Assembly (NCBI GenBank): GCA_004299305.1
Contig: SCPZ01000014.1
Span: 1 to 64,000 of the forward strand
Direction: 5' to 3'
Source of the DNA: Methylobacter sp.
GTDB lineage: Bacteria > Pseudomonadota > Gammaproteobacteria > Methylococcales > Methylomonadaceae
Length of the DNA: 64,000 nucleotides
The notes below the pieces were generated by a model that had not been told where the DNA came from, did not search any database, and worked only from the letters and a program-made list of their open reading frames with translations. The position numbers and the translations under genes are program-made. Every line of letters begins with the position of its first letter. The first letter of the stretch is position 1. Of this stretch, positions 1 through 64,000 are shown one piece after another.

Positions 1-2979
1 CGCCATGGCCGTTGACAGGTTTAATGCAGTGGTTGATGAATTATCGATGGCAATATTTAAGGTACCCGCAGCCGTATAGGCGCCGCTTAATATGTCGGTA
101 CCTACACCCCAATCGGTAATCCGGTCGGTGGCTGTATCCGCTGCGGTAATCACGAAGGTATCGTTACCCGCGCCACCGGTGACGGTATCCGCACCTAAAC
201 CGGCAGTAATACTGTCAGCGCCCGCCCCACCGGTAATGATGTCGGCGCCTGCGGCGGTGGTAACTGTATGAGTACCGGTAGCCGTGGTCACGTTAAAACT
301 GCCTGTTGTACCGCCCGACACCAGCGTTCCGGTAAAGGTCGCCCCTCCGAAATCACTGACGGTCACGCTGGCACCATTGGCGACGCTGCTAATGGTCAGG
401 GTATCAGTGCCGGTATTTCTCAGTTTAGTGCCGGTTATGCCTTCATATTGGGTCTGGGTTAGGCTAACGGTGCCTGAAACACCGCCGCTGGCCAGCCTAG
501 TCTTGTTGTCCACCAGCACATCCATCGCCGCTGAGTTCATGCCGGTTGCCGCGACGGTTGCGGAACTGCCGGTATACAGGCCCAGCAATGCCGACAGCTC
601 GGTGGCATCCTGACCCGAGGTCAACGCCATGACGCCGGTAATCGCGCCAATATTGCCTGAGTTAGCCGCCAGTGAATCCAGAGCTGCCGAATCCAGGCCG
701 GTTGCGACCACGCTGACCGGATTGCCCAATGCGGCCAACTGAGTACTCGATAAAGCTCTAACGTCTTCAGCATCCAGCGCTTTAAGCTGCGTGGCGCTCA
801 GTACGCTAATATCATCGGTCTCAAGCGCGGCCACTTGCGTAGAGGTTAACGCTTTTACTTGCGTTGTCGTTAAACCGATGATGTTATCGGGAGTCAGGTA
901 CTGAATTTGATTAACGCTCAATGAGGCGATTTGGACGGCGCTCAAGCCTTTGATGTTAGTCGGAGTCAGACCGGCTATTTGCTCGGCGTTGAGTACGGTA
1001 ACATCGGCGCCCAAGCCCAGAATCTGCTGAGAACTTAAGGCGGCAATGTTATCGGCGCCAATACGCGACACTTGCGCCGTGGTCATTGCGCCCAACTGGG
1101 TAACACTTAAGCCTTTGACATTGGCAGTGGTCAATGCGCCGATTTGCGCGTTAGTCAGCGTCGCAATATCGGCACTATCCAGAGCCGCCATTTGTGTGGA
1201 ACTTAACACGTCGATCTGGTCAACGGTAAGGAACGGCACTTGCGCGGTAGTCAGGGCCTTTATTTGAGCGGCACTCAGAATTTTTACGTCCGCCGTTTCG
1301 ATGCTTTGTATTTGATTCGAGCCCAGTTGCGCCATTTGAGCGGCCGTCAAACCAACGATATTGCTCTTGTTCAAGGCGGCAACTTGATCAGTGGTTAGCG
1401 ATGCGATGTCGGCGGCATCCAAGGCTTTAATCTGGGCACTACTTAGAATGGCTACATCGCTGCCTTCGATTGCGGCCACTTGACTAGCCGTTAATGCAGT
1501 CATCTGGGCGTTACTCAGGCCTTTGATATTAGCGGTCGTCAGCGCGGCGATTTGATCGGTGGTTAACACGGCAACATCGCCGGTATCCAGGGCTTTAATT
1601 TGCAGACTGCTTAGAGCCGCAATGCTGTCAACACTGACCGAAGGCACTTGACTGCCCGTCAAAGCCTTGATCTGTGCGGTGGACAAGCCTTTAACCGTAG
1701 CGGTAGACAACGCGCCTATTTGAGCGGTGCCCAATACGGCAATATCCCCGGTATCGAGAGCGGCTATTTGCACCGAAGTTAAGACGCCTATTTGATCGGT
1801 GGTCACGTTGGTGACCTGGGCTGCGGTCAGTGCTTTGACCTGCGCGGTACTCAGCGCAGCAAAGTCGCCGGTCTCAAGAGCGGGGATTTGGGAGCTCGCA
1901 ACCAATCCTGCTATTTGCGTGGTGGTTAAGCCCTGGATTTGGGTTTTGGTCAGTGCAACGATCTGATCGGTCGTTAATTTAGCGGTATCGGCGCCTAGCG
2001 CACTTACTTGGGCGCTGCTCAAGATCGCGATGTCCCCGTCTTCGAGGACTTGCACTTGGGCAGTGGTTAAGGCCTGTATTTGTCCGGTGCTCATCGCCTT
2101 GATTTGGGCGGTGGTCATTTCAACGATCTGTGCTGTGGTCAGCACCGCAACGTCGGCGGTGTCCAATGCGGCCAGTTGTGCGGTAGTTAAGCTGCTGGTC
2201 TGGTCTAAGGTCATCGCCTTAACTTGGGTAGGCGTTAGGGCTTTGATCTGCGCGGTGCTCATTGACACAAGATCGGTCGTCTCAATAGCATCCACTTGGG
2301 CATTGGTCATTGCCGGTATTTGGCTGGTGGTCAAACCGACGATGTTGGTCTTGGTTAACGCAGCGATTTGCTCGACTTTAAATGCCGATACCGCATCGGT
2401 GCTTAACGCCTTAATCTGTAAACTGCTCATCGTAGCCATATCGACATCTTCAAACCCGGCTATTTGTGTCGCCGTTAGCGCAGCCATTTGCGTACTGCTC
2501 AACACTTTGACTTGCGCGGTGGTCATGGCGGCAACCTGAGTGTTGCTGAGCGCAGCAATGTCATCGGTTTCCAGTGCTGCAACTTGTGCAGTAGTCAGTA
2601 CGCTGAACTGGTTGCTGGTTAAGCCGGTCACTTGATCGCTGCTTAAGGCTTTGATCTGGGCGGCGGTCATAGTAACCAAGTCGGCATTCTCAATCGCCAC
2701 CAGTTGATCAATGCTCAGTACCGTGACTTGAGCGGTGGTTAACACTTTCAGTTGCGCTGTGGTCAAGGCGACGATCTGGTCAGTCGATAACGCAGACACT
2801 TGATCTGTCGTTAACACGTTGACTTTGGTTTTTAGGGCGGGTATCTGGTCTGCTGTTAAGGCAGCCACCTGATCAACCGTTAAGGCGGCTAGATCTGTAT
2901 TTGATATTGTCGAAATAGTGGCAGTAGGTAAGGCTGCTATTTCGTCCGGTGTTAGGTCTGTATAAATTATTGTAGCCAT
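1..2979 (-). CDS. Giant octapeptide-repeat / RTX-like surface or secreted protein (partial, N-terminal 993 residues)
   Basis: The frame opens at an ATG at 2979 and stays open to the window edge, so the C-terminus is missing. Residues about 15-760 are a near-unbroken run of octapeptides of the form L-T-T-x-Q-[IV]-x-[AK] (for example ALTTAQIK). Every fifth, sometimes seventh, unit is replaced by an acidic version such as E-T-D-D-I-A-A-L, giving a 40-residue super-period. Residues about 760-910 are Ala/Gly/Thr-rich beta-type sequence. From about 910 there are GGAGNDTF and GGAGADSI motifs like RTX calcium-binding nonapeptides. No N-terminal signal peptide is visible, which together with RTX-like motifs suggests type I secretion with a signal in the missing C-terminus (inference). 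The gene has its own promoter and long leader. Likely an adhesin or S-layer-like protein; function not established. Confidence 0.8.
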   Translation of the reverse strand, partial: MATIIYTDLTPDEIAALPTATISTISNTDLAALTVDQVAALTADQIPALKTKVNVLTTDQVSALSTDQIVALTTAQLKVLTTAQVTVLSIDQLVAIENADLVTMTAAQIKALSSDQVTGLTSNQFSVLTTAQVAALETDDIAALSNTQVAAMTTAQVKVLSSTQMAALTATQIAGFEDVDMATMSSLQIKALSTDAVSAFKVEQIAALTKTNIVGLTTSQIPAMTNAQVDAIETTDLVSMSTAQIKALTPTQVKAMTLDQTSSLTTAQLAALDTADVAVLTTAQIVEMTTAQIKAMSTGQIQALTTAQVQVLEDGDIAILSSAQVSALGADTAKLTTDQIVALTKTQIQGLTTTQIAGLVASSQIPALETGDFAALSTAQVKALTAAQVTNVTTDQIGVLTSVQIAALDTGDIAVLGTAQIGALSTATVKGLSTAQIKALTGSQVPSVSVDSIAALSSLQIKALDTGDVAVLTTDQIAALTTANIKGLSNAQMTALTASQVAAIEGSDVAILSSAQIKALDAADIASLTTDQVAALNKSNIVGLTAAQMAQLGSNQIQSIETADVKILSAAQIKALTTAQVPFLTVDQIDVLSSTQMAALDSADIATLTNAQIGALTTANVKGLSVTQLGAMTTAQVSRIGADNIAALSSQQILGLGADVTVLNAEQIAGLTPTNIKGLSAVQIASLSVNQIQYLTPDNIIGLTTTQVKALTSTQVAALETDDISVLSATQLKALDAEDVRALSSTQLAALGNPVSVVATGLDSAALDSLAANSGNIGAITGVMALTSGQDATELSALLGLYTGSSATVAATGMNSAAMDVLVDNKTRLASGGVSGTVSLTQTQYEGITGTKLRNTGTDTLTISSVANGASVTVSDFGGATFTGTLVSGGTTGSFNVTTATGTHTVTTAAGADIITGGAGADSITAGLGADTVTGGAGNDTFVITAADTATDRITDWGVGTDILSGAYTAAGTLNIAIDNSSTTALNLSTAMA
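700..2930 (-). repeat. Tandem 24-bp coding repeats (octapeptide array)
   Basis: About 90 degenerate 24-bp units in register encode the octapeptide array of the giant protein. Acidic variant units near 2690, 2570, 2450, 2281, 2160, 2040, 1875, 1755, 1584 and 1463 are spaced by 120 bp or about 168 bp, showing a second-order period of five or seven units. Units are degenerate at the DNA level, so the array is old rather than freshly amplified. Confidence 0.85.
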
Positions 2980-3039
2980 TTGAATGCCTTCTGGTGTGGT
3001 GTTGGGGATATTAACGTTGTTGTGTTGAGGAATATTAAC

Positions 3040-3063
3040 GTTCGTTCAAATCAAAGAACGAAC
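3040..3063. promoter_or_regulatory. Inverted repeat in leader of the giant protein gene
   Basis: GTTCGTTC and GAACGAAC are separated by 8 bp. An ATATTAACGTT motif overlaps the left arm and is repeated about 26 bp closer to the start codon. Both sit between the predicted promoter and the ATG of the giant repeat protein, so an operator or an mRNA leader structure is possible. No regulator can be assigned. Confidence 0.35.
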
Positions 3064-3136
3064 ACGAAAAATAAGTTGAGCAACCCTTGTTCCGTTAGTG
3101 TCGAGCTCCTCAAATGTAAACTTAACCTAAAGCTAG

Positions 3137-3165
3137 ATAATGCACGCTCCTAAGTGAACGGTCAA
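3137..3165 (-). promoter_or_regulatory. Sigma70-like promoter for the giant repeat protein
   Basis: On the minus strand TTGACC and CATTAT are separated by 17 bp. The box lies about 160 bp upstream of the ATG at 2979, implying a long untranslated leader. The -35 is good and the -10 moderate. Confidence 0.45.
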
Positions 3166-3226
3166 TTCTTTAGCGACTGTTTTTTGAAAAGCTTTAGGGC
3201 GTGTTTGTGAATATAGCAAAAAAACA

Positions 3227-3937
3227 TTAAAAACCATCAGCCTTTGCCCGCGCTTCTTTCGCCCCTACAAAGTCATGCTCTATTTCTCTGGCATGGGCTA
3301 TCAATAACCAGCAGTGTTTTTTCAATAGGCTATCTGTAGAAGCCAATAATGCGGATTTTTTTGCCAAGTCTTCTGCCAATCGAGGCTTAGCCTGCTTTAG
3401 CCTCAACAATGCCAATTTATAAAATAACGTCGCATTTCTTGGCTCAATTCTGATAGCCCGCTCAATCGCAACGGCGGCAGAGTCAAGATCGCCACTTTGA
3501 CTATCTTGGTTAGCAGCCGAAACTAATGCGCCTACTGCGGGCGATAACGGAACCGTAGCGTTTATAGGTTCAAACGGTGTTAATTGCTCAGGAGGAGATG
3601 GCGATGGTGATACCTCCTGTGTTTCCGAAAAAGAAGGCGTCGGCGGCAATGATGATTCCGGTGTTTCTACAGATACTGACTCTGAAGATACCGGTTCTGA
3701 AAGTGGTAATGGTTCGGACTTTATTTCCGAAAACTCTTTAAGCGGCTCGGTCTTAACAGTTTGCCGAGGCAACGTGCTATGCGACTTGGAATTTTCTTGT
3801 GAACCGGAAGAAGGTCTTTGAATCTTCGGCTGACCACCGTACACTGGAGCAGGAGGCTGCGAGCCGTAAAACTCAGCACAGCCAACGAGGAAAGATGGCA
3901 ATGTGCAAATTATGATTAATCGTTTAATTGACATCAT
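3227..3937 (-). CDS. TPR-containing lipoprotein
   Basis: 236 residues. A short signal peptide ends in a lipobox (L-V-G-C, Cys about 20), so it is probably a lipid-anchored periplasmic or outer-membrane protein. Residues 25-130 are a Pro/Ser/Glu-rich, low-complexity linker. Residues about 135-236 contain TPR-like helical repeats (for example the segment with IERAIRIEPRNATLFYKLA). TPR lipoproteins usually scaffold envelope complexes; the partner here is unknown. It follows the preceding helical protein by 3 bp, so the two are co-transcribed. Either of two adjacent ATG codons (3937 or 3934) could be used. It stands upstream of the giant repeat protein in the same orientation, but that gene has its own promoter. 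Confidence 0.75.
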   Translation of the reverse strand: MMSIKRLIIICTLPSFLVGCAEFYGSQPPAPVYGGQPKIQRPSSGSQENSKSHSTLPRQTVKTEPLKEFSEIKSEPLPLSEPVSSESVSVETPESSLPPTPSFSETQEVSPSPSPPEQLTPFEPINATVPLSPAVGALVSAANQDSQSGDLDSAAVAIERAIRIEPRNATLFYKLALLRLKQAKPRLAEDLAKKSALLASTDSLLKKHCWLLIAHAREIEHDFVGAKEARAKADGF

Positions 3938-3940
3938 TTA

Positions 3941-4480
3941 TCAAAAAAGCTCTATGTTGTCCGACTGATCTTCTTCTTGATGGGTATTTTTTATCGTAAG
4001 CGCTTCATGTATAGACTTACCTTGCACAATCGCGTCGAACATCAGCTTTTCAGACTCCATCGTGTACCGGGAACGGATTTCATGCTGAAAGTTCCGCCAT
4101 TCAGCCGGGTTATAAAGACGATCAGGACTTTCCACCAGTTCAGATAGGCCCTTTAGATTTGAAGTGACATGTTGCAGACATTGCTGCATTCGATCATAAA
4201 ACTGAAAGGCGATAATGGAGGCCTGAATTTTATCAGTTGTTTCTGAACAACAGGCTAGCGCTTCATCCCTTACTTTACAAGAATCAAGAGCGAGCAGGTG
4301 CTCGTTAATTCTCTGCATATGTTCAACAATGGAAGTAAACGACTCTGTCAATGTATTGACCGATATATCAGCTTGATTCAGCATATCTTCTACTTGGATA
4401 GCCGATAAAATGAGCATTTTTGACGTTTCCCTTACTTGGGTCCAATCAAGATCAGGATTGTACGAGTTCGAATTAGACAT
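3941..4480 (-). CDS. Helical CheZ-like signalling protein (uncertain)
   Basis: 179 residues, almost entirely alpha-helical, with no signal peptide or membrane segment. The central stretch IIAFQFYDRMQQCLQHV resembles the conserved helix found in CheZ-type phosphatases and related chemotaxis helpers (pattern L-Q-F-x-D-x-x-x-Q-x-L-x-H-V). The C-terminal acidic tail (about 165-179) could be a receiver-binding peptide as in CheZ, but this is inference. The catalytic Asp/Gln pair of true CheZ cannot be confirmed by eye. It is the first gene of a two-gene unit with the TPR lipoprotein. Confidence 0.5.
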   Translation of the reverse strand: MSNSNSYNPDLDWTQVRETSKMLILSAIQVEDMLNQADISVNTLTESFTSIVEHMQRINEHLLALDSCKVRDEALACCSETTDKIQASIIAFQFYDRMQQCLQHVTSNLKGLSELVESPDRLYNPAEWRNFQHEIRSRYTMESEKLMFDAIVQGKSIHEALTIKNTHQEEDQSDNIELF

Positions 4481-4753
4481 GCTTTAATACCAAGTAAAGA
4501 TTTGTACAAATAAAGACTGAAAAGGTTTGATGCTGTTGTATCGCTAAGAGTAACCGACTCTGAATTAAACATCAAAATTCGATCAAATTATAGCAAGTAT
4601 AATGCCCGACAGTGTCATTTAAATAATCTAGGCAGCTCAGCGGTTATCTCTCGTTCCCATGCGCTGCATTGATCGTTATTCACACACCATGGATGAAACA
4701 CACAAAACCAAACACCTTCCGCACGACCAGTCGTTTTTTAGGTGACAGATTTT

Positions 4754-5428
4754 GCAACCCGGCGGGTTGCCAGCCATTAGCCGGGGGTTAAGCGTAGCGA
4801 CACCCCCGGATGGTGCGAAAAAAAGAACCGCGACCCCGGCGGGGTCGCAGAAATACTACACAGTTAAGCGAAGCTCACTATGGCATCTACCTACCTAAGC
4901 CTGCACTATCATATCGTGTTTGGAACTAAAAACTGTGCGCCCTGCATAGATGCAAAGTGGCGTCCTCGGCTTTACGATTATCTTGGTGGAATTATCCACA
5001 GACGAGGCGGATTTTCAAAACGAATTGGTGGAATTGATGATCATGTCCATTTGCTGGTGCCTTTAAAAGCCACGCACAACCTTGCGGATCTTATGCGGGA
5101 GTTGAAAAAAGCCTCTTCCGTGTGGGTTCATGACACATTAGGGGAAAAGCAATTTGCATGGCAAGAAGGCTATGCTGCTTTTACCGTTAGCGCATCCGCG
5201 CTGGACACAGTGGCGAAATATATCGCCCATCAGGAACAACACCATCAAGTGAAATCGTTTCGGGAGGAATTGGTTGAAATGTTGGAAAAATCCGGTGTCG
5301 ATTATAACCCGGATTATTTGTAGCCTGGATTGCTGCGACCCCGTCGGGGTCAGAGCCTCTATCCGCACAATCCGGGGGTGTCGCTACGCTCAACCCCCAG
5401 CTAATATCTTGAACCCCTTTGGGGGTTC
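4754..5428 (+). mobile_element. IS200/IS605-type element or transposase with REP-like palindromic flanks
   Basis: The transposase gene is bracketed by two copies of one 32-bp sequence in opposite orientation: 4779-4810 and 5371-5402, which share the core GTAGCGACACCCCCGGA. Additional GC hairpins lie at 4754-4770 and 4830-4848 on the left and 5337-5351 and 5411-5428 on the right. Subterminal hairpins are what TnpA_Y1 enzymes recognise; the inverted pairing is also like a REP/BIME arrangement around a RAYT. Exact ends cannot be set without an empty site. Confidence 0.6.
4880..5323 (+). CDS. tnpA: IS200/IS605-family HUH transposase (TnpA/Y1)
   Basis: 147 residues, the usual IS200 TnpA length. 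The HUH motif is visible as DHVHLL near residue 55-60. The catalytic tyrosine is probably in VAKYIAHQEQHH near residue 114. The N-terminus (YHIVFGTKN) and the WQEGYAAFTVS segment are typical of the family. The enzyme cuts and joins single-stranded DNA at hairpins; the flanking palindromes are its likely substrates. No accessory TnpB/IscB gene is present. The reading frame is intact. Confidence 0.9.
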   Translation: MASTYLSLHYHIVFGTKNCAPCIDAKWRPRLYDYLGGIIHRRGGFSKRIGGIDDHVHLLVPLKATHNLADLMRELKKASSVWVHDTLGEKQFAWQEGYAAFTVSASALDTVAKYIAHQEQHHQVKSFREELVEMLEKSGVDYNPDYL

Positions 5429-5438
5429 CAAATGCTTA

Positions 5439-5608
5439 GGAATGCGCATGAAATAACTTAGGCATTTTTTTCTCCCCACCCCGGCCCTCTCGGCAACTGC
5501 TCCTGCGTCGCCTAAAGCGCCTACTTTTGGTGCTCTACCTCCCTGCATCCATGCAAGTCGTCCAGCAGGAGAGGGAGCTAGTTGTCGACGTTATTTCGTG
5601 CGTATTCC
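5439..5608. repeat. MITE-like element with 19-bp terminal inverted repeats and a nested 70-bp insert
   Basis: 5439-5457 (GGAATGCGCATGAAATAAC) and 5590-5608 (GTTATTTCGTGCGTATTCC) are inverted repeats matching at 17 of 19 positions. The interior carries the dispersed roughly 70-bp unit in reverse orientation (5490-5560), flanked by the CTCTC / GAGAG sequence also seen at other copies. A related TIR-bounded copy is at 41194-41444. Confidence 0.65.
5490..5560 (-). repeat. Dispersed 70-bp unit, copy 1
   Basis: 71 bp, reverse orientation. It shares a core containing AGTAGGCGCTTTAGGCGA, an AGGTAGAGCACC block and the TGCATGGATGCA palindrome with copies at 35342-35411, 39438-39507 and 41242-41311. 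Confidence 0.8.
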
Positions 5609-5754
5609 TTACGCAATGACTTGTGCATAAAGATGAACGTAGCGCGTGAGACCGAGATTAAAAGCCACCTTATACAGTATTTAAAAATGCACCTAGGTTT
5701 TAACTCGGCAGGCATTTACAATAGCTCCACTTTGTAGAAATTTTCTGTCGTCAT

Positions 5755-7419
5755 ATGTTCCAAAAACCCCTCCTCCTTTTAATAATGCTGCTTATCCCTG
5801 CATTAGTCGCTGTTGCCGTGTATTTTGCACCGACCCCGTTACAAAAAGCAGGCATTACGCCCCCTGCGACTGTTTATTATCATTCTGGAGAAACCGTTGC
5901 AGTAGAAAAACCCTGTTCTAATGAACATCCCGAATGGCGACAAGCGCAAGTCATTGACGGGGTAAAAATTAATGAAGCGCTATCCTGCGAACCGGATAAT
6001 CCTTACGACATTGCCGTTGCAGTCAAAGGCGCCAACAACGTGTCGATGCAAACCCTAATGCAGACGCATCTGGCTCAGGACGCATTGACCATGACCGACG
6101 ATCTGGATAATGATGGCGACCCTGATGTCATCCATATCAAACTGGAAGTCGCGGAGCTTAACGGCGCAAGTCCAGATGGTGACTTCCTGATTAACACTTA
6201 CGATATTGCCCCCGGCATCCAGCCTGGACTCTGGGTGTTTGCGCCCAAATCCAGTGGCATGGCGCTTAAAAACTTCAACTCGCTGGTCGCCAATCCGCTG
6301 CTGCGTGCGCCGTCGCCGGTGATTCGGGTTGAACAGGGCGACAAAGTCTACGTCACGCTGGAAAACACCCATTACTTACCACACACCATCCACCTTCACG
6401 GCGTCGATCATGCGTGGTTAACCTCAACGGGCGACGATAATGACGGCATGGAAGAACACCCGGTGTTCCCCGGCAAAAGCCACACCTATGAAATCCAGCC
6501 CCGACATGTCGGCACCATGTTTTACCATTGCCATGTACAAACCGCTCAACATTATATGATGGGCTTGAACGGCCTATTTATCGTCGAGGAAAACCGGCCA
6601 GACAACTGGGTGCAAACCTTTAACATCGGTGCGGGCCAAGTGCGTCACCCAGCGGTTGCAGTGCAGAAAGCCTACAGCCAGGAATATGATCTGTATTACC
6701 AATCCGTCGATAAGAAACTGGCGCAAATCATCCAGAATGCCAATGACCCGAGACTGATCGCGCATCGGATGAGCAGAGAATACAATATGACCGAATCGTT
6801 CGAGAATTACTTCATGTTGAACGGCCATTCTTTCCCTTACACTCTGCGGGACGCGGTGGTTGTCGCCAATGACAATGAAGATATAAAACTGCATGTCGCC
6901 AACGCCCAGCGTTCGCTGGTGGCTCTGCATATCCACGGGCATAAGGCCACCATCACCGCTTATGACGGCGTTGAACAAGCTGCTGAATCGCAGCTAACGC
7001 GGGATGTATTCGACATCGCTCCGGCACAGCGACTTGATTTGCGCCTGCGCACCCAAAATAACGGCTTGGATAGTTACGGTCCCGGCCTGTGGATGTTTCA
7101 TGACCATGTACCGACAGGCACCACCACCGATGGCATGGAACCCGGCGGCAACATGGCAATCCTTGCCTACAAGCCTTTGCTTGACGAACAAGGCATGCCG
7201 CTTATGCATCAGACCCTGCTCGACCAGGTTTTTAACAAAGATTACTATGCCAAAAAACAGGCGGTCTGGGGGGATGGCGATTTTGCACCGTTACTCGGAG
7301 AAGCCGGGTTAATTGCACCCGATTATGTCCAGATCATCATAAGCGGCTTGGCGGCAGGCCTAGGTTTAGGACTACTTGTTTTTGTGGCACTGGTTTACAA
7401 ACGGAAGCAAAAGCCATGA
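5755..7419 (+). CDS. Multicopper oxidase (cupredoxin-type), membrane anchored
   Basis: 554 residues. There is an N-terminal membrane or signal segment (about 5-25) and a C-terminal transmembrane helix (about 527-547) followed by Lys/Arg residues, so the catalytic part is periplasmic. Copper-ligand motifs appear in order: HLHG near 213, FYHCH with a downstream HYMMG near 255-270, HIHGH near 392 and HDH near 449. These fit type 2/3 copper ligands of the laccase/CueO superfamily, but the order and spacing differ from CueO and nitrite reductase, so the substrate is unknown. The stop overlaps the start of the following cupredoxin-like gene (ATGA), indicating translational coupling. Likely role: copper handling or oxidation of a small substrate. 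No clear Shine-Dalgarno precedes the ATG. Confidence 0.8.
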   Translation: MFQKPLLLLIMLLIPALVAVAVYFAPTPLQKAGITPPATVYYHSGETVAVEKPCSNEHPEWRQAQVIDGVKINEALSCEPDNPYDIAVAVKGANNVSMQTLMQTHLAQDALTMTDDLDNDGDPDVIHIKLEVAELNGASPDGDFLINTYDIAPGIQPGLWVFAPKSSGMALKNFNSLVANPLLRAPSPVIRVEQGDKVYVTLENTHYLPHTIHLHGVDHAWLTSTGDDNDGMEEHPVFPGKSHTYEIQPRHVGTMFYHCHVQTAQHYMMGLNGLFIVEENRPDNWVQTFNIGAGQVRHPAVAVQKAYSQEYDLYYQSVDKKLAQIIQNANDPRLIAHRMSREYNMTESFENYFMLNGHSFPYTLRDAVVVANDNEDIKLHVANAQRSLVALHIHGHKATITAYDGVEQAAESQLTRDVFDIAPAQRLDLRLRTQNNGLDSYGPGLWMFHDHVPTGTTTDGMEPGGNMAILAYKPLLDEQGMPLMHQTLLDQVFNKDYYAKKQAVWGDGDFAPLLGEAGLIAPDYVQIIISGLAAGLGLGLLVFVALVYKRKQKP

Positions 7420-8078
7420 AACTTCTAGTAACACTCTCTTTAATGCTGGGCTTGTATGCCCACGCAGCACTGGCTGACGACCCCATGGCGATGATGCATC
7501 ACGGCAGCATGATGATGGATGAAAAAGGCATGATCATGAATGCCAACAACGATAAGCTACCCAAAGACTGCCCGAAGATTTCCGGCGACGTGAATATCAC
7601 TATCCATGCCGGTCAGAAACACGCACTGAAATTCCCAGGCAAAATGTTTGCGTTCGACAACCAGGAATGGGACGTTAAACCTTGCTCCCGGATCAACATC
7701 ACTTTCATCAATGACGACCAGATACGCCACCAACTAATGATTCACGGCTTACCGGGCTATTTATACCCTCAAGGCATGTTCCACCTAGAGCTCTACGGTC
7801 AAGGCGAATTGAAAGCCTCATTGATTGTGCCCAGCCAGAAAAAAACCTACCTCGTGCATTGCGAATTGGCCCAACACATGGAAAAAGGCATGAAAGCGCA
7901 GTTAAAAGTCGATGGCGGCGATGTCGATTTACCCAGCATTCCCGGCATCAGCAAACCAGTTAAAGCCGACATTTATCCGGTAGATTGGGACCAAACAGCT
8001 TGGGCTGTGTTAGTTCTTTGTGTATTGATAGGCTGCGTAGCCCCGTTTTTTGTTATAAAAAACAAATTGTCGAAATGA
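7416..8078 (+). CDS. Periplasmic cupredoxin-domain protein with Met/His-rich N-terminus
   Basis: 220 residues, overlapping the multicopper oxidase gene by 4 bp. A signal peptide ends near residue 21 (ALADDP). Residues 22-45 are rich in Met and His (MAMMHHGSMMMDE), a typical low-affinity Cu(I)-binding tract. The cupredoxin domain has HQLMIHG (about 106-112) and HCELAQHMEKGM (about 148-159), which supplies the Cys, His and Met of a type 1 copper site. A C-terminal hydrophobic helix (about 194-212) anchors it. It is probably the electron or copper partner of the oxidase upstream (inference from operon structure). Confidence 0.8.
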   Translation: MKLLVTLSLMLGLYAHAALADDPMAMMHHGSMMMDEKGMIMNANNDKLPKDCPKISGDVNITIHAGQKHALKFPGKMFAFDNQEWDVKPCSRINITFINDDQIRHQLMIHGLPGYLYPQGMFHLELYGQGELKASLIVPSQKKTYLVHCELAQHMEKGMKAQLKVDGGDVDLPSIPGISKPVKADIYPVDWDQTAWAVLVLCVLIGCVAPFFVIKNKLSK

Positions 8079-8251
8079 TGCCGGAATGCAACGTAGGGCG
8101 CGCCTTGATAGCTCAGGCGCGCACAGCACGCCCGACAAGGGAATTGTCGCTACCCCCAAACAGTGTTGTGTATAACGATGAGAGCTCCGGCTTGGGAACC
8201 GCCGCACCTAACGCTTAATTTGCCCCATATGATTTTACTTTAGAGAGTTGC

Positions 8252-9235
8252 ATGAAACAGTTACTGTTATTCCTTGTCGTTTCCATAACACTGGCTATGT
8301 GCCAGAACGCAACGGCCCGTGAAAAAACAACTAAAGCCATTGACAAAGACGCCCCATTACAATGCGCGGCCTTTAGCCCCTACGTGGGTAAGATTACCCC
8401 CGATTATGGCGCTCAACCGTCCAAAGAATTAATTAATGAACTGTTGGACAAATTGGTTAAAGAAACCTCTTTTCGCTGCATCATGACTTACGGTGTAATG
8501 AATGGCCTGGAATATACCTTTGCCGCCGCCGAAGCCAGACATCTTAAAGTTATTGCGATTATCTGGCTGGATGACGACATTGCCGTCAATTCGCGTTCCA
8601 TAACCGCAGGTATTAACGTGGCGAAAGCCTATCCCAAAACCATCATAAAATTAAGCTGCGGTTCCGAAGTCAGAACCCGCCATGACTATGCTTTTGATGG
8701 CGAAATTACTCGTTGCATAGATGCCCTGCGCGAAGCGGGCGTATCCCAACCGATCACCACGATAGATACTTGGTGGGAATGGTGTAACCGGGAGTCGCCC
8801 TGCCACCAAAACAGTTTTAGTGCGCGAGTCGACTGGGTAGGAATAAATGTTTTCCCTTGGTGGGAAAACAAGCATTCCGGCGTTTTCCCCTGCACTCCGG
8901 CAGAAAAAGCGGCTGATTTTCATATTGAGCGAATTGAAGATGTTCGCCGTACTCATCCCGGTAAAGAAGTGATCCTGACTGAATTCGGCTGGCCCAGCGG
9001 CCCAGAAGGCGGCACTGAATTCAATAAGCGTACCAAGCAGCATTGCAGTATTGCAGGCAAAAAAAATCAAGCACTGGTCATTAAATCAACGTTCAAAAAA
9101 CTGGCTCAAAAAGGCTGGAGCGGCGTAGTGTTCGAGGCATTTTCAGAGAGCTGGAAACCTAGCGAAGAAGGCGACTTCGGCAGTTTTTGGGGGATTTGCA
9201 ACGGAGAACCGCCTTATGCTTGCTCACACTTTTAA
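8252..9235 (+). CDS. Glycoside hydrolase family 17-like exported glucanase
   Basis: 327 residues with a signal peptide (about 1-22, ending NATA-R). The fold is suggested by two acid motifs in the expected order for GH17: CGSEVRTR near residue 139 (proton donor, corresponding to the family's GNE) and ILTEFGWPSGPEG near 244 (nucleophile). AAFSPYVGK at the start of the mature part matches the first barrel strand. GH17 enzymes act on beta-1,3 or beta-1,6 glucans; the precise substrate cannot be read from sequence. AGAGAG precedes the ATG by 6 bp. It is monocistronic, with repeat-containing DNA on both sides. Confidence 0.75.
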   Translation: MKQLLLFLVVSITLAMCQNATAREKTTKAIDKDAPLQCAAFSPYVGKITPDYGAQPSKELINELLDKLVKETSFRCIMTYGVMNGLEYTFAAAEARHLKVIAIIWLDDDIAVNSRSITAGINVAKAYPKTIIKLSCGSEVRTRHDYAFDGEITRCIDALREAGVSQPITTIDTWWEWCNRESPCHQNSFSARVDWVGINVFPWWENKHSGVFPCTPAEKAADFHIERIEDVRRTHPGKEVILTEFGWPSGPEGGTEFNKRTKQHCSIAGKKNQALVIKSTFKKLAQKGWSGVVFEAFSESWKPSEEGDFGSFWGICNGEPPYACSHF

Positions 9236-9538
9236 CTGCCATTGAACATGCTTTCTACCAAAAGCTAAAATCCGATTATTCATTGCAATCATCGCAGTTT
9301 ATAATCTGCTTTCTTGGGCTACCAACTTAAGCCGAAAGCCCTACTTTATAGTGCGGCAGCAATAAACCCACACTTGTGCATTCCTGATTAGCAAGATGCT
9401 TTGGTCAAACTAAACAGCGCGTCATACCCGCCGAGAAGCGGGTATGACGATGCTGCTCAATGGTTATGGGCTAGCGAGCATAATTACTAATTTAAGTGTG
9501 CCTTGGGTTATCGATTTTTTGAGAACTGTTTTTTATAA
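9236..9538. other. Intergenic region with one hairpin
   Basis: 303 bp without a convincing gene. The one strong structure is a perfect 11-bp stem at 9421-9448 (GTCATACCCGC, loop of 6, GCGGGTATGAC). It lacks a T-run, so it looks like a dispersed repeat rather than an intrinsic terminator. Confidence 0.5.
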
Positions 9539-10645
9539 ATGACTAAAGTTAAATTAACGCTGCTTATTTTAAATATCTTATGGCTGTTTGCAGTATCCGA
9601 GGCCAGCTACGGTCGCCATGCCGCAATCATTATTGACGCCGATAACGGCAACGTCTTACACGAAGTAGAAGCAACTCAAGCATGGTATCCAGCTTCGCTA
9701 ACCAAACTCATGACACTGTACATGACATTTGAGGCATTGAAAGCGGGTCAAATTGGATTGCACGAGACTTTAACCGCATCAACTCATGCCTCGCAACAAC
9801 CCAATAGTAAGCTGGGGTTAAGACGCGGCGAGCATTTAACCGTCGAAGACGCTATCTTGGCCATTATCACCCGCTCTGCGAATGATGCATCTGTTGTGCT
9901 TGCGGAACACCTGGGCGAAACGGAGGAGAACTTTGCCTCTTATATGACCTCAAGAGCGCATTCACTGGGCATGTACAACACCCATTTCATGAACGCGACC
10001 GGCTTACCGAACAACTGGCAAGTAACCACCTCCAGGGATATGGCTGTTCTGGCATGGAAAGTACAACGCAATTTTCCCGAATATTATCACTACTTTGCTG
10101 CGCATAGTTTTAATTACAAAGGGACGGAACTGCGCGGCATCAACAAGTTTACCGCCAACTATCCCGGCGCCGAAGGCATGAAAACCGGCTTTACTTGCGG
10201 CTCCGGTTTCAATCTGATCGGCGCGGCTCATCAAAACGGCAAACACCTGATCGGCGTAGTGATGGGCGGCATGACCAGTGCGGAACGCTACCAGCTAATG
10301 ATGCAAAAAATGGATGCCGGCTTCGCCAATCTACCCTACATAGATCCGGCTAAAAACATCAACTCTATGCCTACCAACTCAGCAGGCAATCCGCCGTATC
10401 AACTTGATTGCGGCGATGGAGCCGCTACCCATTCAATACCAACGACTAATATCAGTAGCCGTAAATCCAAAAATAAAAATACGAGCAGGATTAAAAGCGG
10501 TATCAAAGGCATTAACAAGATTCAGCCTAAATCCGCCAGTCGGGTTAAATCCAGCAGCAAGAACAAGACCCTACCTAAGAAAAGCATTACCAATATCAAA
10601 AGCACCAGCAAGTTAGCTAAAAGCAAAAACTTCCATAGAATTTAA
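9539..10645 (+). CDS. D-alanyl-D-alanine carboxypeptidase (S11, PBP5/6-like) with lysine/serine-rich tail
   Basis: 368 residues with a signal peptide ending near residue 23. All three active-site motifs are present: SLTK near 53, SAN near 114 and KTG near 215 (in KTGFTCGSG). The enzyme trims the terminal D-Ala of peptidoglycan pentapeptides in the periplasm. Family members normally end in a beta domain and an amphipathic membrane anchor. Here the catalytic domain is followed from about residue 305 by 60-odd residues rich in Lys, Ser, Arg, Ile and Thr without acidic residues, a strongly cationic tail that may bind wall or membrane anions. The frame is intact. Confidence 0.9.
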   Translation: MTKVKLTLLILNILWLFAVSEASYGRHAAIIIDADNGNVLHEVEATQAWYPASLTKLMTLYMTFEALKAGQIGLHETLTASTHASQQPNSKLGLRRGEHLTVEDAILAIITRSANDASVVLAEHLGETEENFASYMTSRAHSLGMYNTHFMNATGLPNNWQVTTSRDMAVLAWKVQRNFPEYYHYFAAHSFNYKGTELRGINKFTANYPGAEGMKTGFTCGSGFNLIGAAHQNGKHLIGVVMGGMTSAERYQLMMQKMDAGFANLPYIDPAKNINSMPTNSAGNPPYQLDCGDGAATHSIPTTNISSRKSKNKNTSRIKSGIKGINKIQPKSASRVKSSSKNKTLPKKSITNIKSTSKLAKSKNFHRI

Positions 10646-10866
10646 ATCGACATCAAGACAATCAGCGAGTACTGATGCAGTTTTGCAGTAATTGCTACGT
10701 TGTAGCGCCATCGTCGCGGGCATGGTCCGCTCCTACAGCGCTTAACTTAATGGCAGTGCTCCATGGCACTGGATGCCGACATCCCTGTCGGTATGACGGT
10801 GCTGACTAAAACGCTTTGCTACTCAGGAAAATATTAGGCTGTATCAAGCTTACTCGCCACAAGCAT
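10646..10866. repeat. Convergent intergenic region with hairpins and a dispersed 19-mer
   Basis: It lies between the ends of the carboxypeptidase and dapB. 10773-10794 is a stem-loop (ATGCCGACA, loop TCCC, TGTCGGTAT). 10740-10758 (GCTTAACTTAATGGCAGTG) recurs exactly at 32647-32665. The hairpin could help end both converging transcripts, but no T-run follows. Confidence 0.45.
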
Positions 10867-11673
<807 letters not shown>

Positions 11674-12804
11674 TTATCCTGTTAATTTATCGAAAAAACT
11701 TTTTACGCCGTCAGTCCATGAGGATTCTTGAGGGCTATGGTGTTTACCGCTACCGGATAAGGATTCGCTGAGTTGCTCAACCAATGCCTTTTGTTCTTTA
11801 GTCAAATGCACCGGTGTTTCAACCTGCACCTTGCACAGTAAATCACCAACCGGGCCGCCCCTGACCGGCTTAACGCCTTTGCCGCGCAGCCTAAACAATT
11901 TACCGGTTTGGGTTTCGGCAGGAATTTTCAACAGCACTTTGCCATTTAAGGTAGGCACTTCCAGTTCGCCGCCCAAACAGGCTGTCGGAAAGCTGATTGG
12001 TACTTCGCAATAAAGATTTGCGCCGTCACGGGTAAAAATCGCATGATCTTTTACCTGGACCTGAACATAAAGATCGCCTGCCGGACCGCCATGCTCTCCT
12101 GCTTCACCTTCTCCGGCCAAACGAATGCGGTCACCGGTATCGACACCCGCCGGGATTTTTGCAGACAAGGTTTTATTCTCTTGAACTCGTCCCTGACCGT
12201 AACAAACACCGCAAGGATCTTTTATCTGCTTGCCGGTACCACGGCAAGTTGGACAAGTTTGTTGAACCGAAAAGAAACCCTGTTGCATCCTGACTTGACC
12301 ATGACCATGACAAGTCGAGCAGATAACCGGACTGGAACCTTTTTTGGCGCCGGAGCCGCTACACTCGCCGCAAGCAACCAGAACCGGCACACGAATTTTG
12401 GCATCGGTGCCGAATACAGCTTCTTCCAGCGTTAATTCCAGGTTGTAGCGCAGGTCTGAACCGCGTTGAACACTGCTCCGCTGCTGATGTCTTCCTCCGC
12501 CAAAAATGTCGCCGAAAATATCGCTGAAACTTTCAGCTCCGCCAAAACCACCGGAACGTCCGCCGCCCATCGAAGGATCAATCCCGGCATGGCCGAACTG
12601 GTCATAAGCGGAACGTTTTTTAGGATCCGATAAAACTTCGTAAGCTTCTTTAATCTGCTTAAACTTGGCCTCAGCTTCCACAGGATTGTCTTTATTCCTG
12701 TCTGGATGAAACTTCATCGCCTTGCTGCGATAGCTTTTCTTAATCTCTGCATCACTGGCGTTTCTGTCTACACCGAGAAGCTTGTAAAAATCTTCTTTTG
12801 CCAT
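11674..12804 (-). CDS. dnaJ: Co-chaperone DnaJ (Hsp40)
   Basis: 376 residues. J domain (1-70) with the HPD motif in KFHPDRN, Gly/Phe-rich linker (about 75-110), four zinc-binding CxxCxGxG repeats ([32 protein letters not shown]), then the C-terminal substrate-binding domains. It delivers unfolded clients to DnaK and stimulates its ATPase. A 290-bp gap with a hairpin separates it from dnaK, so some transcripts may end or start there. Confidence 0.98.
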
Positions 12805-13094
12805 GGTTCAATATTCTTTTGTTAAATTTTGGTGATTATCATTGTCTGATATTGCCCCGGATACCCCGTGAAGAGGATAAAAGACGGTTATGTTGCTTTA
12901 CGGCAATGTCCACTGGTTGACGCTCCCTATGCATCGACTTAAAAGTCCATTTACTTGATCAATAATCCATGATTAATAAACCAGAAAAAGGACACGAAGA
13001 ACACAAAGCTTTTTCTTCGTGAACTTCGTGTCCCTTGTGGTTTTATGAATTAAGTTAATGCACATGGGGATATATCTTACCCCATGTCTGCGTT
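12805..13094. repeat. dnaK-dnaJ intergenic region with hairpin
   Basis: 290 bp without a gene. A perfect 10-bp stem, GGACACGAAG / CTTCGTGTCC, spans 12990-13033. A similar cgtgttttccgtg type sequence occurs near 24860. It may attenuate dnaJ-dapB relative to dnaK, or be a REP-like insertion. Confidence 0.45.
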
Positions 13095-15023
13095 TTACTT
13101 CTTATCGTCGTCTTTAACTTCTTCAAACTCGGCATCAACAACACCGTCATCCGCCGTATGTTCTGAAGATGCATGAGCGCCTGACGCTTCACCTTCAGAC
13201 GCTGATTTTTGCGCATAAACCCGCTCAGCCAGTTTACCTGATAACTCGGTTAAATCATGCGTTTTGGCTTCAATTGCCTCTTTATCATCACCTTTAAGCA
13301 CGGCTTTCAGTGCTTCAATCGCATGTTCAATGCTGGTTTTTTCATCGGCGCTGACTTGATCGCCCAGTTCTTTCAGTGATTTTTCAGTCGCATGAATCAT
13401 ACCGTCTGCATGATTGCGTGCTGAGACCAATTGCGTCAATTTACGATCTTCATCAGCATGAGCTTCGGCATCCTTAATCATGCGTTCAACTTCATCATCC
13501 GACAAACCGCTGGAGGCTTTGATAACGATGGACTGTTTTTTACCGGTCGCCTTGTCTTTTGCCGACACGTTCAAAATACCGTTGGCATCAATATCGAATG
13601 CAACTTCAATTTGCGGGATGCCTCGCGGTGCAGGCGGAATATCGGACAAATCAAAACGTCCTAATGATTTATTCGCCACTGCAACTTCGCGCTCACCTTG
13701 CAACACATGAACGGTCACTGCGGTTTGATTGTCGTCCGCCGTAGAAAACACCTGCGATGCATTGGTCGGAATCGTGGTGTTTTTCTCGATCAGCTTGGTC
13801 ATTACGCCGCCCATCGTCTCGATACCCAACGATAACGGGATAACATCCAACAACAATACATCTTTAACGTCGCCCGCCAAAACACCTGCCTGAATCGCCG
13901 CGCCTAAAGCAACCGCTTCATCAGGATTAACGTCTTTGCGTGGCTCTTTGCCGAAAATGGTTTTTACCATTTCCTGTACTTTCGGCATACGGGTTTGACC
14001 GCCGACCAAAATTACATCATTAATGTCCGATGCCTTTAATTTCGCATCTTTCAGCGCCATTTCGCAAGGCCCCTTAGTACGGTTAATCAGCTCTTCAACC
14101 AACGATTCCAGTTTGGCGCGGGTCAATTTAACATTTAAATGCTTGGGACCTGATGCATCTGCGGTAATGTAAGGCAGATTCACATCGGTTTGCTGGCTTG
14201 AAGACAATTCAATCTTGGCTTTTTCTGCGGCTTCTTTTAAACGTTGCAAAGCTAACGGATCGTTATGCACGTCAACGCCACTTTCTTTTTTAAATTCTGA
14301 GGCCAAAAATTCAATGATTCTTGAATCGAAATCTTCACCGCCCAGGAAGGTGTCGCCGTTAGTCGATAATACTTCGAATTGATGCTCGCCTTCTATTTCG
14401 GCAATTTCAATAATCGAAATATCAAAAGTACCGCCGCCTAAGTCATATACCGCAATTTTGGTGTCGCCTTTAGGCTTATCCATACCGAAAGCCAATGCAG
14501 ATGCAGTCGGTTCGTTGATAATACGTTTAACTTCAAGGCCTGCAATACGACCGGCGTCTTTAGTCGCCTGACGTTGCGAGTCATTAAAATAAGCCGGTAC
14601 GGTAATGACCGCTTCGGTAACTTCTTCGCCCAAATAGGCTTCAGCATCTTTTTTCAGCTTCATCAAGACGCGAGCCGAAATCTCGGGAGCCGCCATTTTT
14701 TTGCCGTGAACTTCAACCCAGGCATCGCCGTTTTCAGCTTCAGCGATTTTATAAGGCACCATTTTGATGTCTTTTTGTACGACATCGTCTTTAAAACGAC
14801 GACCGATCAAGCGCTTAATCGCAAATACGGTATTTTTTGGGTTGGTAACGGCCTGGCGTTTTGCCGACTGTCCTACCAACACTTCATCATCGCTGGTAAA
14901 AGCGATAATGGAAGGCGTAGTGCGGGCGCCTTCGCTATTTTCAATCACTCTTGCTACGCCGTTTTCTAATACCGCAACACACGAGTTTGTTGTTCCTAAA
15001 TCTATGCCAATTATTTTAGCCAT
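13095..15023 (-). CDS. dnaK: Chaperone DnaK (Hsp70)
   Basis: 642 residues, standard length. The N-terminal actin-like ATPase has [13 protein letters not shown] at 5-17, the phosphate-2 motif [14 protein letters not shown] near 195 and [10 protein letters not shown] near 340. The substrate domain and lid follow, and the C-terminus ends in an acidic EEVKDDDKK tail, the usual DnaK type. GGAG precedes the ATG by 6 bp. It lies between grpE and dnaJ in a heat-shock operon headed by hrcA. Confidence 0.99.
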
Positions 15024-15094
15024 TGAATTCTCCAGACTTGAATTTATTTAAAAAAGTAAAAGTTGTTACAAATATGAGGCTGCTTTATTTGATT

Positions 15095-15709
15095 TCAAGC
15101 CTGTTCATCGATACTAGGAATATCTGTTGGTTTTTTTTCTGCTGCTTTGGCAACCAAAACCATAGCCGGACGAAGTAAGCGTCCGTTCAACATATAACCT
15201 TTTTGAAAAACGTTAACCACAGTATTCGGCTCAGCGCCTTCTACAGCCTGCATAGCCATAGCCTGATGCAGTTCCGCATTAAAAGGCTGGCCGATCGGGT
15301 CTATCGTTTCAATTTTGAATTTTGTAAATACTGATTCGAACTGCTTAATCGTTAATTCACTGCCTTCACGGAATTTTTTCACTTCCTCGCTGTCGCCTGT
15401 TGCAGCCTGCAAACCTAACACTAGACTGTCTAATACCGGCAATAGTTCCTTGGCGAAACTCGTTAGTGCAAACTTGTGCGCATCTTCCAGATCCTTTTGC
15501 GTTCTTCTTTTCAGGTTTTCCATTTCCGCCTGTGCGCGAACCGCCTTGTCCCAATTCTCCTGGGCTTTTTGCTCAGTCTGGATCAACGCCTGCTGTAACT
15601 CATCAATCGTAAACTCGTGCCCAATAACTAATTCGCTATGTGGCGGCTCTCCAACCGTTTCGCTTTCAGTTTTAACCTGCAATTCAGGCGCTTCCTGATC
15701 AGTAGTCAT
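15095..15709 (-). CDS. grpE: Nucleotide exchange factor GrpE
   Basis: 204 residues: a disordered acidic N-terminus, a long coiled coil (about 35-100, including AEMENLKRRTQKDLEDA) and a C-terminal beta domain (GYMLNGRLLRPAMVLVA). It releases ADP from DnaK and acts as thermosensor. AGGAG lies 8 bp before the ATG. 63 bp separate it from hrcA and 71 bp from dnaK. Confidence 0.97.
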   Translation of the reverse strand: MTTDQEAPELQVKTESETVGEPPHSELVIGHEFTIDELQQALIQTEQKAQENWDKAVRAQAEMENLKRRTQKDLEDAHKFALTSFAKELLPVLDSLVLGLQAATGDSEEVKKFREGSELTIKQFESVFTKFKIETIDPIGQPFNAELHQAMAMQAVEGAEPNTVVNVFQKGYMLNGRLLRPAMVLVAKAAEKKPTDIPSIDEQA

Positions 15710-15772
15710 TATTTATAGCTCCTTAATATTTAAAATTAATATCCATGCCCAACGGCACAAAAAAGACATTAT

Positions 15773-16888
15773 TTATAATGGGGTCGTTGATTTTGGATTC
15801 AAGGCGGCGCCTAACAATTTTGCCGTAACATCGACAAAAGGGATGATTTTCTCGTAGGCCATACGCGTCGGCCCAATGACGCCCAACACCCCGACCACTT
15901 TGTCACTGACCGAATACGCTGAAGTCACCAGGCTACAGTGATCAAAAGCCCGATAGCCGGACTCTTCGCCGATAAATATCTGCACGCCGTCGGCTTTCAT
16001 ACATTGATCCAGCAAATGAATAACACCCTGCTTTTGACTGAACGCTTCAAACAGGTTTCTTAATCGATCCATATCCGACAACTCGGAAAACCCCATTAAA
16101 TTAGTTTCGCCAGTCAACACATAATCGTCTTTTTCATTGTCCTGATCAAAAGCCAGTTGCGCCATTTTTACCGCATCCAACATGCCCTGGTTCATGCCGG
16201 GCTTTCCTGCCAGACACCCTTCGGGTAAATGCAAATCTGTTCCAGACAGATTTGTCATGCGCTCCTGATCTTCCTGCAACTCTTTTAAAACGGCTTTACG
16301 CACCGCATCCAGGCTGCGACCGGAATAAATTGAATTTAAATAATTGGCCGCCTGTTGTAATTCGGCGGGACTGAATACTTTGGAGGTGTGGATGATTTTG
16401 TTGTGAACTTCCTGTTCATTGGTAACAAAAATAACCAGCACGCGGGTATGAGATAAAGACAGGAACTCGATATGCCGCAAACATACCAACTCTCTTTTGG
16501 GCAAGGTCACCACCCCGGCCATCTGCGTTAATTCTGACAGCAATCGCGATGCGACACCGATCATATCGCTGCTATCCTCGCTTACCGATAAGCCCTGATG
16601 CAGCCGATTCAAATCTTTCGACTCCAACGGCTTAACCGTCAACAAACTGTCGACAAACAAACGATAGCCGCTGACCGTTGGCACCCTTCCTGCCGAAGTA
16701 TGCGGCGACTGCACCAGACCCAAATCTTCCAGGTCGGCCATGACATTACGAATAGTTGCCGGACTTAAATTTAAATCCGAATCTTTTGATAAAGCCCGCG
16801 AACCCACTGGCTGACCATCACTGATATAACGCTCAACCAGCGTTTTCAATAGCTGTAGCGACCGCTCGTTTAAAACCTGATTCCCCAC
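15773..16888 (-). CDS. hrcA: Heat-inducible transcription repressor HrcA
   Basis: 371 residues from a GTG at 16888, chosen because AGAGG sits 5 bp upstream and homologues start just before the LNERS segment. A TTG at 16909 would give 7 extra residues. The N-terminal winged helix contains ISDGQPVGSRALS and LSPATIRNVMADLEDLGL, the DNA-recognition part; GAF-like and dimerisation domains follow. HrcA represses chaperone operons by binding CIRCE inverted repeats, with activity dependent on GroEL. I could not find a convincing CIRCE near this operon. Confidence 0.95.
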   Translation of the reverse strand: MGNQVLNERSLQLLKTLVERYISDGQPVGSRALSKDSDLNLSPATIRNVMADLEDLGLVQSPHTSAGRVPTVSGYRLFVDSLLTVKPLESKDLNRLHQGLSVSEDSSDMIGVASRLLSELTQMAGVVTLPKRELVCLRHIEFLSLSHTRVLVIFVTNEQEVHNKIIHTSKVFSPAELQQAANYLNSIYSGRSLDAVRKAVLKELQEDQERMTNLSGTDLHLPEGCLAGKPGMNQGMLDAVKMAQLAFDQDNEKDDYVLTGETNLMGFSELSDMDRLRNLFEAFSQKQGVIHLLDQCMKADGVQIFIGEESGYRAFDHCSLVTSAYSVSDKVVGVLGVIGPTRMAYEKIIPFVDVTAKLLGAALNPKSTTPL

Positions 16889-16945
16889 ACCAACCTCTGC
16901 AACCAACAAAGCACTCCAGAAAGATAAGACGAGCGCCAGCAGGGC

Positions 16946-16974
16946 AAAGTATCAGCTCACCGAGCTATTGTCAA
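16946..16974 (-). promoter_or_regulatory. Sigma70-type promoter of the hrcA-grpE-dnaK operon, spacer holding a palindrome
   Basis: On the minus strand TTGACA, a 17-bp spacer and TACTTT precede hrcA. The spacer contains the palindrome AGCTC-N3-GAGCT (16954-16966), which could be an operator. The leader would be about 50 nt to the GTG start. Confidence 0.6.
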
Positions 16975-17085
16975 TAAACCTAAAAAACCGCTTAATGCTT
17001 CCTTATGCATACGACTCTTAACCCTATCAAAAACTTATTTCCATCTCAACGGTCCAAGCGCATCAAGTATTTCATTCGGCAGAAT

Positions 17086-18156
17086 TTACTTAAGCTCGAC
17101 TAGCCGCTGCTTAATATAGCTTGTAACAGATTCTTTCAAGGTGTGTTTGCTGAGCGCTTGCTGATAGGCCTCACGGGCAAATTTCGGATTACCGAGTTTT
17201 TCTTGCGTCAGGGCAAAACCCAGCCAGTTTTCGGCTTTTTCCGGATTGACGCTTACCAGTTTTTGATAGACGTTAGCCGCATCAGTAAATGATTGTAACT
17301 GTTGATAAGTTACCGCCAATAAAGATAGATAGATTTCATTAGAACCGTTTGCTAAATCGATACCTTGTAGCGTTTTAAGTGCATCGTTAGGTTTTTTTTG
17401 TTGCAAGAATAGCTGCGCACGGGTATTAACAAACTGTAGGTTACCAGGAAATAAAGCGAGGCTTTGATCTAAAAAATCGGCAGTTTTGCTGATTTGCCCT
17501 TGATTATGCAGTACTTTAGCCAATAATAACCGAGCCTTAAGGTGCCTTGGATCAAACTTAAGGACTTGTTCCAATTTGTAGACCGCCGAATAATCTTCGG
17601 AATTATTTTCAGCCTGACGATAGAGCAAATCCGCTTGCTGCTTTGCGCTTAGTTGTTTGATCGGCGCAGATTTAGGGATAGATGGTCTGTTTTTAATTGA
17701 GGGTTCGTAGACAATCTCAGGCTCGACCTGGACTTCTGGAGTCACTTGAACCGGCTGGACTGGCGATTTGACTTGAACAGCTGGCGCTGTCTGGGCTGCC
17801 GGCGCTTGTTGAACTACCGAAATTGGCTGAACCGCTGTATTTTCAGGCACTTTCTGTTCAGTCCTAGGCACAATGTTGGTTACGGCGTTTGGCACAGCCA
17901 ATATTGTTTCATAAGGACCGATAGGGATAGGTGCTTTTTTACTATTGTCGGTAAAAATTACTAGGGGCGTTTTATTGTATTGATAAGCCAAATAACTGCC
18001 GCCTGTCGCAAAAATAGCCAATACACTCCAGACTAAGAGTGGGACTTTTGATGCAGGCTCCTCCGTTACCTTGATATTGTATGGCAGAGTCGATGGTCGA
18101 CTGTCAGTTGTGTCGCGACTTTCCAGATCACGCAACATTTGATTGATCAGGCTCAT
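17086..18156 (-). CDS. mshN: TPR protein of MSHA-type pilus biogenesis (MshN-like)
   Basis: 356 residues from the ATG at 18156, which overlaps the stop of the upstream ATPase (ATGA); an upstream start at 18180 would lie inside that gene. MSLINQMLRDLESR is the typical MshN opening. One transmembrane helix (about 38-58) is followed by a Pro/Val/Gln-rich linker with repeated V-Q-P/V-Q-V elements (about 90-160), then TPR repeats to the end. MshN is thought to be an inner-membrane assembly factor of type IV/MSHA pili. The remaining msh genes are not in the window. Confidence 0.75.
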   Translation of the reverse strand: MSLINQMLRDLESRDTTDSRPSTLPYNIKVTEEPASKVPLLVWSVLAIFATGGSYLAYQYNKTPLVIFTDNSKKAPIPIGPYETILAVPNAVTNIVPRTEQKVPENTAVQPISVVQQAPAAQTAPAVQVKSPVQPVQVTPEVQVEPEIVYEPSIKNRPSIPKSAPIKQLSAKQQADLLYRQAENNSEDYSAVYKLEQVLKFDPRHLKARLLLAKVLHNQGQISKTADFLDQSLALFPGNLQFVNTRAQLFLQQKKPNDALKTLQGIDLANGSNEIYLSLLAVTYQQLQSFTDAANVYQKLVSVNPEKAENWLGFALTQEKLGNPKFAREAYQQALSKHTLKESVTSYIKQRLVELK

Positions 18157-19220
18157 AATATAGGTATTATTAGCGACCATAGAAGGTAGCCGACAACCGT
18201 AAGTAACAGTAACAATAAATAGCGCTTACGAAAGCCAAAAAGTTTAAATTTTGTATTGGCATCTTCAGTATCCAAAGCAGCTAAATAAACCTGTTTTACG
18301 CCTATTGACGAATGGCCTTTACCATAAGCCGACAGCATCGCTTTGTTAGCTAAAATATTAATCAGTCTAGGTATACCCCGGCTATAGTGATGCATGGCCA
18401 TGATGGCTAGCCCGGAAAAAAGGCCTACATTGCCCATACCGGCGACACGCAACCGGTGTTTAATGTAATCAGCAACGTTTTTTGAAGTGAGCGGTTTAAG
18501 CGCGTAACTAAAAGTGATGCGCTGCCTGAGCTGTCGAATGGCTTTATTATTCAGTTGTTCGTCAAGTTCAGGTTGACCGAATAACACAATTTGCAGCAGC
18601 TTTTGTTTTTCCGTCTCCAGATTAGTGATAAGCCGTAACGTTTCTAATGTTTCAACCGACATGGACTGGGCTTCATCAATAATCAGTACGGTTTTTTTCC
18701 CATTAACAGCACTATTGATTAGAACGTCATTAATTAACTTCATCAGTCCGTTTTGCCCGATATAGCGGAGATATTCAACTCCCATTTCATCGGCAATTGC
18801 CATCAACAAACCTATCGGAGGCAAGTGCGGATTAGGTATGTATGCAGTTTCAAAAGGCTGGGGTAATTCATTGAGCAATTTTCGGCAAAGCATCGTTTTT
18901 CCGGCGCCAACATCGCCGGTAATTTTGATAAACCCTTCACCGTTGTGCAAAGAAATCAATAACACATTCAACGCTTCTAAATGTGAGGGCAGCTCACAAA
19001 AAAAACGTGTATCAGGCGTTAAGCCAAATGGCTGCTTATTGAGGCCAAAGTGCGTTTTATATATAAATACAGCATCAGGTTCATTGACAGGCCGCTCAAT
19101 AACCGGCATCGCTTGATTGGTTAATTGATTGTCGGATTCCGTTATGTTTTCACAGTCTAAACACAGTCCTGATTTAGGCAGGACCGCGTCAGAATTACAA
19201 TAGGAACAATGCATCACCAT
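18153..19220 (-). CDS. mshM: MshM/ExeA-like AAA ATPase with N-terminal zinc ribbon
   Basis: 355 residues from an ATG at 19220. The frame continues upstream to a TTG at 19394, but that extension looks non-coding. A CSYC...CLDC zinc ribbon (about 4-22) precedes the family's YKTHFGLNKQPFGLTPD start. Walker A (GDVGAGKT) and Walker B (VLIIDEAQ) are intact, and a C-terminal transmembrane helix ends the protein. This is the GspA/ExeA class of ATPases that assemble secretion or pilus components through the cell wall. It is translationally coupled to mshN. The zinc ribbon is an unusual addition. Confidence 0.75.
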   Translation of the reverse strand: MVMHCSYCNSDAVLPKSGLCLDCENITESDNQLTNQAMPVIERPVNEPDAVFIYKTHFGLNKQPFGLTPDTRFFCELPSHLEALNVLLISLHNGEGFIKITGDVGAGKTMLCRKLLNELPQPFETAYIPNPHLPPIGLLMAIADEMGVEYLRYIGQNGLMKLINDVLINSAVNGKKTVLIIDEAQSMSVETLETLRLITNLETEKQKLLQIVLFGQPELDEQLNNKAIRQLRQRITFSYALKPLTSKNVADYIKHRLRVAGMGNVGLFSGLAIMAMHHYSRGIPRLINILANKAMLSAYGKGHSSIGVKQVYLAALDTEDANTKFKLFGFRKRYLLLLLLTVVGYLLWSLIIPIL

Positions 19221-19791
19221 AGGAAAAACTCGCCTGATATATGAATCTTTAATTTTATTTTCAATCTCCTGCTGCCAGCAGAAATTCTTATTCTTGCCTA
19301 GGAAATAACTTTGCCGACACACTTGCACTGAAGCCAACCCTCTCATAGGGTAAATTCCGATAATGCGGAATAACGACATAAGAAACTGTATCAATATATT
19401 CTAACTTCCTGAAAATAAGAAGATGCCAAATGAAATTTGCCGACTTTAACTTGATGTTCAAGCTTTTAAATCGAAAGTCAGTTAAATCGTGCGTTAGAGC
19501 AACAAATACAGCTATCCATCACCTATCACAATGATAGCCCCCCCTGATTTATCTATGATGTTCTCCAAAGTCAAACTGTAAAATTTGAAGATCGAGCGCC
19601 ACATAATCATAAACTGATTTAATGAGCGATTCCCGATACCAAGAATGTACTGACTATCCAGAACACAAAACAATAAAAATTGGTTTAACTCAATGTTCAA
19701 AAAAAATTACCTACATTTAGTTATAATTGACCGCTTAGCGTTACCCAACACCAAAATATTTATTTTTCGCCCTGATCTTTAATCAATACAC
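19221..19791. other. Divergent intergenic region between mshM and thiO
   Basis: No gene can be supported here. A perfect TATAAT at 19722-19727 lies 65 bp before thiO, but no good -35 is at the right distance. A 62-residue minus-strand frame (19512-19700) has no family resemblance and no ribosome-binding site. Confidence 0.4.
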
Positions 19792-20892
19792 ATGACCACA
19801 ACCCCGGATATCACCATCATTGGCGGCGGCATTATCGGCCTGCTAACTGCCCGCGAGTTTATTAAGGCGGGCGCTAGCGTCGCAATTATTGAAAAAAATG
19901 AACTGGGCCAGGAATCATCCTGGGCGGGCGGCGGTATTTTGCTGCCGCTTTATCCGTGGCGACAACCAGACGCGATTACCCGGCTGGTATTACAAAGTCT
20001 AAAGCTGTACCCGGCTCTGGCCTCGCAATTGGCTACCGAAACGCGGGTAGACCCGGAATGGAATCCTTGCGGCTTGCTGATCGTCAAAAATCCTGACCTT
20101 AGTGAGGCTGTTAACTGGTGCAACGCTAACGCTATTTCGTACCGGCCTGCCGGGGTGGATTTTTTTAATAGGCTTACCACAACCCCCGAGCAGCCGCTTT
20201 GGCTGCCTGAGATTGCCCAGGCACGCAATCCTCGCTTGGTTAAATCATTAAAACAAGACCTGGTTAACAAAGGTGTTACGCTAATAGAACATTGTGAACT
20301 AACTGCGATTACCCTCAATAAACATCGCATTACCGCGATCAATACCACGTCCGGCGAGTTTGCCGTCAATCAGTTGATTATTGCTGCGGGCGCCTGGACC
20401 GGCCAATTGTTTCAACATCTTTGTCCAGATGCTATTGGCGATGCGCCGAAAATCGCCCCGGTTAAAGGCCAGATGCTGTTATTTGACGCCCAACCGGAAA
20501 CACTGGACTACATGGTGCTAGATGGCGATCAATACCTGATTCCGCGACGCGACGGCAAAATATTAGCGGGCAGCACCGTAGAACAGGATGATTTTAATAA
20601 GACAACCACCTCAGAAGCCCGAGACCGGCTGAATGCATTTGCATTAAATTTACTGCCTTCCCTTAAAAATTTCCCAGCAATCAAACACTGGGCGGGATTA
20701 AGGCCGGGCACTGAACACGGCATCCCGTATATCGACAAACACCCCGAAATCGGCAATTTATTTATCAACGCCGGTCATTTTAGGAATGGCCTGGCGATGG
20801 GACCGGCATCGGCGCAACTGATGGTCGATCTTGTTTTGCAGCGACCGACTGCGGTAGCGCCGGAGCCTTATAAACTAACCAGCAAACATTAA
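19792..20892 (+). CDS. thiO: Glycine oxidase ThiO, FAD-dependent (thiamine biosynthesis)
   Basis: 366 residues. The Rossmann FAD-binding motif GGGIIGLLTA lies at 11-20, followed by the acidic ribose-binding residue in IIEKNELG. SWAGGGILLPLYPW is the characteristic ThiO signature, and the C-terminal GLRPGTEHGIPYID / GHFRNGLAMGPASAQLM segment closes the FAD site. It oxidises glycine to the imine used by ThiG for thiazole formation. No other thi gene is adjacent. A hairpin (GGCGACC / GGTCGCC, 20901-20918) separates it from pyrD. Confidence 0.9.
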   Translation: MTTTPDITIIGGGIIGLLTAREFIKAGASVAIIEKNELGQESSWAGGGILLPLYPWRQPDAITRLVLQSLKLYPALASQLATETRVDPEWNPCGLLIVKNPDLSEAVNWCNANAISYRPAGVDFFNRLTTTPEQPLWLPEIAQARNPRLVKSLKQDLVNKGVTLIEHCELTAITLNKHRITAINTTSGEFAVNQLIIAAGAWTGQLFQHLCPDAIGDAPKIAPVKGQMLLFDAQPETLDYMVLDGDQYLIPRRDGKILAGSTVEQDDFNKTTTSEARDRLNAFALNLLPSLKNFPAIKHWAGLRPGTEHGIPYIDKHPEIGNLFINAGHFRNGLAMGPASAQLMVDLVLQRPTAVAPEPYKLTSKH

Positions 20893-20949
20893 TATACATC
20901 GGCGACCGGCTGGTCGCCCCAACCGCATGAACTTCTATTGATCACACCT

Positions 20950-21963
20950 ATGAACCTTTATCCATTACTACGCCCCCTGTTATTTTCCTTAGATCCTGAA
21001 ACCGCTCACGAAGTAACGCTTAAGCTGCTGAATGCCTCCTATATTTCAGGCTTGTCAACACTGCTCTATCCCACCATTGACCACAAACCTGTCAACGTTA
21101 TGGGGCTTAATTTTAAAAACCCGGTCGGCCTTGCCGCCGGCATGGATAAAAACGGCGATTACATTAATGCATTGAGCGCATTAGGTTTCGGCTTCGTGGA
21201 AATAGGCACAGTGACCCCCCGCCCGCAACCGGGCAACCCGAAACCGCGCTTATTTAGACTGCCTGAGCACCAAGCTATCATCAATCGTATGGGCTTTAAC
21301 AATCGGGGCATAGTCCACCTGTTGACCCAGATACAACAAAGCCGTTATTCCGGTATTTTAGGCATTAATATCGGCAAGAATTTTGACACCCCGATTAAAC
21401 ATGCAGCGGACGATTATTTACTCGGTTTACGCAAGGTTTATAGCGCCGCCAGCTACATCACCATTAATATTTCTTCGCCGAACACCAAGAATTTGCGCCA
21501 GTTACAACAGGGCGATGACATTAAAAAACTGATTTCAACTTTAAAAGAAGAACAACTGAAACTGCAACAGCAGCACGGTAAATACGTGCCTTTGGCCCTG
21601 AAGATAGCGCCTGACCTGTCGACGGATGAAATAAGCCATATTGCCCGCTTGCTGCTGGAATTTGAAGTTGACGGTGTCATTGCGACCAACACCACGATTG
21701 CCCGCGACATGATTGCAAACCATCCGCTTGCCCATGAAGCAGGAGGTTTAAGCGGCGCACCGGTTAAAGAGTTATCAACAATTGTCGTGCGCGGATTGGC
21801 GGCGGAATTGAACGGCAAGATCCCGATTATTGCGGCAGGAGGGATTTTAACTGCGGACGATGCAAAGGAAAAATTAGCGGCAGGAGCGAGCCTGGTGCAA
21901 CTATACAGCGGCCTTATTTATCGAGGGCCGCAGTTGATAGCCGATATTGTGCAGAGCCTTTAG
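20950..21963 (+). CDS. pyrD: Dihydroorotate dehydrogenase (quinone), class 2
   Basis: 337 residues from the ATG at 20950; a TTG 12 bp upstream is possible but less likely. The N-terminal amphipathic helix pair that binds membrane quinone is present ([22 protein letters not shown] split over residues 1-22). FMN-barrel motifs include [28 protein letters not shown] and PIIAAGGI. The class-2 catalytic serine lies in NISSPNT. It makes orotate in pyrimidine synthesis at the inner membrane. Its stop overlaps that of the convergent Uma2 gene by 4 bp. Confidence 0.96.
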
Positions 21964-22556
21964 AGCCGCGCCTGTTGCTCTTGAATATAGGACTGCACCT
22001 CGTCATTGTCGACGCGGGCGTAGATTTCTTCGACCGTCAGCGCCAAGCCAATCGAATCAAAGCGCACGCTGTCGCCCATAAAATAATGATTGGAAACCCA
22101 GCCTTCGCTTTTTCGACAGACTTCTACATCGACAAAGTCCTGTTCGATCAAAATGTATTCTTGTAGACTGGGGATACTCTGGTAGGCGATGCGCTTGGTC
22201 GTTTCATCGACACGCCGTGAGGCTTTCGACAAAACTTCGACCACAATCACCGGTGAATCGGTGTAATAATCGTGCTGCTTGTTTTCAGCACAAACAACCA
22301 TCACATCGGGATAGAAAAACCGACTTCCGACCTTAATTTTCAGGTCGGAACTAAACGGTTCACAAGGCTTATTTTTTAAGTGATTCCCAAATTCCCGATA
22401 AATATTCCCAGCTATCCTTTCATGATTCCGGCTGGCGCCCGCCATCGCATAAACATAGCCGTCAACATATTCATGCTTGATTTCGCTGATTAATTCACCT
22501 GCCAAGTAATCTTCCTCGCTGATCCAGACACTGGACGATTGTAAATTTGCCGACAT
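21960..22556 (-). CDS. Uma2-family (DUF820) restriction-endonuclease-like protein
   Basis: 198 residues from the ATG at 22556, preceded by AGAGGTAGG; a TTG at 22577 is the alternative. The Uma2 fold is shown by [18 protein letters not shown] near the start, [18 protein letters not shown] (nuclease-like Asp) and [14 protein letters not shown] (Glu-Val-Leu-Ser) in the middle. Uma2 proteins are PD-(D/E)XK-like and proliferate in bacteria with complex repeats; their role is unknown. It is convergent with pyrD and downstream of pmbA. A second Uma2 lies at 27889-28527. Confidence 0.85.
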
Positions 22557-22600
22557 GATCCTACCTCTACTATTCAATACGAAAAATCATAACAACGGGC

Positions 22601-23932
22601 TTATTCCCCGGCAATCGACATCCGCTCAACCAGTATCGAGCCGGTACGGATATTGCCGCGATAATCGACATCATTACCCACGGCGACGATGTTTTTCAGC
22701 ATATCTTTCAGGTTACCGGCAATAGTAATCTCCTCAACCGGATATTGAATTTCGCCATTCTCCACCCAAAACCCGGCGGCGCCGCGCGAATAGTCGCCAG
22801 TCACCATATTGACCCCCTGCCCCATCAACTCGGTAACCAACAAACCGGTATTCAGTTCTTTTAACATGCCCTGATAATCGAGAGCTCCGGTGTCTATCGT
22901 TAAATTATGCACGCCTCCGGCATTGCCGGTGCTGTGCAGGCCCAGCTTGCGGGCGGAATAGGTGCTCAATACATAACCGCGCAAAATACCGTCGCTGACG
23001 ATGTCCCGTGTTTGGGTGGCGACGCCTTCGCCGTCGTATGCGCTGCTGCCCAAAGCGCCTTTTAAAAGGGGCAGCTCGTGGATGCGGACGAATTCGGGGA
23101 ATACCTGGGTATCCAATGCATCCAGCAGGAATGACGATTTGCGGTATAGGTTGCCGCCGCTGATTGCGCCGATAAACGAACCGAGCAAGCCGGAAGCGGT
23201 TTCCGCGCAATACAGCACCGGACACTGCCGCGTACTTAGGCTACGCGCCTGCAAGCGCCGAAGGGTTCGCTCGGCCGCTTTGTTACCGACATCAACAGCG
23301 GATTCCAAAGCGCGCGCGTTTCTTGCCACGGTGTACCAGTAATCGCGCTGCATACTGTCGCCGCGCTGGGCCAATACCGAGCAGCTCAAGGAATGCCGGG
23401 TTGACGCATAGCCCTGAAGAAAACCCAGGGTATTGCCCATCACCCGGATGCCTCGGTGGGTATCGACCGAAGCGCCTTCGGAATTGCTGATTTCCGCATG
23501 ATAAGATCGCGCCGCATCTTCGCATTCAACGGCTAAAGCAATGGCCCCATCGACACCAATATCCCACGGGTGGTGAAGATCAAGGTCTGGAAACTCGGTA
23601 GCCAACAGTTCTTGCTCCGGCAAGCCCGAATATTCATCTTCACTGGTGTAACGGGCAATGCTACATGCCGCGCCGACCGTTTCCTTGATCGACGCTAACG
23701 ACAAATCCGTAGTACTGGCGGAACCTTTGCGCCGACCGAAATAAACGGTCACGCCCAGTCCCTGGTCGCAGTGATGCTCTATGGTTTCGACATCGCCCAG
23801 ACGCACCGATACGGATAAGCCGTTTTCCTGACTCAGACCCGCTTCTGCGGCGCTGGCGCCCTGTTTTACGGCCTCGTCCAATATATCCTGGACAGTGTTT
23901 TTTAAATGATTAATTTGTTGCTGATTTTGCAC
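22601..23932 (-). CDS. pmbA: Metalloprotease PmbA (TldE)
   Basis: 443 residues from a GTG at 23932 with GAGAA just upstream. The longer frame to 24025 would overlap the hemerythrin gene by 44 bp and is rejected. The N-terminus (ILDEAVKQGASAAEAGLSQENGLSV) and C-terminus (NPVGNDVDYRGNIRTGSILVERMSI-like) are typical. PmbA is the non-catalytic partner of TldD; the heterodimer degrades unfolded peptides and matures some microcins and RiPPs. tldD lies 1 kb away in the same orientation. Confidence 0.93.
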   Translation of the reverse strand: MQNQQQINHLKNTVQDILDEAVKQGASAAEAGLSQENGLSVSVRLGDVETIEHHCDQGLGVTVYFGRRKGSASTTDLSLASIKETVGAACSIARYTSEDEYSGLPEQELLATEFPDLDLHHPWDIGVDGAIALAVECEDAARSYHAEISNSEGASVDTHRGIRVMGNTLGFLQGYASTRHSLSCSVLAQRGDSMQRDYWYTVARNARALESAVDVGNKAAERTLRRLQARSLSTRQCPVLYCAETASGLLGSFIGAISGGNLYRKSSFLLDALDTQVFPEFVRIHELPLLKGALGSSAYDGEGVATQTRDIVSDGILRGYVLSTYSARKLGLHSTGNAGGVHNLTIDTGALDYQGMLKELNTGLLVTELMGQGVNMVTGDYSRGAAGFWVENGEIQYPVEEITIAGNLKDMLKNIVAVGNDVDYRGNIRTGSILVERMSIAGE

Positions 23933-23981
23933 TGTTTTCTCTAATTCTGTGTAGGTCGGGTTAGCGTGTCGTTCGAACCGG

Positions 23982-24572
23982 CTAATAGCTACTTGACTGC
24001 GTCCGTACGCCAAGTATTGTTTCAAGTTTTTCTTCCAGTTTATTACAGCGTTCTAATGATATGCGCCATAATTCCATCACTGAATCCAGCATCAAGTGTA
24101 TGGTAGCTGTGTCGTAATTTATTGTATTCTGTGATTCATAAGCCTGCCCAGGTGTGGCACCATGCTCGATGGCTCTTATTTGCGCAGCCATAATCATATC
24201 TGTCCCTAATATATGAAAGGTCAACCATGACGTGATAAAGCAGACCAGCTTTTCTGAAACCTCTTGGAAGTCGTCTTCCGTACACAGTCCTTTTCTCAGG
24301 TTTTTTATATCGTATATAAATGAGCTGTGTTCCATGCGTTGAATATTGATATGTCTTATATCTACTTTACTGCGCACCATCAGCAATTCTTCATCAACGA
24401 AATGCTTGTCCGCATAGGTCAGCAACTCTTGTAATATCTCATTGACCAGCGCTTCGCTTGCCCTCCCGTGCTCAAAGCTATCGCACAACTTATTAAGCAA
24501 TTCGAATAATTTTCGATGCTGAAGATCGACTAATTCAATATTTGTTTCAAAAATGCTCGACCAAATTAACAT
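23982..24572 (-). CDS. Bacteriohemerythrin-like diiron protein
   Basis: 196 residues. The hemerythrin ligand series is recognisable: DLQHRKLFELLN (about 17-28), DKHFVDEELLM (about 54-64), RMEHSSFI (about 80-87) and FHILGTDM (about 119-126). Such four-helix proteins bind O2 at a non-haem diiron centre, supplying oxygen to oxygenases in methanotrophs or acting as sensors. The C-terminal 55 residues extend beyond the domain as helix. It lies between tldD and pmbA, an unusual insertion into that pair. Confidence 0.85.
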   Translation of the reverse strand: MLIWSSIFETNIELVDLQHRKLFELLNKLCDSFEHGRASEALVNEILQELLTYADKHFVDEELLMVRSKVDIRHINIQRMEHSSFIYDIKNLRKGLCTEDDFQEVSEKLVCFITSWLTFHILGTDMIMAAQIRAIEHGATPGQAYESQNTINYDTATIHLMLDSVMELWRISLERCNKLEEKLETILGVRTQSSSY

Positions 24573-24898
24573 GCTGTTGCCCCTTATGTAATTATTGAAA
24601 ATGGTGCCTACTTACTATTCATTATCGTTGCCCGACATTTGACGTAGCCGAATGTCAGGCATAAACAGCATACCCAGCCGAACCGCAATTCTACTCCCCA
24701 AGCGATAGCGCAGATAGCGTTTCCAGCAAATTCGGAAGTATTCAAGACACACCACCCTGCTTTCGCTCAATTCGGCTTATTTCAGCACCTTTCGGCTTAT
24801 CGAAAACAGCAAAAATCTACAAAAATAATTTTTCAGTTGACTATAAATACAACAGGTTACTTCGTGTTTTCCGTGTCTTTCGTGGACAATTAGAACAG
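24573..24898. other. Intergenic region upstream of the hemerythrin gene
   Basis: 326 bp without coding signal. The stretch at 24860-24890 (cttcgtgttttccgtgtc) is a short dispersed sequence resembling one arm of the hairpin in the dnaK-dnaJ gap. No good promoter was identified by eye. Confidence 0.35.
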
Positions 24899-26350
24899 CT
24901 AAACACTCGTCCCGCCAACAGTCAACCCGTCAATCTTCAACGTCGGCTGCCCGACGCCGACCGGTACGCTTTGCCCGTCCTTGCCGCAAGTGCCGACGCC
25001 GCTATCCAACTCCAGATCGGTGCCGACCATAGATACCTTGGTTAACACATCAGGCCCGTTGCCTATCAGTGTCGCACCTTTAACGGCACGGGTAATTTTG
25101 CCGTTTTCGATCAGGTAGGCTTCGCTGGCGGAAAATACGAACTTGCCCGAGGTAATATCGACCTGCCCGCCGCCGAAGTTTTTCGCGTACAAGCCGTTTT
25201 TTACCGATTTGATGATTTCTTCGGGATCATGCTGGCCCGGCAGCATATAAGTGTTGGTCATGCGCGGCATCGGCAGGTGCGCGTAGGATTCGCGCCGACC
25301 GTTGCCGGTAGGCTGGACGCCCATTAAGCGGGCATTGAGATTGTCCTGCATGTAGCCTTTGAGTATGCCGTTTTCGATCAATACGGTCTTTTCTGTCGGC
25401 GTACCTTCATCATCTATCGTTAACGAGCCGCGCCGTCCCGGCAAGGTGCCGTCATCGACCACCGTGCATAAATCGGACGCTACCCGTTCGCCGACGCGAC
25501 CACTGAATGCCGAGGTGCCTTTGCGGTTAAAGTCGCCTTCCAGGCCATGACCGATGGCTTCATGCAGCAAGATGCCCGGCCAGCCCGAGCCCAACACTAC
25601 CGTCATATTACCGGCCGGGGCTTCAACAGCCTCCAGGTTAACCAGCGCCTGTCTTACCGCTTCGCGGCCATATGCCAACGCGGTATCCCGGTCGATAAAA
25701 TAACTGTAGTCGCTACGCCCGCCGCCGCCCATGCTGCCCTGTTCGCGCTGACCGTTTTGTTCGACGATAACCGTTACATTCATCCGCACCAAAGGCCGTA
25801 CATCGGCAACCAAAGAGCCGTCTTGCCTAGCTACCAGGATATGTTCATGCACGCCTACCAGGCTGACGATAACCTCTTCAATGCGGCTGTCCAGCTTGCG
25901 GGTTTCGCTGTCAACCCGGTGCAATAAATCGATTTTCTGTTGATCTTCCAATGATTTTAACGGATTTTGCGTCGCGTAATACTTCGGCCAGTCAGCGGTT
26001 TTTGCAGAGACCTTGCAATGCGGCGAGGCCACTTCCTGTCCTTGACGAACAATAGCCTTAACATTATTAGCCGCTTCCAGCAGCACCGGCAATTCAATCC
26101 GGTCACTGTAGGCAAAGCCGGTTTTTTCGCCGAATACCGCACGCACTCCGGCGCCCTGGTCGATATTATGACTGCCTTCTTTAATGATGCCGCCCTCCAT
26201 AACCCAGGATTCGAAATGGCTGGATTGAAAGTAAATATCCGCCGCATCAACCGGCGAACTGAGCAAGCGGCTCATAATTTTTTCAATGTCGCTATCTTGT
26301 ATACCGACCGGCGTTAAGATAGCTTGTCTTGCAAGGTTTAATATTTTCAC
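24899..26350 (-). CDS. tldD: Metalloprotease TldD
   Basis: 483 residues from a GTG at 26350; the frame also opens at a TTG at 26362 inside the adjacent tandem repeat. The zinc motif HEAIGH (HExxH) lies near residue 262 in [18 protein letters not shown]. Family blocks [17 protein letters not shown] and [22 protein letters not shown] match the N-terminal domain. TldD is the catalytic half of TldD/E. No Shine-Dalgarno is visible because 70 bp of AAGGTTC repeats sit directly upstream. Confidence 0.95.
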
Positions 26351-26360
26351 AGGTTCGATC

Positions 26361-26430
26361 AAGGTTCAAGGTTCAAGGTTCAAGGTTCAAGGTTCAAGGT
26401 TCAAGGTTCAAGGTTCAAGGTTCAAGGTTC
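26361..26430. repeat. Ten perfect tandem copies of a heptanucleotide (AAGGTTC)
   Basis: Exactly 70 bp, 10 x 7, with no mismatch; the next unit is degenerate. It abuts the tldD start, occupying the position of the ribosome-binding site and between tldD and bamC (38 bp from the bamC stop). Perfect conservation implies recent slippage or selection. Confidence 0.97.
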
Positions 26431-26468
26431 AAGATTGAAAGTATAAAACGACATCCCTTTCACCTCAG

Positions 26469-27050
26469 TCATTCTTCTTCCAGCTTATCGCGTAGCGTGT
26501 TAAACAGTAACTGCAACAAGTCTTCCGCGCCTTCGGCAGAAGGATGAGGGGCGTCGTTTTCAGCCGCGCTGCTTTGTTCGCTTGCATTGGCTTGGGTCGC
26601 GGTCACCGTTGTTTCTTCGCCGTCTTGCTTGACCGTCAACAGGTAAATGGCCGGGTCATCGCTTAAAAAGGCCGTCGCTTTTGCAAAAAAACTGGTTCTA
26701 TCCGCTGTATCTTGAGTAACGTAATAAAGCCCTTTATCGCGCTCATGATCGGTTATTTTGATGCCGCTTTGCTTCAATGCCCGGCTTAGGGTGTTCCAGG
26801 CATCGCTAAACGGCTGCTTGATCGTAAATTGTAATGGCGAATTCAGGTAAACATCCGAGCCTAAGCCGGTGCTGTCTTTTTTCCTTGGAATCGAACTATT
26901 ATCGACTGTGCGCTGCTCCCTGGACGGACTGCTGCTAGTCACGGTTGGAGGTCGCTCAAGGCTTTCAGTGTCACGGTAGCGGCTTTCTTCCGTGGTTCCG
27001 CAGGAAACCAGAAAACCAATCAGCAATAAACTTTTAACTATTACGCGCAT
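26469..27050 (-). CDS. bamC: BamC-like outer-membrane assembly lipoprotein
   Basis: 193 residues. A signal peptide ends in the lipobox L-V-S-C (Cys 17). The mature N-terminus SRYRDTESLERPPTV matches the conserved unstructured BamC lasso that binds BamD. One helix-grip domain follows (about 70-150: LQFTIKQPFSDAWNTLSRAL...). E. coli BamC has two such domains and about 344 residues, so this is a short form. It is a component of the outer-membrane beta-barrel assembly machine. It starts 1 bp after the nitrilase stop. Confidence 0.8.
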   Translation of the reverse strand: MRVIVKSLLLIGFLVSCGTTEESRYRDTESLERPPTVTSSSPSREQRTVDNSSIPRKKDSTGLGSDVYLNSPLQFTIKQPFSDAWNTLSRALKQSGIKITDHERDKGLYYVTQDTADRTSFFAKATAFLSDDPAIYLLTVKQDGEETTVTATQANASEQSSAAENDAPHPSAEGAEDLLQLLFNTLRDKLEEE

Positions 27051-27051
27051 A

Positions 27052-27864
27052 TTATTTACAAAAAAAACGACGATGATTCAGGGCCGGAAATGCACCCCGC
27101 ACTTTTTCCAGGCGTTCCAGATCTATTTCAGCAGAGACAAAGCCGCCACCCGTTTTGTAGCAATCCAGCACCACGCCCCACGGATCGATAATCATGCTAT
27201 TCCCGAAAGTTTTACGGCCATTAAGGTGAAAACCGCCCTGATTCGGCGCAATCACATAACACAGGTTTTCTACGGCACGCGCACGCAGCAGCAATTCCCA
27301 GTGCGCGGCTCCTGTTTCTGCGGTAAAGGCAGACGGAATGACCAGTATATCCATGTCCATCTTGCGGAAAAACTCGGGAAAGCGCAGGTCGTAACAGACA
27401 GCGACACCCAGCCTGCCAAATGGCGTATCAATCACCAACAAGTCCGTGCCCGGTTCAATAGAGTCCGATTCGCGGTACACCTCATTACTGCCTGGAACGC
27501 TGACATCAAACAAGTGTACTTTATCGTAGCGCGCAACCCGCTCGCCTTGATCGTTATAAATAAGACAAGCAGCCCGCACTTTATTGCTGTCATTGCCCGC
27601 TATCGGAATAGTGCCGCCGACCACCCAAACCGCATATTTTTTAGCTACCGATGCTAAGAAACTTTGGATAGGTCCCGATCCATCGACTTCTTTTGCTTTA
27701 ATTTTGTCCAGTTCATGATCGCCCATCAGCGCAAAGTTTTCCGGTAAAGCCACCAGCTTTGCGCCCGCTTTAACCGCTTCTGCAATAAGCTTGTCGGCTT
27801 CCAGCAAATTGGCGCTAATATTGGGGCTTGATGCCATTTGTATGGCCGCACATCTACTGCTCAT
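27052..27864 (-). CDS. Carbon-nitrogen hydrolase (Nit-type, probable deaminated-glutathione amidase)
   Basis: 270 residues from the ATG at 27864, with GGAA upstream; a TTG at 27879 is the alternative. The catalytic triad is complete: Glu in LPENFAL (about 43), Lys in YDKVHLFD (about 108) and Cys in GVAVCYDLRFPEFF (about 150). These match the Nit1/NitA branch that repairs deaminated glutathione. It sits inside the yhdP-tldD block, a frequent gammaproteobacterial location. Confidence 0.88.
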   Translation of the reverse strand: MSSRCAAIQMASSPNISANLLEADKLIAEAVKAGAKLVALPENFALMGDHELDKIKAKEVDGSGPIQSFLASVAKKYAVWVVGGTIPIAGNDSNKVRAACLIYNDQGERVARYDKVHLFDVSVPGSNEVYRESDSIEPGTDLLVIDTPFGRLGVAVCYDLRFPEFFRKMDMDILVIPSAFTAETGAAHWELLLRARAVENLCYVIAPNQGGFHLNGRKTFGNSMIIDPWGVVLDCYKTGGGFVSAEIDLERLEKVRGAFPALNHRRFFCK

Positions 27865-27888
27865 AATTTCATATTCCAAATATATGTA

Positions 27889-28527
27889 TTAAACAATTTG
27901 TTTTCCGTTGACAGGTTTTTCAATCTCCGCAAATACCTCCGCCAAATCAATCGCCAAATCGGGAAACAACACCGGACTGGCATTATCTTCTGCTGAAAAC
28001 ATGGCCAGCAATTGGTATTTTTCCGTTTGTTCGTTTAAAACAAACTGATGCACCGATTGCTCATAAGGATAAACCAGCCAATATTCTTTTACCCCGCTTT
28101 CTTGATATAAGGCGTATTTTTCTTGGGTTTCGCGCTTGGAATTACCCTTCGACAAAATTTCAATAATCCACTCCGGTGCGCCATTGCAGCCTTGTTGGTC
28201 CAATTTACCGGTATCGCAAATAACGCATAAATCGGGTTGAACCACGGTATAAATTTCTTTATTGGTGAGCATGGATTTTTTTCGATTATATAAACGCACA
28301 TCAAACGGTGCGTAAAATAATTTACACGGTTTATTACGCAAAAAAGAATAAAGATGACCGCCTAATTCCGTCACGATACTTTGATGCATAACATTCGGAG
28401 CTGGCGACATCAGTTGAACTTTTCCTTTAATCAACTCAACGGTTTCCACGAATTGCCATGTCAAATAATCGGCATAACTGTAGGTATCGTTCAAATCTAG
28501 TTGTGAAAGGCTAGTAATTTTTGTCAT
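27889..28527 (-). CDS. Uma2-family (DUF820) restriction-endonuclease-like protein
   Basis: 212 residues from an ATG at 28527 with a weak AGGCGA upstream. The longer frame to 28578 would overlap yhdP. Motifs: VETVELIKGKVQLMSPAPNV at the N-terminus, the nuclease-like Asp in VVQPDLCVICD and the Glu in PEWIIEILSKGNSKRE. It lies between yhdP and the nitrilase gene, which are adjacent in many relatives, so it looks like an insertion into a conserved operon. Biological role unknown. Confidence 0.85.
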   Translation of the reverse strand: MTKITSLSQLDLNDTYSYADYLTWQFVETVELIKGKVQLMSPAPNVMHQSIVTELGGHLYSFLRNKPCKLFYAPFDVRLYNRKKSMLTNKEIYTVVQPDLCVICDTGKLDQQGCNGAPEWIIEILSKGNSKRETQEKYALYQESGVKEYWLVYPYEQSVHQFVLNEQTEKYQLLAMFSAEDNASPVLFPDLAIDLAEVFAEIEKPVNGKQIV

Positions 28528-28556
28528 GTTGTCGCCTAAAATTTCAAAGTCAACGG

Positions 28557-31500
28557 TTACTTTTCTTGCCGTAGCCATGGAAAATCGGTAATGCCATTCC
28601 AGGTTTTCTGTAACAATCCATCATTTTTATGTATCGGCATAATTTCTGCGCTCCCCCACGCACCTTTTACCAGATACTGGGAACCAAAGAAAAATCCTTC
28701 CTGGTCTTTACCCGTCAAAGACCGCCCAACCAAGGCCGCAACCTTGCCCATAATTGTACCAGCTATAGGCACCGCATCAGCACTTTTAGGCGTGACATCG
28801 ACAATATGATCAACGGTTTGATTAACAAGATCGGTATCTCCGCTAATGGCGATTTTTGCAGGAACGGCATCGACCACTAAATCATGCGTCGATGCGATGC
28901 CGCCTGCTAAATCAAAATGCCCTTTAATGCTGTTAAAGGTCAAACCTTCCTGATAAATATCACTGAAATCAAGCTGCGCCCGCTTTATCCACTGAGCTAA
29001 CGCCAACATGCCCAATACCCGGCCGAAGCCCGGCTCTATGCTTAAAATACGTCCGTTTTTGAAGTTAATATCGACTTGGCCTTTTAAATCCGCCAGCGAG
29101 AATTGATACGGTGCGGCATTCCAGTTAACAATAAAATCAACGCCTGCGCTAGTTTCGGTCAAATCTTTGGTGATACCTAACTGGGCCAGAAATTGCCCAG
29201 CGCGAGGTACGTCCAGGCGGCCTTGGCTATGGGTTACCGATTGCCCTCCGCTTGTTTGCCAATCGCCCGACAAGGTCAATTTTTGATTATCCCCGATCAG
29301 TGTTACCTCCTTAAAGCTCATACCGCCTGCCATGCGTTCGGTTTTCAATGACAGCCTCCCCAGATCAACCGACTGCCACAGCGTTTTCTTGCTGCTAACC
29401 GTCACTAAAGGCATCAACTCCGGTGATACTGTCTGTAGGGGCGAACCGCCCTCTTTGCCGCCTAATTGCTTTAATGACGAAAGATCCAGCAACTCCATAT
29501 CCAGACTGATTCTATCTGCGTCTGTCATGCCGGGCTGTCCCTGCGGATTAGTAAAATCGGCAGGAATCCGAATGCTTCCCTTTGCCGGCTGGCCGGCTAT
29601 AGTCCCATCCCAATAATTGTCATTGTGCTTCAAGGCCAAATCGAAAACGCCTAAATCGGTTTTGTTCCACAGCGCATGATCGCTGTGAATGCTCAGCGCC
29701 TTAACCCCATCTCCTGCGCCTTGGGCAGCAGCCAAGCCCAACCAATCCTGTAAAGCCAAGCGGTCGCGGTTGATCTCCAGCTTTAACCCTGCGTCCTGAG
29801 TCTGGAAGGCTTCGCCATTCCCCACCAGGACATGGCCTGAGTAAATGGTTTTTTGTTGGGTATCCAACTGGATCGCCGCTTTCAGTTTATTGTCGTAATT
29901 TAACAGCACCGGCAATAACTGCTTATCGCCTAAATTAAATGTCAACGATAAAGGCACGCTTTGCTCTTGTGTTTTAGCCAATGACTCGGGTAAATCGAGG
30001 GATACGCCGGACAACATCGATTCCACAACAAGCTCCGGCGCAACATCCCCGTAAGGCAAGTCCAGCTTTAAGCGGTAATCCGTCGCCCCTTGAGCGATTT
30101 TCCACCAAGGCATGTCAAATTGCGCCTGTAGATCGCTAATCCCGGCGCTCCCCTCCACGTTGACCGTGGTTTGAGTATCCGAGCTGTTAATGTTGATTTG
30201 TATCGGATGACCCAAGGCCGTGGCATGAATGATGTCGCTATAAACACCCTGCTCGTTGAATTTGAGCTCACCGTTAATGTTAGTGACCGGCAAGGCCAGC
30301 GACTTTACGGCGAGTTTGGCGTCTTTCAATTGCGCCGTTCCATCGACCTTGGTTGGCGCTCCGTCAACCAAGGGAATTTTAAGATCCAAGGCTATCTGGG
30401 TATTTCCTTGCGGGGCGATAGCCTCCAGCAGCGAATCCACCGGCGAACGCAACGGCGTATGCTGCATAAAAGCCAAAACTTGGTCTATCCCCGCTTCAGC
30501 CTCACCCTGAATCAGCAATTGTTTGCTTTTATTCAGCGAAGGAATGGTGACTTCGGCTTGTTTAATGATCACGTTATCTGATTGCCCTTGCAGGACATTA
30601 ACCTTGAGTCCGCCCTGTAAAAACTGCACCTCGGCATTCATACCGGTTATATGGGGCCAATTAGGCGCATATGACAGATCGAATTGCTCCCCATTAAATA
30701 CAGCCTCAAAAACGCCCGGCTCAGTGATAAACGGGAAGTCGTTCAAATTGCCGTAGATCAATAAGCCGCCGTTGGTCATACTCCCGTCAACAAAGGCATG
30801 ATCCAGCCAGGCAACGATGTCTTTACCCATAATGCCCACCGGCAAATAATGAGTGACCTCGCTTGCCTTCTCACCGGCAAATGCGCTTTGCAGATCCATA
30901 AAAACGGGTTTATCGGTTTTCGGAATATCGATATGAAACCGGGTATTGCTCCGAAAACTTAAGGAATCCAATTCAATCGATTGACTGGATACGGACCAAA
31001 GATCTTTTTCCTGCCGCCAAGCCAATGTGCCTTGCAGACGCTTGACCGGCAAGTTTTCACGAAACAGGTTCGGTTCGCTCAGCCAAGCGTCTTTAGTCGT
31101 CAGGCTGATAGCGCCCTGTTTTTCGCTACCCTTTATTTGACCGGTCAAATTCTCTATACCGGGCGCTGGCAACAACGGTGCAACACCGATTTTGGTAAAC
31201 CTGCCGTTCAGCGCAACCGATTTTGTCTCCAGATCGGCAAACAGGGAAAAATCCTCCAACGCGCCTTTCAACCGGGCTTGGGCCAATATGTCAGCCTGCT
31301 CATCCGGCAAGGGCGCGAACAGCTGCGCCAGCCCGGATGCTTCCTGCAAATCCAGTCGTTCGACAAACAACGCTATTTTGGGCAAAGTATTGTCGTCCAT
31401 ACGCTGAGCAGAAACGCTAAACGCCGCAGTAGGCCATTTTTTAACGTCGCCTTTAAGACTCTCCTGGGTTTCCATTGAAAAATCGTTTACATCAAGTTGC

Positions 31501-32453
31501 CACTGCCTGCCAACAACATTAGGAACATCGAGCGCCCCCCCGTGCAGCCGGGTTTTCAGCCGTTTGATGAAAAATTCCGGCTTTCCTTGGCGAACCAATG
31601 CCATCTGTTGTATATGTGCATCAAGATCCATCGATGCTAGTTGCGATTGCCGCCAATCAGCCCAGATTTTAAAATCGCCGCTACCGGCATTGATGTTGAC
31701 TTTATTCCCGGCGACGACTTGTAATTGTGACCAACCCAGAGCCGCCAATTCAGGCAACGAAACGGACTGACCCTCTATATAAACGCGTCCCTGAATGGTT
31801 GAAGGCTCGAAAACATTGCCTTTAAAATCCATAGACAGTCTTAAGGTATCGCCGATTTTTTTCGGCAACTTGATCAGCATATTAAGCCGGTGATGCTCAC
31901 CGTTGTTGATAATCGCCAAATCTATCCCATTAAACAACATCGGTTTGCTGTGGCTTATTTCATCCTGCCAGGTAATTTCGCTTTGCAGAACTTGGTACTT
32001 TCCGCCCTGCAACAACCACTGCGGCTGCCCATCGCTGGACTTTAAGCCGACAATAACAATCTTCCCATCCTGTTGCCGTTTGATAGCAAACTTGGCTCCG
32101 ACCAAGGTGACCCAGGACGATGACAATAAATCCCGGCTGACCAGCATATCCAAAAAATGAATACCCAAGCGTATTTCATTAAACCGGATAGCGGGGGCTT
32201 CGTTCCCAAGCTCCAGCTTGGGAACGAGGGCGATGTCTTTTAACACCAGTTGGGGATTAAAACCGCGCATTTTTGCCCCCAGGCGGCCTATTGTGACCGG
32301 CGTACCGACAAGTTCGCCGATATGGGCCGCCAAATCCGTCTTATAGTGTTCAATACCCGACAATAACAGGCGCACGCCTGTTAAACCGATAGCGGCCGAA
32401 ATCAAAGACCAGAAAATAAGATGCCGCGTCGCACGCGTAATATGATGGATCAC
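28557..32453 (-). CDS. yhdP: AsmA-like inter-membrane lipid transport protein YhdP
   Basis: 1298 residues from a GTG at 32453, typical of the family. There is one N-terminal transmembrane helix (about 14-32), then a very long beta-rich periplasmic bridge that ends in the conserved AsmA C-terminal domain (VDINFKNGRILSIEPGFGRVLGML and later SGDTDLVNQTVDHIVDVTPK). YhdP moves phospholipid to the outer membrane. Residues 76-84 (VPKLELGNE) are encoded by an intergenic-type palindrome, apparently a repeat captured in frame. It belongs to the rlmH-maf-rng-yhdP-tldD block but is separated from rng by 249 bp of repeats. Confidence 0.92.
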   Translation of the reverse strand: MIHHITRATRHLIFWSLISAAIGLTGVRLLLSGIEHYKTDLAAHIGELVGTPVTIGRLGAKMRGFNPQLVLKDIALVPKLELGNEAPAIRFNEIRLGIHFLDMLVSRDLLSSSWVTLVGAKFAIKRQQDGKIVIVGLKSSDGQPQWLLQGGKYQVLQSEITWQDEISHSKPMLFNGIDLAIINNGEHHRLNMLIKLPKKIGDTLRLSMDFKGNVFEPSTIQGRVYIEGQSVSLPELAALGWSQLQVVAGNKVNINAGSGDFKIWADWRQSQLASMDLDAHIQQMALVRQGKPEFFIKRLKTRLHGGALDVPNVVGRQWQLDVNDFSMETQESLKGDVKKWPTAAFSVSAQRMDDNTLPKIALFVERLDLQEASGLAQLFAPLPDEQADILAQARLKGALEDFSLFADLETKSVALNGRFTKIGVAPLLPAPGIENLTGQIKGSEKQGAISLTTKDAWLSEPNLFRENLPVKRLQGTLAWRQEKDLWSVSSQSIELDSLSFRSNTRFHIDIPKTDKPVFMDLQSAFAGEKASEVTHYLPVGIMGKDIVAWLDHAFVDGSMTNGGLLIYGNLNDFPFITEPGVFEAVFNGEQFDLSYAPNWPHITGMNAEVQFLQGGLKVNVLQGQSDNVIIKQAEVTIPSLNKSKQLLIQGEAEAGIDQVLAFMQHTPLRSPVDSLLEAIAPQGNTQIALDLKIPLVDGAPTKVDGTAQLKDAKLAVKSLALPVTNINGELKFNEQGVYSDIIHATALGHPIQININSSDTQTTVNVEGSAGISDLQAQFDMPWWKIAQGATDYRLKLDLPYGDVAPELVVESMLSGVSLDLPESLAKTQEQSVPLSLTFNLGDKQLLPVLLNYDNKLKAAIQLDTQQKTIYSGHVLVGNGEAFQTQDAGLKLEINRDRLALQDWLGLAAAQGAGDGVKALSIHSDHALWNKTDLGVFDLALKHNDNYWDGTIAGQPAKGSIRIPADFTNPQGQPGMTDADRISLDMELLDLSSLKQLGGKEGGSPLQTVSPELMPLVTVSSKKTLWQSVDLGRLSLKTERMAGGMSFKEVTLIGDNQKLTLSGDWQTSGGQSVTHSQGRLDVPRAGQFLAQLGITKDLTETSAGVDFIVNWNAAPYQFSLADLKGQVDINFKNGRILSIEPGFGRVLGMLALAQWIKRAQLDFSDIYQEGLTFNSIKGHFDLAGGIASTHDLVVDAVPAKIAISGDTDLVNQTVDHIVDVTPKSADAVPIAGTIMGKVAALVGRSLTGKDQEGFFFGSQYLVKGAWGSAEIMPIHKNDGLLQKTWNGITDFPWLRQEK
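32201..32226. repeat. Palindromic repeat inside yhdP
   Basis: A 26-bp near-perfect palindrome (arms CGTTCCCAAGCT / AGCTTGGGAACG) lies within the yhdP reading frame and encodes PKLELGNE. The same palindrome type is usually intergenic in other bacteria (established from general experience, not searched here). The frame is kept. Confidence 0.8.
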
Positions 32454-32702
32454 TGAATCAGGTTAAAGGTGAAAGGTGAAATTTTCTCGTCCATTTTTCT
32501 AGCTGCTGAGTTGTCAAGATTATCAGGACTCGGTAGTTTATTTTCTGCGCGTTACCTTAAGGTTGCACATTCCCAGCGAGTGGAGTGCAAGGCTGGCCTT
32601 GCACTATGGAGAGGTTAGTACAAGGCCAGCCTCGTACTCCATTTGGGCTTAACTTAATGGCAGTGACGGGCCGCGGTGGAAACGAAGAGTAAACCTCGCA
32701 CC
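32454..32702. repeat. Repeat-filled gap between rng and yhdP
   Basis: It contains a perfect 22-bp palindrome at 32584-32605 (AGTGCAAGGC TG GCCTTGCACT), a second related arm pair to 32640, and the 19-mer GCTTAACTTAATGGCAGTG (32647-32665) shared exactly with 10740-10758. No coding sequence. Confidence 0.7.
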
Positions 32703-34157
32703 TCAAAGCAACACCACATCGTACTGTTCCTGATTGTATTCAGCCTCAGCCCTGAACTTGATACGCACACTCAAAAAAACTTCCAACTCAGCCAGCATAT
32801 CGGCTTCCTCATCGAGCAGCATTTCCACTACCTCATTGGAGGCTAGGACCAAGATCTTCTTAACCTTGTACTGTCTGACTTCGCGAATAATTTCCCGGAA
32901 TATCTCCAGGCACATCGATTCCGCAGTTTTCAACACACCACGCCCTCCGCAGGCGTTGCAAGGCTCGCAAAGTATATGTTCCAGACTTTCCCTGGTTCTT
33001 TTTCGGGTCATTTCCACCAAGCCCAACACCGATACTTCGGTAATGTTGGTTTTCGCGTGGTCTTTTTCCAAATGCCGCTCGAACGCCTGCAAAACTTGTT
33101 TCTTATGATCCTCGCTTTGCATATCGATAAAATCGATAATAATGATGCCGCCGAGATTTCGGAGCCTGAGTTGCCTGGAAATGGTCTGCGCCGCTTCGAG
33201 ATTGGTTTTAAAAATAGTCTCTTCCAGATTACGACCGCCGACATAGCCGCCGGTATTCACATCGACAGTGGTCATCGACTCGGTCTGATCGAATACCAAA
33301 TGCCCGCCCGATTTCAGGTTGACTTTACGCTCCAAGGCTTTCTGGATTTCATCTTCAACGCTGTAAATATCGAATACCGGGCACTCTCCGGTGTAATGCT
33401 CAATAACCGGCACAATTTCCGGCGCAAAAATCTCCGCAAATTCAACCAAGCGATGGAAGGTTTCCCGCGAATCAACCCGGACTCTTTCAATGCCTTCCCG
33501 GTATAAGTCTCTTAAGGTCCTGATACTTAGCGGCAAATCCTTATGGATAAACTGTTTGGGCTTGGCGGTGGCAATTTTCGCGGCTATCGACTCCCACAGT
33601 TTCAGCAAAAACGTCATATCGGCCATCAATATCGTTTCATCTACGCATTCCGCCGCCGTTCTTGCGATAAAACCGCCGCATTTATGCTCCAGCCGGAAAG
33701 CGTCGAGACAGGCTCTTAAGCGGACGCGCTCGGTCTCGCATTCAATCCGTTGGGACACGCCGGAATTGTGCGCATAAGGCATGTAGACCTGGAACCGCGA
33801 CGGGATCGATATTTCCGTAGTAAGCCGAGCGCCTTTGCTGCCCAAAGGATCTTTGACCACCTGCACGATAATATGCTGGCCTTCATGCAGATAATGCTCG
33901 ATGTTCTCCGAAGCTTTTTTTTCCAGATCTTTGGAACACAAATCGGAAAGATGCAAAAATGCCGCTCTAGGCAGGCCAATATCGACAAAAGCCGCCTGCA
34001 TTCCGGGCAAAACCCTGCACACTTCACCTTTATAAATATTGCCGACCAAACCCCGCTGCCGGGTTCGTTCAATGATCAATTCCTGCAAAACGCCATTTTC
34101 AATGACCGCAACGCGCGTCTCCGGCGGGGTGACGTTGATTAAAATTTCTTCACTCAT
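32703..34157 (-). CDS. rng: Ribonuclease G
   Basis: 484 residues. The N-terminal S1 RNA-binding region is interrupted as in RNase E/G (LVGNIYKGEVCRVLPGMQAAFVDIG). Catalytic Asp residues lie in TTVDVNTGG and GIIIIDFIDM, and the zinc-link Cys pair in CEPCNACGGRG. It processes 16S rRNA 5' ends and some mRNAs. The start overlaps the maf stop by 4 bp (ATGA), so the two are coupled. Confidence 0.96.
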   Translation of the reverse strand: MSEEILINVTPPETRVAVIENGVLQELIIERTRQRGLVGNIYKGEVCRVLPGMQAAFVDIGLPRAAFLHLSDLCSKDLEKKASENIEHYLHEGQHIIVQVVKDPLGSKGARLTTEISIPSRFQVYMPYAHNSGVSQRIECETERVRLRACLDAFRLEHKCGGFIARTAAECVDETILMADMTFLLKLWESIAAKIATAKPKQFIHKDLPLSIRTLRDLYREGIERVRVDSRETFHRLVEFAEIFAPEIVPVIEHYTGECPVFDIYSVEDEIQKALERKVNLKSGGHLVFDQTESMTTVDVNTGGYVGGRNLEETIFKTNLEAAQTISRQLRLRNLGGIIIIDFIDMQSEDHKKQVLQAFERHLEKDHAKTNITEVSVLGLVEMTRKRTRESLEHILCEPCNACGGRGVLKTAESMCLEIFREIIREVRQYKVKKILVLASNEVVEMLLDEEADMLAELEVFLSVRIKFRAEAEYNQEQYDVVLL

Positions 34158-34729
34158 TTGAAAATCTCTATGCCTTGCCTGGATAAAAGTTCTGCGGTTT
34201 CAAACAACGGTAAACCGACCACGCCGGAAAAACTGCCGCTTATCGACTCGACAAATGCGCCGCCTATGCCTTGAATCGCATAACTACCGGCTTTATCGAC
34301 CGGTTCGCCGCTTTGCCAGTAGGCCGCTATTTCGCGTTCCGTCAACGTCCTGAAACTTACCTCGGTAATGCTGACCGCCTGACCGTGCTCCCGCCCTCTC
34401 AGCGAAATTGCACTATAAACCCGGTGCATTTTACCGGACAACAGTCTTAACATGGCAAGCGCATCCTCCCGATCTTTGGGTTTGCCCATAATCAGGTCGC
34501 CCAAAACCACGGCGGTATCTGCCGCCAAAACCGGTAAGCTGTCGCCCAGTTGCGCCATACAGGCCGCAGATTTTTCGGCGGCCAGCCGCTGCACATAGTC
34601 CAGCGGCGCTTCATTGGCTAACGGCGTTTCATCAAGATCGACCGGATTAACCCTGTAACTAACCTTAATTTGGTCCAGCAATTCCATACGGCGGGGCGAA
34701 GCGGAGGCAAGAATAATCTGGGCAGTCAT
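34154..34729 (-). CDS. maf: Maf-family nucleotide pyrophosphatase (YhdE-like)
   Basis: 191 residues from the ATG at 34729; upstream sequence in frame belongs to rlmH. The start ILASASPRRMELL is the substrate-binding loop of Maf proteins, and PVLAADTAVVL carries the catalytic Asp. SYAIQGIGGAFVESISGSFSGVVGLP-type C-terminal segment (split here) matches the dTTP/UTP pyrophosphatase group. It hydrolyses non-canonical or modified NTPs and influences septation. It overlaps rlmH by one base and rng by four. Confidence 0.95.
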   Translation of the reverse strand: MTAQIILASASPRRMELLDQIKVSYRVNPVDLDETPLANEAPLDYVQRLAAEKSAACMAQLGDSLPVLAADTAVVLGDLIMGKPKDREDALAMLRLLSGKMHRVYSAISLRGREHGQAVSITEVSFRTLTEREIAAYWQSGEPVDKAGSYAIQGIGGAFVESISGSFSGVVGLPLFETAELLSRQGIEIFK

Positions 34730-35196
34730 TAGCGGTGGTAGGGATGATTGTGGAGGATGCTCCAGGCGCGATAAAGCTGTTCGGCGACCACGATACGCAC
34801 CAACGGATGAGGAAAGGTCAGCTTGGACAAGCTCCATGATTCCCGAGCCAGTTGCTTGACCGAATCAGCCAGCCCTTCCGGCCCGCCGATCAATAACGAG
34901 ACATGCTGGCCGCTTTCCTGCCAGCGCTGCATTGCTTGTGCCAATTCGGGCGTCGTCCAGGGTTTGCCGGGTATATCCAAGGTTACAATATGCGTGCCTT
35001 GAGGGATTGCCGCGATCATCCGCTCGCCTTCCTCTTTGACGATCCTGGCGACATCGCTGTTTTTGGTTCGCTTGCCCGGCGCAATTTCCTTAAGCGCCAG
35101 CTCGCATTCACGGGGCAGGCGTTTGGCATATTCATCGTAGCCCTGCTGCACCCAGCCCGGCATACGGTTTCCTACTGAAATCAGATTTATTTGCAT
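34729..35196 (-). CDS. rlmH: 23S rRNA pseudouridine-1915 N3-methyltransferase RlmH
   Basis: 155 residues from the ATG at 35196, the normal RlmH length. The frame extends to 35430, but that part reads through a MITE-like repeat and is not the gene. SPOUT-fold motifs: [16 protein letters not shown] at the start, [14 protein letters not shown] in the middle and the knot segment LLIGGPEGL...[14 protein letters not shown] near the end. It methylates position 1915 in the ribosomal A-site helix. First gene of the rlmH-maf-rng unit. Confidence 0.96.
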
Positions 35197-35284
35197 GCGG
35201 TGCAGGATACAGAGAACAGGCTTGTGATGCAATCTGGCCTGAGCGTATATTCCGGTATATTTCCATGAATCAAAGACTGCTTTT

Positions 35285-35514
35285 AGGCGATTGACAAGAA
35301 TAAATATACCCAAATGGCGCAGGATTTTTGTTCGTCTACAACGACTGCATGGATGCAGGAGGTAGAGCACCAACAGTAGGCGCTTTAGGCGACGCATGGA
35401 GCAGTTGCCGAGGCGTAAAAATGGGCGCATAGCGAGCTATGCAACCATTTTTGCAACGCAGGAGACGGGCAAAAAGACCAGTCAGTTGGGTATGTTTTTC
35501 GCAGGAAATCGCCT
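35285..35514. repeat. MITE-like palindromic repeat, interrupted copy (filled site)
   Basis: 230 bp running from AGGCGATT to AATCGCCT, with the inner palindrome GCATAGCGAGCTATGC. It is the reverse complement of the uninterrupted 161-bp copy at 54363-54523, but with a 69-70-bp insertion at 35342-35411. The length difference (69 bp) fits a single insertion. Confidence 0.85.
35342..35411 (+). repeat. Dispersed 70-bp unit, copy 2 (nested in MITE)
   Basis: It begins CGACTGCATGGATGCAGG and ends CAGTTGCCGA, splitting the MITE between TTCGTCT(A/G)CAA and GGCGTAAAA. Both MITE halves continue normally on each side. Confidence 0.85.
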
Positions 35515-35618
35515 TAACTCGTCTTCAATCGCCAACACTGACTGACAACAGTCAGGACATCAAGTATGGCGGCTTTCGTTCGAGACTGTTCTGAAAACAT
35601 CCGCTTTATAAACAGATT

Positions 35619-36668
35619 TCAGTGCTCATGTTGGTGGTGAGTATCCGGAAAATGAGGATGAAAGTGAGTCATTGGTATATGCCGATGCAGGTGCCGGTGC
35701 TTCGTACCCGGCTCGACGGGAATATCATGCCGATGCCGGTGATGGTCGTCATGAATGTGTTCATGATCGTGCTCTAAACCTTTATGCAGATGGAGATGGT
35801 CATGCCGCTCAGTCAAGTGCAAGCCAATACCCAAACCCATCAATGCCCCGGCGACAACCAGTCTCAGCGTTAACGGCTCGCCCATTGCCAACGCCAGTAT
35901 CGCGCCAATGAACGGAGCGACAGAGAAGTAAGCTCCAGTACGGGCCGTTCCAAGATGACGCAAGCCAACAACGAATAACGCCAAACTCACGCCATAGGCG
36001 AGAAACCCAACGACCAACGCCCCGACAAGACTCGATAGCGGAGGAACAGTTGCGCCTACAACGAAGGCCAAGGCCAGATTGACCGAACCGGCAACCAGCC
36101 CTTTCACCATGGCAATCCATGTTGCATCGGATAGCGACACCTTGCGGGTCAGGTTGTTATCGATAGCCCACGCGAAACACGCACCAACGACGGCCAGCAC
36201 AGGCCAAGCCCCGGCAAAACGCGCTTCACCCGGCCAACTTAAGACAACGGCCCCGGCCAGAATGGCAATCATGCCCAGAGCAATGCGGCGGTCGAAGTTT
36301 TCCTTGAAGACAAACCACGCCAACAGCGCCGTAAACACGCCTTCGGCATTCAGCAGCAGAGATGCTCCCGATGCGGGCATCCCGGTCAGCCCGAACATCA
36401 ACAGTATCGGGCCGATGATTCCTCCCGCTACAATTGCACCAACAAACCACGGCACCTCGTGGCGGGGCAACTTGACTGAAGGCGCTTTGCCAAAATACCT
36501 GTACAAGTTAAGCCCGAAACCGGCCCCCAAATACAGCAGTCCAGCCAGCAGCCACGGGTTAACCGCATCCAACAGCAATTTTGCCAGCGGAGTACCTGCC
36601 CCAAATAAAGTGGCGGCACCAAGCGCAGCCGGGACACCTGCTTGGCGCAGTCTATTTATTAACTTCAT
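35619..36668 (-). CDS. EamA/DMT-family exporter with histidine-rich C-terminal tail
   Basis: 349 residues from the ATG at 36668, which has GGGAGG 7 bp upstream (a frame start at 36686 is less likely). Ten hydrophobic helices in two EamA halves fill residues about 10-290. The C-terminal 60 residues hold more than 20 histidines in HDH/HEH/HRH runs. DMT carriers export small molecules; the His-rich tail suggests binding of Zn, Ni, Co or Cu, as in metal transporters (inference). It is monocistronic. Confidence 0.8.
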   Translation of the reverse strand: MKLINRLRQAGVPAALGAATLFGAGTPLAKLLLDAVNPWLLAGLLYLGAGFGLNLYRYFGKAPSVKLPRHEVPWFVGAIVAGGIIGPILLMFGLTGMPASGASLLLNAEGVFTALLAWFVFKENFDRRIALGMIAILAGAVVLSWPGEARFAGAWPVLAVVGACFAWAIDNNLTRKVSLSDATWIAMVKGLVAGSVNLALAFVVGATVPPLSSLVGALVVGFLAYGVSLALFVVGLRHLGTARTGAYFSVAPFIGAILALAMGEPLTLRLVVAGALMGLGIGLHLTERHDHLHLHKGLEHDHEHIHDDHHRHRHDIPVEPGTKHRHLHRHIPMTHFHPHFPDTHHQHEH

Positions 36669-36795
36669 CAAACACACCTCCCGCATTAAAGGCTGGCAGT
36701 ATAAAGCATATTGGCATGTTGTATCCCGGTGAGATTGTCATTCAATAGTCATTCTAAACAAGGATAATGGCTGGTTTTGCGAGCCCGGAAAAGTT

Positions 36796-36900
36796 ATGCC
36801 CGATAAACAATCAACGGCTTCTCACTCATCACCCGAAAACATCATTGCTGTGTTGAGCCTGCTTGGTATTGGCGGCTACAGCGTTTTCAAATTCAGTTAA
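36796..36900 (+). CDS. Possible 34-residue small protein
   Basis: ATG to TAA encoding 34 residues: a polar start (MPDKQSTASHSSPEN) followed by a hydrophobic stretch (IIAVLSLLGIGGYSVF). It could be a small membrane protein or the remnant of a lost gene. GGAAAAG lies a few bases upstream, a weak ribosome-binding site. No family recognised. Confidence 0.25.
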   Translation: MPDKQSTASHSSPENIIAVLSLLGIGGYSVFKFS

Positions 36901-36909
36901 TTACTAAAA

Positions 36910-37069
36910 GAGCTACGATACTTATTGAAACCATGTGCAGGAGTGCAAGCTTCGCCTAAAGCGCCTACTTTCGGTGCTTGCCAGTGCAGGCGAAGCCTGC
37001 ACTCCAGCGACTATGATAACGACATAGCTTTTTAATGGTTAGCAATTAATTTAAATTGAAAACGCTGTA
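36910..37069 (+). repeat. 160-bp direct repeat, copy A
   Basis: It runs from GAGCTACGAT to GAAAACGCTGTA and is nearly identical to 38794-38956. The two copies flank the 37553-38764 lipoprotein gene. Each carries the 26-bp core of the dispersed 70-bp unit in reverse orientation (36953-36978), embedded in a GGAGTGCAGGC / GCCTGCACT palindrome. Confidence 0.9.
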
Positions 37070-37480
37070 TCCGGTGCTGCATTATGCGCTGGATATTGGA
37101 CATGAAGACTATACATTGTCGCTGAATGCGGCTTTGACCTCGGCGGTTGCAGATATTTATCACGGGCAATGCGGATGCCGTCAGTTGCACATAGAAAATT
37201 GGCTGATGAGCTGACCGATATAACTACGGAGCTGGTTAATATCGGCGACATCTTGTTGATACTGCGACGAAATCCGCCCCGTTGACGACACAGTGCTGGA
37301 GGGTTCCAGCACCATGGACGCATGGCAAGTCGGCAGATGCGGTGATCATGGATCAGTTCATTGTTAAAAGTCGATGAGCTGTTTCATATCGGCGAGAGGA
37401 TGCGTAAAATTGCGCTGCAAAGGGCGGTATTGAATGCATTGAGGGCTGCTATCCCACCGAAAACACTTTCGGATTTTTAA
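37065..37480 (+). pseudogene. Decayed reading frame after repeat copy A
   Basis: Protein-like segments in different frames follow one another: LYPVLHYALDIGHEDYTLS, then DELTDITTELVNIGDILL, then VDELFHIGERMRKIALQ ending in TAA at 37478-37480. Codon choice looks coding, but stops and frame changes break it up. Origin unknown; it may be a remnant truncated by the repeat at its 5' side. Confidence 0.3.
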
Positions 37481-37552
37481 AAAAGCCCAGTTTTGCCCTA
37501 TTTCAATTCGAAACAAAATAGACCCGATATTTATCCTGCTTACAGAAACGAC

Positions 37553-38764
37553 ATGAACTTCAATACCACCCAGTCCCCAGTATTTCCAAAATCCGCTGCA
37601 AGGTGGCTGATAATACTGATTTTATGCGCCATGCAGGGTTGCTTTTCACCGATGGCGCTGGATCATGCCGTCATCGAATACGACAAGACGACGACAGACA
37701 TTCTGTCCCAACTGATACTATTGAATATTGCCCGCTCCCATCAGCATCAACCCATGCATTTTACCGGCGTTTCCAATATTGCCGCGACGTTTAACTTTCA
37801 ATTGAATGCCGGAGCGACACCGGCGCTTACCGGCGAGAGCGGCTCGTTATTGGCGCCGGTGTTTGGCGGCACGATTTCCGAAAACCCGACCATCAGCATC
37901 GTCCCGATAGAAGGCGAGGAATTTACCCGCCGTTTACTGACCCCGTTTCAGGAAAACAAACTGACCATGCTGTTGCGGCAAGGCGTTGATCTCGACTTGT
38001 TGCTGCGCTTGTTAGCCGGTGAGTTGCGGCTTAACGGCAGCAAACCCAGCGTCACTTATCTAAACAAGCCTAGCGACAAAGAGGGCTATCAGTTGTTTCG
38101 GCAAGTCGTGCTGCATCTATCGTCAATTCAGGATAAGCGCAAACTGTTTGTCGAACCGTTAATGTTTGACCAACATTGGACTTTACCAGCCGAATCGATG
38201 ACCGCTGATCAACTGGCTACGTTGCAAAAAAACTACAAAATCGATTACCAAGCCGAAACTAAGCAAGTTCTATTAACCAAGCGGGTGATCGGACGCATCC
38301 TGTTGACCAATTACGATCCAACTACGCTGAGCAACGAGGAACGTATCCGTTTGCATGAAGAAGCCGATAAAGGCGCGGATAATGATGTCACCGTCGATAT
38401 TCGCCCTGGTTATCCAGGCGGTGAGTGGCCGATACATGGGGTGTTTCGTTTACGCAGCTTTCATAATGTGCTGAATTTTATCGGCCAAGCCATCAGCGAC
38501 GACCCGGAATTCGCTGTGTCTAAACACCCGCAAACACCCCAGGTCAGCGAGAATCCGGTCAATACCATGGGTTTGCTGGTCAGCGAGGACAAACCGGCGG
38601 CGGCCGACATCAGCGTACGCTTTGGCGATTGGTATTACGCGCTGAAACCGGAAACCGGTTATCAATGGAATCGCGAAGGCTTTCGGCTACTCTGCCAAAT
38701 TTTTCAAATGACCATGACCGATCTGGCCAGACAGGGCGCTCCGGAGATTACCATTTCTAAATAA
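37553..38764 (+). CDS. Uncharacterised lipoprotein
   Basis: 403 residues from the ATG at 37553; an upstream frame start at 37493 would put 20 extra residues before the signal peptide. The signal peptide ends in a lipobox-like A-M-Q-G-C (Cys about 30). The mature protein is mixed alpha/beta, with DYDKTTTDILSQLILLNIARSHQHQPMHFTGVSNIAATFNFQL-like N-terminal region (read in short pieces) and no recognised domain. I do not recognise a function. It is bracketed by 160-bp direct repeats, which suggests it arrived or can be lost as a unit. Confidence 0.7.
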   Translation: MNFNTTQSPVFPKSAARWLIILILCAMQGCFSPMALDHAVIEYDKTTTDILSQLILLNIARSHQHQPMHFTGVSNIAATFNFQLNAGATPALTGESGSLLAPVFGGTISENPTISIVPIEGEEFTRRLLTPFQENKLTMLLRQGVDLDLLLRLLAGELRLNGSKPSVTYLNKPSDKEGYQLFRQVVLHLSSIQDKRKLFVEPLMFDQHWTLPAESMTADQLATLQKNYKIDYQAETKQVLLTKRVIGRILLTNYDPTTLSNEERIRLHEEADKGADNDVTVDIRPGYPGGEWPIHGVFRLRSFHNVLNFIGQAISDDPEFAVSKHPQTPQVSENPVNTMGLLVSEDKPAAADISVRFGDWYYALKPETGYQWNREGFRLLCQIFQMTMTDLARQGAPEITISK

Positions 38765-38793
38765 TGAGTAAACATTGTGCGGCATCAGCACCC

Positions 38794-38956
38794 GAGCTAC
38801 GATGCTTATTGAAATCATGGGATGCAGGAGTGCAAGCTTCGCCTAAAGCGCCTACTTTCGGTGCTTGCCAGCGAAGGCGAAGCCTGCACTCCTGCGACTA
38901 TGAGAACGACATAGCTTTTTAATTGTTAGCAACTAATTTAAATTGAAAACGCTGTA
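38794..38956 (+). repeat. 160-bp direct repeat, copy B
   Basis: Near-identical partner of 36910-37069 in the same orientation, including the embedded 26-bp core at 38840-38865. It starts 30 bp after the lipoprotein stop. Confidence 0.9.
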
Positions 38957-38977
38957 ACATCCCTTCAAGGGATGTTA
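38955..38977. repeat. 23-bp palindrome, copy 1 of 3
   Basis: TAACATCCCTT-N-AAGGGATGTTA. Other copies, with one or two central changes, are at 41361-41383 and 58259-58281. All three are intergenic. Confidence 0.85.
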
Positions 38978-39085
38978 TCTGTTCAAGTTATTTAGTTTTC
39001 ATTTCATAATAACTTGGCAACAATTTAGTCAACGGTCGTCATCTGTACTGGATTAAAAGTAACTATTCAGACCCCGACCGTATTT

Positions 39086-39118
39086 AGACCTTCCAGGTTT
39101 TTAAAACCTGGAAGGTCT
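39086..39118. repeat. 33-bp palindrome
   Basis: Arms AGACCTTCCAGGTTTT and AAAACCTGGAAGGTCT around one central base, lying in the gene-free 38957-39642 stretch. No downstream T-run, so it is more likely a dispersed palindrome than a terminator. Confidence 0.8.
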
Positions 39119-39437
39119 TAGCGTAACAATATATTTTTCAATAGGCTAATCTAGCCATAAAACTCTAAACAGCCGTTTACTGGCTAAGCCAACCGTAAGG
39201 AGCTAAGGGGACTGAATACTTACGATTAAAAATATACTGCGAGCGGTCACGATTTGCGCTTTTTTGAATCCCCTCCCCCCTCCCGAAAGGCATAACTATC
39301 CACACAACTTTTTTGTATTATAAATACAATGGGTTGCAAGCTAACCTAGCTCCCTCTCCTGTTGGAAAGGGTTGGGGAGAGGAGGACAAAAGCCGCGATC
39401 TGCGCCCGTGTCGAGTATAGCTCCCTCTCCTGTTGGA
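39119..39437. other. Gene-free stretch between palindrome and 70-bp unit
   Basis: No coding sequence. 39356-39385 (CTCCCTCTCCTGTTGG followed by AAAGGGTTGGGG) looks like an empty version of the sequence that carries the 70-bp unit immediately downstream. Confidence 0.4.
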
Positions 39438-39507
39438 CGACTTGCATGAATGCAGGAGGTAGAGCACCAAAAGTAGGCGCTTTAGGCGACGCAGGAGCCG
39501 TTGCCGA
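39438..39507 (+). repeat. Dispersed 70-bp unit, copy 3
   Basis: It begins CGACTTGCATGAATGCAGG and ends CCGTTGCCGA, inserted after CTCCCTCTCCTGTTGGA. The sequence CTCCCTCTCCTGTTGGA is found without the unit 70 bp to the left. Confidence 0.85.
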
Positions 39508-39642
39508 GAGGGATGGGGTGAGCAGAATAAAATACCTAAGGCGCTTTCCTGCTCATTCCTAAATAATAGTGCTTTGATAGAAATGCACGGACTTCACCCC
39601 TGATTGTTATCATCAACCCAACTACTAAGCCATTATTCAGAC

Positions 39643-40974
39643 ATGCAAAAAGATCCAATCGCCAAATATCAGAATAGCCATCAAGCCGTACTTGATCTTT
39701 TAGAAAAGCATAAGCTTATCGCCGAGTTGGTGCATAAGCAGGACATGCCTCACCATGGTCTAGTGGAAACGCTGGTACGCAAAGAGAATATGGCGCGATT
39801 GCAGCAGATTCTTAATCATTTACCTCCCTCGGAAGTCGCTCATATTCTGGAAGCGTTGCCGCCTGAAGATCAATTGCTGATCTGGGCGCATCTGGATGAT
39901 AACCATAAACAACCTATTTTGTTGGAGGCCCCAATTTCCGTACTGCAAATACTGGGTAAACAAGACTACAAGACCGAAAAATCCAGAGTTAAAGTTTTTG
40001 ATTTACGCGAAGACCGCTTGCATGAAATTTCGATCAATACTCCCCAAGATTTGCTTGACTCCAAACCTATTTGGATCGATTTGGTTGCGCCAACGTTTGA
40101 GGATCGCATATGGATCGGCGATACTTTCGGCATAGAACTCCCTGACCCGGATAAATTGAGCGACCTGGAATCCAGCGCCCGGTTCTATGTGGAAGAAAAC
40201 GGTGAAATTCACTTGCATTCGGATTTCCTGCTGGACAAGGATGACGTGTCGCGCAACATCGTCGTTGCTTTTATCCTGTATCAGGATATTTTGTTCTCTA
40301 TTCGCAAAGAAGAGCTTCCGGTCTTCCGGCTTCAGCGTTTACGGGCGCTGAGTCAGCCTAACTATGTTTCCGACTCAAGGGATATGTTGCTGGACCTTTA
40401 CGCCGCCAATGCCGAGTATTCGGCTAACGCATTGGAGGAGGTTTATCTTGCTTTGGAAGTAATTGGCAATCATGTACTTAGCAAACAAATCAGCGATGAA
40501 GAGGCTGCCACAATCTTAAATGACATTACCAATGAAGAGGATCTGAATGGGCGGATCCGCAGGAATGTGATGGATACGCGTCGCGCAGTTTCGTTTCTGA
40601 TGCGCAGCAAGATTCTTGCAAGAAACCAACTGGAGGATTCCCAACAGATTCTGCGCGATATTGAATCGCTGGATGGGCACACTGCATTCCTGTTCGACAA
40701 GATCAATTTTTTGATGGATGCTGCGGTAGGTTTCATCAATATCAACCAGAATAAGGTGGTTAAGAGACTGACAGTCACCAGTGTTGTGTTTATGCCGCTT
40801 AATGTATTGGCCGGCATCGGCGGCATGTCCGAATTCTCAATGATGACCCAAGGCGTAGCTTGGCCTATCTCCTACAGTCTTTTTACCGTAGGCTTGGTCG
40901 TGGTCGGCTGGCTTACTTATGCTCTTTTACGGTTTTTTGAAAATCGCGAACACGGTAAAGTAGGAAAACGTTAA
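39643..40974 (+). CDS. CorA-family divalent cation transporter with MgtE-N-like N-terminal domain
   Basis: 443 residues from the ATG at 39643 (a TTG at 39604 is the alternative). Residues about 25-90 (ENMARLQQILNHLPPSEVAH, ILEALPPEDQLLIW) have the Leu-Pro-Pro superhelical pattern of the MgtE intracellular N domain. The rest is CorA: a long alpha/beta cytoplasmic domain, the stalk helix and two C-terminal transmembrane helices. The signature after TM1 reads GGMSEF instead of the canonical YGMNF, so the GMN filter is changed to GMS. Probably a Mg/Co/Zn or other cation channel with altered selectivity (inference). Confidence 0.85.
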   Translation: MQKDPIAKYQNSHQAVLDLLEKHKLIAELVHKQDMPHHGLVETLVRKENMARLQQILNHLPPSEVAHILEALPPEDQLLIWAHLDDNHKQPILLEAPISVLQILGKQDYKTEKSRVKVFDLREDRLHEISINTPQDLLDSKPIWIDLVAPTFEDRIWIGDTFGIELPDPDKLSDLESSARFYVEENGEIHLHSDFLLDKDDVSRNIVVAFILYQDILFSIRKEELPVFRLQRLRALSQPNYVSDSRDMLLDLYAANAEYSANALEEVYLALEVIGNHVLSKQISDEEAATILNDITNEEDLNGRIRRNVMDTRRAVSFLMRSKILARNQLEDSQQILRDIESLDGHTAFLFDKINFLMDAAVGFININQNKVVKRLTVTSVVFMPLNVLAGIGGMSEFSMMTQGVAWPISYSLFTVGLVVVGWLTYALLRFFENREHGKVGKR

Positions 40975-41241
40975 CTGCGTGTTTTAGTTTTCCTCCAACT
41001 GGTCTGTAGCCCCCCCCTAAGTCGAGGTTATGAGTATAACGGTGATTGGCAATAGCCTAATAAAACGATTTACCTAGTACTCAGTCAATCCTATTTTGAC
41101 GAGTAAAAGTAGATCCGTTCCCTGAGCTTGTCATGAGCTTGTCAAATGGGATGCGCGGATTTACTCTGAGCTAAACGGTTTTTACACGACATAGGAATGC
41201 GCACGAAATAACCTAGACAACTAGCTCCCTCTCCTGCTGGA

Positions 41242-41311
41242 CAACTTGCATGGATGCAGGAGGTAGAGCACCAAAAGTAGGCGCTTTAAGCGACGCAGGA
41301 GCAGTTGCCGA
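41242..41311 (+). repeat. Dispersed 70-bp unit, copy 4
   Basis: It begins CAACTTGCATGGATGCAGG and ends CAGTTGCCGA, in the same CTCCCTCTCCTG / GAGAGGG context as copies 1 and 3. Confidence 0.85.
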
Positions 41312-41360
41312 GAGGGCCAGGGTGAGGAGAATAAAACGCATAAGGAATGACTTGAACAGA

Positions 41361-41383
41361 TAACATCCCTTGGAGGGATGTTA
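41361..41383. repeat. 23-bp palindrome, copy 2 of 3
   Basis: TAACATCCCTTGGAGGGATGTTA variant of the palindrome at 38955 and 58259; it lies inside the 251-bp element. Confidence 0.8.
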
Positions 41384-41453
41384 TCTGTAAATCTGTTGTA
41401 TGAGTTATTTAATTTTCATCCCTAAGTTATTTCATACGCATTCCAATCAATAT

Positions 41454-41481
41454 TGACTGAGTACTAGCTAGTACTCAGTCA
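41454..41481. terminator. 28-bp perfect palindrome followed by T-run
   Basis: TGACTGAGTACTAG is immediately followed by its reverse complement, then ATTTTTT. It consists of the right terminal repeat of the 394-bp element next to an inverted half copy. It could form a cruciform or act as a terminator on the plus strand. Confidence 0.5.
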
Positions 41482-41531
41482 TTTTTTAACCTGTTTATAG
41501 GTATTTTTATACTATATTAAAAACAGCGAGC

Positions 41532-41557
41532 ATAAAAAAAACCGCCGTTAAGCGGTT
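41532..41557 (-). terminator. Intrinsic terminator, minus strand
   Basis: Read on the minus strand: AACCGC, loop TTAACG, GCGGTT, followed by a T-run. It lies about 110 bp outside the left end of the integrative element and has no adjacent minus-strand gene, so it may be left over from a lost gene. Confidence 0.55.
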
Positions 41558-41648
41558 GATTTATTAATACTTTCTTTGGTGCGGGCTCTATCACAATATG
41601 CCCTGTATATAGCATTTTTAAAGGATTATTCTTGTTTTTAATTTACAT

Positions 41649-41675
41649 GTTACTGTAAAAGTTACTGCATTTCGT
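41649..41675. other. Left attachment-site candidate of the integrative element
   Basis: TGCATTTCGT (41666-41675) repeats the 10-mer at 47770-47779. It is preceded by GTTACTGTAAAAGTTACTGC, a near copy of the repeats between the integrase and the right end (47721-47741). The left end therefore carries integrase-arm-like sequence on its outer side. Confidence 0.5.
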
Positions 41676-42215
41676 CAGCGTGACTCTGTTTTGTTGCAAA
41701 AAATCCAGCACATCATTAAAGCCGCTTTTTTATTTTTGCTACGTGAAAAATGCCCGCAACAACTGCCGGAATTTTCAGCCATAAAATGTTACCCTGCCTT
41801 AATCTCTACATCATCACCCAACTTTGCATCTATAGTAGTGGTGCTTTTCCTTATGTATTCATCAATGAACAACATAAACAACGAAAAGCCCTATTGTGGA
41901 CTGTCGTTAAAGCTCTCATTTCCGCTCAATGACTCAAAAATAGCAATACCAAGCTTTAATGTTGGGCTAAGGTACTCCGCGAGGGTTTGCCGTCATGCGT
42001 ACAACTATAAGGCTTTCAGATTTTATCTACCAACTTTCTCAGTTCAATTTTGGTAAGTATCTATATTAATAGCTGATTTATTGGCTTAAACGCTACCCGG
42101 AGCTAGGGAGGCAATCTTTAGTTTTAATTGCACCAATTTCTAAAGTTATTTAATATAAATCAACTCTTTCTAAGTGTTGTGCCTGTATCCTTTAATTGCT
42201 AAAATTTAATCTGAG
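41676..42215. other. AT-rich leader region of the integrative element
   Basis: 540 bp. A TTG-initiated frame (41691-42056) exists but has no ribosome-binding site or recognised family. The region may be non-coding, for example an origin or RNA gene; nothing specific can be supported. Confidence 0.35.
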
Positions 42216-42244
42216 TTGTCAATAAAATATCTATACTGGATATT
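42216..42244 (+). promoter_or_regulatory. Candidate promoter for the 42265 gene
   Basis: TTGTCA and GATATT are separated by 17 bp, ending 20 bp before the ATG. A GAGGG ribosome-binding site follows 6 bp before the start. Confidence 0.45.
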
Positions 42245-42264
42245 AGTGATTTTGAGGGTGTTAA

Positions 42265-42825
42265 ATGGCCGAACAAAATGATGCCGCAGGAGTTATTGCC
42301 CCTGCCCGTGAAAAGCGTATGTCACTATCAAACGTAGCTCCAAGTGCTGTTAATGGCTGGACTGGCTCCGTTACTGCTACTATTGCTGAAACTAGAGAGA
42401 AAATTGTTTTTAATTTTAAAACTCCTGAATTGAGTGAACGTGACTCTCGCGCTATTGCTGCCGGTTACGCTTCTCGCCTATCAATTGCTGCAAGTGGTAA
42501 GAAAACTGCTGCTGATATTGCTAAGGCATTGCAGGATGAAATTCTTACTCTTACTGCCGGTACTTACACCATCCGTGGTGGTAATAGTGTACAAAGTTCA
42601 TTCAGCGATACTATTATCTCTTTAGCACTGTTACGTAAATTCTCAGAAGTTGATACTGTTAAGTGCAATTTCTCTCACGAACAGTATGAAGAAATTCTTG
42701 CCGACCAAGCTACTTTGTTGGCGGTACAAGCAGACTGGGATGTTGCTGACGAAGCTGATAGGAAAGCACTGATAACTGGTTCAGTTGCTAAAACAAAACG
42801 TCTTGTTGGCTTTTTTAAGATGTAA
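42265..42825 (+). CDS. Uncharacterised island protein A
   Basis: 186 residues with a good GAGGG Shine-Dalgarno 6 bp before the ATG. Soluble, mixed alpha/beta, Ala- and Thr-rich, with no signal peptide or membrane segment. The first 20 residues look disordered. A beta-rich segment (SVTATIAETREKIVFNF) is followed by helices and a C-terminus ending KRLVGFFKM. Codons end mostly in T or A. It is probably expressed together with the next gene, 110 bp downstream. I do not recognise the family. Confidence 0.7.
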   Translation: MAEQNDAAGVIAPAREKRMSLSNVAPSAVNGWTGSVTATIAETREKIVFNFKTPELSERDSRAIAAGYASRLSIAASGKKTAADIAKALQDEILTLTAGTYTIRGGNSVQSSFSDTIISLALLRKFSEVDTVKCNFSHEQYEEILADQATLLAVQADWDVADEADRKALITGSVAKTKRLVGFFKM

Positions 42826-42936
42826 GATTTACTAGAATCTTAATAATAACAATAAGTGCAAACCCACATTGATTTGTTATCAATGACTTAACAGTACCCT
42901 AGCCTTATACATAGGGCGGCAAATCAATTGGGATTA

Positions 42937-43542
42937 ATGAGAGCTAAAATATTGCAAACACTAAAAGACAAAGAGAAATTAATTGCTAAGTTATTTAACG
43001 ATACGATTGTTGCCTTAAATGATCTTAGTGATGATATTACACAAGATGGACTTGATGCATATATGATTAAAGACTTTGATCAATCAAGGCGCATAGATGA
43101 ATCAGTTACTGCATTAATAAATTTCGCTCAAGAAGTTACTGTTTTATCAACGCGCTGGAAAAATGGTGTTTTTAGTATTGCCCCTACTGTGCCTATGCCG
43201 CAAAAGCAATTGGTGACTAATGTTAAGCGTGAATCAAAAAGAACAAGAACTCGTTTACGTGTTACTTTTATTGAAGATAATAAAGTTATTGATAAATCAT
43301 CTGCTATAGATACATTTGTAGATACACTGCTAGTATTCGAATTAGATGAAGTTGCTAAATTAAATATGAAAACTGGTTATTACCTGTTAGTAAGCAAATT
43401 GAAATCTGAACAGAATAGCAGGCTTAGCAAGAAGTCTGGAGAGTGGTATATTAACTATCCTAACACCACTCAAGATAAGAAGGAGCGCTTGCTAAGCATT
43501 GGTAAAAAATTAGGTATAGCGGTAAAAATAGACATCATATAG
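42937..43542 (+). CDS. Uncharacterised island protein B
   Basis: 201 residues from the ATG at 42937; a TTG at 42928 is the alternative. The N-terminal half is helical and charged. After a basic hinge (VKRESKRTRTRLRVTF) the C-terminal 85 residues show the pattern T-F-V-x-T-L-L...A-K-L-N...Y-Y-L-L-V-S...G-E-W-Y-I...T-Q-D-K-K-E-R-L-L-S-I-G-K-K-L. This recalls a small domain on uncharacterised bacterial proteins, sometimes near restriction or defence genes; I cannot name it. Same strand as protein A, 111 bp downstream. Confidence 0.65.
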   Translation: MRAKILQTLKDKEKLIAKLFNDTIVALNDLSDDITQDGLDAYMIKDFDQSRRIDESVTALINFAQEVTVLSTRWKNGVFSIAPTVPMPQKQLVTNVKRESKRTRTRLRVTFIEDNKVIDKSSAIDTFVDTLLVFELDEVAKLNMKTGYYLLVSKLKSEQNSRLSKKSGEWYINYPNTTQDKKERLLSIGKKLGIAVKIDII

Positions 43543-43973
43543 AAAGTTAAGATGCTTCCTGCTTGTCATTATTAATTACTTACTTCGCTAAAATCGAAAA
43601 ATCCTGTAGTTAAATTTCAATCGACTATTAACCGTACGCCTATTAATCGAAGCCTATGGAGTACCTTAGCTTACTGGCTTAGTGCTAGTAGTATTACCCT
43701 TCATTGATCAAATACACTTCTGCTAAGTACCAGCAAGCTTATTCCCTCGCTACAGGTAGTAGTAACTTCGGTAAGTCCTTGCAATCTTTCTTTAACTCAT
43801 GCCTACTACTATAATAATTAATATTGTTAGCCTAACAGGCTTAATCTAAAGTAAGAATTATGCAAGTAACTAATGCCTCATAAGAGCCATTTGCTACTAA
43901 TAGTATTTGAGTATATATGTATTTCACGTCATCATAAAAGGCATGAATTGACCGGTTATGGTGGGGGGGCTTA
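43543..43973. other. Non-coding AT-rich region after protein B
   Basis: No open frame of note. There are several short self-complementary stretches (for example around 43675-43760) and a run of seven G at 43963-43969. It could encode a structured RNA, but nothing diagnostic is visible. Confidence 0.3.
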
Positions 43974-44041
43974 AAAGTTGACCATTTGAAGGTACAATAT
44001 GTATGGGTTGTTCTTTATTGTACCTTCAAATGGTCAACTTT
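43974..44041. terminator. 26-bp perfect stem-loop between convergent island genes
   Basis: Arms 43974-43999 and 44016-44041 are perfectly complementary (AAAGTTGACCATTTGAAGG... on the left) around a 16-nt loop. It is AT-rich and twice as long as a normal terminator stem. It sits between convergent genes, so it may end both transcripts, but its length and perfection also suit an origin hairpin, a recombination site or a dsRNA-like transcript. Confidence 0.7.
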
Positions 44042-44075
44042 ATTAATCACAATAAAATCAATATGTTATCGACAA

Positions 44076-45200
44076 TCAAATTCCCCCCCCACTATCACCA
44101 TCAACCCTTATAAACGTATCTATAAGGCTTTCAATTCTATAATTAACAATATCATCATCTGAATTAAACCCCCATCTATACTTAACAGGAGGTACAACTG
44201 TACCCTTGCTTAGGTGTTCTTTTTTCATTTCTTCTATCATTTCATCTATTTCTTTCTTGAAGCTATCACCTGTAAAGTTATTAATGGCTCGTTGTATATC
44301 AAATGGCTTAGGCTCATCCTTTCTAATATTAACAATACCATTAAAGACTAAGTTATAAATATCATTGCATACCAATGAATTAACAACTGAGCCGCAATTA
44401 TCAGGTAAATTAGCAGCCTTTCGTAAATACTCAGCACCATTAGCTAAATCAGCGGTAAGATTAAACCTATTAGATATGTAATGTTTATATCCTAAATGCT
44501 CTTCAAATTTACTATATATCTCTTTTGCATGACGGCTAAGATTAATGGCTTGTTTATTCTTGATACCATATTCTTCTAAAATAACTTTATAGTAATCATT
44601 AATTATCTTTGTTTCTTCATCTGTCGCTATTCGATGCTTATTATTTTTACCTATAAGCATGTAACACTTATTAAAATTTAATAACTTATTTGAGCTAATA
44701 GATTTTAATATTTTATTGGTAAAGTTTCCTAGGTAGCGCCTAACTTCGCTAATGAAAAAAGTAGACTCACTATCTTCCATAGCTAAATTAAGTTTAGTTT
44801 TAGTGTAATTATCATTACAGAGAGATATTATTTTTAATATTCTATTAGTTGTTAAATAATATACTTCATCATCTTCTTCATAACAGTATTGCTCAGCAAG
44901 AAATGTAAGCAAAAGATAGCTGCACTTCGAGTAATACTTACTATTTAGGAATCTTTCACTTATTTTAGGTTGTGAGAGCTCAAAAACTTCAATAATAATG
45001 ATCTTATTGCCTTTGTCTTTCAAAGTGCAACACCTATCGAGTTCAGCAATAACAGCTTTTTTAGCATTCCCTCCAGTTGGTTTAATTTCAAAATGCTTGC
45101 ACAAGTGACGATAAGATTTGAAAACTGTACCTGCCTCAACTGTATGGATTAAGTTTCTGATTTTTTCTGAATCTGATGGTTCTTTGGTTGTGCCGGTCAT
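44076..45200 (-). CDS. Uncharacterised island protein C with winged-helix-like N-terminus
   Basis: 374 residues from the ATG at 45200, with AAGGAA upstream; a longer frame to 45242 is less likely. The first 65 residues (FKSYRHLCKHFEIKPTGGN, KKAVIAELDRCC, GNKIIIIEVFE) match a pattern common in Bacillota plasmid and phage proteins: a short DNA-binding-like module with Y-x-x-L-C and T-G-N-x-K-K-A. The remainder is Lys/Asn/Ile-rich and unrecognised. A run of eight C (44083-44090) encodes the terminal glycines, so slippage would change the C-terminus. A replication or regulatory role is a guess. Confidence 0.65.
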   Translation of the reverse strand: MTGTTKEPSDSEKIRNLIHTVEAGTVFKSYRHLCKHFEIKPTGGNAKKAVIAELDRCCTLKDKGNKIIIIEVFELSQPKISERFLNSKYYSKCSYLLLTFLAEQYCYEEDDEVYYLTTNRILKIISLCNDNYTKTKLNLAMEDSESTFFISEVRRYLGNFTNKILKSISSNKLLNFNKCYMLIGKNNKHRIATDEETKIINDYYKVILEEYGIKNKQAINLSRHAKEIYSKFEEHLGYKHYISNRFNLTADLANGAEYLRKAANLPDNCGSVVNSLVCNDIYNLVFNGIVNIRKDEPKPFDIQRAINNFTGDSFKKEIDEMIEEMKKEHLSKGTVVPPVKYRWGFNSDDDIVNYRIESLIDTFIRVDGDSGGGI

Positions 45201-45286
45201 GCAGGTATTCCTTAGGCATGAATCCCGCGCACAACTCCACAAAATACGCTATTATGCGCTTGCACATTTGAAGAATTGAACACGGG

Positions 45287-45324
45287 AACCCATAACCTAT
45301 TGATGGTAGGTTATGGGTTTTTTT
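45287..45324 (+). terminator. Intrinsic terminator-like hairpin
   Basis: AACCCATAACCTA / TAGGTTATGGGTT with a 7-nt loop, followed by a run of seven T on the plus strand. Both neighbouring genes are on the minus strand, so it does not terminate them in the usual orientation. It may block antisense transcription or be part of the regulatory region after the AlpA-like gene. Confidence 0.6.
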
Positions 45325-45348
45325 ATGCTTGTATCTTTGCCGCGCCGA

Positions 45349-45579
45349 TCATGCCGCACTTCCAAGACTGGCTATTAAGGCGCGGATGCCCTCAACGCGC
45401 CACGCAACTGACCGTTCACCTAATTTAACCGGTTGGGGATAAGTTCCATCTTTAACGCGACTTAGGAATGTTGACCTAGAGACTGGTATTAGTGCCGGTA
45501 TATTTCGTTTTTTATCACCGACAATTTGCCAAATTCGTAAAAATCCGGTTTCAGGTAGTTGATTTGATAATGTAGCCAT
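45349..45579 (-). CDS. AlpA-family DNA-binding regulator / excisionase-like
   Basis: 76 residues from the ATG at 45579 (TGAGGTG lies 8 bp before it; a frame start at 45594 is less likely). The MerR/AlpA-type winged helix is visible: LRIWQIVGDKKRNIPALIPVSRSTFLSRVKDGTYPQPVKLGERSVAWRVEGIRALI in pieces, with the S-R-S-T-F recognition helix and YPQPVKLG wing. AlpA-type proteins activate the integrase or excise islands of the CP4/P4 type. Confidence 0.85.
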   Translation of the reverse strand: MATLSNQLPETGFLRIWQIVGDKKRNIPALIPVSRSTFLSRVKDGTYPQPVKLGERSVAWRVEGIRALIASLGSAA

Positions 45580-45674
45580 GTTGTTGCACCTCATAGGTTG
45601 CTGTTGAATCAGGCTACAGTGTGGACTAGCAAGAAGAGCAATAGGCCGGGGCGGTTAAGTTATAACCGATTCGG

Positions 45675-46277
45675 TTATTCTTCGCGTCGTTGTTGGGACA
45701 GAGCTAGATTTAATATTTTGGCCTCCTTTAAATAGTTTTGAATCACATCATTGCTAACGCTATAACCTCGTGACCGTATTTTTTCTGATATACTGAACTT
45801 GTTGCCGCCGGAAGCAGTATTTCGAGTTTTACTTATGTCATATTCATAAGCATCAACCGCCATGCCAAGTATTAATATAAGCATTTTGTCTCGTTCGGAT
45901 TTAGCTTGGCCTTTCGGTATATCTTCATCAGTAATGTTTGTTACAACATCCTTTGATGTATAAGTACGCTTTTTGAGTATGGGAGGATTACTACCATGCA
46001 TGTGACCATCTTCAACTTTCCATTTCTTACACAAAACGAATCGAGCCTCTCCTGAGTAAGGAAAATTAGTGTTTGGTAGCTCAACATCAGGATGCTTATA
46101 GCGTTCAGCAAATACTAAGTATTTAGCAGTTGTTATTCCTTGATATTCAAGTTCTTTTCCTTTATCTGATGGTAGCTCAAAAATGCCGCATAGCCTCTCA
46201 GGTTCTTCAGTCCTTTCTTGATCTATCTCTTCACTATATAAGCTCCAATAGCCCCACCCCGAATAAAAAACCAACAT
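45675..46277 (-). CDS. Uncharacterised island protein D (P4-like island family)
   Basis: 200 residues. The N-terminal half is rich in Glu, Tyr and Pro and unrecognised. The C-terminal 75 residues (SERDKMLILILGMAVDAYEYD, ISEKIRSRGYSVSNDVIQNYLKEA) have a pattern I know from many proteins of integrated islands in gammaproteobacteria: a helical block before a short helix-turn-helix-like end. Function unknown. It sits between the integrase and the AlpA regulator. Confidence 0.65.
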   Translation of the reverse strand: MLVFYSGWGYWSLYSEEIDQERTEEPERLCGIFELPSDKGKELEYQGITTAKYLVFAERYKHPDVELPNTNFPYSGEARFVLCKKWKVEDGHMHGSNPPILKKRTYTSKDVVTNITDEDIPKGQAKSERDKMLILILGMAVDAYEYDISKTRNTASGGNKFSISEKIRSRGYSVSNDVIQNYLKEAKILNLALSQQRREE

Positions 46278-46422
46278 AAAAAAATTACCTAGTTAAAGTG
46301 TAGTGCGTTAAGAAGAAATAACCGGAAACAGGGTAACGAATCCTGCTTATTGCTCCGTCTAGCTATCCGGTTAATTTGATTGTATCAGGGGGGATTTTAG
46401 CAGGTCTTGAATGTTAATGTGC

Positions 46423-47682
46423 TTACCCGGCTTTCTTAATAGGTATTACTTGCGCACCATTCTTTAGGCTGTCCAGATAATCAGCCCATTGCTGCATCAT
46501 CTTATGACGTTCTGGTAAATGCGCTGTCCGGTTATAGGCACGTCCGTTTGGGTCTTTAACCGCGTGGGCAAGCTGATGCTCGATAAAATCAACCCTGATA
46601 CCCAGCACCTCATCAAGAATAGTACGCGCCATAGCTCTAAAACCGTGCGCGGTCATCACATCCTTACCGTAACCTAACCGTTTTAATGCCGCATTAAGGG
46701 TATTTTCACTCATACACCTATCACCACGCGGCGTACGCTCAGACGAAAATACAAAACGACCATGCCCGGTTAGCGGGCGCAGCTCTTCCAATATTTTCAC
46801 GGCTTGGGATGATAACGGGACAATGTGCTGTACTTCAGTTTTTGACACAAAATAACGCCATTCTTTAGCGTCAAGGTCGATATGCTGCCATTCTGCCGCC
46901 CTTAACTCGCCAGGGCGGACAAATACCAGCGGCGCAAGCTTTAACGCGCAAACGGCAGGTAATGAGCCTTGATAACTGTCGATTGCCCTTAATAGTTCCG
47001 CTACTTGTTTCGGCTCGGTAATAGCCGCAAAGTGTTCACCTTTGGCCGGTGGTAATGAACCCCGCAAATCTGGCGTTATATCTCGCTCAGCTCGGCCTGT
47101 TGCAACGGCATAACGAAAAACCTGCCCGCATATTTGAAGTGTTCGGTGTGCTGTCTCGATAGTTCCCCGATCTTCAATGCGCCTTAAACACCCTAGAATA
47201 TCTTTAGGCAAAATAGCAGTAATGGCCTTGCTACCCAACCAGGGGAATATATTTCTTTCGAGCATTCGTTTGGAACGGTTATTTTTATCATCCCAACCAT
47301 TAACTTTCTTTTCTCCCCACTCCATAGCCACATGCTGAAAGCTGTCAATGATAGTTAGCCCTGCACCAAGGCGACTTTCATTTTCAGCGATTAGCTTCTG
47401 TTCGGCTTTTATTTCTTTTCGAGTGTCGCTTGGATCTGTGCCGTTGGCAACATTGGCGCGGGCTTCTGCTGCTTTACGTCTGGCATCGGCCAAACCAGTA
47501 GCGGGATAAACTCCAACTGATAAAGTTTTGCGCTTACCGGCAAAGGTGTAATCGAATCGCCACCATTTAGCGCCATTGGGCTTAATGAGGATATATAGGC
47601 CGCTACCGTCATTGAGCCGTTTGTCTTTATCGATAGGCTTTGCGTTGCGGATAGTAACATCTTGCAGTAATTCTTTAGCCAT
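46423..47682 (-). CDS. int: P4-type tyrosine integrase
   Basis: 419 residues. The Arm-DNA-binding (DUF4102) domain covers about 1-90, including LNDGSGLYILIKPNGAKWW. SAM-like core-binding (about 105-190) and catalytic domains follow. Catalytic residues: Arg in RPGELRAAEW near 255, His-Arg in HGFRAMART near 346 and Tyr in GRAYNRTAHLPER near 381. It integrates and excises the island, with AlpA as probable directionality factor. 98 bp separate its start from the right att core, and the intervening DNA has several GTTACTGTAAAA-like repeats, likely arm sites. Confidence 0.95.
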   Translation of the reverse strand: MAKELLQDVTIRNAKPIDKDKRLNDGSGLYILIKPNGAKWWRFDYTFAGKRKTLSVGVYPATGLADARRKAAEARANVANGTDPSDTRKEIKAEQKLIAENESRLGAGLTIIDSFQHVAMEWGEKKVNGWDDKNNRSKRMLERNIFPWLGSKAITAILPKDILGCLRRIEDRGTIETAHRTLQICGQVFRYAVATGRAERDITPDLRGSLPPAKGEHFAAITEPKQVAELLRAIDSYQGSLPAVCALKLAPLVFVRPGELRAAEWQHIDLDAKEWRYFVSKTEVQHIVPLSSQAVKILEELRPLTGHGRFVFSSERTPRGDRCMSENTLNAALKRLGYGKDVMTAHGFRAMARTILDEVLGIRVDFIEHQLAHAVKDPNGRAYNRTAHLPERHKMMQQWADYLDSLKNGAQVIPIKKAG

Positions 47683-47700
47683 TGCAGTAACTCCGAGTGC

Positions 47701-47779
47701 AGTAACAGTAAAAATTACCTGTTACTGTAAAACTTACTGCGTAAACTGTCGAGTGTTACTGTATTTTATTGCATTTCGT
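47701..47779. other. Right attachment region with integrase arm-type repeats
   Basis: AGTAACAGTAAAAATTACC, TGTTACTGTAAAACTTACTGC and GTGTTACTGTA recur in both orientations before the TGCATTTCGT core (47770-47779). Such repeats beside an integrase start are the usual arm-type sites. They nearly match the left candidate att at 41649-41675. Confidence 0.55.
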
Positions 47780-47787
47780 TGGACAAT

Positions 47788-47823
47788 AAAAAACCCGCTA
47801 AGCCTTACGACTTGCGGGTTTTT
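47788..47823 (-). terminator. Intrinsic terminator after tRNA-Cys
   Basis: On the minus strand AAACCCGC / GCGGGTTT with an inner loop, then a T-run. It ends the tRNA-Cys transcript just before the integrative element. Confidence 0.8.
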
Positions 47824-47854
47824 GAACTTCTTTGAGTCTCTCTGAATCCACTAA

Positions 47855-47928
47855 TGGAGGCTGCGGGCGGAATCGAACCGCCGTAGATGGCTTTGCAGGC
47901 CACTGCATAACCATTTTGCTACGCAGCC
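47855..47928 (-). tRNA. tRNA-Cys (GCA)
   Basis: 74 nt including encoded CCA. The acceptor stem GGCTGCG pairs with CGCAGCC. The anticodon loop CTGCAAA carries GCA, and the T arm is GGCGG-TTCGATT-CCGCC. It reads UGC/UGU codons. It stands 20 nt after an intrinsic-terminator-like hairpin. Confidence 0.97.
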
Positions 47929-47941
47929 ATAAAAGTGAAAT

Positions 47942-47972
47942 AAAAAAGCCGCGATAGTTCGCGGCTTTTTTT
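47942..47972 (-). terminator. Terminator-like hairpin between tRNA-Gly and tRNA-Cys
   Basis: GCCGCGA / TCGCGGC stem with a 4-nt loop and A- and T-runs on both sides, so it could terminate in either direction. It separates tRNA-Gly from tRNA-Cys on the same strand, which is unusual. Confidence 0.75.
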
Positions 47973-47982
47973 AAGAATTAAT

Positions 47983-48057
47983 TGGAGCGGGAAACGAGAT
48001 TCGAACTCGCGACCCCAACCTTGGCAAGGTTGTGCTCTACCACTGAGCTATTCCCGC
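47983..48057 (-). tRNA. tRNA-Gly (GCC)
   Basis: 75 nt including encoded CCA. The acceptor stem GCGGGAA pairs with TTCCCGC. The anticodon loop TTGCCAA carries GCC, the D arm is GCTCAGTGGTAGAGC and the T arm GCGAG-TTCGAAT-CTCGT. It is driven by the near-consensus promoter at 48076-48103. Confidence 0.97.
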
Positions 48058-48075
48058 TTTGCAATTGATTTGGTC

Positions 48076-48103
48076 ATTATAAGCTCTTTTTAAATCTTGT
48101 CAA
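48076..48103 (-). promoter_or_regulatory. Consensus sigma70 promoter of the tRNA locus
   Basis: TTGACA, a 16-bp spacer and TATAAT, both hexamers perfect, 19 bp before the 5' end of tRNA-Gly. Confidence 0.9.
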
Positions 48104-48110
48104 CTTTTAT

Positions 48111-48596
48111 TTATTGAACATCTATTGCCAAAACCCAACCCGAGCTGCCTTTGCATTCGCCATCTTCAACCTGAACTTTAACAAATGCATTTTTCTTCCC
48201 TGCAAAATCCTGGAAGTCTACGATAGTCACTGCGGTTCCCTGAGCTATACGTCTGCAAGACTCGACTTTACCTTTTTCTTCGTCTTCACTATCATCAAAC
48301 GCAGCTATAGCTCCGGGCACTGCAACCAATTGAATGGGTGATTCGACTTCATAAGTATTGGGATTTTTCAAAACATACCGCTGTCCAGCAACAAGATTCT
48401 TGGCCGAAGGACCGGAGACAACGCCTGAGTCACCACCACTCATCATAATGACAAGCAACAGGAAGACTATACCTCCAATAACCCCAAAAAATACTTTTGA
48501 ATTTTTTTCTTTTAAATCCATCATTAGTGAAAACAGCTTACCAGCTGTTTCTTTTGCTGCATCTACCGTTTTTTTAGCGTTTTCTTCATTGCTCAT
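48111..48596 (-). CDS. Membrane-anchored SH3-like periplasmic protein
   Basis: 161 residues. A 35-residue cytoplasmic start (Lys/Asp/Glu-rich), one transmembrane helix (about 36-52, FFGVIGGIVFLLLVIMM), then a periplasmic beta domain that contains two Cys residues and ends GSSGWVLAIDVQ, like bacterial SH3 (SH3b) folds. Function not recognised. It is separated from the upstream PilZ-like gene by 247 bp. Confidence 0.6.
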   Translation of the reverse strand: MSNEENAKKTVDAAKETAGKLFSLMMDLKEKNSKVFFGVIGGIVFLLLVIMMSGGDSGVVSGPSAKNLVAGQRYVLKNPNTYEVESPIQLVAVPGAIAAFDDSEDEEKGKVESCRRIAQGTAVTIVDFQDFAGKKNAFVKVQVEDGECKGSSGWVLAIDVQ

Positions 48597-48843
48597 TTCT
48601 TATCCTCATAATTTTAATTTTTTATTATTTTCAGGTTGCTGCTTGAAGCATATTACCTGATTACATCGATAACTCATATACACAAACAATCCCACTACGA
48701 GCTAATACCCTCAATTATTCAGGCGTCCATTTTAAAAAGCCGACAATTTACCACTACCAATCAACTTGACACGCCAACTTACCACGATAAAAAAACTTTT
48801 CAAGTGCTATATGCATATAACACGCATTTCAACGACAGATGCC

Positions 48844-50424
48844 CTAAATAAAATCGTAGCCTTTTTTGGCCTGTACCGATACCTGCTTACCCTTTTCCGC
48901 TACCCGCCGACATTCAAACTGCCAATAACCCAAGCCAACATTCTTCCTGTTGCTCAAAACCACAGGAAAATCTTCATTATTCATAAACATCCGAATAACA
49001 TCGCCATCTTTCAGCATAAAACTATCAATAACAACATAGCTTTTTTCATACTCCAGCTCCTTGGCATTATAAAACAGGCCTTTTTGTGGAACATCTTTCC
49101 CCATTTCATCCAATTGAACATAGGTAATGGCGATGGACTGATGAGCTAATAATTGCATCCCAAAGTTTATTCTGCCACTTTGCTTATCGACAACAATCTT
49201 GTTAACAATCCCCAATGATCGCTTATGCTCAGGGCTATCCGTTTTTCTAAAACTGACCAAGCTCCCCACCGACAGAACCCCCGTTTGTTTAAATACGCCG
49301 GACAATAATCTGTCAGATGCCGATTGAACAAGGATTTCCAGGTCTTTTCCGCCTACGGAACCCAGTGCATTTTGCAGTTCATGGGTTGACTCCAAACCCA
49401 CAGCAATATATCTATCCGCTCTATCACTAAAAAAGGGTATGCCTTGCAAATCAATTCCCAACCATCGTTGCTCAAGGTAATCGAGCAATTCTGCTGCGGG
49501 TTTTTCGATATTATTTTTCAATACATGCATCGAACTAAATCGTGCCTCCGCTGCATTAACCCATTTCCCTTTCTGCCTAAACGCTTTGAATAATTTGGTA
49601 AAATCCATGTACAGCATTGCAGAGTCGTTTTTGGCGCTTACCTCAAACTGATAATGCGGCGCTTTATCCTCGTCTGTTAACACAATGCACTGTATTTTCT
49701 GGTCGTACACCGGTTCTTTTTTTAGGCTGACTAGAGATCCTATCGTTTCTATAAAACTATAAACCAACAAAATTTCCTTTTGCATTAAGCCGGTTGGATC
49801 GGCAAGGCTAAGCAAGAGAAGCTGGCGATAGCAGTCTTCAGGACTACTTTTACTGGACTGGGCCGCATCATTAACTTTAGTCGTGTCATTTTTTATTTTT
49901 ACACTTAGGTTATAAAGTGAATGTAAATCTATCCATACCCAATCAGGTATAGGCATCCCCATAATAAAATGGCTGACAATAATACTACTCAGCCCTTTTA
50001 TACAGCGCTGAATGGCTAATGCCGTATTCTTCCCCTGAAACCAACCAATATCACGCTTGGTTAGCTCCTTCAGCACCATCCAATAACCAATAGTGAATTC
50101 CTTTTCAATTGAGACTAATACCGTCAAAATTTTCTTGTCATTTTCTTCTTTTGGAAAACCAGCTTTAATCAGCCTGGAACGAAGATAATCCTCAATGACA
50201 TGAACGCTTGGACTTAACAGCTCCAGCGCATCCAGCCTTAACTGGATAGCCATTTCAATGGTATTAAAATCGATAAGAAAATCGTGAAGCAGCCGCGTAG
50301 CTAACCCAGGATTAGCCGTAGGCAATTCAGCAACCCACTGCTGCAACGCCTTTGCTTCAAATTCTTTAAGCCGCTGGGGATTCTTTTGTTGCGCTGGAAT
50401 AACCAGAAAAAAAGAGTTCTTCAC
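48844..50424 (-). CDS. Large soluble protein with possible C-terminal PilZ-like domain
   Basis: 526 residues without signal peptide or membrane helix. The N-terminal 380 residues are mostly helical and contain a Ser/Lys linker near 195. The C-terminal part (SVGSLVSFRKTDSPEHKRSLG, NFGMQLLAHQSIAITYVQL, KSYVVIDSFMLKDGDVIRMF) has beta-barrel character like PilZ domains. The RxxxR...DxSxxG consensus for c-di-GMP binding is not clear. Possibly a c-di-GMP-related regulator; uncertain. Confidence 0.5.
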   Translation of the reverse strand: MKNSFFLVIPAQQKNPQRLKEFEAKALQQWVAELPTANPGLATRLLHDFLIDFNTIEMAIQLRLDALELLSPSVHVIEDYLRSRLIKAGFPKEENDKKILTVLVSIEKEFTIGYWMVLKELTKRDIGWFQGKNTALAIQRCIKGLSSIIVSHFIMGMPIPDWVWIDLHSLYNLSVKIKNDTTKVNDAAQSSKSSPEDCYRQLLLLSLADPTGLMQKEILLVYSFIETIGSLVSLKKEPVYDQKIQCIVLTDEDKAPHYQFEVSAKNDSAMLYMDFTKLFKAFRQKGKWVNAAEARFSSMHVLKNNIEKPAAELLDYLEQRWLGIDLQGIPFFSDRADRYIAVGLESTHELQNALGSVGGKDLEILVQSASDRLLSGVFKQTGVLSVGSLVSFRKTDSPEHKRSLGIVNKIVVDKQSGRINFGMQLLAHQSIAITYVQLDEMGKDVPQKGLFYNAKELEYEKSYVVIDSFMLKDGDVIRMFMNNEDFPVVLSNRKNVGLGYWQFECRRVAEKGKQVSVQAKKGYDFI

Positions 50425-50508
50425 ATATTCACCGAATTCATTTTAGTGTCCCATGCTCCTGCACGAGAACCAGAGTAATTGCCGTCCGTATCACAATCCA
50501 TTCGAGAC

Positions 50509-51312
50509 TCATGCCCCGCCTTTTCTCATCATCATCCCTTTTGAGGGGTTATAGCCAATGATTGCCGCAGCCATAAATACGCTAAAAGCAAGTAACGTAT
50601 AAATAAGCGCTTGGCTGTTAAACTGGCCGTACAGGGCAAAGCGGATCAACTCGACAGCTTGGGAAAAGGGATTATATTGCGCCAGATTATGCAGTAGCGC
50701 GCTGGATTCTTTGATTTTCCATAGAGGATACAATGCGGTCGACATAAAAAACATCGGAAAAATCACAAAGTTCATCACACCGGCAAAATTTTCCAATTGC
50801 TTTATAAAAGACGACAACAATAAGCCCAACGCGCCCAGCATTAACCCCGACAATAACAGTGCAGGCATTATCCACAAATAACCTTGCCACGGCGCCTGGA
50901 TGTCATAAAACCAGGCAATCGCCAAAAACACATAGACTTGCAAAACAGATACACCGGTACCGGCCAGTAACTTGCTGAGCAATAAAAACCAACGCGGCAA
51001 GGGGCAAACCATCAGTATCCGCATACTGCCCATTTCCCGGTCGTAAACCATAGATAAGGAACTCTGCATACCGTTAAACAACTGGATCATGCCGATCAGG
51101 CCGGGGGTAATATACACTTCATAAAGAATATAGGTCTCGTAAGGCGGGGTGATCGCAAGCCCTAATGCCGCTCTAAAACCTGCCGCAAACACAAACAACC
51201 AAACCAAAGGCCTGACCAAGGCGGAAATAAACCGCTCACGCTGGGTAACAAATCGCCATAATTCACGCCAGATGATGCCCCACATGGCGCGCCAGTAATG
51301 TAGTAACTTCAA
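50509..51312 (-). CDS. ABC-2 type permease, PQQ-dependent alcohol dehydrogenase system
   Basis: 267 residues with six hydrophobic helices and the ABC-2 pattern near the first pair (REMGSMRILMVCPLPRWFLLLSKLL). Its start overlaps the ATPase stop by 4 bp. Together with the two proteins upstream it belongs to the ABC cluster that accompanies PQQ-linked alcohol dehydrogenases (TIGR0386x families). The substrate is not known; export or import cannot be told from sequence. Confidence 0.85.
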   Translation of the reverse strand: MKLLHYWRAMWGIIWRELWRFVTQRERFISALVRPLVWLFVFAAGFRAALGLAITPPYETYILYEVYITPGLIGMIQLFNGMQSSLSMVYDREMGSMRILMVCPLPRWFLLLSKLLAGTGVSVLQVYVFLAIAWFYDIQAPWQGYLWIMPALLLSGLMLGALGLLLSSFIKQLENFAGVMNFVIFPMFFMSTALYPLWKIKESSALLHNLAQYNPFSQAVELIRFALYGQFNSQALIYTLLAFSVFMAAAIIGYNPSKGMMMRKGGA

Positions 51313-52049
51313 GCCGTCTCTCCCTGGGTCAAGGTATAAAAAGCATCTTTAACCGTTGGAGTGTTGGTTATTTTAAGAACGTCGTCAACCGTTCCATTCG
51401 CTTTAACCTGTCCTTTATGCAATACGATTAGATGATCGTCAGGATAAATTTCGTCAATCAAATGACTGGCCCATAAAACCGCCAAATGTTCTTCGGCGGC
51501 TAAACGATGCACATATTCGACAATAGACAATCGACTGGGTACATCCAAACCGACGGTAGGCTCATCCAGCAGCAACACCGACGGTTTGTGCAATAGCGCC
51601 CTGGCAATTTCCACGCGCCGCCTGTGTCCGCCATTGAGCTGGCGCACCTTCTCAAAACGCCGGTCATACATGTTTAAGCGTTCCAACTCCTCCCGGATTC
51701 TTTGCTCTGCCTGTTTACAGCCCATACCATGCAACGATGTGTGATAGCGCAAATTTTGCATCACCGACAAATCCATATCTAAAGTAGTCTGCTGAAACAC
51801 CACGCCCAATTTTGCCAACGCCAACAACGTTTGCCGCTTAATATCAAAGCCGCACAGTTCGATGCGCCCTTCGCGCGTGTCATACAGCCGGGTAATCAGG
51901 GAGAATAAAGTGCTCTTCCCTGCCCCGTTCGGGCCTAACAAAACCGTACATTCCCCCGGCTTAATCTTAAAATTAACGTGAGACAATGCTTTTTTGCCGC
52001 TATAGGAAAAACTCAAATCCTCGACGGACAATGCTATAGATGAGTTCAT
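51309..52049 (-). CDS. ABC transporter ATPase, PQQ-dependent alcohol dehydrogenase system
   Basis: 246 residues. Walker A GPNGAGKST near residue 40 and Walker B VLLLDEPTVGLD near 160 are intact. The signature reads LNGGHRRRVEIARAL instead of LSGGQ, a form typical of this subgroup. It energises the adjacent ABC-2 permease and overlaps both neighbours by 4 bp. Confidence 0.9.
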   Translation of the reverse strand: MNSSIALSVEDLSFSYSGKKALSHVNFKIKPGECTVLLGPNGAGKSTLFSLITRLYDTREGRIELCGFDIKRQTLLALAKLGVVFQQTTLDMDLSVMQNLRYHTSLHGMGCKQAEQRIREELERLNMYDRRFEKVRQLNGGHRRRVEIARALLHKPSVLLLDEPTVGLDVPSRLSIVEYVHRLAAEEHLAVLWASHLIDEIYPDDHLIVLHKGQVKANGTVDDVLKITNTPTVKDAFYTLTQGETA

Positions 52050-53011
52050 GGCTTAACTGCAACTCCCCACGGATAAGTACCTACACCAATCGATTTAGTC
52101 ACTGTTTGCGCCTCAAGATCGATCAGCGAAATATCGTTACTGGTGCCGTTGGTGGTATAAAGCCGTTTTTGATCCGGCGAAAACGCCAGATTCCAAACCC
52201 GCTGGCCGACCAATAGATATTTTTCCACTTCAAAGGTTTGGGCATTGATCACCGCCACACGGTTTGCCGGCCCCAATGCCACATAGCCGCGCTTCCTGTC
52301 TTTATCGATCACCACGCCGACCGGCTGGATTTTATCGGCCGTCACGCCTTGCACATCGAACTTGACCGTTTTGATAATCTGCTTGGTTTTAACATCCAGA
52401 ATCATCAAGGTGCCGGCCATTTCCGAAGTGACCCACAACTGCTGGCTGTCAGCGGTAAAGCCGAGCGCGCGTGGACGCGGATCAACCAGGGTGTTTTCCA
52501 CGATAGCATTGGTTTTGGTATCGATCCAATGCACCATGTTGGTCGTTTCAGAAGCGCTGGCTACCCAGAGATTATCGGGGCTCGCAGTTATGCCTTCGGG
52601 CTCCACGCCGACCTTGATCTGCTTAACGGCTTTTTTATGACTGATGTCGATGACAGTTACTTGGCTATCATCTTCGTTAGATACATAGAGGCGGTCGCCC
52701 GCCGGATTTAGCGCAAACGTCTCAGGGTCCTCCCCGGACGGCAACCTTCCGATTTCTTTGAGCGTCTCGGCATCGATAATTTTGATAGTGTTATCGTCGC
52801 TGGTTGCCACATACAAAAGCTTATTATCGGGACTGATCGCGATACCTCGCGGACGCTGACCGATTTCCACCGTTTTGATTAACTTGCCGGCGACAGGATC
52901 TACAACCGCCAGTGCATTATCTTTTTCCAGCGTAACGAACACCGTTTCGGCCTGCGCCGCTCCCGCCAACGCAACCGTCAAACATAGCCCTAAAATATTT
53001 TTTTTCATCAT
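52046..53011 (-). CDS. Periplasmic YVTN beta-propeller protein, PQQ-dependent alcohol dehydrogenase system
   Basis: 321 residues with a signal peptide (about 1-21, AAQAE). Seven YVTN-type blades are visible as repeated pieces such as LLYVATSDDNTIKIIDAET and RLYVSNEDDSQVTVIDISH. This is the propeller that accompanies the PQQ-linked ABC transporter cluster. It may bind a quinone or metal cofactor or the transporter (inference). It overlaps its neighbours by 4 bp on each side. Confidence 0.87.
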   Translation of the reverse strand: MMKKNILGLCLTVALAGAAQAETVFVTLEKDNALAVVDPVAGKLIKTVEIGQRPRGIAISPDNKLLYVATSDDNTIKIIDAETLKEIGRLPSGEDPETFALNPAGDRLYVSNEDDSQVTVIDISHKKAVKQIKVGVEPEGITASPDNLWVASASETTNMVHWIDTKTNAIVENTLVDPRPRALGFTADSQQLWVTSEMAGTLMILDVKTKQIIKTVKFDVQGVTADKIQPVGVVIDKDRKRGYVALGPANRVAVINAQTFEVEKYLLVGQRVWNLAFSPDQKRLYTTNGTSNDISLIDLEAQTVTKSIGVGTYPWGVAVKP

Positions 53012-54204
53012 TTACTCCATTTGCAGGTCGATTCGGGTTGATCGTAACCCAAGGTATCAAGTTCGGTTTTGGGGTGCAAAAAACCTTCAATCGGCGCAAC
53101 GGCGACCAATGACCTGGGAGCTGCCAGCAACACAGGCTGCCGCAACTGTCCATCCCAAGATCGAAACGACAACGGGTTGCCTTTATAGCCTTGCAAGGCA
53201 AACGCATCGCTCAACATATAATCTTTAAGCCGATTTATATCATTGGATTTGGTTCGAGTGGCCGCTTCGCCAATGGCTCTAACCGCTAGATAAGCGGCGT
53301 AATCCTGCTCTTCCATCCACCGCCCCGCTTGGTCTTTAAAGCGATTTTGAATCTGCACCGCGCCCCATTGTTCATGGGTTCGATGCCATGCCGTAGCAAC
53401 CAGTCCTTGAGTACCGATGACCGGCCTTGCATTCCAGGTCCTGTATTCAAGATATTCACCGAATTGGCCTTGCTCATCGGCAACAACCAGCACATCGTAA
53501 TCGTCGACCTGGGTAAACACCGCCACATCCGATTGCGCCGTACGCCGCGCATCGTAAGTGTGCTCCCAGTTTTTTTCTTCGACTATTTTCATGCCGAAAC
53601 GTTTAGCCGCCCTTCTGAGAGCATCGGCAAATAAATGATCTTCCTCGGTAGCGCCGATGACTAAAAACCACTTGTTCCAGCGCTTTTTCATCATGTATTG
53701 CGCCAGGGCATCGGCACGCATAGCCCTGTTAGGCAAAATATGCCTTACGTTACTGCGGCATTGTTCATTGCGTAATGCATCATCGACTGTCGCCACATCA
53801 AATAACAGCTTCTGTTTTGCGGCAGGCAAATCGGCGATTTTATTGATAAAGTCGGCAGGTAAATTGACAACGACATAGGGATATTGATCGCCAACCTCCT
53901 TATTAAAGGTATCGACAACATTGCCGTCCAAGGGCACGATAAACTTTTTTAGCACAAACTGCTGCCCGGTAAACTGCCCGGTCGTATTATTGTCGTCAAT
54001 CGCAAGCTCCGCCCCCAAAACCCCTTTGTTCGGAATAAAAGCATCCAGATTAGATAACGGCGGGGGGGCTTTCTGCTCTTGCGTTAAATAGGCAATATTG
54101 ACCGCCTGTTTAGCTTCAGCACAAACAAAATTCACACTAAGCAGATGAATAATCAATAAAATCTTAAGCGTCACCTGGACAGACAAGTTAATTGGTCGCA
54201 TCAT
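53008..54204 (-). CDS. ABC transporter substrate-binding protein, PQQ-dependent alcohol dehydrogenase system
   Basis: 398 residues with a signal peptide (about 1-29, VCAEAKQ). The periplasmic type I binding-protein fold is suggested by NIAYLTQEQKAPPP, the GAELAIDD motif and the middle block KKRWNKWFLVIGATEEDHLF. The family is the one associated with PQQ alcohol dehydrogenases in methylotrophs and pseudomonads. First gene of the four-gene operon, with 4-bp ATGA overlap to the propeller gene. Its ligand is unknown. Confidence 0.85.
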   Translation of the reverse strand: MMRPINLSVQVTLKILLIIHLLSVNFVCAEAKQAVNIAYLTQEQKAPPPLSNLDAFIPNKGVLGAELAIDDNNTTGQFTGQQFVLKKFIVPLDGNVVDTFNKEVGDQYPYVVVNLPADFINKIADLPAAKQKLLFDVATVDDALRNEQCRSNVRHILPNRAMRADALAQYMMKKRWNKWFLVIGATEEDHLFADALRRAAKRFGMKIVEEKNWEHTYDARRTAQSDVAVFTQVDDYDVLVVADEQGQFGEYLEYRTWNARPVIGTQGLVATAWHRTHEQWGAVQIQNRFKDQAGRWMEEQDYAAYLAVRAIGEAATRTKSNDINRLKDYMLSDAFALQGYKGNPLSFRSWDGQLRQPVLLAAPRSLVAVAPIEGFLHPKTELDTLGYDQPESTCKWSK

Positions 54205-54700
54205 TTCCTAACAATAATAAAACTCACAGACGCTAATTTTAACGGATTCATTAACTTTATTTAGTTTTTCGACGAAATCCACTGACCTAGGCAATTAAAG
54301 CCATAAAAATACATCATGCTAACTGCCTTAATTTAGCAAAAAAATCAGCCTGTCTAGCATTAAGGCGATTTCCTGCGAAAAATATACCCACCTGACTGGT
54401 CTTTTTGTCCGTCTGCTGCGTTGTAAAAATGGTTGCATAGCTCGCTATGCGCCCATTTTTTACGCCTTGCAGACGAACAAAAATCCTGCGTCATTTGGGT
54501 ATATTTATTCTTGGCAATCGCCTAACAAGACGAATTTTATTGAATTAATCAGCACACTTGTAAATAGAATATTGACTTCGATCGACAAAGAGTTCAGCAT
54601 CAATAATTATAATCCTTCCTCTTATAGGGTTATATTTTAAACCGAAGGCAAAACCACACCCGTTTTTACGGCCCTCACACTAAGTAAAGAGGACATCACC
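54205..54700. other. Intergenic region with MITE-like repeat
   Basis: 496 bp. The middle third is the 161-bp palindromic repeat described separately. The rest shows no gene; an AGAGGA ribosome-binding site for the next gene lies near 54690. Confidence 0.5.
54363..54523. repeat. MITE-like palindromic repeat, uninterrupted copy (empty site)
   Basis: 161 bp between AGGCGATT and AATCGCCT, centred on GCATAGCTCGCTATGC. It is the reverse complement of 35285-35514 minus the 70-bp insertion, so this copy shows the pre-insertion state. Confidence 0.85.
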
Positions 54701-55051
54701 ATGGACGCAAGCACAATTCAACCAAGACAAGACACTCTCGTTACCCCGGCATTGTCCCAACGGACGAAAAGCGTGGAAAATAACGAGCCTGCCATCGAAA
54801 CCCAATCAGACCGCGATCAGGACAACAGTTCAAAAGTTTCCCAGGAAACAGTAAATCTTTCCGATACTTCATTAAAGCTATCTGCATCTTCACCGGTAAA
54901 AAGCAGCGACAAAGCTGCCCCGATAGAAAATAACGATCAAGCTCAACAGGCTCTAAGCCAGCTTTTAGCTAACTTCCAAAGTAACCCATCTCAGGCACAA
55001 GGAGCTCAAAGCAACGTATTCGCCGGCGCTGTAAAATCATTACTAGGTTAG
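54701..55051 (+). CDS. Small Ser/Gln/Asn-rich protein of unknown function
   Basis: 116 residues with a good GAGGA ribosome-binding site. The N-terminal 90 residues look disordered and include SQETVNLSDTSLKLSAS, a phrase like those at the start of flagellar anti-sigma or hook-length proteins (weak). The C-terminal 30 residues form a helix (QQALSQLLANFQSN...FAGAVKSLL). It is followed 18 bp later by the MOSC gene and likely shares its transcript. Confidence 0.6.
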   Translation: MDASTIQPRQDTLVTPALSQRTKSVENNEPAIETQSDRDQDNSSKVSQETVNLSDTSLKLSASSPVKSSDKAAPIENNDQAQQALSQLLANFQSNPSQAQGAQSNVFAGAVKSLLG

Positions 55052-55069
55052 CACGACAGTCCCTCTCCA

Positions 55070-55894
55070 ATGACACATTTCACATTAAGCGGGATAACTG
55101 TCTATCCGGTAAAATCATTATCAGGCATTCATGTAAACAGCTGGCCTGTCACTGAAAAAGGTCTGCACCACGACAGAAAATGGATGCTTATCGACAACGA
55201 CCGGCAATTTCTCAGCCAGCGGAAATTGCCGGAGATGGCTTTAATTAAAACCGCATTAACCGATAAAAACCTGATCCTGTCCGCACCGGGCATGGAAAAC
55301 CTGGCACTAGCTCTTGAGCCTGTTGACGGACAAATCATTAACAGCACCATCTGGCATGACCAGTGCGATGCCCGTAGCGTTTCAACGGAAGCCGACCAAT
55401 GGCTCAGCGATTTCTTAAAGCACGATTGCCGATTGGTTTACCAACCCGATGAGGTCACTCGACCGGTTGATCCGCATTACGCCCATCCTACCGATAAAGT
55501 GGCATTTTCCGACGGTTTTCCTTTCCTGATTATTTCAGAAAACTCTTTGACCGCATTAAACGATGAGATGCAGTTGAATTTACCGATGACCCGTTTCAGG
55601 CCCAACCTGGTTATTTCCGGCTGTCCCGCATACGCAGAAGACAGCTGGCGCGAAATCAGCATTAACGCTATCGATTTCAGGTTACCCAAACCCTGCTCCC
55701 GGTGCTCGGTTCCGACAATCGACCCTGAAACCGCACAAACCGGCAAGGAACCGCTGGTCACACTCAACCGCACCAGAAAATGGCAGAATAAAGTCTATTT
55801 CGGGCAAAATGCCCTGCATGATCAATGCGGTCAATTGACTGTCGGCGATGCAATCCATATCAAATCGACCGGCCCAAAACAACCGCCAATCTAG
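55070..55894 (+). CDS. MOSC-domain protein (YcbX/mARC-like)
   Basis: 274 residues. The MOSC N-terminal beta-barrel covers about 1-120 (LSGITVYPVKSLSG at the start). The MOSC domain follows, with PCSRCSVPTIDPETAQ near 205-220 supplying the conserved Cys and GQNALHDQCGQLTVGD near the end. In YcbX and mARC the fold carries molybdenum cofactor and reduces N-hydroxylated compounds. A 2Fe-2S domain, present in full-length YcbX, is missing here, so it needs a separate electron donor. Confidence 0.85.
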   Translation: MTHFTLSGITVYPVKSLSGIHVNSWPVTEKGLHHDRKWMLIDNDRQFLSQRKLPEMALIKTALTDKNLILSAPGMENLALALEPVDGQIINSTIWHDQCDARSVSTEADQWLSDFLKHDCRLVYQPDEVTRPVDPHYAHPTDKVAFSDGFPFLIISENSLTALNDEMQLNLPMTRFRPNLVISGCPAYAEDSWREISINAIDFRLPKPCSRCSVPTIDPETAQTGKEPLVTLNRTRKWQNKVYFGQNALHDQCGQLTVGDAIHIKSTGPKQPPI

Positions 55895-56050
55895 CTCCCC
55901 AGAACTAACACGTTCATTATAAAAATGGAACACGGATAGCACGGATTAAACGGATAATCACTGATTTACCTGGCTCCGACTGAAAATCCGTTTAAATCCG
56001 CACCATCTGTGCTCTATTGAGCAAACGCTGAATATTTTCTATATATAACC

Positions 56051-57856
56051 ATGCATAAAGCACTTTTGCTGATTGTCATCCTGCTATTGTCTTACGGCTT
56101 TTGGCTAAGCGATGCCTTTAAAGGCATTGCGGCGGGCGTCTCGATATTCCTGTTCGGTATGCTGTCCCTGGAGCAGGGATTTAAAGCCTTTACCGGCGGC
56201 GTACTGGAACGTATCCTGCAAAAAACCACCGATACCTCATGGAAAAGCTTCGGCTTCGGCTTTCTGTCGGCAACCTTAATGCAATCCAGCGGCTTGGTCT
56301 CAGTTATCACCGTGTCATTCTTGAGTGCAGGCTTGCTTGATTTAGTCGCCGGTATCGGCATTATTTTCGGCTCCAATTTGGGTACGACGACCGGCGCATG
56401 GCTAATCGCAGGATTGGGACTGAAAGTCAATATTGCCACCTACGCCATGCCGCTGCTGGTTTTCGGCGTTTTATGCATCTTCCAGAACGGCAAACAGTTA
56501 AAAGGCATAGGCTATATCCTGACCGGCTTGGGCTTTTTACTACTCGGCATCCACTACATGAAAGACAGTTTTGAACACTTCGAAAGCACGATAAACCTGG
56601 CAAATTACGCCATGGCCGGTGTCAGGGGACTGCTGACCTACACAGCCGTAGGTATCATCGCCACCATTATCATGCAGTCCAGCCATGCCACCATGCTGTT
56701 AACCATCACCGCAGTCTCCGTGCATCAAATTACCTATGACAATGCACTGGCGCTGGTAATAGGCGCCAATATCGGCACTACCGTCACCGCGATTATTGCC
56801 TCTTTCGGCGCCAATATCCAGGGTAAACGCCTGGCGGGCGCGCACCTGTTAATCAACCTGTGTACCGGCATATTTGTACTGTTTTTTATTAAAGAATTCA
56901 GCATCGCTGTTGACATCATCAGCGTAAATCTGGGCATCGCCGTCTCGGATAAGGCTATGAAACTGGCAACATTTCATAGCCTGTTTAATCTTGCAGGCAT
57001 TGTTATATTTTTTCCATTTATTAATCAACAGGTCATATTCCTGGAAAAAATACTCATAGAAAAACGCCCCGATATTTTCAAACCAAAATATTTGGGCTCA
57101 TCTGCCATGGATTTCCCTGAAACAGTCGTTGAATCGGTCAGACTGGAAAGCATTCATCTATATGAAAACGCCATCCATATTATTGTGCATACTTTTGGCT
57201 TGCATAAACAAGATCTCACAAAAAACGACTCACTCAAGCAACTCATAGAACAAAATACTCAACCGATTGAATATGATATAGATGTCGGCTATGAAAAAAG
57301 AATAAAAGGCATCTACAGCGCCATTATCGCTTTTATCAGCCAAGCCGGATTCACCTGGGAAATGGCCCAATCGGCAAAGCTTTCCTGGCTACGCGAGGCC
57401 AATAAACACCTGGTAGAAGCCATTAAAGAAACCAAACACTTGCAAAAGAACTGGACTCGCTTCAGGACATCAAACAATCAAGACACGATAAATGAATACA
57501 ACAAAATTGCTTACCAAATAGTCTTGCATATCCGGCAGATTGAACATTTTAGGCAGGGAATTGAAGATAATGAATTGCCGTTATTATCGTTAGACGCATT
57601 AAAAGCAAGCATTAAAAATGACGACCTGCAAATGAATCGCGTCATTGAAACGCTGATTAGAGAACAAAAAATAACGCCTGAAACCGGCTCTTCTTTAATT
57701 AATGACAGCGCCTATATGTACAATATTAAAAAAAACCTGCTAAAAGCCGCCGAAACGCTGTTTTTGCACAGCGCCGGCCATGCCGGAATTGAGCACCAAT
57801 TAACCTTGAATGAAGCTGAAATTAATCATGTTGTACAAACCATGGATAGCCAATAA
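56051..57856 (+). CDS. Na+/phosphate cotransporter with PhoU-like C-terminal domain
   Basis: 601 residues. The membrane part (about 1-330) holds the two inverted QSS repeats of the NptA/SLC34 family: MQSSGLVSVITVSF near 75 and MQSSHATMLLTIT near 215, each followed by G-N-L-G-T-T or G-A-N-I-G-T-T. The C-terminal 270 residues are a long helical PhoU-like domain. It imports phosphate with Na+. The next gene, a small coiled-coil protein, lies 46 bp downstream. Confidence 0.9.
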   Translation: MHKALLLIVILLLSYGFWLSDAFKGIAAGVSIFLFGMLSLEQGFKAFTGGVLERILQKTTDTSWKSFGFGFLSATLMQSSGLVSVITVSFLSAGLLDLVAGIGIIFGSNLGTTTGAWLIAGLGLKVNIATYAMPLLVFGVLCIFQNGKQLKGIGYILTGLGFLLLGIHYMKDSFEHFESTINLANYAMAGVRGLLTYTAVGIIATIIMQSSHATMLLTITAVSVHQITYDNALALVIGANIGTTVTAIIASFGANIQGKRLAGAHLLINLCTGIFVLFFIKEFSIAVDIISVNLGIAVSDKAMKLATFHSLFNLAGIVIFFPFINQQVIFLEKILIEKRPDIFKPKYLGSSAMDFPETVVESVRLESIHLYENAIHIIVHTFGLHKQDLTKNDSLKQLIEQNTQPIEYDIDVGYEKRIKGIYSAIIAFISQAGFTWEMAQSAKLSWLREANKHLVEAIKETKHLQKNWTRFRTSNNQDTINEYNKIAYQIVLHIRQIEHFRQGIEDNELPLLSLDALKASIKNDDLQMNRVIETLIREQKITPETGSSLINDSAYMYNIKKNLLKAAETLFLHSAGHAGIEHQLTLNEAEINHVVQTMDSQ

Positions 57857-57902
57857 TATCTCCATGCCCCGTTAACCATGCATCCAACCGGTCATCACAG
57901 TC

Positions 57903-58163
57903 ATGAGAATAGAAAAGTTACTTCATAAACTACGGGCTTTTTTTGACGGTGACAATCGCAAAAAAAGACAACATATCGAGGAACTAAAAAAAATCCTGCT
58001 TAAGCTCAAGAAAAAAGAGCGGAAAATTACCCACGCCCTGCAACAGACTGACGATGAGTACTTAAAAAAACATTATCAAACCGAACTGGAAATTATCAGG
58101 GTACAGCGAAAAAAAGGCATTGAAGTTTTACAACAACTTAAAGAACGTAAACAGGGGGACTAA
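57903..58163 (+). CDS. Small coiled-coil protein
   Basis: 86 residues, about 35 per cent Lys/Arg, nearly all alpha-helical, with a heptad-like coiled coil (about 20-80). No signal peptide. Probably co-expressed with the Na/phosphate cotransporter and possibly its cytoplasmic partner (inference). No family recognised. Confidence 0.6.
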   Translation: MRIEKLLHKLRAFFDGDNRKKRQHIEELKKILLKLKKKERKITHALQQTDDEYLKKHYQTELEIIRVQRKKGIEVLQQLKERKQGD

Positions 58164-58258
58164 TGCAGCATACTGTTTATAACTTGTTTTTATTACCATG
58201 AAGGACATGAAGCCAATACGCTAATATCTTCAAATTTAAAGCGGGACGATTTTACGGA

Positions 58259-58281
58259 TAACATCCCTTGAAGGGATGTTA
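58259..58281. repeat. 23-bp palindrome, copy 3 of 3
   Basis: TAACATCCCTTGAAGGGATGTTA, same family as 38955-38977 and 41361-41383. It lies between the convergent ends of the coiled-coil gene and the GGDEF-EAL gene and may serve as a terminator hairpin. Confidence 0.8.
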
Positions 58282-58335
58282 TCCGTATCATTGACGATGG
58301 AAATTATTTATCTGAAAGTCTATATGACGGTTTAT

Positions 58336-60423
58336 TTATTGCAACAAATTGCCTTGTTTCCTTAGTAATTGCTCAAATTCCCTCGCCGGCAGAGGTCGGC
58401 TTTTAATGTAGCCTTGATAGCTGTCACAACCTTTCTCCTGCAAAAAAGCCAGCTGTTCCGGTGTTTCTACACCTTCCGCCAAGACCTTGAAACCGAGTAT
58501 GTGCCCCATCGCGATAATGGTTGCAGCAATTGCCATGTCATCGTGTTTGCTCGGAATATCGTCGATAAAACTTTTGTCTATTTTTAGTGTAGAGATAGGA
58601 AAGTGTTTGAGGTAAGCCAGCGAGGAATAGCCGGTACCGAAGTCATCAATGGCAAGGTGGATGCCTAACTGACACAGATTATCCAGAATAACGCGGGTTT
58701 TATTTTGATTTTCCATCAAACCGCTTTCGGTAAGCTCCAATTCCAAACGGTGCGCAGGAAAACCCGTATCTTCCAGTACCTTAGCAACCAGGCTAACCAT
58801 ATCGTTGTGATGAAATTGGTAGGGCGAGACATTAACCGCCAAAGCTAAAGGCGGTAGGCCTGCATCCAACCATTGCTTACCTTGGCGACAGGTTTCGCGC
58901 AGTATCCAGGCGCCGATAGTGGTAATAAACCCGGTTTCTTCGGCGAAATCAATAAATTGCCCAGGAGAGGTAAAACCGTCTATGGGCTTTTGCCAACGTA
59001 TTAAGGCTTCGGCCCCGATAATTTTATCGCTAGCAATATCGACTTGCGCCTGGTAATACACCAATAATTCTTCACGTTCTATAACAAGTCGTAACCGGGA
59101 TTCCAATTCGATACGTTTACGCGCCGCAATCGTTAAGTCTTCAGAAAAATAAGCAAAACAATTGCGTCCGTTGCCTTTCGCTTTATACAAGGCCGCATCA
59201 GCATGATCCATCAGTAATTGCGGCGTTGTGCCATGTTGCCCATACAGGCTGATACCGATGCTCACGCCGATGCGCACTTCCTTATGCTCAAGAGACAAAT
59301 AAAAAGGATTCCTTAAATCGGTGATAATGTTTTCGGCGACAAATGCCGCGTCATCGGCATGACTAATGTTTTCCAATAACACGGTAAACTCATCACCGCC
59401 TAAACGGGCAATCATATCGATATTACGCAGCCTTTCTAATAGACGGCTAGCCACTTGCTGTAACAGCTCATCCCCTGCCAAATGCCCTAAGCTGTCATTA
59501 ACCGGCTTGAAATTATCTAAATCCAGTATCATTAACGCCATAAGCTTGTCATCGCGCACACACTGATCAATACCGTGTTGCAAACGCTCTAACAATAAGC
59601 GGCGATTGGGTAAACCTGTCAATGGGTCATAAAATGCCAACTGGTGAATTTGCGCCTCAGCCGTTTTATATTCGCTGATGTCGGTCATTGTGCCTATGTA
59701 ATGCGTGATGACTCCGTCGTTTTTAACCTGCGTGATACTCAACCATTCGGGATAAATCTCACCGTTTTTACGCCTGTTCCAAATTTCACCTTGCCATGTC
59801 CCCGCGTTTTGAATGCTCTGCCACATGCCCCGATAAAAATCGATGTCATGGCGACCCGATTTAAGCAATCTGGGATCTTCACCTATGACTTCATCGCTAC
59901 TGTAGCCGGTTATTTCAGTAAACGCTTTATTAACGCGAATAATGATATTATCAGCATTGGTAATCACAATGCCTTGTTGCGATTCAAAGACCGAGGCGGC
60001 CAAGGTGAGTGCCGCATTGTTTTCTTGTAGTTGTTGATATTGACCATAGAGGCGCAAAAACACATGGACTTTAGCTTTTAAAATGTGATCGTCTAGGGGT
60101 TTAGTCAGGTAATCCGTCGCCCCCGCGCTATAGCCGCGCATTTTGTCGCTGTTTTCTTTATAGGCCGCCGTTAAAAAAATCACCGGCGTATCGATAGTGC
60201 GGGCATCGGCACGGAGCTGCTCACAGACTTCATAACCGTCCATTTCGGGCATTTGCACATCAAGTAAAATTAGTGCGTACTCGGTTTCAAGCGCCATCGT
60301 CAACGCATCGAAACCATTACCAGCTTCGTGTAACTCGGCATTTATGCCTTTCAAAATAACGCGTATAGCAAGCCTATTGCTTGGATTGTCATCGACAATA
60401 AGAATTTTGGCTTTTTCCGTCAT
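58336..60423 (-). CDS. Response regulator with REC-PAS-GGDEF-EAL domains
   Basis: 695 residues. Receiver domain 1-125 (VDDNPSNRLAIRV, phospho-acceptor Asp in LILLDVQMPEMDG), PAS domain about 140-255, GGDEF about 270-430 and EAL about 445-690. The GGDEF motif (LGGDEFTVLL near 341) and the EAL motif (GAEALIRW near 470), with DDFGTGYSSLAYL later, are intact. It could therefore make or break c-di-GMP; which activity dominates cannot be read. Its start overlaps the cheB-like gene by 4 bp. It is the output of the cluster's kinase. Confidence 0.93.
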   Translation of the reverse strand: MTEKAKILIVDDNPSNRLAIRVILKGINAELHEAGNGFDALTMALETEYALILLDVQMPEMDGYEVCEQLRADARTIDTPVIFLTAAYKENSDKMRGYSAGATDYLTKPLDDHILKAKVHVFLRLYGQYQQLQENNAALTLAASVFESQQGIVITNADNIIIRVNKAFTEITGYSSDEVIGEDPRLLKSGRHDIDFYRGMWQSIQNAGTWQGEIWNRRKNGEIYPEWLSITQVKNDGVITHYIGTMTDISEYKTAEAQIHQLAFYDPLTGLPNRRLLLERLQHGIDQCVRDDKLMALMILDLDNFKPVNDSLGHLAGDELLQQVASRLLERLRNIDMIARLGGDEFTVLLENISHADDAAFVAENIITDLRNPFYLSLEHKEVRIGVSIGISLYGQHGTTPQLLMDHADAALYKAKGNGRNCFAYFSEDLTIAARKRIELESRLRLVIEREELLVYYQAQVDIASDKIIGAEALIRWQKPIDGFTSPGQFIDFAEETGFITTIGAWILRETCRQGKQWLDAGLPPLALAVNVSPYQFHHNDMVSLVAKVLEDTGFPAHRLELELTESGLMENQNKTRVILDNLCQLGIHLAIDDFGTGYSSLAYLKHFPISTLKIDKSFIDDIPSKHDDMAIAATIIAMGHILGFKVLAEGVETPEQLAFLQEKGCDSYQGYIKSRPLPAREFEQLLRKQGNLLQ

Positions 60424-60992
60424 AATTTTTCGTCCACCGAAACTAATAGACTAATAATATCCTCTATGCCGGCAATATAATCGACATCGACTTGCCTAAT
60501 AACGGCATTAGGCATAGCGGTGAAATCCGTATCCAGCGGATTCAATACCATACACACACCGCCTAGTTGTTTGACAACCGCCATACCATCTGCGCCGTCA
60601 GAGTTCGCACCGCTGAGTATGACGGCAATTAAATCGGCTTCAAACACTTCGGCAGCGCTTCTAAATAACACATCGATACTGGGACGCACCGATTTAACGG
60701 GTTCATCTTCCGATAAGGCGAAAGCAAATTGGCGATTTTTCTCAACCAGCAGATGGTAATCGGGCGGGGCTACATAAACATGTCCGGCAACAATAGGTTG
60801 TTTGTCTCTTGCCATCGTCACCGGCAAGTCGGTTACCGCGTCAAGCAGTTGCGCAAGATTACTTTCGTAACCTTGGGGCAAATGCGCGACGATCGCAACA
60901 GCCAAGGAATACTCTTTAGGTAGGGCGGCTAAGAGTCGCTTTACCAGTGGCATACCGCCTGCAGATAAACCTATGACTAACATTTTATACAT
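60420..60992 (-). CDS. CheB-type protein methylesterase (no receiver domain)
   Basis: 190 residues, the catalytic domain only. The Ser-His-Asp triad fits GLSAGGM (Ser near 10), VAHLPQG (His near 37) and ILSGANSDGADG (Asp near 132). It removes methyl groups from a chemoreceptor-like partner. The missing receiver means control must come from elsewhere in the cluster. It overlaps cheR by 1 bp and the GGDEF-EAL gene by 4 bp. Confidence 0.88.
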   Translation of the reverse strand: MYKMLVIGLSAGGMPLVKRLLAALPKEYSLAVAIVAHLPQGYESNLAQLLDAVTDLPVTMARDKQPIVAGHVYVAPPDYHLLVEKNRQFAFALSEDEPVKSVRPSIDVLFRSAAEVFEADLIAVILSGANSDGADGMAVVKQLGGVCMVLNPLDTDFTAMPNAVIRQVDVDYIAGIEDIISLLVSVDEKL

Positions 60993-61846
60993 CAGGATGT
61001 ACCAATACGTTTACGGTATAGCTGCCATGAACTGTCCAGCAGTTCCAGCTGCGGATGTTTTTCCGACAAGTCTACAATATTTTCACCGCGTCCCAGCAGT
61101 AAATAGCCGCCACGCTCCAGGCTGCGCGTCAGTAAATCGACCACATGTTCTTGCAGGGCGTTGCCAAAATAAAGCAAAACATTACGGCAGACCACTAACT
61201 GCATTTCTTTAAAAACATCGTCGACCACTAAATTATGCTGAATAAACTCTATCGGCTGTTTAAATTCACCGCGAATAGCGATGTCATTATTCTGCTCAAC
61301 AAAATAATCGGAAAAATCAGCCTTGCCGCCGGTGTGCGCATAATTCTCTCTCCAATGTTGTTGATAGCGTAGCGGCCAGCAACCCAGCCGCGCTTTATCG
61401 AGAAATAACGGATTGATATCGGAACTGAAAATACGGCTTCTCTTTAACAAGCCTGTTTCATGCAGCAAAATGGCTAAACTGTAAGCTTCTTGTCCGTAGC
61501 CACAACCGGCTTGCCAAATATTGATGCGTGGAAAACTGGCGAGTTGCAAAAAAACACTGGAGCGCAAATAATTCCAAACACAAGGATCGCGAAAAAATTC
61601 CGAGGTCGGCACAGAAATACCGTTGATGATAGTTTGTGCCGCCGCTTCCTCATACAACACTATCGGTATCAGTTGCGATAAATGCCCAACATCAAAATCA
61701 CGCATTAATCCTAACAAACGGCGTTTTAGTGACGCCCTGGCATAACCCGTAAAATCATAACCATAGCGTTCTTTGAGGGCATTCAGCAGCAGATCGACTT
61801 CCACATCCTCAATGTGATGATTTTTCCATTTGATTAAAACAGTCAT
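60992..61846 (-). CDS. CheR-type protein methyltransferase
   Basis: 284 residues. The N-terminal helical domain contains YGYDFTGYARASLKRRL. The SAM-binding motif is WQAGCGYGQEAYSLAILL near 120 (family WSAGCSTGEEPYS). SSDINPLFLDKAR and VVCRNVLLYF follow as in other CheR proteins. It methylates glutamates on a signalling partner. It is coupled to the CheB-type gene. No chemoreceptor gene lies in the window. Confidence 0.9.
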   Translation of the reverse strand: MTVLIKWKNHHIEDVEVDLLLNALKERYGYDFTGYARASLKRRLLGLMRDFDVGHLSQLIPIVLYEEAAAQTIINGISVPTSEFFRDPCVWNYLRSSVFLQLASFPRINIWQAGCGYGQEAYSLAILLHETGLLKRSRIFSSDINPLFLDKARLGCWPLRYQQHWRENYAHTGGKADFSDYFVEQNNDIAIRGEFKQPIEFIQHNLVVDDVFKEMQLVVCRNVLLYFGNALQEHVVDLLTRSLERGGYLLLGRGENIVDLSEKHPQLELLDSSWQLYRKRIGTS

Positions 61847-61967
61847 AAAACGTAACTACCCGGCTGGTGTTATAGTGTTGCAGATTCACAGATTATGATC
61901 TGAATATTTTACAGGCTTACCTCGTTCTTACGCGGCACGTGGTAACGAGAAAACCCGCATTTGTAGC

Positions 61968-62249
61968 TTAGGCTGCGCATAATTTTCCTGCAATGAGATT
62001 AATTTGATTACGATACAAATCCATCATAGGAAAACACATTTCATAATCTCCCCATACCAACTCGCCATACACTAATCTAAATGATACAAAACGACTCGGT
62101 TCCAGGAATGTTCGAATATCAGGGTGGCATGAATTCAATAAAAAAGCCTTAAAATCTATTGTTTGTTCAACATTGTCATCAAAGCGAAGCCGAATACAAT
62201 AATCACCGACGTGTTCCGCTTCAATAATATTGATAATTTTCGGGGTCAT
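61968..62249 (-). CDS. DUF2442-domain protein
   Basis: 93 residues from the ATG at 62249, which has GGAGG 8 bp upstream; a frame start at 62309 has none. DUF2442 features: VGDYCIRLRFDDNVEQTIDF and the SFRLVYGELVWGDYEMCF end. This family is often found next to DUF4160 genes in a toxin-antitoxin-like pair. DUF2442 is the probable antitoxin, but the role is not proven. Confidence 0.8.
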   Translation of the reverse strand: MTPKIINIIEAEHVGDYCIRLRFDDNVEQTIDFKAFLLNSCHPDIRTFLEPSRFVSFRLVYGELVWGDYEMCFPMMDLYRNQINLIAGKLCAA

Positions 62250-62349
62250 TATAAAGCCTCCTAGTAATACGAATTGGTTTGATAGATTTGTGAAGTATAA
62301 AAAAGTCAATCCATTTATTCACAATATCATCAGCATAAAAAGTCACAAT

Positions 62350-62553
62350 CTATTCAAAATACCGTTGCTCAACCAGTTCTAAAGGCGGACGACCGGCTGC
62401 TGTTCCATAGCGTATTTCATTGACGATGCCATTGATCACTATAATCTCGGCACGTAGTTCCCGTCCTTGACATTTTCCATGCACGTGTATTGGTTCATGT
62501 TCATTCGCGTAAAACATAACGGTCAGTCCGAAGTATTCGTATAATTTTGGCAT
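62350..62553 (-). CDS. DUF4160-domain protein
   Basis: 67 residues, full length. The pattern MPKLYEYFGLTVMFYANEHEPIHVHG is typical: the H-x-P-x-H-V-H motif is DUF4160's hallmark. It sits 100 bp before the DUF2442 gene on the same strand. The pair separates the kinase gene from cheR. Proposed toxin-like partner; activity unknown. Confidence 0.8.
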   Translation of the reverse strand: MPKLYEYFGLTVMFYANEHEPIHVHGKCQGRELRAEIIVINGIVNEIRYGTAAGRPPLELVEQRYFE

Positions 62554-62625
62554 GTTTTCAATTTTCGGCTTAGTGTTGGTATGCCAAACAGAGGCAAGCC
62601 GGAGCGACTAACGGAACAAGAAAAA

Positions 62626-64000
62626 TCACCTTAGCATACTGATCAATTCGATCAGGGCATTAACATCGACAGGTTTAGCTAAATAGGCATTCGCACCGGC
62701 TTGCAGACAGAGCGAGTCGTCGCCCTGCATGGCTTTGGCGGTAATCGCGATAATGGGCAACTTATCGTAACCTAATGCGCGAACACGGCGTATCAGCTCA
62801 TAACCGTCAACTTGCGGCATCATAATATCGGTGAGCAAAACATCATAAGTTGTCTGTGCCAACAGCTCCAATGCCTTTATGCTGTCGGGCGCAATATCGA
62901 CCACAAAACCTTTGCTTTTTAACACCTTGGTCAACGCATAAAGATTACGCGCGTCATCATCGACCAGCAGCAGTTTTTTACCTATAGCCTGCGCAGGATG
63001 GATCGTAACCAGGTTGTCGGTATGATGCAATGCATGTACCACTTCCTCGCGCAAACGGTCACTTAAGGCATCCTTAGTGACTATGCTTGTGGTCACGCCT
63101 TTTAGTTCGAACACTTCGTTTTCGGTTAGCTCGCGTGCCGAATAGATAATGATAGGCGGTGGATTGAGATGGTGCTGGGCTTGTTTTAACCAATCAAAAC
63201 CGCTGATGTCGGGTAACTGCAAATCGAGTATAGCCAAGGCAAATTGCTGCGTTTGCAAAAGTTGCAATGCCGCCCCGCCGGTTTCGACAGCAACGATGTC
63301 TGACGCGACATCTTTCAGCAGATTTTCGACAAACCTCCTGTCAACGGGATTGTCTTCAATCAATAAAATCTGCGGCATAGCCCTATCATGCGTCACTTGT
63401 ACCATCGTTTTCAATGCATCGACGATGGTGTCGCGGGTGACAGGTTTTTTCAGGAAGCCCAACGCACCCAGTTTTTTTGCCTCGCCGGTATCGACCGCAC
63501 CCGACATGATAAACACCGGAATTCCGGCAGTAGCCTCATCAGCCTTTAACTGCCGTAACAGTTCCATGCCGCTCAGCCCAGGCAAACCTAAATCAAGAAA
63601 GATTCCAGTAAACTTGGTTTGAGCAAGTGCAACCAAGGCTTGTTCAGCCGATTCAACCGTTATTGGGGTAAAACCTAAAGTGGAGATCATACGTCTTAGA
63701 ATAGCCAATAAACGGGTGTCGTCTTCCACCAACAGGATATTAGCGCTCTCCGCCGTAACGACTGAGGCAACAACGGGAGCAGGCAGTGGCGCGGGCTCAT
63801 ACACTTCAAGCTGATTTTCAACCGATGCAAATAGCTTGTTCAGCTGTATCACAAACCGGCTGCCCTGCCCTACGGTACTGGTAACGCTAATGTCCCCGCC
63901 CAGCAAATACGTCAAATTACGGCTGATGGCCAGCCCCAAACCGGAACCGCCATACTTGCGGCTGGTTGAGCCGTCTAATTGCTGAAACGCGCCAAAAATA
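62626..64000 (-). CDS. Hybrid sensor histidine kinase with three C-terminal receiver domains (5' part missing)
   Basis: At least 458 residues; the start lies beyond the window. The first visible residues (FGAFQQLDGSTSRKYGGSGL, then GLAISRNLTYLLGGDI) are the end of the ATP-binding domain (G2 box). Three receivers follow: ANILLVEDDTRLLAIL (Asp in GIFLDLGLPG), QILLIEDNPVDRRFV (Asp in AILDLQLPD) and KLLLVDDDARNLYAL (Asp in VLLTDIMMPQ). All keep Asp; the second ends without a clear Lys motif and may be degenerate. It probably feeds phosphate to the GGDEF-EAL regulator downstream. Confidence 0.92.
   Translation of the reverse strand, partial: IFGAFQQLDGSTSRKYGGSGLGLAISRNLTYLLGGDISVTSTVGQGSRFVIQLNKLFASVENQLEVYEPAPLPAPVVASVVTAESANILLVEDDTRLLAILRRMISTLGFTPITVESAEQALVALAQTKFTGIFLDLGLPGLSGMELLRQLKADEATAGIPVFIMSGAVDTGEAKKLGALGFLKKPVTRDTIVDALKTMVQVTHDRAMPQILLIEDNPVDRRFVENLLKDVASDIVAVETGGAALQLLQTQQFALAILDLQLPDISGFDWLKQAQHHLNPPPIIIYSARELTENEVFELKGVTTSIVTKDALSDRLREEVVHALHHTDNLVTIHPAQAIGKKLLLVDDDARNLYALTKVLKSKGFVVDIAPDSIKALELLAQTTYDVLLTDIMMPQVDGYELIRRVRALGYDKLPIIAITAKAMQGDDSLCLQAGANAYLAKPVDVNALIELISMLR

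Follow-up and report, generated by a model that had tools for sequence, protein, structure and literature searches.

Introduction

The small dispersed repeats (SDR) of cyanobacteria, reportedly described by Elhai et al. in 2008, are said to measure 21-27 nt, to be dispersed, and to nest both within one another and within repeats of other kinds. SDR are cited in the work on REPINs (PMC3116915), which are inverted REP doublets, miniature and non-autonomous, and thought to be RAYT-dependent. The GTAG REPs and REPtrons (TnpAREP/RAYT, especially group 3) carry the tetranucleotide GTAG (or GTRG) 0-2 nt ahead of a short hairpin with a variable loop and occur in many dispersed copies, mostly in Gammaproteobacteria, with G-T pairs and compensatory changes in stems of 5-13 bp (PMC3733652, PMC8266576). 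Di Nocera et al. described GTAG families and found a few REPs within palindromes (PMC3733652). TnpAREP recognises GTAG together with short hairpins, on one strand only, and with GTAG as its guide cleaves on both the 5′ and the 3′ side of the hairpin; the REP substrates of a Marinomonas enzyme have a TTTA loop and stems of 5 bp (PMC8266576). In the IS200/IS605 group two ends are used, each hairpin having a 5′ guide tetranucleotide; the target is a tetranucleotide, no target duplication arises, and empty sites are clean (guide logic in PMC6006769).

The movement of REPs and of other tiny repeats of bacteria has long been an open question, since exact ends and true empty sites are seldom seen. 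Here we describe such sites, starting from a window of 64,000 nucleotides out of a 4.49-Mb draft genome of Methylobacter sp.; the copy numbers given for this genome derive from searches and from stretches of its sequence.

Results and Discussion

A 70-bp Insert in a Palindromic Repeat

The original prediction, made from the letters of the window, held that a 161-bp palindrome is interrupted by a miniature insert at one position and whole at another (Table 1). Alignment of the arms (35283-35341 and 35417-35517) with 54360-54525 resulted in a 95% match, the empty site reading CAA^GGCG and the filled one holding 70 bp (35342-35411), and the predicted coordinates were correct. The three further copies of the insert were all found, as was the site without insert beside 39438, an unfilled CTCCCTCTCCTGTTGGA at 39350. 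The 161-bp palindrome, which ends in GGCGATT..AATCGCC, is itself a repeat and, compared with 23 congeners, nearly restricted to its own genome or species.

Among the best 30 of the 41 matches to the unit in the genome, 14 lie at the point CAA^GGCG of the 161-bp palindrome, the others being hosted by CCCTCTCC..GGAGAGGG palindromes (GGA^GAGGG), GGGAAC..GTTCCC repeats, and other sequences. Since 14 copies occupy one point of one palindrome, the filled and empty pair counts as one event, and the filled palindrome may stem from a single insertion that was then amplified together with its host.

Additional repeats were noted in the window. A heptamer array (TCAAGGT, approximately ten units) lies at 26359-26435, where a predicted reading frame starts, and a near-perfect 34-nt palindrome, ACAGATAACATCCCTTGGAGGGATGTTATCTGT, is located at 38950-38983, 41356-41389, and 58254-58287.

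For comparison with relatives, a 2-kb window query, in which the unit occupies positions 614-683, was searched against 23 genomes of the genus. Most of them were matched many times, chiefly via the unit. Despite differing flanks, 95 of the 104 short congener matches listed stop at query positions 682-687 and 67 of the 104 begin at 611-615; a further 21 begin at 625, which fits carriers having another first hairpin. Long homologous flanks in all copies, originally named as the sign of old duplications, were not observed: the hosts within the genome are unrelated and the congener matches break off at the ends of the unit, and an origin of the copies by long shared flanks was therefore rejected. 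The proposal of a gene-free unit lacking terminal repeats that inserts into other repeats was borne out. No orthologous empty site was recovered behind the rlmH-like gene: the congeners lack the unit there, and their intergenic region cannot be aligned. An Rfam search of 34700-41700 matched no known RNA family.

The 70-bp unit is composite: a 22-nt core, mobile in its own right, sits inside a 48-nt carrier that is mobile too. What had been predicted as one miniature unit is thus indeed tiny and does insert into other repeats, but it contains a mobile unit that is smaller still. Both the palindrome TGCATGGATGCA and the AGGAGGTAG stretch pointed out within the 70 bp are present, as parts of the carrier. 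The predicted core, AGTAGGCGCTTTAGGCGA, is likewise present and recurrent; it actually makes up nearly all of a distinct 22-nt element, composed of CCAACA, GTAG (35376-35379), G, and the hairpin CGCTTTAGGCG (35381-35391).

Table 1: Position and structure of the repeats and inserts in the window.
Feature	Position	Strand	Remarks
Palindromic host repeat, 161 bp, filled copy	35285..35514	+	Halves 35285-35341 / 35412-35514
161-bp palindromic repeat, empty copy	54363..54523	-	Site CAA^GGCG
Composite unit, 70 bp (carrier + core)	35342..35411	+	41 matches in genome
Carrier, 5′ part	35342..35369	+	CGA, hairpin CTGCATGGATGCAG, GAG, guide-like GTAG (35362-35365), second stem begins
Core, 22 nt, CCAACAGTAGGCGCTTTAGGCG	35370..35391	+	Between GAGCA and ACGCA of carrier
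Carrier, 3′ part	35392..35411	+	Other half of GTAG-side hairpin; terminus GTTGCCGA
Composite unit	5490..5560	-	Host palindrome CCCTCTCC..GAGAGGG; core 5509-5530, minus strand
Composite unit	39438..39507	+	CCCTCTCC..GAGAGGG-type palindrome; core 39467-39488
Composite unit	41242..41311	+	Core 41271-41292, one mismatch
Core without carrier	36953..36974	-	In palindrome GGAGTGCAGGCTTCGCCTGC..GCAAGCA^AAGCTTGCACTCC
Core without carrier	38840..38861	-	Second copy of GGAGTGCAGGCTTCGCCTGC..GCAAGCA^AAGCTTGCACTCC palindrome

Mobility and Target of the 22-nt Core

The 18-mer AGTAGGCGCTTTAGGCGA was detected 6 times in the window with at most one mismatch versus 0 in 100 shuffles, and 103 times in the genome with at most two mismatches versus 0 for the reversed control, excluding a chance origin of the copies.

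The 22-nt core is mobile by itself. Comparison of filled sites with their empty relatives shows that the insertion comprises exactly 22 nt, CCAANAGTAGGCGCTTTAGGCG, and exact empty sites were found in host repeats at GAGCA^ACGC, GCAAGCA^AAGCTTGC, and GGGA^AGC. Outside the carrier the flanks of the core are unrelated, CCAAN standing just before the 18-mer in 91 of the 109 GTDB copies listed. The base to the left of the core is A or G in 202 of 203 copies and the base to the right is A in 199 of 203, part of the sample having been retrieved by a pattern that includes this A. The insertion point reads R|A (purine, A), and no target duplication is seen at the exact empty sites.

When the 22 or 23 nt were removed and the flanks joined, open reading frames ran continuously over the junction. 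Pfam analysis detected restored domains of an IS66 transposase (L040; residues 3-228, junction 200/201), an IS630-type DDE_3 (L080; 140-254, junction 200/201), Zn_Tnp_IS91 (L097; 44-135, junction 100/101), HTH_32 of an integrase-type transposase, under the curated cut-off (L036; 86-138, junction 105/106), and, for a 23-nt form, the tyrosine recombinase domain Phage_integrase (L252; 113-236, junction 167/168). Recognisable motifs also returned, by eye, in an IscB-like (L106) and an IS91-like gene (L188). Since removal of exactly 22-23 nt restores these domains, insertion of the core was clean. All of these genes belong to mobile elements, and a neighbourhood comparison revealed no gene that constantly adjoins the core. 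The core is among the smallest DNA pieces seen to move.

Targeting of hairpin loops by the core was also considered; it exceeded shifted positions (p = 0.02) but not swapped flanks (p = 0.40) and is not claimed.

The piece might have no enzyme of its own and be carried along by palindromes and IS elements, being copied from repeat to repeat through recombination or template switching at hairpins. The concentration of composite copies at one palindrome position (14 of the best 30), the nesting of inserts in repeats, and a few strong hairpin-loop sites would agree with such copying. Nevertheless, we regard it as improbable: identical stretches of 22-23 nt with identical ends occur in many families, in genes and repeats that are unrelated to each other, whereas template switching should yield variable ends and lengths, and the loop preference does not rise above that of swapped flanks.

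Variants and Mutual Nesting

The inner element has the consensus CCAANA-GTAG-G-[CGCY-loop-GGCG] with 22 or 23 nt, the outer element CGA-[hairpin]-GAG-GTAG-A-[GCAAC..GTTGC]-CGA with 47-49 nt. A search of eight genomes with the left end of the core yielded 23-nt relatives alike in left part and stem but differing in the loop; the other matches were chance ones, fused inverted copies, and nested carriers. The form CGCC-TCTA-GGCG is present in dozens of copies in the Methylobacter genome (host ACGGATG^ACACAGAT), CGCC-ATGA-GGCG was found in another genome (G265), and CGCT-CTTA-GGCG, CGCC-TTGA-GGCG, and more were also observed. The loops of the core are TCTA, ATGA, TTTA, CTTA, TTGA, CTGA, and CTCA on a constant stem. 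At three loci (L260, L261, L262) the host flanks are mirrored around a perfect palindrome of 24 bp, CCAAAAGTAGGCGCCTACTTTTGG, which apparently represents two head-to-head copies fused at GCGC.

Dispersed, non-autonomous copies with precise ends are also what one would expect of a MITE-like element, that is, the internally deleted ends of a DDE-type transposon moved in trans by its transposase. However, terminal inverted repeats are missing, none of the exact empty sites exhibits a target duplication, and a longer autonomous element sharing the left end of the core was not found in the eight genomes, the matches to that end being those listed above; we therefore give this origin little credence.

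Apart from one exception, the inner pair of the second carrier hairpin is either C-G (24 distinct copies) or T-A (13 distinct copies); both types occur within one genome, and the significance of this compensatory change is inflated by relatedness. Nesting is mutual. Besides core in carrier, we observed the carrier in the loop of the 23-nt core (TCTA^GGCG) in three cases (L268, L270, L272) and carrier in carrier (GGTA^GAGC) in one (L155), and 15 of the 48 carriers collected are without core (GAGCA^ACGCAGGAGC).

Distribution

With at most one mismatch, the 22-mer was detected in 16 of 369 sampled Gammaproteobacteria, distributed patchily over 12 families, compared with 0 for the reversed control, and the Methylobacter genome was the richest with 90 copies. 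At least 107 stretches of GTDB contigs contain the 18-mer AGTAGGCGCTTTAGGCGA. When genomes of the phylum were sampled, matches besides those in the own genome were limited to three genomes, all of one family outside Gammaproteobacteria, and the few GTDB records of other phyla with the core are metagenome bins that may reflect contamination. Viral contigs contained no exact core match, plasmids yielded merely weak partial matches, none convincing, and E. coli genomes no match.

Proposed Transposition by a Y1 Transposase

Core and carrier are built alike, GTAG being followed by a hairpin after a 1-nt spacer in each. As GTAG with a hairpin is the signature read by TnpAREP, both elements can be read as REP-like, and since target duplications are absent, single-strand transposition of the IS200 type fits. 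We infer, as the best-supported reading and not as proof, that the two nested, non-autonomous hairpins of the 70-bp unit are REP/IS200-like and moved in trans by a Y1/HUH transposase (RAYT or IS200-like), a proposal that we judge to be evenly balanced between right and wrong. The GTAG-bearing strand would fold once single-stranded, and the Y1 (HUH) transposase, acting in trans, would recognise the hairpin with GTAG as guide. Cuts would fall 5′ of the CCAANA linker and immediately 3′ of the hairpin, and the excised piece would be joined at an R|A target. No target would be duplicated on insertion, and sites lacking the element would consist of the flanks simply joined. A single guide and a single hairpin would act for both ends.

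A scan of 49 Y1 loci from 22 genomes, approximately 138 kb of sequence, identified no cognate transposase; a core lay nearby at just 4 of these loci and at none of the other 45. The only locus with a flanking core pair (L173; G000 C1:40727-41391), one of the six Y1 genes of the Methylobacter genome, comprises a RAYT-like gene between inverted GGAGTGCAGGCTTCGCCTGC palindromes, each carrying the 22-nt core. Y1_Tnp was detected in 21 of 21 core-bearing and 35 of 40 core-free genomes (p = 0.15) and does not discriminate between them. The missing cognate gene, the near-universal occurrence of Y1, the 4-bp stem, and a target R|A unlike the reported CT/CA cut of known TnpAREP were all counted against the Y1 reading, as was the hairpin-loop preference that did not exceed its swapped-flank control. 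The support for single-strand action is indirect, with no intermediate seen.

The window itself contains a Y1_Tnp gene (IS200/RAYT-like) at 4880-5323, between 54-nt inverted repeats (GGGGGTGTCGCTACGCT.. at 4764-4817 and 5364-5417) and near the composite unit at 5490-5560.

The chief rival to the Y1 reading is an RNA route, in which a transcript of the hairpin would be copied into nicked or single-stranded targets by a reverse transcriptase (of a group II intron, a retron, or other). RNA-mediated copying has reportedly been suggested for the cyanobacterial SDR elements. The compensatory changes in the carrier, like the G-T (G-U) pairs of the core stem, are consistent with an RNA intermediate, and at two loci (L031, L186) the core lies, by eye, within group II intron-like sequence. 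Group II maturases were somewhat commoner with the core (11/16 versus 16/40), but the difference was not significant (p = 0.08), and two draft genomes with 19 (G353) and 13 copies (G360) were without a detected maturase. Moreover, target duplication is absent, there is no 5′ truncation series, and both ends are sharp. We consider this route unlikely.

The lone 22-nt guide and hairpin could represent a complete transposition substrate with both ends in one, and the elements, shorter than any known transposon end pair, could build nested palindromes by mutual insertion; we put this forward tentatively, with less than even confidence.

Comparison with Known Small Repeats

Of the repeats described so far, REPs and the cyanobacterial SDR come closest. 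Apart from stem length, the features of GTAG REPs given above recur in core and carrier, and the carrier stem, with 5 bp plus 2, lies within the REP range. Nevertheless, the core stem has only 4 bp (one G-T in the TTTA type), a fixed stretch of 6 nt or approximately 20 nt located 5′ of GTAG is part of the inserted unit, and one sequence extends over many families. Furthermore, no adjoining cognate RAYT was found for the core. The core resembles REPINs in being miniature and non-autonomous, but it is a singlet, and most copies stand singly. Inverted doublets are not predominant, the exact core sites listed in the Methylobacter genome being single and a few inverted pairs occurring in other genomes. 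With IS200/IS605 it shares the lack of target duplication, the hairpin with a 5′ guide tetranucleotide, and the clean empty sites; it differs in its 22-48 nt, in having no gene or TnpA, in using one guide-hairpin rather than two ends, and in the target R|A. By their reported description, SDR are nearest in size and nesting, and the core, with 22/23 nt, exact empty sites, and mutual nesting, fits the pattern of an SDR-like mobile repeat, but they belong to another phylum. The wider, patchy spread, the base-level insertion inside transposase genes, and the GTAG-hairpin form set the core apart from them. No mention of the core sequence was found in the literature searched.

Conclusions

New here are the size together with insertion in genes proven at base level, the nesting of the elements in one another, and the spread of a near-invariant 22-mer over many families. 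Several unrelated hosts allow the ends of the core, its target, and the absence of duplication to be read with base precision, and its sequence barely varies across families. It provides a defined 22-nt substrate for candidate transposases as well as a lower size limit of mobile DNA.
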